41,955 nt of DNA from a cyanobiont of Ornithocercus magnificus (GTDB lineage Bacteria > Cyanobacteriota > Cyanobacteriia > PCC-6307 > Cyanobiaceae). Made by a program: the position numbers and the translations under genes. The notes beneath the pieces are model-generated. The model saw only the letters and a program-made list of their open reading frames with translations, made no database searches and was not told the DNA's origin. Positions 1-41,955 of the stretch are shown here, one piece after another (position 1 is the first letter of the stretch; each line of letters opens with the position of its first letter). The DNA lies in contig BIMP01000003.1 of assembly GCA_007996965.1 (NCBI GenBank), forward strand, positions 1 to 41,955, given 5' to 3'.

Positions 1-248
1 CGGTGGCGCTTCTCGCGGCGGACCAGCTTGTACTCCACCAGGTAGTCCAGAGCTCTGTAGATCGTCCTCGTGCTGACGTCAGTGGAGAAGCCGCTCAGGA
101 TTTGCTCGCCCAGCTCGCGGGCTGGCAGCCTGGTCCAAGCTGTGCCGTCGGCGTCGATCTCGCCGCCTTTGTCGCGGCGGGCGACCTCTACCCAGCTCTT
201 GATGAGGTTGAAGCAGATGCCAGCGAGGGGTTTTTGAATACGGATCAT
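1..248 (-). CDS. Winged-helix (replication-initiator-like) protein, cut by window edge
   Basis: The minus-strand frame opens at ATG 248-246 and stays open to base 1, giving 82 residues from MIRIQKPLAGICFNLIK onwards. Residues about 40-82 look like a winged helix: a helix around ARELGEQILSGF, a recognition helix with TRTIYRALDYLVEYKLV, then basic KLVRREKRHR. This layout resembles helix-turn-helix proteins common on cyanobacterial plasmids and mobile elements, some linked to replication; that link is from general family knowledge, not a search. The segment looks more GC-rich than the phage genes. If the window is circular, the frame ends two codons past the junction (R-S-stop), giving an 84-residue protein; otherwise it is truncated. 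A perfect 6-bp inverted repeat abuts the start codon. The opposite-strand frame over this stretch is a shadow. Confidence 0.6.
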   Translation of the reverse strand, partial: MIRIQKPLAGICFNLIKSWVEVARRDKGGEIDADGTAWTRLPARELGEQILSGFSTDVSTRTIYRALDYLVEYKLVRREKRH

Positions 249-269
249 GGACCGATGGGTTGACGGTCC
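249..269. promoter_or_regulatory. Inverted repeat abutting the winged-helix gene start
   Basis: GGACCG (249-254) and CGGTCC (264-269) form a perfect 6-bp inverted repeat with a 9-base spacer, directly upstream of the ATG at 248. No Shine-Dalgarno sequence is visible here. It could be an operator for autoregulation by the winged-helix protein, or a hairpin controlling translation. The repeat is seen; the role is inferred. Confidence 0.4.
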
Positions 270-286
270 GCTTGCAATGGGCTATG

Positions 287-305
287 CTTACAACGCTTGT
301 GTAAG
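287..305. repeat. Short inverted repeat
   Basis: CTTACA (287-292) and TGTAAG (300-305) are perfect 6-bp arms around a 7-base centre. It is the second of three inverted repeats upstream of the winged-helix gene. The 249-537 stretch otherwise holds no convincing gene. Confidence 0.4.
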
Positions 306-359
306 GCGTTTGTTTGGCTAACCCACACTGTCACACCGGCAGAGGGTACGCACAGACTC

Positions 360-408
360 GTTTAGTTCTTTCTGGGTGGAGTGCAAGTCCGCTCAGAAAG
401 AACTAAAC
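360..408. repeat. Perfect 15-bp inverted repeat, 19-base loop
   Basis: GTTTAGTTCTTTCTG at 360-374 is repeated as its exact reverse complement at 394-408, with a 19-base spacer. Transcribed either way it would make a strong hairpin, but neither side has a U-tract, so a standard intrinsic terminator is unlikely. Position in a gene-free stretch beside a winged-helix gene allows a replication, recombination or protein-binding site, or the remnant of a mobile-element end. Nothing decides between these. Confidence 0.6.
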
Positions 409-537
409 AAAACCGTATTAGCAATTGAATCTCTGAACGTCGGTGTGTTAAGCTCACATGCGGTTGTGCCTGAATAGTTAGCACGCCGATACTGCCACCG
501 GTCAAAATGTGTCCATATCCAGACATTACCGACTTCC

Positions 538-801
538 ATGAAGGCGCTACCCTGGCGATCCAGCGCTGCTGTCACAGCCTTTGTTGCCCTCGCGTCAACT
601 CTCTATTTCGCAACCCGACCCGACAATCGCGAAATTTGCGCCCGTTGGTCGGCTGGTAGCTACCCCTACGACCGACCCGACCCGACGTTACCGATCGAGC
701 GCGACCGCCAAACTGCCAAGAAGCTGAGACTTGAATTCAATGAGGAAAATCACAGCGTTTTGGGTGCCCTAAGCTCTTTTTGCAACTACTACAGATCTTA
801 A
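538..801 (+). CDS. Small cyanobacterial-type protein with N-terminal hydrophobic segment
   Basis: An 87-residue plus-strand ORF that converges on the minus-strand virion gene ending at 815. Residues about 9-26 are hydrophobic (AAVTAFVALASTLYFA), suggesting a signal anchor. The rest has ICARWSAGSYPYDR, AKKLRLEF and a C-terminal FCNYYRS, a layout I associate with short cyanobacterial proteins carrying a Cys-Trp repeat and an AxKxLxL helix; this is recall, not a search. No clear ribosome binding site precedes the ATG. It opposes nearly all other genes, so it is either a moron gene or a sign that 1-800 is not phage DNA. It may also be a chance ORF. Confidence 0.4.
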   Translation: MKALPWRSSAAVTAFVALASTLYFATRPDNREICARWSAGSYPYDRPDPTLPIERDRQTAKKLRLEFNEENHSVLGALSSFCNYYRS

Positions 802-814
802 TCCAAGAGTCAGG

Positions 815-1828
815 CTACCTATTCTTTTTCAACCAGGCTCTGGCCTTCTTCTTGAGATCGGCTGATCCATATTTTGAATGGTATTCAGCCCATATACGCA
901 GGCCCTTTTTCTTTTTCGCCGCTTCGTCCAGACTCGAGGTTCGTAACGTGTTGTAGGCCTTGCGTACAGCGGCTGCATCGCGTTGCCGCGGTGTTGGCCG
1001 TGCCGGATGAGTCTTCGGCGCGGTTGGACGGCTGCGCGCCGGTGCACGGCTTCTAGAGGTGGATGCTGTTCTTACTGCTGGCGGTGGCTGCCGCTTTGGT
1101 TTGGGATTAGAACGCTGCGGAGTAGGCCGGACAGGGCTAGGTGGTTTAGTGGTCTTCGGTCTCTGCTGTGCAGATGATCCCGCACTGTTATTTTCTTGCT
1201 GTTTTTTGCGGTTTTTTAACGTATCGTACAGCGCGTAGCCCCCAATTCCTAGCAATGCTCCTTTCGGCCCGAGCTTGCTTAACAGTCGAACTCCTTTAGC
1301 CGCTGACACAAGGCGAGGAGCAGTCTTTAGTGGTTTCAGCCCTGAAGCTCCGCCAGTGCGGCCGTAACGGGTTCCAATACCTCTACTGCCTTTGGCAGCG
1401 CGATCTTTTTTATTTTGGGCGAATTGTCTTCTAGTGCCGCTAACTCCGCTCCTGTTGACGTAAAGTGTCTCAGTGCCTTTGCTTCCTGCTGCGGCTAGAT
1501 CTTTTTTAGCTTGGGCGAACTGTCTTCTAGTACTGCTGACTCCACTTCTGCTAAAGAGGAGGCGTTTTTGTTGAGCTTTCCAAGACAAATCTTTCAGCGG
1601 CTGCAGCACTGAAACGTTAACTTTGCGGATGGCGGGGACTGCAGGCTTGATGCTTTTTTTAGTACCTAGTACTCCGCCAGTACCGGCTATATGAGTGCTG
1701 CCCCCCTTACTGCTTTTGGCAGCGCGATCTTTTTTAGTTCTGGCGGCATGTCGGCGGATCAACTTGTTCAGCAGCTCGATAAATTCTTTTGAGCCGGGTT
1801 GCGGCCGCTTAACTCTGCGCTTGGCCAT
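815..1828 (-). CDS. Highly basic repeat-containing protein, probable late/virion protein
   Basis: 337 residues, extremely rich in Lys, Arg, Ser and Pro. Residues about 30-160 carry three imperfect repeats built on KKD(R/L)AA(K/A)xS(K/R)G followed by a Gly-rich stretch; the last two also share RSGVS(S/G)TRRQFAQ. A short hydrophobic stretch (GPKGALLGIGGYALYDTL) lies near residue 190, followed by a Pro/Arg/Lys-rich linker and a basic C-terminal helix (KKKARAWLKKNR). It is the last gene of the late run, 21 bases after its upstream neighbour. The composition suggests nucleic-acid or membrane binding in the virion. No enzyme motif is seen and function is unknown. Confidence 0.75.
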   Translation of the reverse strand: MAKRRVKRPQPGSKEFIELLNKLIRRHAARTKKDRAAKSSKGGSTHIAGTGGVLGTKKSIKPAVPAIRKVNVSVLQPLKDLSWKAQQKRLLFSRSGVSSTRRQFAQAKKDLAAAGSKGTETLYVNRSGVSGTRRQFAQNKKDRAAKGSRGIGTRYGRTGGASGLKPLKTAPRLVSAAKGVRLLSKLGPKGALLGIGGYALYDTLKNRKKQQENNSAGSSAQQRPKTTKPPSPVRPTPQRSNPKPKRQPPPAVRTASTSRSRAPARSRPTAPKTHPARPTPRQRDAAAVRKAYNTLRTSSLDEAAKKKKGLRIWAEYHSKYGSADLKKKARAWLKKNR

Positions 1829-1849
1829 GGTTCAGTGCTACTGAATACT

Positions 1850-2110
1850 TCATTTTTTCCTTGCTCTGTTTCTGGCGCGATTTTTACGCTCTGCCTCTAA
1901 AACCGTGCTGCCACTCGTTCGATGGGAAACATCTCTACCGTCTCCCACTCTCGACTTGCCGGATTGGTGGTTTTGCCTGTTTATGCGGTTTAGCTCTACT
2001 CGACGCTCTACTTCCTGCGGCTGTTGGTTGTAGCGAGCTTGCTGTTGCAGACGGCGCTTGCGCGCCTCGGGATGGCTGCGATAGTACCGCGCAGTTTTGC
2101 TAGTTGCCAC
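1850..2110 (-). CDS. Conserved phage protein with GDGRDVSH motif
   Basis: 86 residues, strongly basic. It begins with KTARYYRSHPEARKRR, continues with a helix containing EVERRVELNRINRQ, then the motif VGDGRDVSH near residue 57 and an Arg/Asn-rich end (KNRARNRARKK). Small proteins with this YYR...PEARK / ELNRxNR / GDGxDxSH / NRARN pattern are widespread in podoviruses and other phages, often near virion genes; their function is not established to my knowledge. It overlaps the end of the upstream frame by 11 bases, typical of a tightly packed late operon. A nucleic-acid-binding virion component is an inference from the charge. Confidence 0.75.
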   Translation of the reverse strand: MATSKTARYYRSHPEARKRRLQQQARYNQQPQEVERRVELNRINRQNHQSGKSRVGDGRDVSHRTSGSTVLEAERKNRARNRARKK

Positions 2111-2381
2111 ACCAAGCCCTCGCGGAAATGCTCTGTAATCCCCCTGCAGTGCGAGGCCAATCCTCTGCCAGCTGCCTTAAGTCATCGGTAATGCCGGTAG
2201 ATTTACTCTCTGCTTCAAACTCAACTGTGATATTATTGCGATAGAGGAATTCCGCTATCACCTTTTTCTCTTGCGGCGTGGCCGTTTTCAATTCTAAGCT
2301 TTCTCTGAAGCTCTCCATTAAAAGGATGAGAAGCTTCTGACCTAGCTCTGCTCCAGCCCTAGCTTTGCTCTCCCCTGACAT
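2100..2381 (-). CDS. Probable small terminase subunit
   Basis: 93 residues. The central part, AELGQKLLILLMESFRESLE followed by TATPQEKKVIAEFLYRNNITVE, resembles the helix-rich core of T7 gp18-like small terminases, which pair a helix with a motif of the type T-x(4)-VIRxFLKDNxI. Such proteins bind packaging sites and direct the large terminase. Here the large terminase is not adjacent in the window (39725-41509), but becomes about 2.5 kb further along the reading direction if the ends are joined. The match is a pattern judgement on a short, poorly conserved family; another small late protein is possible. Confidence 0.45.
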   Translation of the reverse strand: MSGESKARAGAELGQKLLILLMESFRESLELKTATPQEKKVIAEFLYRNNITVEFEAESKSTGITDDLRQLAEDWPRTAGGLQSISARAWCGN

Positions 2382-2391
2382 TGTTTAAAAA

Positions 2392-2619
2392 TTAATCGTT
2401 AATAATGTGGTCTATTTTGCTCTCAATTCTTACCATATAGCTATCTATACGCTCGATAGCAGCTGCAGAATCTTGCTTCTTTATACAATCGGTAGATACT
2501 TTTACTTCTAAAGCATCTAGGCGTTGATCGAGCTGCTTGATCGCTTTGTCGTTCTGGCTGATACGTCCCTTAGCGAAAATAGCTGTGGCAGTGCGTATAA
2601 GTGAAATTAATGCGTCCAT
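2392..2619 (-). CDS. Small coiled-coil late protein
   Basis: 75 residues. The N-terminus (MDALISLIRTATAIFA) is weakly hydrophobic, followed by a heptad-like helix containing AIKQLDQRLDALEVKV and AIERIDSYMVRIESKI. It sits directly between the endolysin and the putative small terminase, a position where T7-like phages often carry lysis accessory proteins. The hydrophobic start is too short for a clear transmembrane holin segment. I do not recognise a family; membrane association is speculative. Confidence 0.6.
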   Translation of the reverse strand: MDALISLIRTATAIFAKGRISQNDKAIKQLDQRLDALEVKVSTDCIKKQDSAAAIERIDSYMVRIESKIDHIIND

Positions 2620-2646
2620 TGGAAATCTCTATTTCTTCAGCAAAAC

Positions 2647-3210
2647 TCAAGCATGGCTGTCTTTGCTGCGATGTTCTCCTTGAATAATATCTATCAACTT
2701 TTTAGCGTAGTCTGGATCTGTTGCGTAGCCCTCGCTCTTGAGTAAATGCGCGCATTCCTGGTAAGATTGGGCTCGATTTACGCCTCTATAATTCTGCCAA
2801 TCTTTGTACCATCTATCGACGAGATATTTCACGCAGCTGGTCAACGAATCAAAGTCTAGAAAACTATCGTAGATAGTTACTGGTCCCTCTCCGTAGTCCT
2901 CCCACGTTTTCTTGGTCGTTCCGGGACCTTTGATACCAAAGAAGTTGTTTCGACCGGAAATTGCCCGCCCCCAGCTGCTCTCGAGAGCCCACTGTGCGGC
3001 GACAACTTCTGGATACTTAGCCCCAGCTGCCGCTGCCGCGTCGTAGATGCGCTGCCAGTTCGAGGTAATCTTGCGTCTGCGCTTGTAAAATAGATCTAAA
3101 AACTCATCTACCAGCTGCGGTGCAAGCTGGCTCTCGAGGTTTTGCCACGCCTCTATCTCGTGTCTTTCAGCTCTATAGTGCTTTACTGCTCCGATTAACT
3201 TGCTTTTCAT
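2647..3210 (-). CDS. Endolysin, glucosaminidase (FlgJ-type) domain
   Basis: 187 residues. From about residue 50 it follows the glucosaminidase fold (PF01832-type): SNWQRIYDAAAAAGAKYPEVV, then AAQWALESSWGRA with the probable catalytic Glu at 77, then NNFFGIKG at 88-95, and a C-terminal part with YDSFLDFDSL...YLVDRWY and GYATDPDYAKKLIDII. Such enzymes cut the glycan of peptidoglycan. No signal peptide is seen, so release would need a holin or signal-independent export; no clear holin is found nearby. It lies between the fibre gene and small late genes, as expected of a lysis cassette. Confidence 0.9.
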   Translation of the reverse strand: MKSKLIGAVKHYRAERHEIEAWQNLESQLAPQLVDEFLDLFYKRRRKITSNWQRIYDAAAAAGAKYPEVVAAQWALESSWGRAISGRNNFFGIKGPGTTKKTWEDYGEGPVTIYDSFLDFDSLTSCVKYLVDRWYKDWQNYRGVNRAQSYQECAHLLKSEGYATDPDYAKKLIDIIQGEHRSKDSHA

Positions 3211-3229
3211 AATAAAAGTACGTTCTCTC

Positions 3230-4996
3230 TCAACTCGTAGGTCTAGATACTGTGTATCGGTTTAAAGGATTGCTCGCGCTTGGAGAGTCGCTGACTACGC
3301 GAATACTTGTGTCAAAAGCCTTCTTGCTGTGCGGATACCTGTTGCTGCTGCCGTCAAGTATTCGTGCGGTTTGGAATAGTAGAAGACCGTTCGCCTTCTC
3401 GATGAGGTCGCGCTTTGGCGCAAACTCTGCGGTGTAAAGTGCCCGACCAACTTCCAGGCGAAAATTTGCCAAGCGACCGCGCATTGCCCCGAATACCCAC
3501 TCGTTCATAGCCGGAACTGCCTGCTTAGCTGCAGCTGTGTCCAGCCTCTGCCCCAGTCGCCCGTCAAAGTAGTAGCTCAGCACTCCCTCGCCCGTACGGA
3601 CGAAGGCGTGGTGGTGCCAATACCCATCGCGCCAGTTGCTCTCCTGATCGGAAAGTTGGTAAATGCTGAGAGTGTCTTCGCTGCCGCGAAGCCGCAGGCG
3701 GATTTTGGTGCCGTTGGCTGCGATTAGCAACGGCAGGCGTGGCTGCACGCTCAGAGGATTGATGCTCAGCAGTGCTGATTCAGTACTGCCGGGTATCTTT
3801 CTAAACCAAAAATCGACCGTAAACGCCCCTGATCCGATGTCCAGCGGCGCGCGGCTGGTATCGAAGTGCAACCGGTGCGAACGCCTGAATTCGACGCAGT
3901 GCTGGCCGTACGGCAGCTCTTCGCTCAGCTGCGCGTGGTCTGGTACCGTTACTGGCAGCGCTCTATCGCCGCTGTCCTGCCGGGGATTGTGGCTGTCTAT
4001 CAACAGCGATACGGCGTTAGCCGGTCTTAAACCGTAGTTGTCGACGGTGAAATCGCTGCTGTAAAGACAAGTTCCTTGCACAAAACGCACGTCCGTGACG
4101 CAGCCGGCGAAATCGCGGTCGGAAACGTCTCGAAATTTGCCAATCTCCAGCGGCGTCGTCGACGGCGCCACCGCCGAGTCAAACGGCACATCGACGCTGT
4201 CGCCCCAGTTACAGCCGTCAACAAACACGTTGACACGACTGTCGGCGTCTTTAGTCAAAGCCACGTGGTGCCACTCGCAGGCGCGGATCGAGTTCGACCC
4301 TGCCGAGCCTAGCCAGCGCCAACCGCCCTGCTCGGGCAGAAGACTCTGGTGGAAAAATTTGAACTTGAGATTATATCCATCGGTGTTGTCCTGCAGCAGC
4401 GCCAGCACCCACTCAGTGCCCTTGCTGGCGATGCTCACTCCACCCCAGGGATTTTTCTGCAGATATAACCAGCACTCAAACGTCATGGGGCTGGAGTCGA
4501 TGATGTGAAACAGCCCGTCTCGATCGGGAACACTCAGTGCAGATCGGTTGGGATAGCCACCCTCTAGCAGTTCACCGTTAGGATCTATTCCTAGCTGTAA
4601 ACTATGATGTCGCTGCGGTAGAAACGCTCCGCCGTCAAATCCGTAGACGGTTCCGCCAATTTTTTGCAGCGTGACGATGCAAAAACCACTCGCAGATAGA
4701 GGCGGCGGCTGCCCGCCTGGCCAGCGGATCGGCCCCCACCACGAGAGCTTGTGGGAGTTGCTCTGCAACAGCATCGTAACCGAGCTGCCGTCCCGTAGCG
4801 TGTCGACAGCTACGGTGCGGTCGCCGCCCAAACTCCAAATCTGGACAGCGCCCCGCTCAGGACTAAGGCGTAGAACTGTAGATGCAGCAGCTTTATCGTC
4901 AATTCTATAACTATTTTTTAGTAGAGCTCGACGCTGCTTTGGAAAGCTGGTTTGAATAGTAACCGAGCTATCAAAGCTGTTATATGTACTATGCAT
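3230..4996 (-). CDS. Tail fibre / adhesin with two LamG-like domains
   Basis: 588 residues. Two concanavalin/LamG-like repeats are visible. The first, about residues 145-330, has MTFECWLYLQ, WHHVALTKD, VNVFVDG and FAGCVTDVRFVQGTCLY. The second, about 365-560, has FTVDFWFRK, YYFDGRLGQR and ANFRLEVGRALYTAEF. LamG domains bind sugars or surface ligands in phage receptor-binding proteins, so this is likely the host-recognition fibre. No T7 gp17 N-terminal anchor is obvious; the preceding small gene may be the adaptor. It follows that gene by five bases. Confidence 0.85.
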   Translation of the reverse strand: MHSTYNSFDSSVTIQTSFPKQRRALLKNSYRIDDKAAASTVLRLSPERGAVQIWSLGGDRTVAVDTLRDGSSVTMLLQSNSHKLSWWGPIRWPGGQPPPLSASGFCIVTLQKIGGTVYGFDGGAFLPQRHHSLQLGIDPNGELLEGGYPNRSALSVPDRDGLFHIIDSSPMTFECWLYLQKNPWGGVSIASKGTEWVLALLQDNTDGYNLKFKFFHQSLLPEQGGWRWLGSAGSNSIRACEWHHVALTKDADSRVNVFVDGCNWGDSVDVPFDSAVAPSTTPLEIGKFRDVSDRDFAGCVTDVRFVQGTCLYSSDFTVDNYGLRPANAVSLLIDSHNPRQDSGDRALPVTVPDHAQLSEELPYGQHCVEFRRSHRLHFDTSRAPLDIGSGAFTVDFWFRKIPGSTESALLSINPLSVQPRLPLLIAANGTKIRLRLRGSEDTLSIYQLSDQESNWRDGYWHHHAFVRTGEGVLSYYFDGRLGQRLDTAAAKQAVPAMNEWVFGAMRGRLANFRLEVGRALYTAEFAPKRDLIEKANGLLLFQTARILDGSSNRYPHSKKAFDTSIRVVSDSPSASNPLNRYTVSRPTS

Positions 4997-5001
4997 TAGC
5001 G

Positions 5002-5367
5002 TTAGAAAATTTCGGCCTCGACTTCTATTAATCGCCAGACACCGGTCTGGTCATCATTTAGTGGTGCGAGCAGATTGACGGTATCGTGAGCGTACCTGCT
5101 ATTTATAATAGCTACTGTGCGGCCATACTTGCCACCGTACTTATAAGTAACCCTCTCGGTAAACATTTGCAGTGTTGTCGTGGGCGCATCAGCTTCACCA
5201 ATCCTTTCGCCCGTTGGCAGCGGTATAGGTGCCTCTGCAGATGAGCCGTTGTCGAACGAGTCGCTATTGTACTGATACGCGACGTAGTCGTGGTCTGGGA
5301 TATCGAAAAGTCCTAATCTTCTTGGTGTATCTGTATAAGATACCTGGGTGTATCTTCTTGATCGCAT
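5002..5367 (-). CDS. Small tail protein, possible fibre adaptor
   Basis: 121 residues, no recognised domain. It is a soluble, acidic and beta-prone protein (for example TTTLQMFTERVTYKY, RTVAIINSRYAHDTV) ending in WRLIEVEAEIF. It sits between the large internal virion gene and the LamG fibre, five bases upstream of the fibre gene, and follows a degenerate phage promoter. The position suggests a fibre or baseplate adaptor; that is inference. Confidence 0.7.
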   Translation of the reverse strand: MRSRRYTQVSYTDTPRRLGLFDIPDHDYVAYQYNSDSFDNGSSAEAPIPLPTGERIGEADAPTTTLQMFTERVTYKYGGKYGRTVAIINSRYAHDTVNLLAPLNDDQTGVWRLIEVEAEIF

Positions 5368-5379
5368 CTTTGGTAAATG

Positions 5380-5403
5380 TAGTATTTATCGTGTGGAACT
5401 TTT
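5380..5403 (-). promoter_or_regulatory. Degenerate phage RNA polymerase promoter before tail-fibre genes
   Basis: In the 63-base gap before the fibre genes the minus strand reads AAGTTCCACACGATAAATAC. Compared with the two strong phage promoters (AAGTGCCACACTATAGG), 13 of 15 bases over the AAGTnCCACACnATA core agree. The initiating GG is absent, so strength is doubtful. It would drive the adaptor and fibre genes, a position analogous to T7 late promoters. Confidence 0.45.
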
Positions 5404-5430
5404 CCGCACTGAGCGGGCTTCTAGTAGCAG

Positions 5431-8400
5431 CTAATCGCCGGCACTGTCGTAAGGAATTGCAAAATCTGGCGGCTTGCGCTGCGACAGACGCCGCTTGATT
5501 TGGTCTAGATTTAGCTGGCGATCTTCTTCAATCAGCGTTGTTACTTCCGGGTTAGACTTCATGGTCTGCCAGGCCGCTCTTACGGCCGGCTTGATGACGG
5601 ATCTAATCAATCTGTTGTGGACATAAGTTTGCATCGGGTCGAGTCTTAGTCTATTATTTTCCCGATCCGATTCCATATCATCTAAAGAATCTTGAACATC
5701 TTTTCGCTCGGCCAAGGCGTCGAGCTTTTCGCCAATATTTTGCTCACTTATCGCGAGCTGGAACATCGATCTTAAACGGCTGCTGTTGCTTAGATCGGTA
5801 CCATCCGGTGCCCGCTTAGTTAGTAGACGGAGGTCGTAGTTGCTATCGCGCAGCAGCTGTCCGCCGGGACTGTCGTCGGCAACATCGATATTTAAACCGG
5901 TCGCTTCGTTAAAGGCTCTTTGCCAAAATCCCCACTCGCGCAGCGGCTTTCCTTTGCGCAAGAGATTGTATTTTATCGGCAGCGGTTTGTCGCTGAAGTA
6001 TTCGGTCGTCAAATTCCGATTGCGTATGCTATCGCTGATCTCGTCGTCAAGTTCTCGCATATAGGGGGATAACACCTTACCGATGCTGTTGCGCATCCCC
6101 GCACCAAAAATTGGCACCAAGGCGGCGTTGTTGGCGATGTTTCCCCAGATTCGACTGCCAGCGCCGTGGCCGCCAGAAAACGCATCTATTAGATCATTTA
6201 TCCCACTCAGGTAGCTCTTTGATACCATGGAACCGCCGACAGCTAGCGCCAATTTCTGGTATTTATCCTCGGTCCACTTTGGACCCATTAACTGCGAGTT
6301 GTCACCGATATCGGCCAGAGTGGTTAGAATTGTCGAGTAGGGGTCAAAGACGTCGTGAGAGAGCCACACGTCGCCTACTCTAATGCGCCGCGGTTGCCAA
6401 TCGGTCATGCGCCAGACCTCGCGCAGCCCGCGATCCTGCGGGCCATTGCCAGTTAAGTTGTCCGACATGTAAGCCACGGCGCCTGCAAACACAACAGCAG
6501 TTCCCACCAGCTGACGCCCGGCGATTTGGGCTTTAGCGTTATCTAGATCGGCGGCGTTAAATATACCGTAGCGAGCTAAGTTCTCTAAATCTTCCACATC
6601 GGCATACATGATGTCTAGATGCTTGCGGTGCAGTAGGCCTAGACCCGGCGCGTTTTTAAACGTTAGATTTAAGCCGCTGATTCCGGTGCGAGCGAAGAGG
6701 AAAAAGGGCTTCATCAGAGGCCATTTCTCAAAAAGTTGGTTTAAATCCTTGCCGAACGCTGTCAGCGGCTCGGTGAGAGTCGCCTCTTGATAATCCGCTT
6801 TGAGAAATAAGTCTGAATCTAACTTAACAGTGCCATCTTTGTTTAACATCTCTCTAAAAAAGATGTCCTCATACAGCGCCAGGTCATCGGCGGTTATCTC
6901 GGAGCTACTTTTTCTCCTCTTTACCTTATCGCCGGCTATAGAGTAGCGATACCTATCGATTTTCTGCGTCTTGTTATCTAAAACCTGGCGCATCGCCTTT
7001 TCTTTTGCGCGCGCCCGCCCCAGAATTACAGCGTAGGTCTCGTCGAACGAGGCCATCAAACGGCTAGAGGCGCTAAAAATTCGGTTATCGTTGAGGCCGC
7101 GGGCCAGTTTACCCAAATAGTACGAGGCCTTATCGCCGTCGCTGCCGCGGCTTTCAACCCACTTCCCCAACGCCGCCCACTGAGCATCGCTCTGACGTTG
7201 TCGCGATGAGAAGCGGGTTTCTATACTGTTGATATCTCTACTAAAGTTGGCCTTAGCGCGGCGGTTGAAAACCGACCACGCCTCAGGAACCATGCCTGTA
7301 AAGGCATTCATCGCTGCTATATTAGAGCGCGCCGTAACCCAATCTCCGCGAGCGGTGGCGCCAATGGCGCGGGTCATAGGTTGCAGAAACGCCGCTTGTC
7401 CAGTGCCTAAAAATGCTCTAACCGGTGTTTTGGGAGCGGATAGCACACTGTTAACAAAGAAAGATGATAGCTCCGCTAAAGTCTGATTTTGACTGCTAAA
7501 TCCTCGCAGCCGCTTGCGCATGAACAGATCGAGGTCTAGCATGGTGTGGATGTTATCTGTCATCGCGAAAGCTTCAATCAGGGCTTTAAGTAAGTCTTCG
7601 TTGCCGCTCTTGCCAGCTAGAGTCAATACTGTCTGTACAGTTTCTCTAGTCTCGTTGTCGATGTCTATCAGGCGCTGTCTGATTTCGGCTTCTGTCGGCA
7701 TTTCACCCGCAACACCTGCGGTAGTTTTCCTGATGCCCGCTTTCTTCACTTTAGCCCCGCCGCTCCCTGTTGGGCCTTTGAGATTATTTAGCTGGGCGCC
7801 GATTAAGTAGCGGCTGCGCTTTGTCTGAGCTAGGCCGAATATTAGGCGATCCGCTATGGTTTTTAAGGGGCCATCTGTGTCTTTAATATCGGCGATGTTG
7901 CTTAGCTCTAAGGCTCCTGATGAGAGATCGCGAATCTGCTTCATTAAAGAGCCGATCACCAAATCAGCGACAACAACATTATGATCGCTCCAGTATTTGA
8001 ATTTTTCGTAGCGGCTATTTTGACGTTTTAAAATGGGCTCCCAAAACTCTTCTGGAGTCTTCGCCGTTTCAACGCGGCCCATCACCTGTTGGTGTCGCCG
8101 GTAAGCCGGCCAAAAGGCTTTGGCCCAGCTGGTCTCTCCCTTATTAATGGATAGCTTTAGTGCCGCATAGCGCGGCGAGGAGAGCAGTTCTGCGGCCTTT
8201 TTCTGCAGTAGCTCCTCGCTGAGGCCGCTGGTCGTCGCCATGCGCTCGGCTTCCAGGGGCGTTAAGACCGCGTCGGTGGAGCCGTCCTTGGCACTAAACT
8301 CGCTGTCTATACGGTTTAGCTGCTGGTGAATCTCGCCGGCATCTGCCGTCGAGTTCGGAGATCCCTGCCACGGCTCTGCTAGGGGTTTATTCATATGCCC

Positions 8401-9243
8401 CCGCATGGCTATGTGTTGCGGCGATTTCGCGGCTTTAGCAGCGTTTGAGAGGGTGTCGTTCAGCTCGGCGCGCCCCTTTTCAATGATCTGATCGCTGACG
8501 TTGCGCTGCCGCATGGCTGCATGGAGCAGGCCCTTTTTGCCAAAGAGCTTTACGACCACGTAATCGGAAATCAACGCCAGACCCATCTCTTCGGAGATGG
8601 CTTTGAACTTTTTTAGGAGCGGGTGGTCGGCGTCGTCGGCGGCCAACAGATCTAAGCCCGTCCGCTCGATGATCTTCTCTACAACCGGGGATGTCTCTTT
8701 TAGTGAGCTGAGAATTCTGCCTTCATCGCTCTTGTTCGAGAGAGCAGCGCCTACACCGGCTGAAAGGGCCGAGAATGTCCTCGGGTTCAAGCCTGCTAAC
8801 CTGCCGCCGCTCAGCAGCAGCAGACCGCCGCTGTATGTCGAGTAGTGGACAACGTCCTCAATTAAAGACCCCCACCACGTACCTACATACGGCTCTGGAA
8901 CCTTCGCCATGGGATCCCAGTCCAATTGGTAATCATCAGAGCTGATATCTTCGCCGCGGGCGGCATCGAAGAATCGCTCTGTTGCCGTGAGGGTGCTCTC
9001 GATAGCACCGCGAAATCCCTTGGTTGCAGCGTTTACGACCTCCGTCAGCGGGCCTTGTTTATCGGGCTCGATGTCGACTGTTCGCCCTTTAGGAGCGGCC
9101 TGTTGTATCGGCGTGGGTGTAGGCTGTTCAGAGCTGACGGGCTCTGCCTTTTTTTCTTCTTCCTCTAATATATCTGAGAGACGCTCGCCTCTCTTTTTCA
9201 AAAAATCTCTATCAAATCCTTCCGGTTGTAGATTGCTATTCAT
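5431..9243 (-). CDS. Large internal virion (ejection) protein, gp16-like
   Basis: 1270 residues, close to the about 1320 of T7 gp16, and in the gp16 position after gp13-, gp14- and gp15-like genes. It is helix-rich, with a hydrophobic stretch near residue 110-150 (YSGGLLLLSGGRLAGL, FSALSAGVGAAL) and another near 925-945 (LVGTAVVFAGAVAYM). Residues 20-55 are Pro/Glu-rich. I see no lysozyme domain at its N-terminus, where T7 gp16 has one; that activity appears instead at the end of the preceding protein. Expected role: an inner-core protein ejected to form the trans-envelope channel. Confidence 0.8.
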   Translation of the reverse strand: MNSNLQPEGFDRDFLKKRGERLSDILEEEEKKAEPVSSEQPTPTPIQQAAPKGRTVDIEPDKQGPLTEVVNAATKGFRGAIESTLTATERFFDAARGEDISSDDYQLDWDPMAKVPEPYVGTWWGSLIEDVVHYSTYSGGLLLLSGGRLAGLNPRTFSALSAGVGAALSNKSDEGRILSSLKETSPVVEKIIERTGLDLLAADDADHPLLKKFKAISEEMGLALISDYVVVKLFGKKGLLHAAMRQRNVSDQIIEKGRAELNDTLSNAAKAAKSPQHIAMRGHMNKPLAEPWQGSPNSTADAGEIHQQLNRIDSEFSAKDGSTDAVLTPLEAERMATTSGLSEELLQKKAAELLSSPRYAALKLSINKGETSWAKAFWPAYRRHQQVMGRVETAKTPEEFWEPILKRQNSRYEKFKYWSDHNVVVADLVIGSLMKQIRDLSSGALELSNIADIKDTDGPLKTIADRLIFGLAQTKRSRYLIGAQLNNLKGPTGSGGAKVKKAGIRKTTAGVAGEMPTEAEIRQRLIDIDNETRETVQTVLTLAGKSGNEDLLKALIEAFAMTDNIHTMLDLDLFMRKRLRGFSSQNQTLAELSSFFVNSVLSAPKTPVRAFLGTGQAAFLQPMTRAIGATARGDWVTARSNIAAMNAFTGMVPEAWSVFNRRAKANFSRDINSIETRFSSRQRQSDAQWAALGKWVESRGSDGDKASYYLGKLARGLNDNRIFSASSRLMASFDETYAVILGRARAKEKAMRQVLDNKTQKIDRYRYSIAGDKVKRRKSSSEITADDLALYEDIFFREMLNKDGTVKLDSDLFLKADYQEATLTEPLTAFGKDLNQLFEKWPLMKPFFLFARTGISGLNLTFKNAPGLGLLHRKHLDIMYADVEDLENLARYGIFNAADLDNAKAQIAGRQLVGTAVVFAGAVAYMSDNLTGNGPQDRGLREVWRMTDWQPRRIRVGDVWLSHDVFDPYSTILTTLADIGDNSQLMGPKWTEDKYQKLALAVGGSMVSKSYLSGINDLIDAFSGGHGAGSRIWGNIANNAALVPIFGAGMRNSIGKVLSPYMRELDDEISDSIRNRNLTTEYFSDKPLPIKYNLLRKGKPLREWGFWQRAFNEATGLNIDVADDSPGGQLLRDSNYDLRLLTKRAPDGTDLSNSSRLRSMFQLAISEQNIGEKLDALAERKDVQDSLDDMESDRENNRLRLDPMQTYVHNRLIRSVIKPAVRAAWQTMKSNPEVTTLIEEDRQLNLDQIKRRLSQRKPPDFAIPYDSAGD

Positions 9244-9249
9244 TAAAAT

Positions 9250-11706
9250 TCAACGCTCCGATTCCAACAGCTGCGGTAGTAGATTGATGGGATTCAGCAT
9301 CGGCTCTGCATTAATAATTCTCAGCATTTCATCTTTTTCTTCTGCTGTAGCAAATTTCAAGCCGCGCCACTCGTTGACTAGACCTTTGGCGGTGTCACCC
9401 CCCGGCATTCCTACGCGCAGACGCGCGCGCGTCAACGCGAAGATATCCTGCGCTCTTTCGTCGAACAAGTCGTCTGCCGAAAGACCTGTGTACGGCAGCG
9501 TCTCTAGCAATGTCGTTGGAATAAATTGATAGCGTCCCACCGCCCAGAGCTCTGATTTTTGGCGCTCGATAACCTCGCCTATAGTCATAGAGGTAATGGG
9601 TTTATCTAAGTCGCCGGCGGCGCTGTTGCCAGATCCGTAGGCCGTGTAGCCGTTGTCTGCCCCGCCGCGGTTGAAGGCGTCGTATCCGCCGTAGGCCTGT
9701 GATTCCTCGCGCGCTATGATATCTAAGAACCATTTCTGATCGCGATTCGCTACGGCAGCGCGATAGGTTCGACGCGGAGTGTTTCTAAACTTTAACAATC
9801 CCTGAATTAGAGGGTCTTGCCTGTCGACTATCTGTTCATCGTTAGATTTAATCAGCGGCTCTTTGCCGGCTGCTCTCAACTGCATATTTGCGATGTCGGC
9901 AGCGGTGTAAGCCGAGCCTTCGGCGAGGCGAAAATAAATCTGCGGCATCTGAAAGCGTCCGCTTCTCCGCATTTTCTCGATTTCAGCCAATGCCGGTTCT
10001 GTACCTGGAATGATGGCTGTGTTGACAATATCTGGATCCTCAAGCAGCGCTGCATTCGCCTTTTGTAGATTTTGAATAGCAGTTATGTTTGGATCGCTAT
10101 CACGTCGGTTGCTGTAGCGGCCTGCGGCGACACTCTCGCGAACTTTCGACAGCGCTGCTTCGTATGCCTCGACGGGCTTATCCACCCACTTGCCAGAGCG
10201 CATCTCATCGGCAAAGTGGTTTTGCCACACTCTTTTGGCGCGGGCTAGAACCGTGTAATACTCTTCTATTTGGTAATTGGGAATATTTGCTCCAGAATTT
10301 TCTAAGTACTGCGCCTGTACGATGCCTAGAATTCGCGACTCTGCATCTTTTCGATATTCCTTGATTCCGCGATTGATGGGATCGTCGGCTTTTACTCTAG
10401 TATACCACTTCTTGTAAACGCTGCTCGGAGCGTTGGCGATGTCGTCAGAAGTTACATAGCCGTTGTACTGCCGCAGCTGCCAGAGATAGTCATCAAATTC
10501 CTCCGCATTATGCTCCTCTATTGTTGTTATATCCTTTAGAAATCCCAACTGCGATGGCCTGAGGCCTAACTTCTCGCCCTCTTGCCGCCACAGCTCCGCC
10601 TCAGCGTCGCTGACGCGTCCCCCCTGTCGGCGTCGCTGACCGTGTAGCTCGAAAAAGGTAGCCCGGAAATCGTCGGCCATCTGCGCTTGCTGTCGGTTAT
10701 CGCGGTTCGCTGCTGCCAGCTGAATGGCGTCTAAATTATGATATAGCCGTGTGAAGTCTCGCTTATAGGCATCAGCAATTGCAACCACTTTGCCATTCTG
10801 GCCGCGATGGGAAAATTTAAAATCCGCAAGCTCGGCGAGTTGAGTTTCAGACATCCGCCCAGAATTTTGCAACTCCAGCAAAAAGTCAAAAATTTCAGGG
10901 CGGCTGAGCTCGCTGGATCCGACTAAATCGAGAAATACGTCTCCTGCGGCACTCGCTTGCAACGCATTGTATAGTCGATCCTTTGCCAGCTCCTGCCGCT
11001 CTAGTCTGACCTTGGCCCGATGCTGCTGCGCCCAGCTGCTCGCTTCATTGGCGAGAACACCGCGCACCGGGCCAAAGACATGGTTGTTGAGCAGCTGCGG
11101 CGGCAGGTCGGGGAAGCCCTCAAAAAATAACGACAGGACCTGGTCTTCCCAGACGGCATAATCGCCCAACTCCGTTAGCTGATCATACGATAGGTTGCGA
11201 TCTTCTCGCGTCACCGTTACGTCGCGTTTGGCCTCCGCCAGGAAAGCGGGGAATAGCCGTACGCGGCGCTGCACGTCGCTGACCAGCTGTCCGTAGGCAT
11301 ACCAGGGGTGGTTATTGGCGCGAACTTGTTCAGAGACGAGAGCGTGTCCATCTGCTGACTCGATGCTGTCCGCCAGCTTGTTGATATCGCCTGTGTGGCG
11401 TCTTAACTCTGAAACTCCTGCATCGTACGCCTCCTGCTCCTTTGGGCTGACGCCGCGGCGAAAGGAATCCGTCAATCCACGCGCATACTGGCGCTTATCT
11501 TCGCGCTCTGCTACACTGGTCAGCAGTTCGCTTAATGAGCCGCTGAATGCGGCTAGCCCTGCCAATGGTCCGAGCTCGCGCTGGACGCGATCGTCCTCCG
11601 CCGCAGAAGCCAGCATTTGAGCGATGCCAAAATTTACATCCTCCTGATATCTCTCAAAACCAGCGTTGTAGTTTGATGCTGTTAATGGTCTAAACGAATC
11701 CGTCAT
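9250..11706 (-). CDS. Internal virion protein, gp15-like, with C-terminal transglycosylase-like domain
   Basis: 818 residues, in the T7 gp15 position. Most of it is helix-rich and unremarkable. About residues 660-770 match a phage lysozyme/transglycosylase family: IAREESQAYGGYDAFNRGG with a probable catalytic Glu, then SMTIGEVIERQ and WAVGRYQFIPTTLLE. This family locally opens peptidoglycan during DNA entry. In T7 the equivalent domain is at the start of gp16, so here it sits on the other side of the gp15/gp16 boundary. The gene ends six bases before the gp16-like gene and starts one base after its upstream neighbour. Confidence 0.85.
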   Translation of the reverse strand: MTDSFRPLTASNYNAGFERYQEDVNFGIAQMLASAAEDDRVQRELGPLAGLAAFSGSLSELLTSVAEREDKRQYARGLTDSFRRGVSPKEQEAYDAGVSELRRHTGDINKLADSIESADGHALVSEQVRANNHPWYAYGQLVSDVQRRVRLFPAFLAEAKRDVTVTREDRNLSYDQLTELGDYAVWEDQVLSLFFEGFPDLPPQLLNNHVFGPVRGVLANEASSWAQQHRAKVRLERQELAKDRLYNALQASAAGDVFLDLVGSSELSRPEIFDFLLELQNSGRMSETQLAELADFKFSHRGQNGKVVAIADAYKRDFTRLYHNLDAIQLAAANRDNRQQAQMADDFRATFFELHGQRRRQGGRVSDAEAELWRQEGEKLGLRPSQLGFLKDITTIEEHNAEEFDDYLWQLRQYNGYVTSDDIANAPSSVYKKWYTRVKADDPINRGIKEYRKDAESRILGIVQAQYLENSGANIPNYQIEEYYTVLARAKRVWQNHFADEMRSGKWVDKPVEAYEAALSKVRESVAAGRYSNRRDSDPNITAIQNLQKANAALLEDPDIVNTAIIPGTEPALAEIEKMRRSGRFQMPQIYFRLAEGSAYTAADIANMQLRAAGKEPLIKSNDEQIVDRQDPLIQGLLKFRNTPRRTYRAAVANRDQKWFLDIIAREESQAYGGYDAFNRGGADNGYTAYGSGNSAAGDLDKPITSMTIGEVIERQKSELWAVGRYQFIPTTLLETLPYTGLSADDLFDERAQDIFALTRARLRVGMPGGDTAKGLVNEWRGLKFATAEEKDEMLRIINAEPMLNPINLLPQLLESER

Positions 11707-11707
11707 C

Positions 11708-12361
11708 TCAGGGCATTAATTTGTTATAGACGCTGTAACCTCTCTCGATACCTGCGAACGCACCGCTAGCGAGCATGAGATTTTCCAGCAATGGATTGCT
11801 GCGCTGCGGTCGATAACTGTTTATGTATGGCAGTGGCGCTGGCGCAAACATCAACGCGGCAGTGGCGCGATCGTTCGCCGCCCGCAACTCTTCTGCGCGC
11901 AGATACGCCTTGCTGCGGGCACTCATGCCGACGCTCGTCAATTCAGCTAAACGAGCCGACTGAGCGCGACCGTATTCAGCTAGAGTCGAGGAATCAAGAT
12001 TAACTCGGCTGCTGCGAGCGCCGCGCAAACTGCGAAACATCTCCACAGTATCGCGCTCTCTTTGTCGCAGCGATTGGCTAAGGGCACGGTTTAAATTATC
12101 CTCCGCCATCGCGCGAGCATTTAGCTCAGCCTGACGGTTGTAGCGCAGTTGCTGGTCTGTAGATAGTTGCAGATTTCGGTAGCGCTCGGCTGCTGCATTA
12201 TTGCGGTTAAAGATCTGCAGATTCTGGCGCTGAACTTCAGCTATACGCCGTTGATTGTATTCCTCATTTTCTGCTCTACCGCTAATTAATCCCGAGAGGA
12301 CCTGGACAAATGAACTGACTCCCTGTCCGATACCTAGAGCTAGTGCGGGGGTGTAAAACAT
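11708..12361 (-). CDS. Internal virion protein, gp14-like
   Basis: 217 residues. The N-terminus (LALGIGQGVSSFVQVLSGLISG) is Gly-rich and hydrophobic, then a long helix dense in Arg, Gln, Glu and Asn follows (EYNQRRIAEVQRQNLQIFNRN). The end is again hydrophobic (LMLASGAFAGIERG). This layout and the position between gp13-like and gp15-like genes match T7 gp14, an ejected protein that enters the outer membrane. It overlaps the gp13-like gene by 22 bases. Confidence 0.75.
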   Translation of the reverse strand: MFYTPALALGIGQGVSSFVQVLSGLISGRAENEEYNQRRIAEVQRQNLQIFNRNNAAAERYRNLQLSTDQQLRYNRQAELNARAMAEDNLNRALSQSLRQRERDTVEMFRSLRGARSSRVNLDSSTLAEYGRAQSARLAELTSVGMSARSKAYLRAEELRAANDRATAALMFAPAPLPYINSYRPQRSNPLLENLMLASGAFAGIERGYSVYNKLMP

Positions 12362-12807
12362 TTTTCAAAGTATATAAATGGTAGTCGGCGCGGCCCGAAA
12401 GGTACCACCTGGCCGAAGTGAAAACCGAGCCAGGAGATTAAGCGGAGGTGGGCGCGGTTGCGGAGGTCGGCCCAATTCCAAAGCTTGCTAGGTCGGCGAT
12501 CAGCCAGAAAGCGCTTCGCCTGGCGGGCAAGAATTACAGGATGATCGCTCGCAATCACAGACGACAACATCCAGATAAGGCCGTCGTTTTCAATGGCTGC
12601 TATCGCAGCTGCTCTGTACCCTATCTGTAAACACCAATAACTGCCAGCGCTGCTGGCTATAGCTTTCGGCAAGACTACAACCGGATCTACGCCGTAGCCG
12701 GCGACCAATTCATCTCGATCAGCGGGTAGCAAATTTTTAGCTAGATAGAGCGCATCTGCGGCTGTCGCTGTCGTGATCTCACTAAAAGCGGCGGGGGAAG
12801 CGGTCAC
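12340..12807 (-). CDS. Internal virion protein, gp13-like
   Basis: 155 residues. The sequence follows the acetyltransferase-like fold seen in T7 gp13-type proteins (DUF2833 group): a start with TATAADALYLAKNLLPADRDE, a strand pair YWCLQIGYRAAAIAAIENDGLIWML, a helix HPVILARQAKRFL, LWNWADLRNRAHLRLISWLGFHFG and a C-terminal strand FIYFEK. These proteins are needed for virion assembly and show no known enzymatic activity. It overlaps the tail tube gene upstream and the gp14-like gene downstream. Confidence 0.75.
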   Translation of the reverse strand: MTASPAAFSEITTATAADALYLAKNLLPADRDELVAGYGVDPVVVLPKAIASSAGSYWCLQIGYRAAAIAAIENDGLIWMLSSVIASDHPVILARQAKRFLADRRPSKLWNWADLRNRAHLRLISWLGFHFGQVVPFGPRRLPFIYFEKCFTPPH

Positions 12808-15517
12808 TGACTACACCCTCCCATGTCACGGAATGCAACGCTGCTGGGTTGGAATCATCCGAAAGCAGCTTGATGTAAAAATCAACATTTCGGCAATGGA
12901 TTGGCACTGTATAGACTTTAGATGCCTTTACGCCGCTGTCTGCGTAAGTATTCGCCGCAACTCCCGAGAGGGGCAGCTCCTCGTATCCAACCCTACCTCG
13001 ACGGTAGATCTCTGCTTTAAAAGTACCATAGCCAAAGACTTTAAGCTGCTGAATTATTAAGGTTGAGCTTGTGTTGTAGCTTAGGGGCGGTGCGCTATCG
13101 CCAATGCCACTGGACTGATTCCACGCTCTAAAGCGCGGAAAGACGGTCGGCAACACCACCGACATGGAGGGTGTATCTGTATCTCCTCTGCTTTTTGATT
13201 CGACCTTCTGCGGAGTCTTGCTGTCAGAGGTGCTGGCGTCGTCCGGTTGCAAACTAATCCGGTACAATTGCCCAGCAAAGTGATCTCCGCTTGCAGCGTC
13301 AGCACTATTCTGCTCTAATACAACATAGCAGCCATCGCCGATTATACATAGGTAGTGTATTGGCAGCGGCATTCTCCACTTAAACCACGCCCCCTGCACG
13401 CGTTTGCCCGCTATATCGTGGTATCGATAGCCGTAGATAAGAGCTGGATTTGCTCTCGATTTAGCCATCAAAACCACGCCGTGTGCTTGCGAGCAGGCGA
13501 TTAGATCGAGGTCCTTCGGCAGAAGTGTTTCAACCACCTTGCTCTGCTCTGCAATTTCGGCTCTGCCGTCGCGACTAAAGTCGAAGACCTCCAGAAATCG
13601 ACTGTAGTTGCTTCCCTCGGCACTGCTTAAAAAGCCGATGCTTTTACCGAGCGATACCGGCCTGCTCCAGCGGTTGTATGCCAGGTCGGCAACGGGGTAT
13701 ATTCGCGCGGTCTTTGGGTCCAAGACATCGCCAGCACTGGTTAATAGATATAGAGCGTTTTCAGCGAATAGCAGCAATCCTGCTGCGGTCTCGATACCAT
13801 CTACAAGTTCCCCTGGCTTAGAAGCAGCACAATCTATTTCTATGCTATCGATGCCTGAAAAAGTCAGCCCTGTCTTTCTCCAAAAGTTATAGATGTCGCC
13901 TGGACGGGATAGGATCAGGGTTGAACCGCTGAGAATCGCAAGACGGTCCTGGTAAAAGAGGAGTTGATTAATCTTACCGTTGTTTAAGAATTTAGGCTTG
14001 GTCTGCGCAACACTTCTCTCCTCCCAATCAATGGTAGATATATTCATCTCTCTTCCGTCCGCAGCACGGGTTAACTCGACTGGCATCAGCGTTTCGTCTA
14101 TTGCTGTTCTAGTTCCTGGCGCAACACACTCTTGCCAGTGCCCACTGCCAGATACGCCGTCATCAGCGACAAAAGTTAGCCAATAATCGTCATCTGTCAG
14201 CCGCTCGAGGTTTGATACCCGCACTGTGTAGCCATGCTTGCAGTCTGGCGGTAGCTCGTCAATGCTGCTCACTTGATCTCTGATGATCGAGAAAACATCG
14301 CTGTCGAGGGCGCTGATATAAAACTCTTCTGTGGCCCCCGCAGTAGTGTCGTTCTCGATATATAGACCTTGGCCGACGATCTCGACCTTTAGTTTATGTG
14401 AGCTGGCGTTACTTTTAGCCTTGATCTGCTCCGCTATCGCGCCTAGAATTGCTCCAGCTGATAACGATGTTCCCAACTCTAAATCTATGGGTACCGGTCT
14501 AACCATAGCAATATCGGCCTTATGATAACTGGTTACAGTATTTTTAATGTTGATGCGATGTCTTTTACCCGCCAGCATAAGCTCAAATCCAGTCGCTGCA
14601 GCATCTGTCGAAGAGAAAGAGCCGCCGTAGAGAAGCTCGACTCGAGTTTGATAATTACACTTATAGCTATAGTTAGAAGCAGCTCTAGGCTTTGGTGTTA
14701 CGTCAGCGCGCACTATTCTAGTGTTTTGCGGCTGCACCATCTCCGCGCGACCCGCTATGGTGACGCGTACAGTGCAGCCGCTGACGGTATCGACAACGAC
14801 TTTTGTGCCGCTATAACGACACGGCGTGTCGTAATCCGATCCAACATCGCTAAAGGACAGCTGGACGCTGACCAAAGTTGCGGTCACTTCCTCTGTTGTC
14901 ATTGTAGCCGATTCTTTAAATATGTTCAACCCGTATTGGCGTTTTGGCAGCAGCTGCTTGATCGAGACGAAGGCGCGGCCTACACTGTCATCAGCGGTAT
15001 GAGGACCTTTCATGCTCGCTGATTTTTCCCGGTTAACCAGAAAAGTGGCGTCGTTAATAGTAAGCGACTGAATCGAATCTGGCTCATTGTGCGTTAAATA
15101 CGTTTTCGTCGCGGGGGTGCTTGCTTTCGTCGCAGTAGAGCTGTGTTCCGTCTTCATAGCTCTACCGTCGCGAGAGCGCCAGACCCGTACGCCGCCCTTA
15201 CGGGAGACCTGACCGATATAACCGCCCTCAGCCGCGTCGCGGCTGTAGTGAAACCAGCAGCCATCTTCCTTTGGTGGCCGCTGATACGGGTCGGTTGCAT
15301 CGACGTCGCCGAGATCGGCAATAAGCTGTGCCGCTGGACGCTTACGCAAACCACCGGTAATGTCTGGAATGACGTCTTCGGCATCCACTACTTGTCCCGC
15401 TAGCTTCACCTCATCTGGTTGTTCAGAAATACCGAGCACGTAGTTCGGTATGGTATCAGATACTGGCTTCATAACGGGTCTACTCAATGGATTGCCGGAT
15501 AGGACCAGAGCCGCCAT
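12782..15517 (-). CDS. Tail tubular protein B, gp12-like
   Basis: 911 residues, longer than T7 gp12 (about 794). The start contains IPNYVLGISEQPDEVKLAGQV followed by GGLRKRPAAQLIADL, the signature opening of gp12 nozzle proteins (GISQQP...QxNxxxxxxxGLxKRP). The remainder is beta-rich, ending in HCRNVDFYIKLLSDDSN and VVSDRFPRRF. It forms the tail nozzle below the gp11 ring. The frame opens at ATG 15517, overlapping the gp11-like gene by 34 bases; an internal ATG at 15472 begins closer to the conserved region and may be the real start. Confidence 0.9.
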   Translation of the reverse strand: MAALVLSGNPLSRPVMKPVSDTIPNYVLGISEQPDEVKLAGQVVDAEDVIPDITGGLRKRPAAQLIADLGDVDATDPYQRPPKEDGCWFHYSRDAAEGGYIGQVSRKGGVRVWRSRDGRAMKTEHSSTATKASTPATKTYLTHNEPDSIQSLTINDATFLVNREKSASMKGPHTADDSVGRAFVSIKQLLPKRQYGLNIFKESATMTTEEVTATLVSVQLSFSDVGSDYDTPCRYSGTKVVVDTVSGCTVRVTIAGRAEMVQPQNTRIVRADVTPKPRAASNYSYKCNYQTRVELLYGGSFSSTDAAATGFELMLAGKRHRINIKNTVTSYHKADIAMVRPVPIDLELGTSLSAGAILGAIAEQIKAKSNASSHKLKVEIVGQGLYIENDTTAGATEEFYISALDSDVFSIIRDQVSSIDELPPDCKHGYTVRVSNLERLTDDDYWLTFVADDGVSGSGHWQECVAPGTRTAIDETLMPVELTRAADGREMNISTIDWEERSVAQTKPKFLNNGKINQLLFYQDRLAILSGSTLILSRPGDIYNFWRKTGLTFSGIDSIEIDCAASKPGELVDGIETAAGLLLFAENALYLLTSAGDVLDPKTARIYPVADLAYNRWSRPVSLGKSIGFLSSAEGSNYSRFLEVFDFSRDGRAEIAEQSKVVETLLPKDLDLIACSQAHGVVLMAKSRANPALIYGYRYHDIAGKRVQGAWFKWRMPLPIHYLCIIGDGCYVVLEQNSADAASGDHFAGQLYRISLQPDDASTSDSKTPQKVESKSRGDTDTPSMSVVLPTVFPRFRAWNQSSGIGDSAPPLSYNTSSTLIIQQLKVFGYGTFKAEIYRRGRVGYEELPLSGVAANTYADSGVKASKVYTVPIHCRNVDFYIKLLSDDSNPAALHSVTWEGVVSDRFPRRF

Positions 15518-16173
15518 GCAGCTGCATGGTGCGGCTGTTGGTGCCTACATTCATAATCGAGACAGGCAGCGCGCGCTGTCGCTTCCTCCTGCCGTAAAAT
15601 TGCCACTAGCTGCGGACTGCCGACCAGGTGGAGGGCCGCGCGGGAAGTCGCCATCTTTACCACCCAGCTGCGAAAGACTGATGGCAGTGCCATAAGACTC
15701 CAGATATAGCTGACTTCTAAATCTAGATTTTTTGTGAACGTTATTAAATTAGTGGCGCGGTCGCAGATGGCATATTTATCTGTGTTTGTATCTGCGTCTG
15801 TCGTCAGCCTAAGAGCTAACTTATCGCTCTGCTGCGAAATGTCGCGCTCACCGTTGATGGCTAATATGTTAATGCCAAGCAGATTGTGGGGTTTTATACC
15901 GTTAATTATACATTCATTGTTGGCAGCAAATGAAAGCTGCTGTGTACGGTTGATCGACCAACCCTCGCTCTGCGCATCGGCACAGCAAGTGTCTAATAAA
16001 TTTAGGATAGTTTGAATTTCACTGCTTTTTGAATTTTTCGCAAGATCTGCCGCAGTTGCCGGAGGTTGGCCAATTGCTAGGAGCACTGCATTTACAGCAG
16101 ACAACTCTGTATAGGGATCTACCATCTGTTCTATAGTGAAAAGAGCTTGGCCTTCTAAGGGGGGGGGGGCCAA
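15484..16173 (-). CDS. Tail tubular protein A, gp11-like, start disrupted by poly-C
   Basis: 229 residues. YTELSAVNAVLLAIGQPP, LNLLDTCCADAQSEGWSIN and a later NLITF/LEVSYIWSLMALP segment match the gp11 gatekeeper family, which docks the tail to the portal. The longest frame begins at a TTG (16173). A better ATG lies at 16180-16178 but is out of frame because of an 11-C run: with 10 C the ATG reads straight into the gene (MELGPPPLEGQ). So either the tract carries a one-base sequencing error, or it is a slippage site that varies expression. Confidence 0.9.
   Translation of the reverse strand: MAPPPLEGQALFTIEQMVDPYTELSAVNAVLLAIGQPPATAADLAKNSKSSEIQTILNLLDTCCADAQSEGWSINRTQQLSFAANNECIINGIKPHNLLGINILAINGERDISQQSDKLALRLTTDADTNTDKYAICDRATNLITFTKNLDLEVSYIWSLMALPSVFRSWVVKMATSRAALHLVGSPQLVAILRQEEATARAACLDYECRHQQPHHAAAWRLWSYPAIH
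16159..16169. repeat. 11-base G/C homopolymer at the start of the gp11-like gene
   Basis: Eleven consecutive G on the plus strand (C on the coding strand) separate the only nearby ATG (16180) from the gp11 frame. A change of one base restores the frame. Such runs slip during replication and are also frequent sequencing errors. Confidence 0.9.
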
Positions 16174-16185
16174 GTTCCATGATCA

Positions 16186-17352
16186 CTATGTGTTTCCCTG
16201 GCTTCCCTGGCTTCCCTGGCTTCCCTGGCTTGGCGGGGTTGACGGCGGCACATCAGTATAGAGCTCAATGGCGCAAGCTGGGCTGACTGGCCCAATACCG
16301 CACGCGAGTTTGGCAACGTGAAGCTCACCGCCCCATTCAGCTCTAAACTCCGGCCCAGTGCTATCGAATCGCGGCATCATTGCATGAACAATAGCAGCGG
16401 CGTTTTTATGGAAGATTAAACCGCAAGAACCCTTAAATGAGGTCGACGTACCGTAGCTATTCTTGTAAGCGCTATCTGTGAGGACAGCGGCGTCCGTGTC
16501 ATCCGACGCTATCGTTCTATTTATAAAAGCGCCTGGATTGTCTGGCGGGTTGTCTAGACGCTCATAATTAACACCGTATCTTCCTTGAAAAGGAAAATTG
16601 AGATTTGTGTAAACATCTATGTCCCAGAGTTTCTGAAAACTATTCTGGCTAGGCTTCTGCAGCGCTGCTCCCAAATCGTGATCGCTAATCACTTTTGTGA
16701 TGTTAGCTGTGTTGATTAAGGCATTGTACTGCCGTGTGTTGAAGAGAGCGACCCTACCCTGCCTTGAAACGCCTTTCTCGGTTAGAATTGCACTGGCTTC
16801 TCTAAGGGCCTCGACCAGCTTCTCGCCGTCATACGCGTCGTTCGGGGAGGTACCGATCTTAATCCGAGTACCTCCGGGTTCTTCATGACCTGTAGCGTCT
16901 ATAGGCGACGCCCTGCGCGCAGCCATAGACACGGCCCTCCATGCTAATCTATCTGCCTGAAGAGCGATTGCTGCGCCGGCTTGGTGGCTGAAATCCATTA
17001 TCAGCTCAGGGCGAGACATCAATAGATCTAACTCATCGAGAAAGAAAGAAGAAATCAACAGTCGATCTATGTTTACATCGGTAGAAGCAATCGCCGGGTT
17101 TCCGTCAGTCTGACCCATAATGCTCGTACCTCGCTTATGCCAGCCGTGCTTCATGCGACCGGTGTGGTAGAATTTTTCGGCCTTTGCGTATTTTATGTAG
17201 CGGTTGTCTAATAGCTGCCGGGCGAGACACTCTCGCTCAAATGCCCGTTGGACATAACCGCTAAATAAGACTCTAAAGTTCTCGCGTTTATCGGAACCTA
17301 AATTATTAGCGCCAGGATATGTGACATACTTACTAGGTACGCTTAAAGTCAT
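16186..17352 (-). CDS. Major capsid protein
   Basis: 388 residues, between the scaffold/hli segment and gp11, exactly where T7 gp10 lies, and similar in length. Fold-type segments include an N-arm, NVDRLLISSFFLDELDLLMS-like region, REASAILTEKGVSRQGRVALF and a C-terminal VAKLACGIGPVSPACAIELYTD. It should form the HK97-type icosahedral shell. The C-terminus carries four perfect Ser-Gln-Gly repeats encoded by a 9-base tandem repeat, preceded by Pro-rich VPPSTPPS, so the tail is low-complexity and may be exposed. A 296-base non-coding stretch precedes it. Confidence 0.9.
   Translation of the reverse strand: MTLSVPSKYVTYPGANNLGSDKRENFRVLFSGYVQRAFERECLARQLLDNRYIKYAKAEKFYHTGRMKHGWHKRGTSIMGQTDGNPAIASTDVNIDRLLISSFFLDELDLLMSRPELIMDFSHQAGAAIALQADRLAWRAVSMAARRASPIDATGHEEPGGTRIKIGTSPNDAYDGEKLVEALREASAILTEKGVSRQGRVALFNTRQYNALINTANITKVISDHDLGAALQKPSQNSFQKLWDIDVYTNLNFPFQGRYGVNYERLDNPPDNPGAFINRTIASDDTDAAVLTDSAYKNSYGTSTSFKGSCGLIFHKNAAAIVHAMMPRFDSTGPEFRAEWGGELHVAKLACGIGPVSPACAIELYTDVPPSTPPSQGSQGSQGSQGNT
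16195..16230. repeat. 9-bp tandem repeat x4 inside the capsid gene
   Basis: The plus strand shows TCCCTGGCT four times without change; the coding strand gives SQG four times at the capsid C-terminus. It lies only 26 bases from the 11-G run. Copy number would be expected to vary between isolates. Confidence 0.95.
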
Positions 17353-17648
17353 TTTATTATGAACTAAATAGTTTTATATCTGCACCAAGCTCGGTGTAAC
17401 TCGAGATCGATCTTTAAAAATGTAGTCTTTCCTACTGTCATTTAGGCCTGCAACGCGTACGGTGCTAGCCAATAGCCGCAGGAGGGAATTGAACCCTCCT
17501 CACTTATCCCAAATACGGCTGTTAAATAGAAATGTCCTCTAATATTTAGGTATGGTTAGAGCAACTTCGCCGCGAATTAGTTAGAGAAAGCTGTCTCACA
17601 GTTTGCGCTTACAGCAGGAATTCAGGGTTGCCAACCGATGATGTGGTT
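17353..17648. promoter_or_regulatory. Non-coding stretch between hli and capsid
   Basis: No gene is visible here apart from the tRNA-like element. A weak resemblance to the phage promoter exists at about 17428-17447 on the minus strand (TGACAGTAGGAAAGAC against CACACTATAGGAGAAAG), which would suit a strong capsid promoter, but bases are missing from the core and I do not call it. The leader presumably carries the capsid ribosome binding site, which is not obvious. Confidence 0.35.
17473..17520 (-). ncRNA. tRNA acceptor/T-arm-like minihelix element
   Basis: On the minus strand AGCCGTA (17520-17514) can pair with TGCGGCT (17480-17474), and between them GGAGGG / TTCAATT / CCCTCC (17499-17481) forms a T-arm with a canonical 7-base T loop. 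A 14-base linker takes the place of the D and anticodon arms. The result resembles the acceptor-T half of a tRNA with no anticodon. No encoded CCA follows. It could be a tRNA mimic, the 3' part of a tRNA captured as an attachment core, or a processing hairpin. The pairing is seen; the role is unknown. Confidence 0.45.
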
Positions 17649-17792
17649 TTACCAAATTCCGGGAATTAGCTGGCCTGTTACAGCATAGGCACCTAGAGCT
17701 GCGACCATGCCGACCATTGCCGCGTAGCCGTTCAGTCGCTCGGCCCGAACGAGATAACGCTGAACTTCTGTAGATTTGAAATAGCTGAACAT
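17649..17792 (-). CDS. hli: High-light-inducible protein (HLIP)
   Basis: A 47-residue ORF starting at ATG 17792 and stopping at TAA 17651-17649, between scaffold and capsid. Residues 17-47 read AERLNGYAAMVGMVAALGAY then AVTGQLIPGIW: the single chlorophyll-binding helix motif ExxNGxxAMxG followed by the typical cyanobacterial TGQ(I/L)IPG ending. HLIPs bind chlorophyll and carotenoid in the thylakoid membrane and protect photosystem II; many cyanophages carry them to keep photosynthesis working during infection. One oddity is Tyr at position 23 where the motif normally has Arg (NGR), the residue that ion-pairs with a chlorophyll-ligating Glu. Ten bases separate it from the scaffold gene, so it is probably expressed with virion genes. 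Confidence 0.9.
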   Translation of the reverse strand: MFSYFKSTEVQRYLVRAERLNGYAAMVGMVAALGAYAVTGQLIPGIW

Positions 17793-17801
17793 AATTTAGA
17801 G

Positions 17802-18593
17802 TTAAAAGTTAAAAAAGTTTGGGTCAGAAGCTAGTGTGCGCTCAATCTTCTGGAAATCAATCTCACCAGAATCAAAGACATTAGAGGTAGAGTTTCCTGG
17901 ATCTGGCAGAGAGTCTAGAAACTCCCGGGGGTTTTTATAGACATCGTAGCTCTGAGTCGCAGTCTTGCCCGATATCAATCTGCCGTCGCGACCGCACGCA
18001 TCTTGATACATGCTGTACAAACCAGCGACAGCCAATTGGATTTCAGCGGCATCCTGCCTCTGCAGGGCATTATTGAACGCGTCGATGGACTGCGGATCGA
18101 GCTGCTGCTCTGCCCAGGTTTTCATCTGAGTATAGTCGTCCTGCCCGCCGACAGAATCAATAATTCTCTGGCTATCTTCTCGGCTAAGCTCGCGTTGATC
18201 TCCCGGCTGCTCTGCATACTCCGGCTGCTCGCCCCGCATGAACTCCAGCTGGGCTTGGACAAGGGCTTCACTAGGCAGCGAATGCAGTTTCTCTAGAGTC
18301 TCCTGCGTGATGGTGCCGTAGGTCGAAAATTCATCCTGCGCGTCCAGCAAAATCTCGCGATGCTCTGGATCTACAGCATCGAAACTGGTTTCATAGGCTG
18401 TAGATTCGTCGTCGGTAAAATCGTTCTCATCTGCAGGCGGCGACCCTGACTCACTCTCATCGGTGGGGATTTCCGCCGCTGCGGCTGCTTCAGCAGCGGC
18501 TGCTTTTTGAGCGTAGCGGAATACCTCCTGCGTGTCTGCAGGAAGGGCGGCTATTTCTGGCGGCAAATCTTCAGCGGCCTCATTAGTTTCCAT
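17802..18593 (-). CDS. Capsid scaffold / assembly protein
   Basis: 263 residues, very acidic in the first half (TDESESGSPPADENDFTDDESTAYE), Gln/Glu-rich helices in the middle, and an ordered end with FDSGEIDFQKIERTLASDPNFF. It lies between portal and capsid and overlaps the portal gene by 11 bases, the exact position of T7 gp9. Acidic helical proteins here guide procapsid assembly and are then lost. Sequence identity to gp9 is not obvious; the call rests on composition and position. Confidence 0.85.
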   Translation of the reverse strand: METNEAAEDLPPEIAALPADTQEVFRYAQKAAAAEAAAAAEIPTDESESGSPPADENDFTDDESTAYETSFDAVDPEHREILLDAQDEFSTYGTITQETLEKLHSLPSEALVQAQLEFMRGEQPEYAEQPGDQRELSREDSQRIIDSVGGQDDYTQMKTWAEQQLDPQSIDAFNNALQRQDAAEIQLAVAGLYSMYQDACGRDGRLISGKTATQSYDVYKNPREFLDSLPDPGNSTSNVFDSGEIDFQKIERTLASDPNFFNF

Positions 18594-20202
18594 CTTCTAA
18601 ATTCTCCGTAGGTTGATTGCTGTTGTTCTTACTCATTTCTTCTTGTATGACTTTTAGAAGCGGCGCAGCTTGCTTGACGACGCTTTGCTCGTTGGCTTGG
18701 TCTAGACGGCGTTGCTGCTCCTGGTTAACTTCTTCCTGAGACTTGATCAGATTCTTAGAGCTGAGTCCAAGGGCGCTGGCGAGTTGATCGATCAGAGTCT
18801 GCGGCTTCAGGTACATTAAGGCAGCTTCTGGGCCGAGAATTTTCTGGAGCGTCTCTACGAGGGTTAGAATCTTTTCGTACTCCTGGCTCCGTCCAATTGA
18901 ATTTATGCCGGCGACAATAGTTTTCTTTACCTTTTTGTCTTTCAACTGCGCGGGTAGTCGCCTCGCCTTTGTCAATACATGTATCAGACGGTTTAGATAT
19001 GGAATCAAAAACTCAGCAGTCAACAGAGAGAATAGCCCTGAAAGTTGGCGCTCCAGTTCAAGCTGAACGTTTCTAATCTCGCTGGCTGTGGTGCGCTCAC
19101 TATCGCGTATAGAGAGCTGCAGAAATGCCGACCTGATTCTCTGCTCCAGCGCTTGGATCTTGGCATTGGCGACTGCAAAATCGGCGGTTTTTCCGACGTT
19201 CAGCGCCGTGAGATCTGTAGGCCTAGCCACCACGCATTCCCCATTGCGAGTCTCTGCCAACTTTTTAGGAGTAACCGTTGCGCCTGGATTAATAATCCAG
19301 ATGACTTTGGCGCTCGCTCCTACTCCCTCGACCAGCGTTTTCGACAAGTGCGAGAGCGCCTCAAGGTCTTCTATGTACTCTTCAACACGTCCGCGGCCAT
19401 AATCTTCGCCGTCCACCCAAGAGGTGTAGCGCAGGACGATCCACGGCGAGGCATCTGCTGGCGCCCAACCCTCGCTACCTGTAATTATTTGACCGGCTTC
19501 AGTTTCCTGATGGTACGCCCAGCGCCATTTGTTTTTCGACTTGGCGCGGTTGCTTTTATAATCCCTATAGACTCGTGTATAAATATTAACCTCGTCTTTA
19601 TCGGACGAGCTAGACGGTCCTGCTTGTGCATTCCAAGGATCGGCATAGATCTGTTCAGCAAGGGGCGGCAGCCCTAAGACACTGCGGTGGACGGTTTCGA
19701 CCGTAATATGCTCGATGACGTTGCCGTTGCCGTCACGATCGACAACATAACGAGACAGCGGAAAATGTCGCATTGTCTCTGAATCAGGCGGCATAAACAG
19801 CATCGAATTACCGCCCACCACTAGATGCAGCATGGCCTGTTGGATTACGACGCGATCGTGCGAATCGGCTATCCGTTTCATGATCGCTTGCTCGACAATA
19901 CCCAGAGCTTTATCGAAATCTGCTCTCATCTCTTCTGGCAGAGCTTGCACTGGTTCATCTATACTTAGTTTAAAAAAACTAGAGGTAGGTGGTAGAATAG
20001 CGAGGACAATTTTAGAAGCTAAGGCGTTTGCACTCTCGGCACCGCAGCTGTTGTAAAGCCGCTCAAAATTACTATAGTCTCTGTTCCCATGTTCAGTTAT
20101 TAGATATGGCAGCGTCAATTCTGCACAACGTCTAGCCTTATCTAGGAACGGCTGTCGCTTAGATGCTAGCCGGCGGTAACGCGCTTTGGCAGACTCAGTC
20201 AT
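18583..20202 (-). CDS. Portal (head-tail connector) protein
   Basis: 539 residues, the usual size for T7 gp8-like portals. Family features: start KARYRRLASKRQPFLDKARRCAELTLPYL, then ESANALASKIVLAILPP near residue 55-70, FKLSID, and a long stem region with TASEIRNVQLELERQLSGLFSLLTAEFLIPYLNRL around 365-400. The dodecamer forms the DNA channel and terminase dock. The C-terminal tail is Gln/Asn-rich. It starts within the preceding Pro-rich ORF by a 4-base ATGA-type overlap and runs 11 bases into the scaffold frame. Confidence 0.92.
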   Translation of the reverse strand: MTESAKARYRRLASKRQPFLDKARRCAELTLPYLITEHGNRDYSNFERLYNSCGAESANALASKIVLAILPPTSSFFKLSIDEPVQALPEEMRADFDKALGIVEQAIMKRIADSHDRVVIQQAMLHLVVGGNSMLFMPPDSETMRHFPLSRYVVDRDGNGNVIEHITVETVHRSVLGLPPLAEQIYADPWNAQAGPSSSSDKDEVNIYTRVYRDYKSNRAKSKNKWRWAYHQETEAGQIITGSEGWAPADASPWIVLRYTSWVDGEDYGRGRVEEYIEDLEALSHLSKTLVEGVGASAKVIWIINPGATVTPKKLAETRNGECVVARPTDLTALNVGKTADFAVANAKIQALEQRIRSAFLQLSIRDSERTTASEIRNVQLELERQLSGLFSLLTAEFLIPYLNRLIHVLTKARRLPAQLKDKKVKKTIVAGINSIGRSQEYEKILTLVETLQKILGPEAALMYLKPQTLIDQLASALGLSSKNLIKSQEEVNQEQQRRLDQANEQSVVKQAAPLLKVIQEEMSKNNSNQPTENLEDGN

Positions 20203-20456
20203 CGCGGGATATTAAGCCCACCGGGGTTATGACCGGGGACTCGTAAAGGAGTCAACAAGGCGGCAGCATCGCGGTTTTTGCGGCCTGAGAGGCGGTCTCT
20301 AGCGCCGCCGTAGCGGACCCGCTTACGCTTCTGCAATTTGAGCGGTTGTATGGGGGATAGAGGTGGAGGTGGCGGCAGGGGCGGCGGTATAGGTGCTAAT
20401 ATCTGTGGTGGTATAAATTGCGGTAGTGCTGGTGGCCGCGGTCTTGTAAAACACAT
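20199..20456 (-). CDS. Proline-rich small protein upstream of portal
   Basis: 85 residues. The first half is almost entirely Pro with Ile/Leu/Gln (PPQILAPIPPPLPPPPPLSP), then a basic segment KLQKRKRVRYGGARDRLSGRKNRDAAALLTPLR. It overlaps the portal start by four bases, an arrangement that implies translational coupling and supports it being real. T7-like phages carry small tail or host-range proteins such as gp6.7 and gp7.3 just before the portal; a similar role is possible but there is no sequence signature. Confidence 0.65.
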   Translation of the reverse strand: MCFTRPRPPALPQFIPPQILAPIPPPLPPPPPLSPIQPLKLQKRKRVRYGGARDRLSGRKNRDAAALLTPLRVPGHNPGGLNIPR

Positions 20457-20514
20457 ATGCAGTATCTATAGTTCTCCAAAGGTTTGGCTGTAATTCACTA
20501 TATAATTGGACTTA

Positions 20515-21120
20515 TTAATCGAATAAGTACTGCCTTATCCAACCAACCGCACGGCGCTGCCCCAGACGGAACATCGTTTCATAAATAACACAATCCGGGG
20601 CCGGAGTCTTAAACTCAGTAGTTAACGGTTTATCAAACCTAGACTCTATTCTAAAAACTAATTCATGTTTATTATAATAAATACTATTTCTAGCGGACGC
20701 ATCGTATGCGAAAGGTCGGGAGCAATTGAAAGAATATCGCACCTTCAGGTGCTCGTGGGTATATCTCAGGGTCTCTTCGAGAATACTTGTATTAACGCTT
20801 AATGCATCGTCTAAGTAAGGCCACGTGCTCCGTTGGAATTTCGGTTCCCTGGCTAAAGACGAATAGCTGAATGTATTGTCGAAGCTCTGGCCCCTGCTCT
20901 CGAAGTCCCTGCATAAGGTTCCTATACACCAAGCACTTATAATACTTGACACCTCATTGTAAAAGCCAGCTATGCTGTTTAACACAGACTGCTGTCCCAA
21001 CATGTAAGCGTAGGTCCCATAGGAAGAATCTTCGCTCGGTAAAGCACCGACAAAGGCCTCTTTTAAGGCCTCCACAAAGGGTCTAAAGGGGCGGGTCTGC
21101 GGGGAATTAGGAGGTAACAT
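20515..21120 (-). CDS. Hypothetical protein between mazG-like gene and portal
   Basis: 201 residues, no family recognised. It has Cys-containing ISAWCIGTLCRDFES and aromatic-rich RYSFNCSRPFAYDASARNSIYYN and ends in GQRRAVGWIRQYLFD. No membrane segment or catalytic motif is clear. It is followed by a 58-base gap before the Pro-rich gene, and a strong hairpin (21146-21175) precedes it, so it may be translated from a processed transcript. Confidence 0.75.
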   Translation of the reverse strand: MLPPNSPQTRPFRPFVEALKEAFVGALPSEDSSYGTYAYMLGQQSVLNSIAGFYNEVSSIISAWCIGTLCRDFESRGQSFDNTFSYSSLAREPKFQRSTWPYLDDALSVNTSILEETLRYTHEHLKVRYSFNCSRPFAYDASARNSIYYNKHELVFRIESRFDKPLTTEFKTPAPDCVIYETMFRLGQRRAVGWIRQYLFD

Positions 21121-21145
21121 TCTGAAAGTCTCTGAATGGAGATCC

Positions 21146-21175
21146 GCAGAAGATCTAACCCAGCAGATCTTCCGC
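21146..21175 (-). promoter_or_regulatory. Hairpin between mazG-like gene and next gene, possible RNA-processing site
   Basis: GAAGATCT (21149-21156) and AGATCTTC (21165-21172) are perfect 8-bp arms around an 8-base loop; GC pairs continue outside one mismatch. It begins 16 bases after the upstream stop codon. No U-run follows, so an RNase III-type processing or stability hairpin is more likely than a terminator. Confidence 0.5.
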
Positions 21176-21190
21176 GATTAGGTCGTATTT

Positions 21191-21598
21191 TTAACGCACT
21201 AAATCGCTTAAATCTGGCGGGCGATAGCCTTCTAGCTTGAGGATTTTTCCATCGTCGCGCCTTCTAACTCGGCCATCTGGTGGAATTTTAGTGAGGTTGG
21301 ACTCGTGTACTCTCTGCAGAGCCTCTTCCAGATCCCAGTTCTGGCTCCAGGCCAACTGGAAGGAGCTATATACGATATCAGCTAGCTCTTTTAGCTGGCA
21401 CTCCTCATCATCTCGGTCTTCCACAGCATCCATCAGCTCACCGAGCTCCTCGTCAATTAAATCGATAAAGAGCCCTTTTGTAGAGGCTTTTTGAAATTCG
21501 CCGGCCTGGTCTAATAACATATTAATCAAGTTGATTGGTTTGCGGGTTTTAGGGGTATTCGGACTGCAGATATGCGGGACAATGCCTTCATTTATCAT
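21191..21598 (-). CDS. mazG: MazG-like nucleotide pyrophosphohydrolase
   Basis: 135 residues. The all-alpha NTP pyrophosphatase signature is visible: a helix with FIDLIDEELGELMDAVEDRDDEE (the EExxE metal site) at about 45-65, then CQLKELADIVYSSFQLA (the ExxD site) at about 68-84, and a downstream ALQRVHESNLTKI...DGKILKLEGYRPPDL. This family hydrolyses NTPs or related alarmones. Cyanophages frequently carry MazG-like enzymes, thought to adjust nucleotide pools or signalling in the infected host. It overlaps the NblA-like frame by 11 bases. Confidence 0.85.
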   Translation of the reverse strand: MINEGIVPHICSPNTPKTRKPINLINMLLDQAGEFQKASTKGLFIDLIDEELGELMDAVEDRDDEECQLKELADIVYSSFQLAWSQNWDLEEALQRVHESNLTKIPPDGRVRRRDDGKILKLEGYRPPDLSDLVR

Positions 21599-21875
21599 AC
21601 TTTAATGCACGTCGTAAGAGATGCTTCTCGCTATACAGCTGCGTAAGCTTATCCTCTAAGAAGAAAACTCTCTTTAGAAGCGCAGTAAGATTGTTATCAG
21701 CTACCATATTATGTCGTACAGTATGGTAGAGAAGCTCGATTAGATCCTCTTTCGGCAGGTGCTCTGCCTCGTAACGCATTTTCGCTAATCTAAAATCCTG
21801 GTGAATATCTATCTCAGTCAGCGGTGCTGGAGGCCCTTGGCTTCCATAAAATGGGTCTTTGGAGCTTGAAGTCAT
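21588..21875 (-). CDS. nblA: NblA-like phycobilisome degradation protein
   Basis: 95 residues. Residues about 20-70 (LTEIDIHQDFRLAKMRYEA, then LPKEDLIELLYHTVRHNM and ADNNLTALLKR) line up with the NblA pattern LxxEQEFxLRxFExQ...MSxEQxxxxLxxLxxxMMxxxNxxxxLLK. NblA is a small helical adaptor that targets phycobilisomes to the Clp protease; freshwater cyanophages are known to carry it, supplying amino acids and reducing light harvesting. This copy has an extra Pro-rich N-terminus and a C-terminal tail (NblA is usually about 60 residues). It begins 62 bases inside the exonuclease gene. A remote family match; a generic helical hairpin is the alternative. Confidence 0.6.
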   Translation of the reverse strand: MTSSSKDPFYGSQGPPAPLTEIDIHQDFRLAKMRYEAEHLPKEDLIELLYHTVRHNMVADNNLTALLKRVFFLEDKLTQLYSEKHLLRRALKYDK

Positions 21876-22572
21876 AGTCGTTTTTAGTCAAAATTCGGGC
21901 TAAGCGCGCATTCAATAACGCAGTGTCTTGATCTAGATTCTTTAGGGCAAATGCTTTGACTACATTCTGCCAACTGTATCCCTTTTTATCCAGCAACGAG
22001 GTGGCGCGAGACGCTCCCAATCCCGGGCAGCCGGGATAATTATCGCTGCGGTCTCCTGCTAGTGTTTGTATCAGATGCCAGCGCGCACCGTCGGTTGGGG
22101 AAATATGGCTTAACTCGTTGGTGTTGGGGTTAAATAGTTGTCCTGGAATCTGCCGAAGATCCTTGTCCGGACTAATGACGATACACGTATACGGTGGGGC
22201 GGAAGTGGCGTAGATACCTATCGCATCATCGGCCTCGATTCTCGGCCAGCGTTGCGTATGATAAGTACCCTCTAAGTACTTGAGTAATCTCCAATATCCG
22301 CAGGGTTTCTTCCGCAGCCGCTGCGACTTATATTGGGTGCTCAGCTCCTTGCGGAAATTGTTCTCACCGCTGAAGAATAATATGAGGTTGGAGTTTTGAG
22401 CATCAAAACGGCGTTTGATGTAGTGTAGCTGGCGTTCTACATGACGTCTAGCATCATCAAAATAGCTGGCAACAACGGTAAGGTATTCATTGTATTCAAG
22501 ATCATATTCTGCCGATAGACAGGCAGAGTAAAGTATAACATCAGCATCTACTAAAAGCTTAATATTTGTCAT
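21814..22572 (-). CDS. 5'-3' exonuclease, T7 gp6-like (FEN family)
   Basis: 252 residues. Acidic metal-binding residues typical of the family are in place: LLVDADVILYSA (Asp 9, 11), EADDAIG at 113-119, SPDKDLRQI at 134-142 and GDRSDNYPG at 173-181, followed by the helix-hairpin-helix-like GLGASRATSLL. T7 gp6 removes RNA primers and degrades host DNA. It begins one base before the stop boundary of DNA polymerase, so both are in one translation unit, and its 3' end encodes the start of the NblA-like gene in another frame. Confidence 0.92.
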   Translation of the reverse strand: MTNIKLLVDADVILYSACLSAEYDLEYNEYLTVVASYFDDARRHVERQLHYIKRRFDAQNSNLILFFSGENNFRKELSTQYKSQRLRKKPCGYWRLLKYLEGTYHTQRWPRIEADDAIGIYATSAPPYTCIVISPDKDLRQIPGQLFNPNTNELSHISPTDGARWHLIQTLAGDRSDNYPGCPGLGASRATSLLDKKGYSWQNVVKAFALKNLDQDTALLNARLARILTKNDYDFKLQRPILWKPRASSTAD

Positions 22573-24411
22573 TTAGTGCGTTTCGGCCCAGTTAGCTCCT
22601 GTTTTTACATCGGCTTCTATAGGTATACGGAGGTTGTAATATCTGCCAGCTTCGCCGGCGCTTTGTTTTATAATAGCCATTAAGGCTGGTGCCATCGGTG
22701 GGGGGCATTCAAACTGCAATTCATCGTGAATAAATCCTAGTTGATGGGCGTCAAGACGCTTTTCTTTACAGTAACGATCCACCAAAATCATCCAGCGTTT
22801 AGCTATGGTTGCCGCCGAACTCTGAATGTAGAGGTTTAGCGTGCGGTACGATTCGCGTATGGGGAGCTCCCGTCCATCTAGTGATTTTATATAACCCCGT
22901 TCGGCAGCAGTCGTGGCAGCGGACATTAAATCGCTGTAGCCGTGGATTCCGTTAATATAAGACTCGCGAATACCTCTGCCTAATTTTTGGGATGCAGAAG
23001 TGCTCAGAGTTGGGTCGACCATCCGGCCCAGACGTTCGTTGCCAGATCCGTAAATCATGGCAAAAACTAATCTCTTGGCAAGATCGCGGCTGATGCCATG
23101 CCCCATCTTATCTGCATTGACCTGGTGGATGTCTCCATCGACCAGGGTACGCGCATAGCTGCCGCCATCCCAATGGGAAAGTAGGTGTGCAAATATCCGT
23201 AACTCTATACCTTTGAGATCGCCACCAACCATCGTCTTACCGGGCGATGCACGCCAAAGACGTCGGAATTCTGATGCAGCAGGAACATTTCCTGCATTAG
23301 GTTTGCGGTGTGAGACTCGGTGAGAGACGGTGGTAACGGCACATGTATGGTGTATGCGGCCCTCCTGGGAGCAGCATTTCAACCATGCATCGGCGCCTTC
23401 CGACAGAGACTGCAGGCTGTCGTCTATGTCGGTGAACTCCCGCAGCTGTGACGCGATGGAAATGCCGCCAGCTGCGATTTCTGCTAGAGCGTTTTTATCG
23501 ACCGATAATTTGCCCGATTTTGTCCGTTTCGCGGTCTTGCTCGGTTTCCAGCCGTGATAGAAAGCCAGAACCGATTTTATATGTTCGCCTGAACGGGGTT
23601 TGAATTCCAGCAATTTGCAGTATGGACTGTCAGCGACCACACCTAAACTAGCGTTATTTCGTTTTGGTGTAATCACTTTTTGGTGAGGGCAGTAGGGGTG
23701 GATCTGCAGCAACTCCCGCTGGCGTTTGTCTCGTATAGGGGTTAGTGTTTCGGCCAGCTCCCGTGCGGATTCCACGTCAAAAGACCATCCCCATCTCTCC
23801 TGATCAGTCAAAATTTGTTGTACTCGATGCTCTAGATCAATCCAAGCAGGTGTATCTCCTGCCTCCAGCGAGCAATTTAAGTTTCTCTGAAAGAGCGATA
23901 AGAGTCTGTGAGTTATTTGCACATCGCGGATACAGTACTCTTCCATATCTGCACTCCAATCTGCCCAGTCCGTGGTTTTACCGAACTCATCCTTTAAGAG
24001 ACCTAATCTATAGCCCCACGCCTCTAGCTTGTGCCGGCCTTTGCAGTGTTTCGGCACCAAGTCCATAAAGTAGGGGACGCCGTCGCAATCCTTTAGAAAG
24101 ATATCGCTATAGAGAAGAACCGAGCAAAGGTAAGTATCCAACACTCTGCCCGAGTATGTGAACTCGCCAGGATAGAGCGATTTCAAAAGAGCTAAATCAA
24201 ATCTAATGACGTTGTGGCCCGCGATGCATTCGGCACTCTGTAAAAGATTTAACCCGGCTGCGAGAGTGCCGAATGCAGGTTGTCTGCATAAGCCGGGAGG
24301 TTGGTCATTGAAAACCAGAGTCTCATTAGTTGCGGTATCATAAATAACTAGACAGTGAACTTTAGTGGCCTGTTCCAGCAGACCGTCCGATTCTAGGTCG
24401 AAAATTAGCAT
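22573..24411 (-). CDS. DNA polymerase, family A (T7 gp5-like)
   Basis: 612 residues from ATG 24411; the frame extends to a GTG at 24447, but T7 gp5 starts at the equivalent Met (MLIFDLESDGLLE), so the shorter start is preferred. The proofreading exonuclease has FDLE (5-7), GHNVIRFDLAL (66-75) and YCIRDVQ (Tyr 159, Asp 163). The polymerase has motif A GGDLKGIELRIF near 396, motif B RDLAKRLVFAMIYG near 440-455 and motif C FIHDEL near 562. Where T7 has the ddNTP-discriminating Tyr 526, this enzyme has Phe. It may use a host thioredoxin as clamp, though I cannot identify the binding loop with confidence. Confidence 0.95.
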   Translation of the reverse strand: MLIFDLESDGLLEQATKVHCLVIYDTATNETLVFNDQPPGLCRQPAFGTLAAGLNLLQSAECIAGHNVIRFDLALLKSLYPGEFTYSGRVLDTYLCSVLLYSDIFLKDCDGVPYFMDLVPKHCKGRHKLEAWGYRLGLLKDEFGKTTDWADWSADMEEYCIRDVQITHRLLSLFQRNLNCSLEAGDTPAWIDLEHRVQQILTDQERWGWSFDVESARELAETLTPIRDKRQRELLQIHPYCPHQKVITPKRNNASLGVVADSPYCKLLEFKPRSGEHIKSVLAFYHGWKPSKTAKRTKSGKLSVDKNALAEIAAGGISIASQLREFTDIDDSLQSLSEGADAWLKCCSQEGRIHHTCAVTTVSHRVSHRKPNAGNVPAASEFRRLWRASPGKTMVGGDLKGIELRIFAHLLSHWDGGSYARTLVDGDIHQVNADKMGHGISRDLAKRLVFAMIYGSGNERLGRMVDPTLSTSASQKLGRGIRESYINGIHGYSDLMSAATTAAERGYIKSLDGRELPIRESYRTLNLYIQSSAATIAKRWMILVDRYCKEKRLDAHQLGFIHDELQFECPPPMAPALMAIIKQSAGEAGRYYNLRIPIEADVKTGANWAETH

Positions 24412-24491
24412 CGCTGAGGACGTAGGTTTTATCGATAAAGTGAGCACGCCGAACGGCTTCTGGAGACGGCGGTCTAGGTCGCTTCAGCGAC

Positions 24492-26093
24492 TTAGAAGGG
24501 GCTGAATGTTGGGGCGGTGTTTTCATCGATTAACCTTTCGCTAAAAGCACATTTATTTTTGTCGTACCAGGCTCTGCAGGCTATGCCCACCTCGCCGGAA
24601 AAGCGATTCTTAAGCACCCTTACGGTTACATTGTCTGCATCTGACTCGCTCTGCTGATTTCTCTCTAAGCCGATAACAATATCGGCTAGCTGACCGATGC
24701 TCTGCGATCCGCGCAGGTCTTTCATCGTGACTCTAGCCCCCTCTTCGTGGGGCTGATCGCCCGATTTTCGACTGAGATGGCACACCAGAAATAGCGCGCT
24801 TTTGGTCCTCTCCACCAAAGACCTGAGACTTGTCACCAGCTGGTCTATGCAGCGCCTTTCGTCGCCATCTAGCCCCGAGGTAACGATGCTGATGTGGTCT
24901 AAAACGACGACGCGCACATCGAGGCTTAAGATCATGTATTCAATGGCTTTTATGATCACATCTGGTTGAAAGGAACCAAAGCCGTCGTAGAGGAATAGCT
25001 GCCATTTTTTCAGAGTCTGATCGAAGATCTCGCAGAGCTCCTCAGAGCTGGGGTTGCTCAAATGGAGTGCCTTGCCGTGAGCGATGCTCATAAGACCAAC
25101 GGCAGTGCGCCGGTTGGACTCCTCCAACGCCACGTACCCGACCCGCTCACCGCACTGCAGAAGATCGTGCGCTATGCTCCGGCTTAGCGAGCTCTTACCA
25201 GAGCCGCTACCACCAGTCAGGACCACCATCTCACCCCAGCGAATGCCGCGGGTCAAGCTCTGTAAACCCGGCAGCGAGTAGCTGTGAGCGGCTGGAGGGA
25301 GAGCCTGTGAGATGACATCGCGCAGAGAGCTGCCATCGACGATTCCGCTGGGCAGCCAGGTCTTGGCGCCGTAGATTGCCTGGCTAATTGCGTCAGGATC
25401 ATCTCTCTGTAGAGCATCGGACGCATCTTTATAGAGAGGCATCCGGGCGATTTTGACCCGTCCAGTCGGCAGCAATTCGCAAGCTGTCTGTGTCGCAGCG
25501 CGACCGGCCTCGTCGTTATCCAAGAACAGGATTATGTTCTCATAGCCCTGCAGCTTTGGTAAACTGGCTTGAATAGCCTTCTGGGTCGAGCCGACACCAT
25601 TCGGTAGCGAGACCGCTGGACGTTTGCGCCCGAAAACTTCAAAGACCGAGGCGGCGTCGAATTCTCCCTCAGTTATTACTAGGTACTTCCCGCAATCTGC
25701 ATAGAGGTGGGCTCCCCAAAGTCCTGCAACTTTTCCTTCGATAGAAAAGGCCTTGCCGGGACGTAGGGTCTTGACGCCGCATAGTACGCCGTCGCTACCG
25801 CAATAGTTAAAGCGCAGCTCTCTGCCATACCGGTCAATGCCGAGTTCCCGCGCTGTTTCAAGTGAGATTCTACGATTCTTGATAGGAGCCGGTGATCCTC
25901 TTCTTTGGAGCTCGGTTTTAGCATGGGAAATCTTAGAATGATTTGTAGTTAATGCAGTGGAATCAGCGATATATTGATTACATTTATGGCAATAAATATG
26001 GCCATCGGTGTATTCAGCCGCTGCATCCGATGATCCGCAGCTTTCACAGTGAACATGCTGCAAAAACTGGCTTTCTTTTACGGGTGTAACCAT
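24492..26093 (-). CDS. Primase-helicase, T7 gp4-like
   Basis: 533 residues. An N-terminal zinc ribbon (Cys 16, 19, 35, 38) is followed by a TOPRIM domain with VITEGEFDA near 138 and FLDNDEAG near 189, then a RecA-like helicase with Walker A GGSGSGKSS near 296, Walker B VVVLDHIS near 397 and a downstream KDLRGSQSIGQLADIVI segment. It makes primers and unwinds DNA as a hexamer ahead of the polymerase. It starts 16 bases inside the endonuclease frame. All main domains of gp4 appear complete. Confidence 0.95.
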   Translation of the reverse strand: MVTPVKESQFLQHVHCESCGSSDAAAEYTDGHIYCHKCNQYIADSTALTTNHSKISHAKTELQRRGSPAPIKNRRISLETARELGIDRYGRELRFNYCGSDGVLCGVKTLRPGKAFSIEGKVAGLWGAHLYADCGKYLVITEGEFDAASVFEVFGRKRPAVSLPNGVGSTQKAIQASLPKLQGYENIILFLDNDEAGRAATQTACELLPTGRVKIARMPLYKDASDALQRDDPDAISQAIYGAKTWLPSGIVDGSSLRDVISQALPPAAHSYSLPGLQSLTRGIRWGEMVVLTGGSGSGKSSLSRSIAHDLLQCGERVGYVALEESNRRTAVGLMSIAHGKALHLSNPSSEELCEIFDQTLKKWQLFLYDGFGSFQPDVIIKAIEYMILSLDVRVVVLDHISIVTSGLDGDERRCIDQLVTSLRSLVERTKSALFLVCHLSRKSGDQPHEEGARVTMKDLRGSQSIGQLADIVIGLERNQQSESDADNVTVRVLKNRFSGEVGIACRAWYDKNKCAFSERLIDENTAPTFSPF

Positions 26094-26437
26094 GTGGAAG
26101 GTATATTGGTATTAGACCAAGGGATGCCTAGTTTGTCGCAGTACCCACCGTAGGTAGTCCTTGAATTTCTAGAGATTTTATTTTCTGGGCTTTGGAAAAC
26201 CATTCTTAGATCTAGATCGGGATTAGTTTCTCGGACTGCTCTAATTTTCCGTCTATCCGATGCGGACCAGTAACCTTTGCACTCAAGAATAATGTTGTGC
26301 GCTGTTAGCGTAAAATCTGGTATGTATTTATAAGAAATGCGGTAGGGCACTTCCGATGCTTCATAAGAGAAGGCGACACCGCTTCTAGTGAGAAACAATG
26401 CCACGTTTTCTTCAAAGCCGGACCTATAAGTAGACAT
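26078..26437 (-). CDS. Endonuclease I (Holliday-junction resolvase), T7 gp3-like
   Basis: 119 residues. Family pattern: RSGFEENVALFL (Glu 9/10), YIPDFTL with Asp 41, ILECKGYW with Glu 52 and Lys 54, DRRKIRAV, then LDLRMVFQ and SRTTYGGYCDKLGIPW. These match the PD-(D/E)XK active site of T7 endonuclease I, which resolves branched replication intermediates and helps break down host DNA. It overlaps the SSB stop by one base and the primase start by 16 bases. Confidence 0.93.
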   Translation of the reverse strand: MSTYRSGFEENVALFLTRSGVAFSYEASEVPYRISYKYIPDFTLTAHNIILECKGYWSASDRRKIRAVRETNPDLDLRMVFQSPENKISRNSRTTYGGYCDKLGIPWSNTNIPSTWLHP

Positions 26438-27015
26438 CAGAACGGCAAATCGGATTCAGCATCTCCGCCGCTGTCGAAATTGCCGCTAGCCTGGACGTAG
26501 CCACCCTCGAAAGTACCGAACAACTCTGCAGTCTCGCTGCTTGAAAGTGCTTCTCCCAAGTATATGAGTTGTATACCTCTAATTTCTAGTTTAGTGCCAT
26601 ACGTAAATCCATCTTTCATCGTATATGTTTTCTGCCGAAAGGCTAGCTTAACTCTGCTACCTGCGTAAATAGGTAGTTTCTCAGAGGCTGCGACCGGCGC
26701 GCCCATGCTATCTACCACAGTCGGCGCGTTGCGCTCCTGCCAGTAAAACTTTAGTATAAATGGCTGATCTGCCTCTGGATGGTAATCATCGGAGCGTTTC
26801 CGCCATGGAGCAGGCTTTTTTGTGGCGCGCTCTTTATCTTTAATATTCGCGTACGCTAAATCTAGCAGATGCACCCGCTCCACTTCTAATTCTCGTATAA
26901 TGTCTTCTGGACAAGAAGCGGTACAGTCGTAATCAAACTTGCTAGTTAGAATATGTTGATATCCGACCAAAGTTAAAGGCTCAGGAGTAACAACGTCTTT
27001 ACCGTAAAAATTCAT
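26437..27015 (-). CDS. Single-stranded DNA-binding protein, T7 gp2.5-like
   Basis: 192 residues, in the gp2.5 position before endonuclease I. It has an OB-fold-like middle (PFILKFYWQE, PIYAGSRVKLAFRQKTY, GTKLEIRGIQLIYLG) and the diagnostic acidic tail with a terminal aromatic, GGDAESDLPF. That tail recruits polymerase and helicase. No clear similarity elsewhere, as usual for the family. Confidence 0.88.
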   Translation of the reverse strand: MNFYGKDVVTPEPLTLVGYQHILTSKFDYDCTASCPEDIIRELEVERVHLLDLAYANIKDKERATKKPAPWRKRSDDYHPEADQPFILKFYWQERNAPTVVDSMGAPVAASEKLPIYAGSRVKLAFRQKTYTMKDGFTYGTKLEIRGIQLIYLGEALSSSETAELFGTFEGGYVQASGNFDSGGDAESDLPF

Positions 27016-27445
27016 TTAACTTAGAGTCGATAAGTTTTCTTAGTTCATCAGTTGCTGGCAGTCCCGGCGCAGCGACGGTTTCCGCGATTACTTTTTGCAA
27101 ACCGCTGCAGCTGCACAGCTCGACTAGAGCCAAGGCCCTATCTCTAACATCTTTTGACCTGTTCTTTAATTCTTGGTGCCACCAAGCGAAGGCGAGGAAT
27201 GGCGATATCAGCTGCGTCCGGGATGTGCCGCCCTGTGGTCGATGGGCGGGCACTTCGGTGCAATAGTTCTTGCTAGGGGGCAACAGTGAACCACCGCCGG
27301 CAGCCAGCCAGCGATCCAGCGGCTTTGTGTCCCGTGAATTAGGTCTAGTCGCCCGCATGGTCTCCACACGGCTGATGTAAGGTCTTCCTGCAACCATTAC
27401 AGCAGCAACGCCAAGACCGGATATCTCGTACGGTTCTAGAATCAT
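26999..27445 (-). CDS. Hypothetical protein, shorter paralogue of the next gene upstream
   Basis: 148 residues. It aligns by eye with the N-terminal half of the adjacent upstream gene: GRPYISRVETMRATRPNSRD / LDRWL against GYLSMRQVVASTRGNMDTR / LKRWL, and PQGGTSRTQLISPFLAFAWW / RDRALALVELCSCSGLQKVI against PDGSTTKATLIPCATVVRW / RGRATGLLVRTGTVGLDSLV. The C-terminal half of the longer copy is absent. Layout (short DNA-binding-like start, then a hydrophobic helical block) recalls antirepressor-type proteins, but that is speculative. It overlaps SSB by 17 bases. Confidence 0.75.
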   Translation of the reverse strand: MILEPYEISGLGVAAVMVAGRPYISRVETMRATRPNSRDTKPLDRWLAAGGGSLLPPSKNYCTEVPAHRPQGGTSRTQLISPFLAFAWWHQELKNRSKDVRDRALALVELCSCSGLQKVIAETVAAPGLPATDELRKLIDSKLNEFLR

Positions 27446-28320
27446 TTGGCTGGAACAGGATCGACAGCTGTTTGCGGATGTATCGGCACCAATGAATGGC
27501 GTGTCCGCGGCGCGATCTTGTCTAGCAGCCAGACAATCTCTCGGATAGAGAAACTGTGTCGCGTATCTTTGATGAGAACAATTGCAGCACCAGCAAGCTG
27601 ATTAAAAAATGCGTGCACATTTGAATGGCAGAACTCGAACTGAGTTGGCCCTAGACATTTTTGGCCGTACCGATATTGATACCAGTAGCGCCTAATTCTT
27701 TTTAGTTCTGGCAATACACCTTCAGGTAGACGGTTATAGAAGAGATCATTTACCATGCAACCCATCCGCGCGCAGCGATCCCGGTAGCCAAGCGCGATTA
27801 GCTCACGCTTAACTTGCGTGATAGGCACAGCAGGCGCATCTGTCGGTCGACTCAGAACCCAAGCGGACATAGTCACCAATGCCGACGTTTTTACACCGCA
27901 GGCCTCTGCGACCAGACTATCTAGACCGACCGTGCCAGTCCGAACCAGCAGGCCAGTGGCCCTGCCTCTAATCTGGGGGGAGTGATTCCTCGCCTCAAAG
28001 ATCAGCCAACGGACCACGGTGGCACATGGAATGAGGGTCGCCTTGGTCGTCGAACCGTCCGGGCGTCGTATCAACACCGGAATCTGAGACCCGTTTAAAT
28101 TTCGCTCAAGGGCGTCAGATCCCTTGCCCTGCAAGGGCTTAGCACCGCTGTTTAACCAGCGTTTGAGGGACCGAGTATCCATGTTTCCACGAGTGGAAGC
28201 CACGACTTGCCGCATACTCAGATAGCCGGTATCGCCGAGCCGGTAAGCACAGAGCTCGGGCAGCGAAGGTATGCTATACTCGTCGGCAATGGGCAAAGAG
28301 TTGGTAGACTCTGTGTTCAT
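27442..28320 (-). CDS. Hypothetical protein, longer tandem paralogue; first gene after phage promoter
   Basis: 292 residues. Residues about 30-150 are shared with the next gene downstream; residues 150-292 are unique and contain VPITQVKRELIALGYRDRCARM and FSIREIVWLLDKIAPRTRH. This C-terminal part recalls the helical domain of phage antirepressor/Bro-type proteins (a start with YLS...QLV, later a domain for nuclease or DNA binding), but no firm family is recognised. It is the first gene transcribed from the phage promoter at 28381-28405 and ends in a 4-base overlap with its paralogue. Confidence 0.75.
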   Translation of the reverse strand: MNTESTNSLPIADEYSIPSLPELCAYRLGDTGYLSMRQVVASTRGNMDTRSLKRWLNSGAKPLQGKGSDALERNLNGSQIPVLIRRPDGSTTKATLIPCATVVRWLIFEARNHSPQIRGRATGLLVRTGTVGLDSLVAEACGVKTSALVTMSAWVLSRPTDAPAVPITQVKRELIALGYRDRCARMGCMVNDLFYNRLPEGVLPELKRIRRYWYQYRYGQKCLGPTQFEFCHSNVHAFFNQLAGAAIVLIKDTRHSFSIREIVWLLDKIAPRTRHSLVPIHPQTAVDPVPAK

Positions 28321-28380
28321 GCAGTGAGTGTGAAGGGATAGAGAAAATAGAGGAGAGTAGAGCTCGCGGGAATCGACCCC

Positions 28381-28405
28381 TTTCTCCTATAGTGTGGCAC
28401 TTGAA
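28381..28405 (-). promoter_or_regulatory. Phage RNA polymerase promoter (after the polymerase gene)
   Basis: On the minus strand CCACACTATAGGAGAAAG matches the core of the T7 promoter (CACTATAGGGAGA). The same sequence, with flanking TTTTC(A/G)AGTG, occurs at 39685-39709. By analogy initiation is at G 28387. It lies 11 bases beyond the polymerase stop codon, where T7 places its first class II promoters, and would drive the DNA-metabolism genes. Confidence 0.85.
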
Positions 28406-28415
28406 AAAAGCCAGA

Positions 28416-30809
28416 TCAACAAAAGAAGTACTCGCTATCTAGGACAACAGCAGGATCAAAATCACCCAGCCGTGGTGGCTTGCTTTGTGCACCGATCTGC
28501 TCTGCAAACCGGGCTAGGGGATCACCGTCGCTATAGATATGACTGAAAGCCGCTCGGAGTGTCCGGGCTAAATCCTCAATATCGGTCGCGCGGGCGAGAG
28601 CACAGTCGTGGATGAACGCTATTGACAGTGCTTGATCTATGCGGAGAGCAGCGAATCGACGCACGGTCTCGACCACCAGAGCGGCATCGAGAGAGTGCGT
28701 AAAATTAGCAGCAACGGCGGCGATGTGCTTGGGGCAGTTTATTGTCTTCTCAGGATCGTTATCTAGGTAGACAGGAAGTCTAAATCGCGCCTTTCCGAGA
28801 AGATGTAAGTTAATGTGCGTATAGCGCTTTTTATAATACGATTGCACAACCGAAAAACCTACCGGTGTCTCCCACCTAATCTCCTCGCAGCCCCGTTTCA
28901 GTGCGGCAGCTGTCTCCTCTTGCAACCATGACAATACCCGTAGAGGTCCAGGTAAGACCTTTTTCATTGCTTTGCGAATTGTCCGCACACTTTCAGTAAG
29001 ATCGTCTTTATCTACGGTCACGCCTTTCTTGGCGAGTGCTTCTTTAATCTGAATGCGGTTGGCGTAGGCTGTCGACGCATAGCAGAGCGTCATTACTGGT
29101 TTCTTACAGATGCTTCTGTCGAGATGGGGGCGAACTGCTGGAGGTATCTCAGCAGCAGCCACAGCAGCCACAGCCGCGTAGGCATCGGCAGGTTTATTGC
29201 CCGGCAAAATGTTGACCAATTGCGCCGCGGTAGCATCTCGACTGGCAGAAGCCAGATGCTGAATACCAGAGCAGCTAGCGTCTATAGATATGGGTAAGAA
29301 GGTTAGGGTGCGGCTGCGGTGGTAGACGCATTGCGTCCACTCGCTACAAGCGGCAAGAAACTGCCACGGCTCGTCAGCTACCTCCCATTCGACGCGGTTG
29401 CCGGCAGGATCTTCGGCTATAGCAGCGATTAGCTGCTGGTTTTTCCTGACCCAGTCTTGCCGCTCTCGTAACGGTGCCTTATCGAGACCCTGGCCCCAAG
29501 TGGTGGCAACCTGAAATGCAATCCAAAAGGCGGCTGCCTCGGTCATTTCTGCACCGGCGGCAAAGAGCAACAAGGCTTTATCGAAATCGCTACCCTGCGG
29601 AGATAGCAGTGAAGGTATAGTGTAGAGACGCCCGCGCGTGCAGAAATTGTACGGAAAGTACAATGTCTTCCCGATAAACATGGAGGCCGTATTCATAGTC
29701 ATTCGGGTGCGGCACGACTCCCTGAACGTCTGCGCGTTAAGATCGCGGATACGCTTCGCGGCTGCCTTGTAAGCAGCCTTCGCTTCCGGGTTAGTGTCGA
29801 TGTCGACCGGCTTTGCCGGTAGGGGTATCTCTGCAATCGGCTTAAACTTGCCCACTGCTATACCGCGATCAGATAGAGTTCTTGCAGTCCGATATGTGAA
29901 ATCGTTGATCGTCCAAGCTGTCTGCTGCAAGCGGTTTAAGCTGTCGATAGCGACAGGACTGTGGATCGGTAGCGGGAACACATCGCGGCGGTAGCCGCGC
30001 ACTAACCGATTAGTTCTGCGCAGCTCCTCGGTTAGATACCCGCCCCTTACAGTGTTGGACCACGGGTTCGGCGGTACCAGCATCGGCAGCGATACAGGAC
30101 TAAAAAGCTCTGCATGTACCAACAACTCAGCGGCAATAGCTCGAAAAGCATCCGTAGGTACGATATAGTTGTATCTCTTTTTAGGGGCCACTTGTTTTAA
30201 AGAGACCTTAAACCAGTCGCTAGAACGACAGATACAATCGATAAGCCACGCGCCGATCTTGGCCCGCGATGTTACTGTCCAATCTCGCCAATGCTCCACA
30301 TCGTGGAGATGCTTAGTGCGTAGGTGTACAGTCGACCGCTTTTGCCTTGTGCCGCTAGCAGCGTGAAAGTATCTCTTTTTGAGATAGGCTAGAAATCCGG
30401 GGCAAACACTTTGGTAGTGTGAAAACATAGCTTCGCTTTCAACGGCAAAGCCAAGAGAAGGTGCCAGCTTCGCGATCTGTGCATTCTTAAGCTCCGAAGA
30501 TAAAACCCCATCTATAAACTTTTTAACTGCCACTGCCGCCATATTCTCTTTGGGCATATCTTCGAGAGATCGCCCGATTTCGGCATACATAGGGCCGTTC
30601 TGGCCGCGCTTTAAGCTGTCCCATGTTTGCTGTATTCGGTAAGCAACACGGCCTATAAGCTCGGGTGCCGTGGCTGTACCGACCAGCGAGGCGCTGCCGT
30701 AAGAGCGGTCTTTGAGCGCCTTCTCGTTTCGATGTAGCGTTTCGAGGCCGGCGGTGACTGAAAATTGCTCGAGTTGAACCTGTGCTTCAATTTCGGTGTA
30801 ACTCACCAT
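28416..30809 (-). CDS. Single-subunit DNA-dependent RNA polymerase (T7 gp1-like)
   Basis: 797 residues, shorter than T7 RNAP (883). Polymerase motifs are complete: motif A PISIDASCSGIQHLAS near 505-520, motif B with KKPVMTLCYAS near 570-580 (the Tyr that selects rNTPs is kept; the following Gly is Ala) and motif C FIHDCAL near 733. The N-terminal promoter-recognition half is divergent, fitting a promoter slightly different from that of T7. The enzyme transcribes middle and late genes. The gene is divergent from a MarR-like regulator, and a palindrome lies 31 bases upstream of its start codon. Confidence 0.96.
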   Translation of the reverse strand: MVSYTEIEAQVQLEQFSVTAGLETLHRNEKALKDRSYGSASLVGTATAPELIGRVAYRIQQTWDSLKRGQNGPMYAEIGRSLEDMPKENMAAVAVKKFIDGVLSSELKNAQIAKLAPSLGFAVESEAMFSHYQSVCPGFLAYLKKRYFHAASGTRQKRSTVHLRTKHLHDVEHWRDWTVTSRAKIGAWLIDCICRSSDWFKVSLKQVAPKKRYNYIVPTDAFRAIAAELLVHAELFSPVSLPMLVPPNPWSNTVRGGYLTEELRRTNRLVRGYRRDVFPLPIHSPVAIDSLNRLQQTAWTINDFTYRTARTLSDRGIAVGKFKPIAEIPLPAKPVDIDTNPEAKAAYKAAAKRIRDLNAQTFRESCRTRMTMNTASMFIGKTLYFPYNFCTRGRLYTIPSLLSPQGSDFDKALLLFAAGAEMTEAAAFWIAFQVATTWGQGLDKAPLRERQDWVRKNQQLIAAIAEDPAGNRVEWEVADEPWQFLAACSEWTQCVYHRSRTLTFLPISIDASCSGIQHLASASRDATAAQLVNILPGNKPADAYAAVAAVAAAEIPPAVRPHLDRSICKKPVMTLCYASTAYANRIQIKEALAKKGVTVDKDDLTESVRTIRKAMKKVLPGPLRVLSWLQEETAAALKRGCEEIRWETPVGFSVVQSYYKKRYTHINLHLLGKARFRLPVYLDNDPEKTINCPKHIAAVAANFTHSLDAALVVETVRRFAALRIDQALSIAFIHDCALARATDIEDLARTLRAAFSHIYSDGDPLARFAEQIGAQSKPPRLGDFDPAVVLDSEYFFC

Positions 30810-30839
30810 AAAAGGAAAGAATAATTTTAGCTAAAAAGT

Positions 30840-30858
30840 AATATCTTTAATAGATATT
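30840..30858. promoter_or_regulatory. Palindromic operator candidate upstream of RNA polymerase
   Basis: AATATCT (30840-30846) and AGATATT (30852-30858) are perfect 7-bp arms with a 5-base centre. The centre reads TATTAA on the minus strand, a possible -10 for host sigma-70 transcription of the polymerase gene. MarR-family dimers typically bind 16-20 bp palindromes, and a MarR-like gene is divergent just beyond. The link is inference. Confidence 0.5.
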
Positions 30859-31024
30859 GGGTAAGCTTCGGCGAATACTGTACTTATAGCAAAAGTCAAT
30901 GAATAAACCCAGTCTCCCGAACTTTGTACACTTACGCCTAATCCAAGGTATTCTCGAGGCTGGCCGAGCAGTGCCGGTGCAGCCTGTTATACTTTTAGGC
31001 CTGCGTAGACAGGAGCTTTGGCGA

Positions 31025-31573
31025 ATGACGAAACCCAAATCACAGGATGTCCCGACAAAATTAGCTGCTTGTGCTGATACAGAAAGAGGCAGAGATGTAT
31101 TAAAGCCATTAAAAGAGCCCAGCACACTAATACAATCAGAAGATGGCTTGATCTCGAACCAGCAGTTGTCATTGGCCGGGCCCTACTCAGGATCAGAAGA
31201 TAGCAATTTTTATTTTTCTGGCGAAAATTATGCGTGTGGAAGCATTTACCGTCTCAGTCGCGCAGTCGCTGTGTTTAAGGAAGCATTAGGATACGAAGCG
31301 ACGACGCATCTACTAATGACATTTCTGTATATAGCTAGAAATGACGGTTGTAGCATGCAGGATCTGGAAAGGGCGACTGGAGCTACAGGTGCTAGTAATT
31401 CTCGAAACACTGACTGGCTGTCATATGGCAGAAATGCTGTAACCAATAACGGGCTGGGCCTGATTAAAAAAGAGAGGCCACTAAATCAGAAAGATAGGAG
31501 AAAAATAGTACTGAGCCTGACATCCAAAGGTAAGGAGTTGCTGAAAACCCTATCGGAAGTTTTATATCGCTGA
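31025..31573 (+). CDS. MarR-like winged-helix regulator
   Basis: 182 residues from ATG 31025, chosen because AGGAG sits at 31011-31015 with 9-base spacing; the frame is open from 30899 but without a ribosome site. The C-terminal 95 residues look like a MarR-type winged helix: TTHLLMTFLYIARNDGCSMQ, DLERATGATGASNS, LGLIKKERPLNQKDRRKIVLSL and TSKGKELLKTLSEVL (the wing and dimer helix). The first 80 residues are unlike MarR. It is one of the few plus-strand genes and is divergent from the RNA polymerase, so it is a good candidate for a repressor or early regulator. MarR-like proteins are also reported in other T7-like cyanophages. Its stop lies in a 29-bp tandem duplication. Confidence 0.8.
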   Translation: MTKPKSQDVPTKLAACADTERGRDVLKPLKEPSTLIQSEDGLISNQQLSLAGPYSGSEDSNFYFSGENYACGSIYRLSRAVAVFKEALGYEATTHLLMTFLYIARNDGCSMQDLERATGATGASNSRNTDWLSYGRNAVTNNGLGLIKKERPLNQKDRRKIVLSLTSKGKELLKTLSEVLYR

Positions 31574-31597
31574 AAACCCTATCGGAAGTTTTATATC
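31540..31597. repeat. 29-bp perfect tandem duplication at the end of the MarR-like gene
   Basis: Bases 31540-31568 are repeated exactly at 31569-31597. The first copy encodes the last residues of the MarR-like protein; the stop TGA is inside the second copy. Because 29 is not a multiple of three, the duplication altered the C-terminus. Its perfection suggests a recent event. Confidence 0.95.
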
Positions 31598-31656
31598 AAT
31601 GAAGGGCAGAGATGCGGTTCTCTACCAACTTTAAGAAAAGCAAGCAGTTAAATCAT

Positions 31657-32196
31657 CTACTGTCGGTCCATCGGGGGAATCGACCCGGCAATTGCAATTA
31701 GCAGGTGGGACGTCTTCCTTAGATTCCAACAGTAGAACGCAAAAGCATAGTAGCAAGCGTACTGTCTGCTAACAGTACGCTTGCATTTCGGCACCCATCC
31801 GGCGATTTCGTCACTGTACTTCTTGACTTCTGCATAATGATAATGCTCTACATAATCTAGAATACGATGGATGCCTTTTTGTCTATCAGTAGGATAACCT
31901 TTTAGCAGAGTAGTTGATCGTAAAAGTAGATCAGTATGAAATGCTATTATTTTTATTGCTCTTTCTAGATTTTCTTCTACGGAATCAGGAAGAACAGTCT
32001 CTTCTATAATTTTATCGATATAAGATATCAGATGTTCGGCTTTGGGACAAAGCTGTGAAGAGTGTTCACAATCTACCAATGTTTGTATATCTAGATAACC
32101 TCCTATTTTTATAAGTGCTAGATTCAGTTCATCAGATCGGTTGATAAGTGGGAGTTTGCCATGGGAGGGAAAGAAGAAGTGATCAAAATCGAACAC
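31657..32196 (-). CDS. Hypothetical early protein
   Basis: 179 residues, no family recognised. Helical, with LERAIKIIAFHTDLLLRST, YHYAEVKKYSDEIAGWVPKC and an aromatic stretch YACYYAFAFYCWNLRKTSHL near the end. It is convergent with the MarR-like gene. Upstream, 32197-32427 holds no gene I can support; it contains one copy of a 21-base motif repeated at 34679-34699. Confidence 0.65.
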   Translation of the reverse strand: MFDFDHFFFPSHGKLPLINRSDELNLALIKIGGYLDIQTLVDCEHSSQLCPKAEHLISYIDKIIEETVLPDSVEENLERAIKIIAFHTDLLLRSTTLLKGYPTDRQKGIHRILDYVEHYHYAEVKKYSDEIAGWVPKCKRTVSRQYACYYAFAFYCWNLRKTSHLLIAIAGSIPPMDRQ

Positions 32197-32427
32197 ATGC
32201 TTGCTGTGTAGAATTTGTGTAGAGTGGACGACATTTTCAAGGTAAGATGTGGCGTAGGATTAGGGGTGCCGATGGTAAAGAAGAGATAGCTGGTTGAGAT
32301 CCAGTGTAGCACACAAGTCGCATTACCGATCCCTGCCAATCGCGGGCTGTCTGATCTCTGCCGAGACATAGAGGTCAAAGAAAAGCTTTACATTAAGTAT
32401 CAGAAAACTACTCAGTGCCAATGTTAA

Positions 32428-32589
32428 TTAACCGTTAGTGCAAACGTCCAGTAGGTCATCGTGTGCCTGAGCAGACATGAGCTGTATCAGCTCCCGACGA
32501 TGTGTGTGGTTTTTTACCTCGTCTATCAATTTTACAGCCTTTTGCATAACTAAGGCGTCTAATGTGTTTTCAATTGCAAGGTGATTCAT
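32428..32589 (-). CDS. Small helical early protein (53 aa)
   Basis: ATG 32589 to TAA 32430-32428. The 53 residues (MNHLAIENTLDALVMQKAV, then KLIDEVKNHTHRRELIQLM) form an amphipathic helix-rich protein with a balanced composition unlike a chance frame. The leader (TTCACACTCATTC) resembles the one before the gene starting at 28320. No function is suggested. Confidence 0.5.
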   Translation of the reverse strand: MNHLAIENTLDALVMQKAVKLIDEVKNHTHRRELIQLMSAQAHDDLLDVCTNG

Positions 32590-32731
32590 GGTTTTTTAGA
32601 ATGAGTGTGAATTTAAAGCGTGTGGCAGTGTGTGTATTACTTATAACTGTCTCTTAAGTAAGAGAAAACGCAAAACCGTTCCAAGACTTTTCTATCGAGA
32701 AGCTTGGACGACGTAGAATAACTAACTAGGA

Positions 32732-32752
32732 CCCGGCGCGAGGTCGGGTCTG
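32732..32752 (-). terminator. Weak terminator-like hairpin
   Basis: Downstream of the 32764 gene, GACCCG and CGGGTC arms (6 bp) surround a 9-base loop. The following bases are only moderately U-rich, so termination is possible but not certain. Confidence 0.3.
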
Positions 32753-32763
32753 CGTACGCATCG

Positions 32764-33252
32764 CTAAGATCCATCCCCCCAATAAAAAAGGCAGCAGAAC
32801 CATTCCAGAGCGTCTCGGTCGACGTCGTCGTAGCAGGTCCATGGAGTATCCCAGTCCTGATATGCCATTACACAGTCGCGTGGGTATGGATGAAAGCTGA
32901 GGTCTCCTGTAATGCGTAGGGCAGGACCGCCGGATGACAGCATCAGACGGAATTCGACCGGCTCCGCCTGAGCCCAACCTGGGCTATACCAGCCGCTGCG
33001 GACCTCAACACTGAGAACGCTCTCGCGCATCGCTTCTTCGATGGCTTCTGCCACGTCGTCGTAGATAGAGTCTCTGAGTCCGTGCTGATTCAGAAAGGAT
33101 CTAGCGGCAGTAGACAGGGAGCTTTCTTCAGTCTGCTGTCTATAAAACTGCCAGGCCTCGTAGGCGGCTTTAATCTCGTCTGCCCACCCCGCAGCGTTCG
33201 CGACTGCCGGTTTGGACTGGGTCTGTGTTGTGGTCATAGGATGGACTTGCAT
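32764..33252 (-). CDS. Conserved phage/plasmid protein of unknown function
   Basis: 162 residues. The middle and end (VEVRSGWYSPG, EFRLMLSSGGPALRITGDLS, YQDWDTPWT and ALEWFCCLFYWGD) follow a pattern I associate with a family found on many plasmids and phages, where a beta-sheet with GGPAxRIxG precedes YQDWxTPWT; no function is known to me. An N-terminal helix precedes it. The reading frame starts at ATG 33252; an internal Met at residue 6 is possible. A GC-rich hairpin (32731-32751) lies downstream. Confidence 0.7.
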   Translation of the reverse strand: MQVHPMTTTQTQSKPAVANAAGWADEIKAAYEAWQFYRQQTEESSLSTAARSFLNQHGLRDSIYDDVAEAIEEAMRESVLSVEVRSGWYSPGWAQAEPVEFRLMLSSGGPALRITGDLSFHPYPRDCVMAYQDWDTPWTCYDDVDRDALEWFCCLFYWGDGS

Positions 33253-33399
33253 TTAACGTGTTTAACATAGTACTAGTGTGTCAAATATATTTGGGCGCGT
33301 AAGAATTTTGTTAAGCGAATGTTGTATATGTTTACCTGGTATCGCTCTTTACTTCTCCACGCCTCTTAACGTCAGAGATGATCCATTCGTTAAACAAAA

Positions 33400-33603
33400 A
33401 TGGCTACAGAGAAAGCTACTGCCTTTATTGGGCTGCGCCTGACAAAGGCTGAACGTGACAAGCTGCAACGATTTGCCGAAAATCGCGGCTGGACTATGAC
33501 CCGAGTCGTATCCGCGCTCATCCAGCAACTCCCGGACGAGGAAGAGCGCGATCCACTCGCGTTCATGGCTCCGCACCTGTCGGGCGATGGATCGAAACAG
33601 TGA
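33400..33603 (+). CDS. Ribbon-helix-helix protein, plus strand
   Basis: 67 residues: ATAFIGLRLTKAERDKLQRF then AENRGWTMTRVVSALIQQLP gives a beta strand and two helices in the MetJ/Arc/CopG arrangement, followed by an acidic tail. RHH proteins bind operator DNA as dimers. It is one of the few plus-strand genes, divergent from 33252 and convergent with the integrase. That setting fits a recombination-directionality or lysogeny regulator, or an antitoxin. No Shine-Dalgarno sequence is seen. The intergenic region on its left has GTTAAGCGAATG / CATTCGTTAA imperfect arms (about 33310-33396) that could be its operator. Confidence 0.7.
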   Translation: MATEKATAFIGLRLTKAERDKLQRFAENRGWTMTRVVSALIQQLPDEEERDPLAFMAPHLSGDGSKQ

Positions 33604-33925
33604 TAGGGTTGGCATTGGTGGAAGTCCACAACATTCCGGAAATGTAGCTAACTCGCTTACGTATCTGATAGTCGCCATTGATACAGCTCTGAACAAAAAA
33701 CGCCTGCAGCGTGCTCGAAGGCACCGCTCGGTCAAGGGTTAAACCCAACAGAAATTCAATTGGGGCAAGGGTTCTTGGAAGAACCCAACCCAGAGAGAGC
33801 AGATAATAAAAGAAACATAAAGCTTTGTGGCTATATCGTGTGCAGCTAGCTATAAGCCCCAATTGAATCTTTTGCTGGTCGGCGTATACCAGGCGCATCG
33901 GCGCAACAGATGCCGATGGTCTCAG
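33604..33925. other. Inverted-repeat-rich region beside the integrase, attP candidate
   Basis: No gene is seen. Three nested structures occur: a 13-bp perfect inverted repeat ATTCAATTGGGGC (33754-33766) / GCCCCAATTGAAT (33856-33868); GGGTTCTT (33769-33776) / AAGAACCC (33779-33786) with a 2-base loop; and GGGTT-A-AACCC near 33736-33746. Phage attachment sites commonly lie next to the integrase gene and contain several short arm and core repeats. The repeats are seen; the attP role is inferred. Confidence 0.45.
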
Positions 33926-34492
33926 CTAGCCAATAACGGCTAACAGCTCGGCATCTGAAGCATCGAGATACTCGCCCAAGGAGCCTAGTGACTTATGTCC
34001 TGTAAATTTCTGAACCAGATGCAGCGGCACGCCACGGTTGACCGCGTCTTGAGCCGCCGTGCGGCGGAACGAGTGCGTAGTAACTCCGACTAGACCGATC
34101 TGACGGCAAGTTTTACGCAGCATCTCATCGGCTGATCTCCTAGTGATCGGGCTGGTTGTAGAGCCGGGCGATGGAAATAGCACGTCTTTAGGAGAAGGTG
34201 CACGGCCATGTCGGTCTGTCCAATACTGGCGATAGTTAGTTAATTCCTCCTGAAGTACTTGATTCTGCGGTAGTTGCCTGGTTGTGCGCGTCTTGGTGGT
34301 GGCGCGGCGGAAAGTCACTTGTTGACCGACAACGTCGCCCCAGGTGAGCGCCAGAGCTTCACTGATTCGCGCTGCCATGTAGCGCTGCAGTGTCCAGAGC
34401 GCACGGTAGCGAGGGCTGGGCGCAGCGGTAAGTAAAGCCTCGAACTGCGCAGCGCTCAGAGCCGCAGCTTTGCCGTGGCGGTCTACCTTCAT
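33926..34492 (-). CDS. int: Compact tyrosine recombinase / integrase
   Basis: 188 residues, essentially only the catalytic domain. All active-site residues are present: Arg 42 (AARISEALALTWGDV), Lys 67 (TTKTRT), His 140 and Arg 143 (THSFRR), His 166 (TGHKS) and the nucleophile Tyr 175 (GEYLD). The usual N-terminal core- and arm-binding domains are missing, so size is like FimB-type inversion recombinases. In-frame stops lie 30-40 bases upstream, so the N-terminus is not hidden by a wrong start. A strong AGGAGG (34535-34530) is too distant from the ATG to serve it directly, and a GTGAC/GTCAC hairpin lies between. A complete active site suggests a functional enzyme and possible lysogeny. Confidence 0.92.
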   Translation of the reverse strand: MKVDRHGKAAALSAAQFEALLTAAPSPRYRALWTLQRYMAARISEALALTWGDVVGQQVTFRRATTKTRTTRQLPQNQVLQEELTNYRQYWTDRHGRAPSPKDVLFPSPGSTTSPITRRSADEMLRKTCRQIGLVGVTTHSFRRTAAQDAVNRGVPLHLVQKFTGHKSLGSLGEYLDASDAELLAVIG

Positions 34493-34859
34493 CGGTTTTC
34501 TCAGAGTGACCAGCTCAGCTTAGCAGTCACCTCCTCTTTTAGGAATAGGAGTGGTTACTAGTGATGGCCTGAGAGTTGCTTGCTAGTAGATGCCAAACCG
34601 CAGGGCCAAGGCTTATTGAGAATCAAGAGAGGCGCACCATTTGCAACAAGAGGGGCAGGACATTCCGCCGCCGGCCATCTGATCTCTGCCGAAACACAGC
34701 CACCCCACCCCACCCCTAACACTTTTACGGCGGCAAGCAACCCCTATGGGGGCCGGAGCGCACTGCCCACTGCGAGAGGGGTGCGACAAATTTTTTTGGC
34801 AAATTTTTCGGGCTTACATTCCAGCGAGCTCAATCATTTTGCTCCTGTCATTTTTGTTT
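34493..34859. promoter_or_regulatory. Leader and gene-free stretch upstream of the integrase
   Basis: No gene is supported. Features: GTGAC (34506-34510) / GTCAC (34526-34530) hairpin in the integrase leader; a C-rich run at 34700-34716 that on the minus strand gives GGGG-T-GGGG-T-GGGG-T-GG, a possible G-quadruplex; a 21-base motif at 34679-34699 shared (19 of 21 bases) with 32351-32371; and an AT-rich segment with two CAAATTTTT copies at 34788-34808. Confidence 0.5.
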
Positions 34860-35024
34860 CTAATAATTACTTCGTTTCCTTCTTCTCTCTTTACTCGTAA
34901 AATAAAGACTCATTGCTTTCCTGAACGCCTCTCCCTTTGTTTCTCCGCTTTTTTCTATGTATGAGTCAAGGGCGTTGGACAAGTCGTCGCCCATTCTTCC
35001 TTCAAAGCGGTGATTTAGAGTCAC
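34860..35024 (-). CDS. Ribbon-helix-helix protein (54 aa)
   Basis: A short gene starting at GTG 35024 and stopping at TAG 34862-34860, 27 bases after the previous gene. A GAGG sits 7 bases before the GTG. The 54 residues read TLNHRFEGRMGDDLSNALDS then YIEKSGETKGEAFRKAMSLY and a basic end TSKERRRKRSNY: one strand, two helices, with the RxAM(S/A)LY second-helix pattern seen in the RHH proteins at 38474 and 39025. It should be a DNA-binding dimer. Confidence 0.65.
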   Translation of the reverse strand: MTLNHRFEGRMGDDLSNALDSYIEKSGETKGEAFRKAMSLYFTSKERRRKRSNY

Positions 35025-35051
35025 GATACCGCCTCGAATAAATAGCCATGC

Positions 35052-35300
35052 CTAGGCCCGGCACAACCACTGGTAGGGGCTTTGTACGAGAAGTTCGAGG
35101 TGATCGACAAAAGCAGCAAGACGCTCCTCCGAAACCGCTTCTCTAAGAATGGACCCAATAGGAGCGCCTTCAAACTCGAAGAATTCAACGTGCTCGGTTT
35201 CGATATATTTTTGATATAGACGTTTTACCAAGTCGCTGACTTCGTATCGTACCGATTGATCTGTGATATTTAGTTGTACTAATTCTTCTAGTCTGGTCAT
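35052..35300 (-). CDS. Hypothetical early protein next to the Panacea-domain gene
   Basis: 82 residues, acidic and helical (SVRYEVSDLVKRLYQKYIE, SILREAVSEERLAAFVDHLELL). No family is recognised. It is 52 bases after the Panacea-domain gene, so if that protein is an antitoxin this could be the partner, but nothing in the sequence shows toxin activity. Confidence 0.65.
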   Translation of the reverse strand: MTRLEELVQLNITDQSVRYEVSDLVKRLYQKYIETEHVEFFEFEGAPIGSILREAVSEERLAAFVDHLELLVQSPYQWLCRA

Positions 35301-35352
35301 GTTTAAGTTCCGATTTAAGTTATATGTGTTTGTGTAAGAAGTCTTTGTCTCG

Positions 35353-36006
35353 CTAGTTTAGTAAGTCGTCTTTAAAGAAGTCTTTGATTTCTTGTTGTGG
35401 AATGTTGCTCATGTCGTCTTTGTGTGCCAGCCAAGGTTTGTGGCTTTGAATCATCTCCAACAGCTTTTTTGCTGAAAACTGGCCGTATATATCGTGGACT
35501 TTATGGACAATATCTATGTGTGTATCCCTTAGATTTAGTAAATGTTTGTCGTCGCTCAGTCGAGACCAGTCCGAAGGTTTCACTGGACTCCGTTTCGAAG
35601 GTGTCTCACTGTCAAGATCAATGGGATTTTTACCCCAATGTCTGAAGTCATTGTATGCACTTCTTACCAACGGACACTTTGGGCCTGCAGTGATAACGTT
35701 TTCGAACGCCGCTTCGTCTTCCAAAGCGAGCATAAAACCTTGCACTAAGTACAGAAGACTCTGCAGCTTGGCGTATGTGACTCCTTCTTCCTCGTTTTCA
35801 GCCACCCTCAAAATAGCTACAACTATAGGCATATAGTCCCAAAGCGGCTTGGGATGCTTTTTCTCTTCACGATCTAGTGCTTCTTGGCGGTCGAAATTGT
35901 GTCTGATTAAATCGCGCTCGGCTTTACGACGTTTAGCTAGCAGAGCACTATCTTGGTAGACTGACTGTTTTGATCCGTCCCCCATTACATTGCTTTTGTT
36001 GTTCAT
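35353..36006 (-). CDS. Panacea-domain (DUF4065 / SocA-like) protein
   Basis: 217 residues. After a charged N-terminal helix, residues about 60-205 follow the Panacea pattern: VAILRVAE, YAKLQSLLYLVQGFMLAL at 78-95, AFENVITAGPKCPLVRSAYNDFRHWG at 100-125 and later VHDIYGQFSAKKLLEMIQSHKPW, then IPQQEIKDFF. Panacea domains act as general antitoxin folds that neutralise many unrelated toxins, and SocA is a proteolytic adaptor; phage and prophage copies are common. Here it is in the early region, so it could counter a host toxin-based defence or form a toxin-antitoxin pair with a neighbour. The match is by motif order. The leader ends CCAAACT-ATG, shared with the gene at 38968. Confidence 0.75.
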   Translation of the reverse strand: MNNKSNVMGDGSKQSVYQDSALLAKRRKAERDLIRHNFDRQEALDREEKKHPKPLWDYMPIVVAILRVAENEEEGVTYAKLQSLLYLVQGFMLALEDEAAFENVITAGPKCPLVRSAYNDFRHWGKNPIDLDSETPSKRSPVKPSDWSRLSDDKHLLNLRDTHIDIVHKVHDIYGQFSAKKLLEMIQSHKPWLAHKDDMSNIPQQEIKDFFKDDLLN

Positions 36007-36033
36007 AGTTTGGCGTGTAGAAAAAAGAGAGGT

Positions 36034-36339
36034 TTAGCCCCAATAGGGCACGTCTAGACCGTATGTCATGCCGAACACGGTGGCAGTGCATGCAAAGAAC
36101 TCGTTCCGTGAATTTCTAATAATGTAGTCATTCGGTTTAACAAGCTGTGGTCCGGTTGGCGTTTGAATCCGTAAAGCCTGATCACCACGCTCATCAACAC
36201 AATACTCACATTTACCTCCGTGCAGCTTCATCCAAATTTTTATCTTTTTGATGGTGTCATGTGGCCACGATTTATAAACCGCAGTCTCGCCAACAAGAAG
36301 CGCTTTGGGGAGACAGTTGTCAGGCACTGATACAAACAT
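36034..36339 (-). CDS. Conserved small phage protein (PGDxIIRxxxGEF family)
   Basis: 101 residues. The second half (ALRIQTPTGPQLVKPNDYII then RNSRNEFFACTATVFGMTY) follows a widespread phage pattern in which LxIxTxEGxxxxxxGDWII is followed by GEFYPCKPDIFxxTY. These small beta-rich proteins occur in many phage genomes; their function is unknown to me. Two unpaired Cys (CEYC) are unusual and could bind metal. It sits between the Panacea and thymidylate kinase genes. Confidence 0.75.
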   Translation of the reverse strand: MFVSVPDNCLPKALLVGETAVYKSWPHDTIKKIKIWMKLHGGKCEYCVDERGDQALRIQTPTGPQLVKPNDYIIRNSRNEFFACTATVFGMTYGLDVPYWG

Positions 36340-36392
36340 TGTTTTTGTGGGGATTGGTGTAATTCAGATACGCGGGCTAGGGTCTGTCCGCC

Positions 36393-37481
36393 TCAGTACA
36401 TGTATTTCTTTCCTTTGTATTTGTACCATTTAGGAGGATATTTGCGGTGCGGAATCTTCGATTCATCGCTATTCTTCTTTGTAGAAGTCTTCGATTTCTT
36501 TTCATAAGATATGGCAAGCGGTTTGCAGGTCTCAGGAGTCATCGGGTTGTCAATAAAATACCGATGTAGTTCCATCTTGATCCAGCTACTTATATCATCA
36601 AAATCATATTCTGCGGGAATCTTAATCCAGATACTGTCCCACGGATCTACCGCGGTATGTACGGCGTCTAAATTATAATCAATAGTTCTTCCATTATCAT
36701 ATCTATATTGTCTGTGTTCAGTCCTAAATTGGGAACAGTACCACAGTTGGTGGTATACCTCCGATGCATAGTATAGCTGGGAGGATCGGTAAGGATCCTC
36801 TGGCTTGCGGTATAGCCGCGTCTCTGCGCTGAGTAAAGACTCTCTATCCCCATCATCTCGAATAAGACGCCGCCTGTACGTATTTAGTATCGGCTCCATT
36901 CTAATCTCGGGCACCTCCCACGTCAGCGTCTTTGGATCTAGTTTAGGGGGCTCTAGTGGGGGGCAGCAAAACCTCCTACGTACACGAGCACAGGCTGCCT
37001 CTAGATCCAGATCTAACCAGATCACGATGTCTGGCTCTGCGCCGCCTGGTTTAAATTTCTTCTGCAGTAACTGTCTTAGATGTCTGAATATATTGATTTC
37101 TGCAGCCGTTACATGATATGCTAAGGCGGAGAACAATGAACGATCGCTAATAACCCAATCTCCTCTGGAAAGCGCTGGATGTATGACTGTCTCTAGCTGC
37201 TGGACATAATCTGCGATAAACAGAAAAAACTCGGCTAGCTCAGTTAAATTTAAATTTAACTCCGAGTATTTGTACTCAAATATCCAATCTCTGATTGTGT
37301 CTCCTAACTTGGTACCACCAGGGGCTTCAGTCTTGATTAGGCGCGCGCCTGGTGGCATTAGACCCGAAGAGGGCAGCCAAGCTGCTAACTCTTCTAGCTG
37401 AGATGTTTTGCCGGCTCCATCGATACCCTCCAAAGCGATAAATTTACCGCGTGGAAGTTTTTCACTCTGTTGATCAGACAT
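36393..37481 (-). CDS. tmk: Thymidylate kinase with long extension
   Basis: 362 residues against about 210 for ordinary Tmk. Residues 1-165 carry the kinase core: P-loop LEGIDGAGKTSQ (19-26), EAPGGT at 54-59 (the DR(E/P)GGT dTMP loop), ISDRSLFSALAYH at 113-125, and IVIWLDLDLEAACARVRRR around 155-170. The remaining half has DPKTLTWEVPEIRME, aromatic YRSSQLYYASEVYHQLWY and a Lys/Tyr-rich end YKYKGKKYMY that I do not recognise. Tmk makes dTDP for phage DNA synthesis. The LID region may be embedded in the extension. Confidence 0.88.
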   Translation of the reverse strand: MSDQQSEKLPRGKFIALEGIDGAGKTSQLEELAAWLPSSGLMPPGARLIKTEAPGGTKLGDTIRDWIFEYKYSELNLNLTELAEFFLFIADYVQQLETVIHPALSRGDWVISDRSLFSALAYHVTAAEINIFRHLRQLLQKKFKPGGAEPDIVIWLDLDLEAACARVRRRFCCPPLEPPKLDPKTLTWEVPEIRMEPILNTYRRRLIRDDGDRESLLSAETRLYRKPEDPYRSSQLYYASEVYHQLWYCSQFRTEHRQYRYDNGRTIDYNLDAVHTAVDPWDSIWIKIPAEYDFDDISSWIKMELHRYFIDNPMTPETCKPLAISYEKKSKTSTKKNSDESKIPHRKYPPKWYKYKGKKYMY

Positions 37482-37812
37482 TTTGTTTATCCCGCAGGAT
37501 GTCTTCTACTAGCTTTGCGTAGCCTACAATATCGTGCCAGCTATCTATATGGTTTGGATTGCCATTGACGATACGAGCAATTTTGTGGAATATCATGTGC
37601 AGAGCTTCCTCCTGATCTGCTTCTAGATAATTCTCGCTATGCTCCAATTCGAGGCGTATTACTTTCATCAAGTCTCTGACGATCCTGGCGTGCCCAACAA
37701 ATGGTCCGTAAAGAGCACCGCGGTCTTTGAGAGTCTTGTCGATATCAGTAGACATAGGTTGCGATTTATGGGGTAGGTTGAACGTAATGCGTTCAATTCC
37801 CTGCAGATCCAT
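37474..37812 (-). CDS. DUF6378-type phage protein
   Basis: 112 residues from ATG 37812, with an internal Met at 37755 that may be the real start. DRGALYGPFVGHARIVRDLM, ALHMIFHKIARIVNGNP and DSWHDIVGYAKLVEDIL match the pattern of a phage family (RG..YG.F..HA...q.., AL.MI..KIARI..G.....D.W.DIAGYA.L) known as DUF6378. The His/Asp-rich helices suggest a metal-dependent nucleotide hydrolase-like fold, which is inference. It overlaps the thymidylate kinase start by 8 bases, consistent with a nucleotide-metabolism pair. Confidence 0.8.
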   Translation of the reverse strand: MDLQGIERITFNLPHKSQPMSTDIDKTLKDRGALYGPFVGHARIVRDLMKVIRLELEHSENYLEADQEEALHMIFHKIARIVNGNPNHIDSWHDIVGYAKLVEDILRDKQNV

Positions 37813-37957
37813 CCCATTCGTGTGGATACATCTCTGTTCTTACACCATCTGCTCGTAGCAGACTCTGCATAGGTCGTCTTTTAGCCTCTGGTTTGCGGCA
37901 GCGGTTCTTGTCGAAAGAAGATTCAACGGAAGAAGCCGGAGATATGTTTGGATGCAT
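37793..37957 (-). CDS. Possible 54-aa ORF upstream of the DUF6378 gene
   Basis: ATG 37957 to TGA 37795-37793, in a gap without another gene. The product is polar and basic (KNRCRKPEAKRRPMQSLLR) with no recognised pattern or ribosome site. It overlaps the longer DUF6378 start but not the internal Met start. Real or chance cannot be decided. Confidence 0.25.
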   Translation of the reverse strand: MHPNISPASSVESSFDKNRCRKPEAKRRPMQSLLRADGVRTEMYPHEWDGSAGN

Positions 37958-38024
37958 AGAAATAGGAAAGAATTGAGAAGAAGAAAATAGAGTCAGTAAG
38001 GTCTTGCGCTGGTTTTGAATCTAC

Positions 38025-38300
38025 CTATAAGTCGTCTTTTTCGATTTCTTTGAATATGTGCAATGCTCGTTTCAGCATATCTTCCTTGTCAGTGCCAAAC
38101 TTTTTAGACAATTCTTCAAGATCTTTAAACCTGAATTGTCCCATTATCCAGTCCGAGTAAAAGTCTAAAGCTCGTCGCACAGTCTCCAATTCATCTGTCT
38201 GAAGCTTTTTGGAAAGGCTCTTTGTCTGTTCTACAAAGGACATCCTCTTTAGACACCCCCAGGCGTCGTTAGGTACCTCAAAGCTGATAAACTGAATCAT
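38025..38300 (-). CDS. Possible ribbon-helix-helix related early protein
   Basis: 91 residues. It contains two similar segments, ELETVRRALDFYSDWI and EDMLKRALHIFKEIEK, each like the second helix of the RHH proteins in this region (IxRRAxxLY). The strand part is not clear. It may be a fused or degenerate RHH pair, or an unrelated helical protein. Confidence 0.65.
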   Translation of the reverse strand: MIQFISFEVPNDAWGCLKRMSFVEQTKSLSKKLQTDELETVRRALDFYSDWIMGQFRFKDLEELSKKFGTDKEDMLKRALHIFKEIEKDDL

Positions 38301-38473
38301 ACTTAAATCCGCAATTAGGTGTTGAAACTACGTTTAGGACTTCAAAACCGTCACATCGAAGGATTGCTATCTCCATTTTTGATGCAGCCTTAGTAGCTAT
38401 CCCAAAGACTTAAAGACGGATGTAACTCGGGAGAAAACAGAGCTGCTACAACTATTTTATTTTCTATAAATCA

Positions 38474-38692
38474 CTAGATTCCGATTACTTCTCGGATCTC
38501 TCCATCCAAATAGCGGAAAATTACATTACCTCTAGCCAACTGGGTTTGTTTGGCATTTTTGTATAGAGCCATGGCCCGGCGAAAGATCTCACCGCGAGAT
38601 AACCCAGTTTCGTACTCAAGATCTTGCATATCTTGGGCAATATTTGGAGGCATATGAACATCAAACCGTCTTCTAGGTTTTGATACAGACAT
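38474..38692 (-). CDS. Ribbon-helix-helix (CopG-like) protein
   Basis: 72 residues: RRRFDVHMPPNIAQDMQDLE forms the strand and first helix, TGLSRGEIFRRAMALYKNAK the second helix, and a short end with VIFRYLDGEIREVIGI. This domain order is common among cyanobacterial RHH proteins. They bind operators as dimers and often regulate small operons or act as antitoxins. The leader (CACCAACCCCCACAAAAAG just before ATG) is nearly identical to that of the gene at 36339, and no Shine-Dalgarno sequence is present. Confidence 0.8.
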   Translation of the reverse strand: MSVSKPRRRFDVHMPPNIAQDMQDLEYETGLSRGEIFRRAMALYKNAKQTQLARGNVIFRYLDGEIREVIGI

Positions 38693-38758
38693 CTTTTTGT
38701 GGGGGTTGGTGTGGGTCAGATAAGAGGGCTACATTTTCCGTTTCGCTTTACTATTGAG

Positions 38759-38968
38759 TCATAAGTCCGAAAATTTGGACCACTTCGTCTTCATCAGCTC
38801 TTCAAATTCGGAAAGCGTGATTTGACGTCCTCCACCTGCTTTTTCGAGTTCTTCGCGTGCAGCCACGATTTCAGCCACACTATGTGCATCTTCATTGTTG
38901 TCTACACAAGATTCGAGTAAATCCAATAGCATCTGCCATTGTTCTTCATCGATTTGATGCGAGGCCAT
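38759..38968 (-). CDS. Small acidic helical early protein
   Basis: 69 residues, acidic, two helices (EEQWQMLLDLLESCVDNNED, SVAEIVAAREELEKAG) and an end resembling EFEELMKTKWSKF. It lies between two RHH genes. The pattern of a small acidic partner beside RHH DNA-binding proteins suggests, weakly, an antitoxin-type or DNA-mimic role. No family recognised. Confidence 0.65.
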   Translation of the reverse strand: MASHQIDEEQWQMLLDLLESCVDNNEDAHSVAEIVAAREELEKAGGGRQITLSEFEELMKTKWSKFSDL

Positions 38969-39024
38969 AGTTTGGTCTTAGTTTGCAGAAAGGATTACTC
39001 TATTTAGATATTATAATTTTACTC

Positions 39025-39240
39025 TTAGATAAAAAGAAATTCACAGCTCTCAGATCCATCATCAGCTACAAACATTATTCTTTTCTTCTGCTTTTGCTGG
39101 TCTTTCAACACGATATATGCGTTAACTGCCCGTCTAACTATTTCCGTACTAGATATAGTTTCTTCCCGAGCCAGTTCCTCCAAAAACGTTTCCCTCTCCT
39201 TTTCGTTCAGGGTCATGTAAAAACGAGAATGTTCGGCCAT
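39025..39240 (-). CDS. Ribbon-helix-helix protein, first early gene
   Basis: 71 residues: SRFYMTLNEKERETFLEELA (strand and helix 1), SSTEIVRRAVNAYIVLKDQQ (helix 2), then KKRIMFVADDGSESCEFLFI, a strand pair like the end of the 38474 protein. It is the first gene after the gene-free terminal region, so likely the first expressed early gene. Together with 38474, 34860, 33400 and perhaps 38025 it forms a local RHH family. Confidence 0.8.
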   Translation of the reverse strand: MAEHSRFYMTLNEKERETFLEELAREETISSTEIVRRAVNAYIVLKDQQKQKKRIMFVADDGSESCEFLFI

Positions 39241-39342
39241 CTAGGTAGCTATTGATTTGGAAAGGTATCTATAATTAGGTTTATCTTTTTACTTCTGTCG
39301 AAGTATTCTTTATCTGCCAGAGTTAAAGGTTTAACCGGCCTG

Positions 39343-39360
39343 GACCCCCCTACCCCCCTA
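39343..39360. repeat. Double C6-TA block
   Basis: The plus strand reads ACCCCCCTACCCCCCTA. On the minus strand it gives two G6 runs separated by TA, which could form an intermolecular G-quadruplex or pause replication. It lies in the gene-free region just before the first early gene. Confidence 0.7.
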
Positions 39361-39400
39361 TGGGTTGATACTTATCGTTTTCCTCGCTGAATCTAGACAA

Positions 39401-39427
39401 GAAGCCTTTCAGGTATCGAAAGGCTTC
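39401..39427 (-). terminator. 10-bp hairpin, possible terminator of the structured leader
   Basis: GAAGCCTTTC (39401-39410) and GAAAGGCTTC (39418-39427) pair perfectly around a 7-base loop. On the minus strand the hairpin is followed by TTGTCTAG, a weak U-containing tail. It could end the transcript that begins at 39691. Confidence 0.45.
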
Positions 39428-39429
39428 CG

Positions 39430-39690
39430 GCCACCATGCCATTCCTCACGGGCCTCACTAGATTTCTCTAGTGCCGTACTTATGTACGGGGGTATGCTGC
39501 ACCCAGTTACGTAGCTGACTCTTCTACAACACTGGGTGCACCATGTTGTAGATACTGGGTGTACACCACCAACCCAACACTTGGGCGGTGATGTGGCTGT
39601 CGCAGGACAGGCATGCTTGCGCCTTAATAAGGGTGCGATACCTCTGCCGTATTAAGGTCCCGAGAGAAGAGAGAGGTAAACCTCTTTCTC
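39430..39690 (-). ncRNA. Highly structured RNA leader downstream of a phage promoter
   Basis: From the phage promoter start (39691) to about 39430 the minus strand has no ORF but many perfect inverted repeats: AGAGG/CCTCT (39671-39685); CCTTAATA/TATTAAGG (39622-39629, 39650-39657); CTACAAC/GTTGTAG (39524-39530, 39545-39551); TGCACCCAGT/ACTGGGTGCA (39498-39507, 39531-39540); CCGTAC/GTACGG (39474-39489); and CACTAGA/TCTAGTG (39456-39473). Two of these overlap, so alternative folds exist. It could be a non-coding RNA, a replication or packaging element at the genome end, or processed leader. The pairs are seen; the role is unknown. Confidence 0.55.
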
Positions 39691-39709
39691 CTATAGTGTG
39701 GCACTCGAA
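39685..39709 (-). promoter_or_regulatory. Phage RNA polymerase promoter (after terminase)
   Basis: The minus strand reads GTGCCACACTATAGGAGAAA, identical over the core to the promoter at 28381-28405 and close to the T7 consensus. By analogy the start is G 39691. It lies 16 bases past the terminase stop, the position of T7 phi-OR, which fires across the concatemer junction and supports replication and packaging. Confidence 0.85.
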
Positions 39710-39724
39710 AATGGGATACAAGGT

Positions 39725-41509
39725 CTACCGTCTATGAATCCAGTTGTAGCTTTCTCTTAGCGCTCTAGCAGCTCGGCGTTGCTCCAAGTTTAATCCTCGT
39801 GCCAGCGCTTCTACAGATGCTTGCGGATCTTCAAGCTCCCATTGCAAGAAATCTTCCCAATCCTCTTGCTGCCTTTTTGCAATCTCCAGGGCAGCCGACA
39901 GGTTCAGCGAGTTTTGGAAATACCGCACAGCTCCAGCTACAGCCTCCAGGCGGTCGTCGTGGCGCAGGCAGTTGCGTGTCCTGTTGATATAGCTCATCTG
40001 GTGGATTAGCCTGTAGGCTATCCGCTTTTCGATGGACAACTCCGCGTTGGAGTTGTAGTCCCACTCGATCGCAGAGCGATTAAAGACCAGTCGGTGCTGG
40101 TTCATGACCGGCTCGATGGTGTCGATTATCCGGGCCTCTTTTTGTCCCGAAACTGACTCCTCATCGATTGAGATTCTAATCGACATCTCAGCAGCAATCT
40201 TACGAATTAATTCACAGACAGTGCCGTTTCCGAAGTTAGCTTCTACCAACATCCTCTTTATGTTATATTTCACACAGCCGTTTAGGAAAGATTTCAACGT
40301 CTCATCAGAATATCCATCGAGATGTGCCCTAACTTCGTGTAGATATATAATTCCGTTTCGCTGTGAAGCATAAGCGGCTACCGACTCGTCGCTCCCCCTG
40401 CCGCTCGGATCGACGTAGCAGATGGAGTCTGTATACGGACCCCACTCGCCTTGAATCTGGGCCGGGCCATAGAAGTAATCACCAGGCAAACCTGCGTGGG
40501 GCAGATCTTTCAGCAAGTTAGTTCTATCTGCCGACCAGATAATGTTTTCTGGAGCGGAGGTAGGATTCACTGCAGTGACAATTAAGTCGCTCAGTCGCAA
40601 GGGAAACTTTTCGCTATCCGACTGGCTCGTATCGAGCATAAATTGTAGGGAAAACGACGACTTCCCCATACCAAGTGCACGTTTTAGTAGGTCTTCGTCG
40701 TCAAAGCGTAGCGGATCTGTAGCCGTTCCCGGTTCTATACCCTGTTCGAGACCGGCGACAATTTGCGGTGCGAGTCGACCGCTGTAAATTGTTGGATTGG
40801 CTGGATATCTAGCTGGCCACATAAAACTTGTGTAGCCATGCTCAATAACCATTGTGTTGTAGATACTGTCCCGTGTTTGCGGCGTGCCGAGCACGACAAC
40901 TCGCTTCGGTAACTTTAAATCGTCGTATAGATCGTATTGGCCGTTTGCGGATTTCAGGATTGACTCTGATTCGGTTGTAACTCTGCCGACTAGCTTGGCT
41001 CTGTTCGGGGCCGAATTGCTGTTTTTCGATGTTTCGATGTCGTCGAGAATGATTAGATCCGCACGGCTGCCTGTCAACTGCGAATCGATGCCGAGCGCCT
41101 TCATGCTCGGTGCAATATCTGTCGGGCAGTTCAGGTCCCAGAGCGATCCCGCCCAGCGAGCCTTTGGCTCTTGTGGCCGCAGACGGGCAAGCCAGGGCGT
41201 CTCTTCTAGCAAACGCTTTAGAAATATTGTCACCTCTGCCACTTTATCTTTCGAGGCCGAGACCATCAATACCTTTGTCTCGATTATTCTAAAGTAATTC
41301 CAAAGCGCGAAAGCAGCAGAGATGTATGTTTTGCCGACTCCGCGAAACGCCATGATTATGAGGCGGTCGGGACCGTGTTGCAACATCTCGGCAATAGCCA
41401 GCTGAGCCGGTGTCGGTGGGGGCAGGCCAAGCTGTTGCCAGAGCGCGCTGAGGAAGAACCGAAAATCTCCCTGTAAAGCCCCTTCTATGGCCTCTGCGTC
41501 GTGAGTCAT
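39725..41509 (-). CDS. terL: Large terminase subunit
   Basis: 594 residues (T7 gp19 is about 586). ATPase: Walker A FRGVGKT at 55-61, Walker B LIILDDIE at 152-159, and a coupling-type VVVLGTPQTRDSIY near 210. Nuclease: CYVDPSGRGSDE near 369, IKRMLVEANFGNG, and HDDRLEAVAGAVRYF at the end carrying the later acidic residues. It packages DNA through the portal and cuts concatemers. In T7 this gene ends the genome; here it directly precedes the early region, arguing for a permuted or circular map. Confidence 0.95.
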   Translation of the reverse strand: MTHDAEAIEGALQGDFRFFLSALWQQLGLPPPTPAQLAIAEMLQHGPDRLIIMAFRGVGKTYISAAFALWNYFRIIETKVLMVSASKDKVAEVTIFLKRLLEETPWLARLRPQEPKARWAGSLWDLNCPTDIAPSMKALGIDSQLTGSRADLIILDDIETSKNSNSAPNRAKLVGRVTTESESILKSANGQYDLYDDLKLPKRVVVLGTPQTRDSIYNTMVIEHGYTSFMWPARYPANPTIYSGRLAPQIVAGLEQGIEPGTATDPLRFDDEDLLKRALGMGKSSFSLQFMLDTSQSDSEKFPLRLSDLIVTAVNPTSAPENIIWSADRTNLLKDLPHAGLPGDYFYGPAQIQGEWGPYTDSICYVDPSGRGSDESVAAYASQRNGIIYLHEVRAHLDGYSDETLKSFLNGCVKYNIKRMLVEANFGNGTVCELIRKIAAEMSIRISIDEESVSGQKEARIIDTIEPVMNQHRLVFNRSAIEWDYNSNAELSIEKRIAYRLIHQMSYINRTRNCLRHDDRLEAVAGAVRYFQNSLNLSAALEIAKRQQEDWEDFLQWELEDPQASVEALARGLNLEQRRAARALRESYNWIHRR

Positions 41510-41533
41510 TTAAGTCTACGTTTAAGTGTTTAC

Positions 41534-41550
41534 AGCCCCTTCCAGGGGCT
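41534..41550 (-). promoter_or_regulatory. Hairpin before the terminase gene
   Basis: AGCCCCT (41534-41540) and AGGGGCT (41544-41550) form a 7-bp stem with a 3-base loop, 25 bases upstream of the terminase start. No U-run follows. A processing or translational-control hairpin is possible. Confidence 0.4.
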
Positions 41551-41578
41551 CCTAGAAGCCTCTGGCGGGTTTTAGCTG

Positions 41579-41955
41579 TTAATCCACCACCAGATGCTTA
41601 AAGCCTGATACCCAGACCTCCTTTACGGTTCGGCCTTGTCTATCCCTGCCTACAGGCCTCTCAGGCAGCTCCAAAACCCGTTTTCGAGACGTGATCGGGG
41701 CTGTTGGTTTAAACCCTTTGGCCTGGTTCTGGGCCATCTTCTGACGAATCTTGCCCAGTTCAGCAGCAATCCAGTTCTGGTTATTGATATTTCGCGCAGC
41801 TGCAGCAGCCTTTCTGGCGTCGTTGGCCTGTGTCTGCTGCTTTGTCCTTTGCCTTTCTAACTCCTTTTGTCTGTCTTCCTTCTTCCGCTCTTCTTGCAGC
41901 TGATCAGCAGTTTTGGGAGCCGGAATGGAGCTAAGCACCGCCTGCAGATCAGCTG
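41579..41955 (-). CDS. Coiled-coil late protein, 5' end at window edge
   Basis: At least 119 residues from GTG 41938; the frame remains open to the window end (ADLQAV before the GTG), so the true start may lie outside or across a circular junction. Residues 10-75 are a Gln/Lys/Glu-rich coiled coil (QLQEERKKEDRQKELERQ); the end has a compact segment with RPVGRDRQGRTVKEVWVSGFKHLVV. It is 69 bases before the terminase. Position suggests a gp18.5 or packaging-related protein, but there is no membrane segment as in Rz, and no firm match. Confidence 0.6.
   Translation of the reverse strand, partial: ADLQAVLSSIPAPKTADQLQEERKKEDRQKELERQRTKQQTQANDARKAAAAARNINNQNWIAAELGKIRQKMAQNQAKGFKPTAPITSRKRVLELPERPVGRDRQGRTVKEVWVSGFKHLVVD

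Follow-up and report, generated by a model that had tools for sequence, protein, structure and literature searches.

What occupies the 484 bases that separate the large terminase gene of a T7-like phage from the next gene, when no convincing gene lies between them? The question arises in the window analyzed here, the whole 41,955 nucleotides of contig C3 from a 1.88-Mb, 16-contig genome. The window has a T7-like gene order on the minus strand, running from an RNA polymerase (30809-28416) through replication, head-tail adaptor, capsid and endolysin genes to the terminase large subunit, TerL (41509-39725), whose closest cultured relatives, in cyanophages such as S-TIP37, P-SSP2 and P-SSP7, are ~52% identical. 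The polymerase gene is the only one of T7 type in the genome, which also encodes, according to its translations, psbA and an hli-like gene and therefore belongs to a cyanobacterial host. An integrase gene is present at 34492-33926. Both ends of the contig fall in the gene directly upstream of TerL, a gene that is repeated in the genome, and comparison with copies on contigs C2 and C5 shows ~270 bases to be missing between the two ends. The contig is otherwise continuous, the integrase region included, which suggests that the phage is not integrated there.

The gene-free region (39724-39241) ends at a gene for a 71-amino-acid, ribbon-helix-helix-like protein on the same strand (39240-39025). 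Its sole internal open reading frame of at least 50 amino acids is a 65-amino-acid TTG frame, and indels that make the length of the leader vary between the copies described below speak against coding. In the gene list used here, comparable gene-free stretches occur at 34493-35051 and, at 449-567 bases each, at 17353-17801, 31126-31656 and 32197-32763. The first-pass annotation had taken the ribbon-helix-helix gene to be the first early gene, which is doubtful: the genes at 39240-35052 may be right-end genes. Scans for sigma-70 promoters, intended to tell early from right-end genes, gave no match in either the region after TerL or that at 34493-35051. The explanation that we favor, and regard as probable, is that the region is a phiOR-type promoter and origin followed by a structured leader, and that satellite-like islands of phage origin have retained or borrowed it.

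A promoter and a predicted folded leader after the terminase gene

A T7-class phage promoter lies directly 3' of TerL (39713-39684, minus strand) and reads toward the right end. Its core, ACACTATAGGAGAAAG, is exact at 39699-39684, with a predicted start at 39691. When up to three mismatches were allowed, the sole other match in the contig was at 28395-28380 on the same strand, directly after the RNA polymerase gene (0.32 expected by chance per contig). The two promoters are exact repeats, the region around the first is 94% identical to 28376-28407 over 32 nt, and they are the only strong T7-class promoters in the window. The leader that follows the post-polymerase copy is not unusually folded (z -0.4). 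In the T7 record (NC_001604), phiOR is annotated after gene 19 and before gene 19.5 and the terminal repeat; in both phages a T7-class promoter after the terminase gene points at the last genes and the terminal repeat, and the earlier comparison with phiOR is supported by this arrangement. T7 has no long hairpin-rich leader at phiOR. PhiOR itself is already known; what the present sequences appear to add is a folded leader at this place, with conserved pairing.

The predicted transcript from 39691 to 39400 folds far better than shuffled sequences (z ~-6.5, 0/150), and the fold of 39430-39241, downstream of a 10-bp hairpin, is unremarkable (z = -1.0). Hairpin H1 (39691-39666) stands at the predicted transcript start and is followed by H2 (39657-39622), H3 (39595-39563, ACAUCACC...GGUGGUGU), a pair of alternative hairpins (39552-39494), a 7-bp hairpin, CACTAGAGAAATCTAGTG (39473-39456), and the 10-bp hairpin H5 (39427-39401), which marks the end of the strongly folded part. 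The first-pass count of at least six perfect inverted repeats was slightly too high, but perfect hairpins do exceed chance: requiring arms of 7 or longer and loops of 3-14 leaves three (39552-39523, 39473-39456 and 39427-39401) vs 0.29 in shuffles (p ~0.003), and relaxing the arms to 6 or longer gives five vs 1.2. The two repeats described as mutually exclusive are so, since the overlapping 21-nt arms 39494-39514/39524-39544 compete with the 9-bp stem 39523-39531/39544-39552, and both reported G6 runs were found.

These predictions support a structured RNA that the phage polymerase would transcribe. The earlier idea of an RNA between a terminator and a promoter, as a new type of element, is not supported, because the promoter and the hairpins have one orientation, promoter first and leader after it, and because the terminator is unsupported: H5 is present as a 10-bp hairpin, but it was not flagged as a terminator, and the C2 copy keeps the stem without a T-run. 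The same observations bear on the possibility that the locus encodes a separate, abundant non-coding RNA that is ~290 nt long, stops at H5 and acts in trans, for example by assisting packaging or by targeting host or satellite RNA. The restriction of the strong fold to 39691-39400, the position of H5 at its end and the covariation described below would all fit such an RNA. We nevertheless consider it improbable, given the nature of H5, the wide differences between the C5 and C2 copies in the middle part, and the presence of a gene in the same direction immediately afterward.

According to the phiOR-type explanation, the gap is a post-terminase control region in the same place as T7 phiOR, which serves as a promoter and secondary replication origin. 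The phage's T7-type RNA polymerase would start at ~39691 and read toward both the right end and the genes at 39240-35052; the first ~290 nt of its transcript would form a structured leader (H1, H2, H3, the alternating hairpins and H5) ahead of the ribbon-helix-helix gene. The site is probably also a transcription-primed origin, since it is one of two strong polymerase sites and the other follows the polymerase gene immediately, at the position of the primary origin in T7. T7 packaging uses transcription toward the genome end, and the promoter after TerL would supply the right-end transcription that packaging needs.

Pairing in genomic copies and in relatives

Contigs C2, C5 and C12 of the same genome carry pieces of the phage at 70-96% identity. 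A module with three parts in phage order (TerL 3' end, promoter position, leader) is found on C2, on C5 (two copies) and on C12, where the promoter is degenerate; a model of part of the leader, searched against the whole genome, revealed no strong further copy. In all three contigs the last ~120-190 bases of TerL are kept at the DNA level, with stops or frameshifts.

Compensatory changes, which the first-pass annotation had named as the test of the structure, were found in these copies from one genome: at least nine base pairs have changed on both sides and still pair, six of them in H1 and H2 and three in H5. H1 is present in C3, C2, C5 and C12, with three such pairs. H2 also has three; its sequence has been replaced while its pairing is kept in C12, in C5 and partly in C2. 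The three in H5 are in C2. Of the other elements, H3 lies in a block common to C5 and C12, the stem of the 7-bp hairpin recurs in C12, and the alternative hairpins are missing from C2 and C5. When the C3, C2, C5 and C12 sequences were aligned with the promoter as anchor, 92.6% of the cells at the 17 pairs of H1 and H2 were paired, compared with 84.1% in shuffles (0/500), which gave 2.8 double-changed pairs, and with 50-64% when the structure was slid. The leader fold is strongest in C3 (z -6.5), followed by C2 (-3.4) and C12 (-2.9), and that of C5 (-0.9) is no better than shuffles. The double changes suggest that pairing remained under selection once the copies had diverged, and the leader structure is well supported, although short of proven because the set is small, with four sequences from three lineages, all of one genome. 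A 520-base block on C12 (L074:5315-5835) is 96% identical to window positions 39479-38960 in a neighborhood of ~70% identity, which we read as a recent exchange between phage and island.

We also compared 66 IMG/VR loci that have a TerL relative. Most have a TATA-like element and a hairpin within ~10-30 nt of the TerL stop, and a motif, GAAGGGTGGAC, occurs once each in 54 loci in all, including P-SSP7, S-B28 and S-TIP37; in loci L005 and L006 a gene lies between TerL and GAAGGGTGGAC. The stems beside this motif vary yet pair: at four pairs beyond the closing G-C, 162/188 cells are paired, vs 130.5 (sd 2.9, maximum 141) for the same stems with shuffled partners, an excess that sequence relatedness inflates. 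Like P-SSP7, S-TIP37, S-B28 and ~50 IMG/VR relatives, the window has a hairpin, H1, immediately downstream of TerL, where the transcript is predicted to begin. Unlike the P-SSP7-type relatives, in which the spacer is mostly ~110-230 nt and GAAGGGTGGAC is invariant, it has a spacer of 484 nt, and GAAGGGTGGAC is absent from both the window and the island copies, so that the two hairpins are homologous in position alone. The leader therefore seems to share place and general design with the hairpin of the relatives, not membership in its family. The invariant GAAGGGTGGAC hairpin of P-SSP7-type podoviruses may itself represent a distinct RNA or DNA motif.

Neither the gap nor the relatives' hairpin has a match above the gathering score in Rfam 15. 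The leader, together with the covarying hairpin of most P-SSP7-type relatives, thus points to an RNA or DNA element that has been overlooked in abundant marine phages. RNA model R1 had three weak matches in the relatives, all directly after TerL, and one marginal match in 121 genomes; model R2, whose structure is poorly predicted, had weak matches only, among them H1 of C12 at E 0.56. A blastn search of the region against cultured phages returned TerL matches only, a search at the DNA level through 300 genomes from the family gave only short, weak matches outside the genome itself, and a TerL search of the genome-contigs collection gave none. Among pattern scans of IMG/VR, that for CACTATAGGAGAAAG found 97 contigs, about the chance expectation, and that for the G-run block discussed below found none.

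Candidate positions of the virion ends

The first-pass annotation had also suggested that the gap holds the virion end or concatemer junction. A terminal-repeat signature was derived from 14 boxes in the IMG/VR relatives and from T7, T3, gh-1, Syn5 and P-SSP7, five phages whose ends are known or annotated (those of P-SSP7 from PMC3350473). We take the Syn5 and T7 records to begin at the genome end and also take their repeat lengths as given. The signature has two parts: a C/G box (C5-N-G5) near nt 25-31, counted from the left end, and an ATCTGTT-type site that closes the repeat on the right. This site was seen in T7, T3 and Syn5, in gh-1 as ATCTGTA and in P-SSP7 as ACCTGTT. The IMG/VR relatives contain 46 boxes vs 3.8 expected, and 14/46 have ATCTGTT within 300 nt vs 1.6% expected for each; where genes could be placed, most of these boxes come after TerL, then a small gene and one resembling talC.

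A C/G box occurs both in P-SSP7, where the terminal repeat is 206 bp (PMC3350473), and in C3. That of P-SSP7 is canonical and comes after talC, with ACCTGTT at the right end, whereas the C3 gap has neither. The gap holds only a degenerate box, CCCATAGGGGGG at 39364, within a G-run block, CCCATAGGGGGGTAGGGGGG (39364-39344, minus strand), and no ATCTGTT-type site was found in 39724-38500. The window also differs from the T7 right end in that 4.2 kb of accessory genes come after the gap. The one canonical box in C3, CCCCCATAGGGG, lies at 34752-34741, in the second gene-free region (35051-34493, minus strand) just before the integrase gene. With 0.62 expected per strand, chance could readily yield one such box, but C2 and C5 have conserved both the box and the 30 nt upstream of it. 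The G-run block was first read as the terminal-repeat box of this phage; comparison with the relatives favors ~34.75 kb. We put the chance that the virion end lies near 34.78 kb at about even, and give somewhat more of the remainder to other places than to the gap.

The suggestion of a junction in the gap is correspondingly weakened, and an end there now seems unlikely. In such an arrangement the repeat would run from ~39391, ~30 nt before CCCATAGGGGGG, to ~39240 or into the next gene, with the upstream hairpins aiding cutting or completion of the end. In its favor, the G-run block, which C2 and C12 have retained, resembles the box; CCCATAGGGGG matches the T7 box over 11 nt, H5 is just upstream of the predicted end, and phages with known ends have the repeat between TerL and the early genes. 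Against these points stand the missing ATCTGTT-type site, the conserved, gene-free canonical box at 34752-34741, and the accessory genes that relatives, P-SSP7, Syn5 and S-TIP37 have between TerL and the repeat or the end of the record. The second gene-free region contains GATTCTCAATAAG as well as CCCCCATAGGGG, and the Syn5 left end contains TTATTGAGAATC and TATTGAGAATC.

Phage-derived islands

Contigs C2 and C5 encode integrases and a serine recombinase, together with defense genes (methylase-Mrr, SIR2, KAP and AbiU2), and C2 appears chromosomal because it holds the only M32 peptidase gene in the genome. TerL is broken on both. The gene directly upstream of TerL, which is split in the window between 41955-41579 (minus strand, the C-terminal 124 amino acids) and 3-248 (the N-terminal part), has five intact homologs, two on C2, two on C5 and one on C7, with dN/dS of 0.15-0.23. 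We refer to it as the terminase-small-position gene; the name is by position only, since the 299-amino-acid protein showed no homology to known small subunits. It gave only weak replication-initiation O-like matches, and it did not match the proteins encoded upstream of TerL in the relatives.

The main rival explanation for the islands is that they are decayed prophages of common ancestry. The leader would then be an ordinary untranslated one, in which the hairpins only protect the mRNA 5' end, and the C2, C5 and C12 copies would be relics kept by descent and not by function. The broken TerL genes and the C5 leader, which is not significantly folded, are consistent with decay. In addition, on both C2 and C5 the sequence that follows the polymerase gene (28.3-27.8 kb) runs straight into 39.9-39.7 kb, and this common junction of 27.8 kb to 39.9 kb means that the two copies are not independent. 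The double compensatory changes, which indicate selection on pairing, and the five intact terminase-small-position genes with their low dN/dS are harder to reconcile with relics, and we judge this explanation to be a serious competitor that is still rather unlikely.

The phiOR-type explanation assigns the islands a role, in that those carrying the module could be switched on by the polymerase of a helper phage during infection. The presence of the same module beside defense genes suggests a satellite system for T7-like cyanophages. A more far-reaching version, in which replication or packaging through the right end requires the leader RNA or its DNA/RNA hybrid in cis, and in which the islands are true satellites that hijack a T7-like cyanophage by means of promoter, leader and end box, is speculative and seems to us unlikely. 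Our literature search found no paper on satellites of T7-like cyanophages, which is not proof of absence. The islands resemble PICMIs (PMC10803314) in residing in a host genome, in having an integrase or recombinase and defense genes, and, we infer, in depending on a helper phage. Unlike PICMIs, of which PICMI115 lacks terS (PMC10803314), they carry the helper's own promoter and leader, the terminase-small-position gene and the box.

Two small contigs were examined as satellites and have host-type genes, with no promoter or leader. C11 (13409 bases) has a 77-base terminal repeat that is unique in the genome, so it may be a circle of 13332 bases; it encodes a nitrate-reductase-like protein (narB), molybdenum cofactor genes and the C-terminus of a terminase-small-position protein. 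C13 (7197 bases) contains a 4517-base unit repeated at 100% identity that carries psbA, one hli-like gene and a member of the terminase-small-position family. A gene of this family also lies in a 5019-base tandem repeat on contig C2 of genome G266, which belongs to another genus of the same family.
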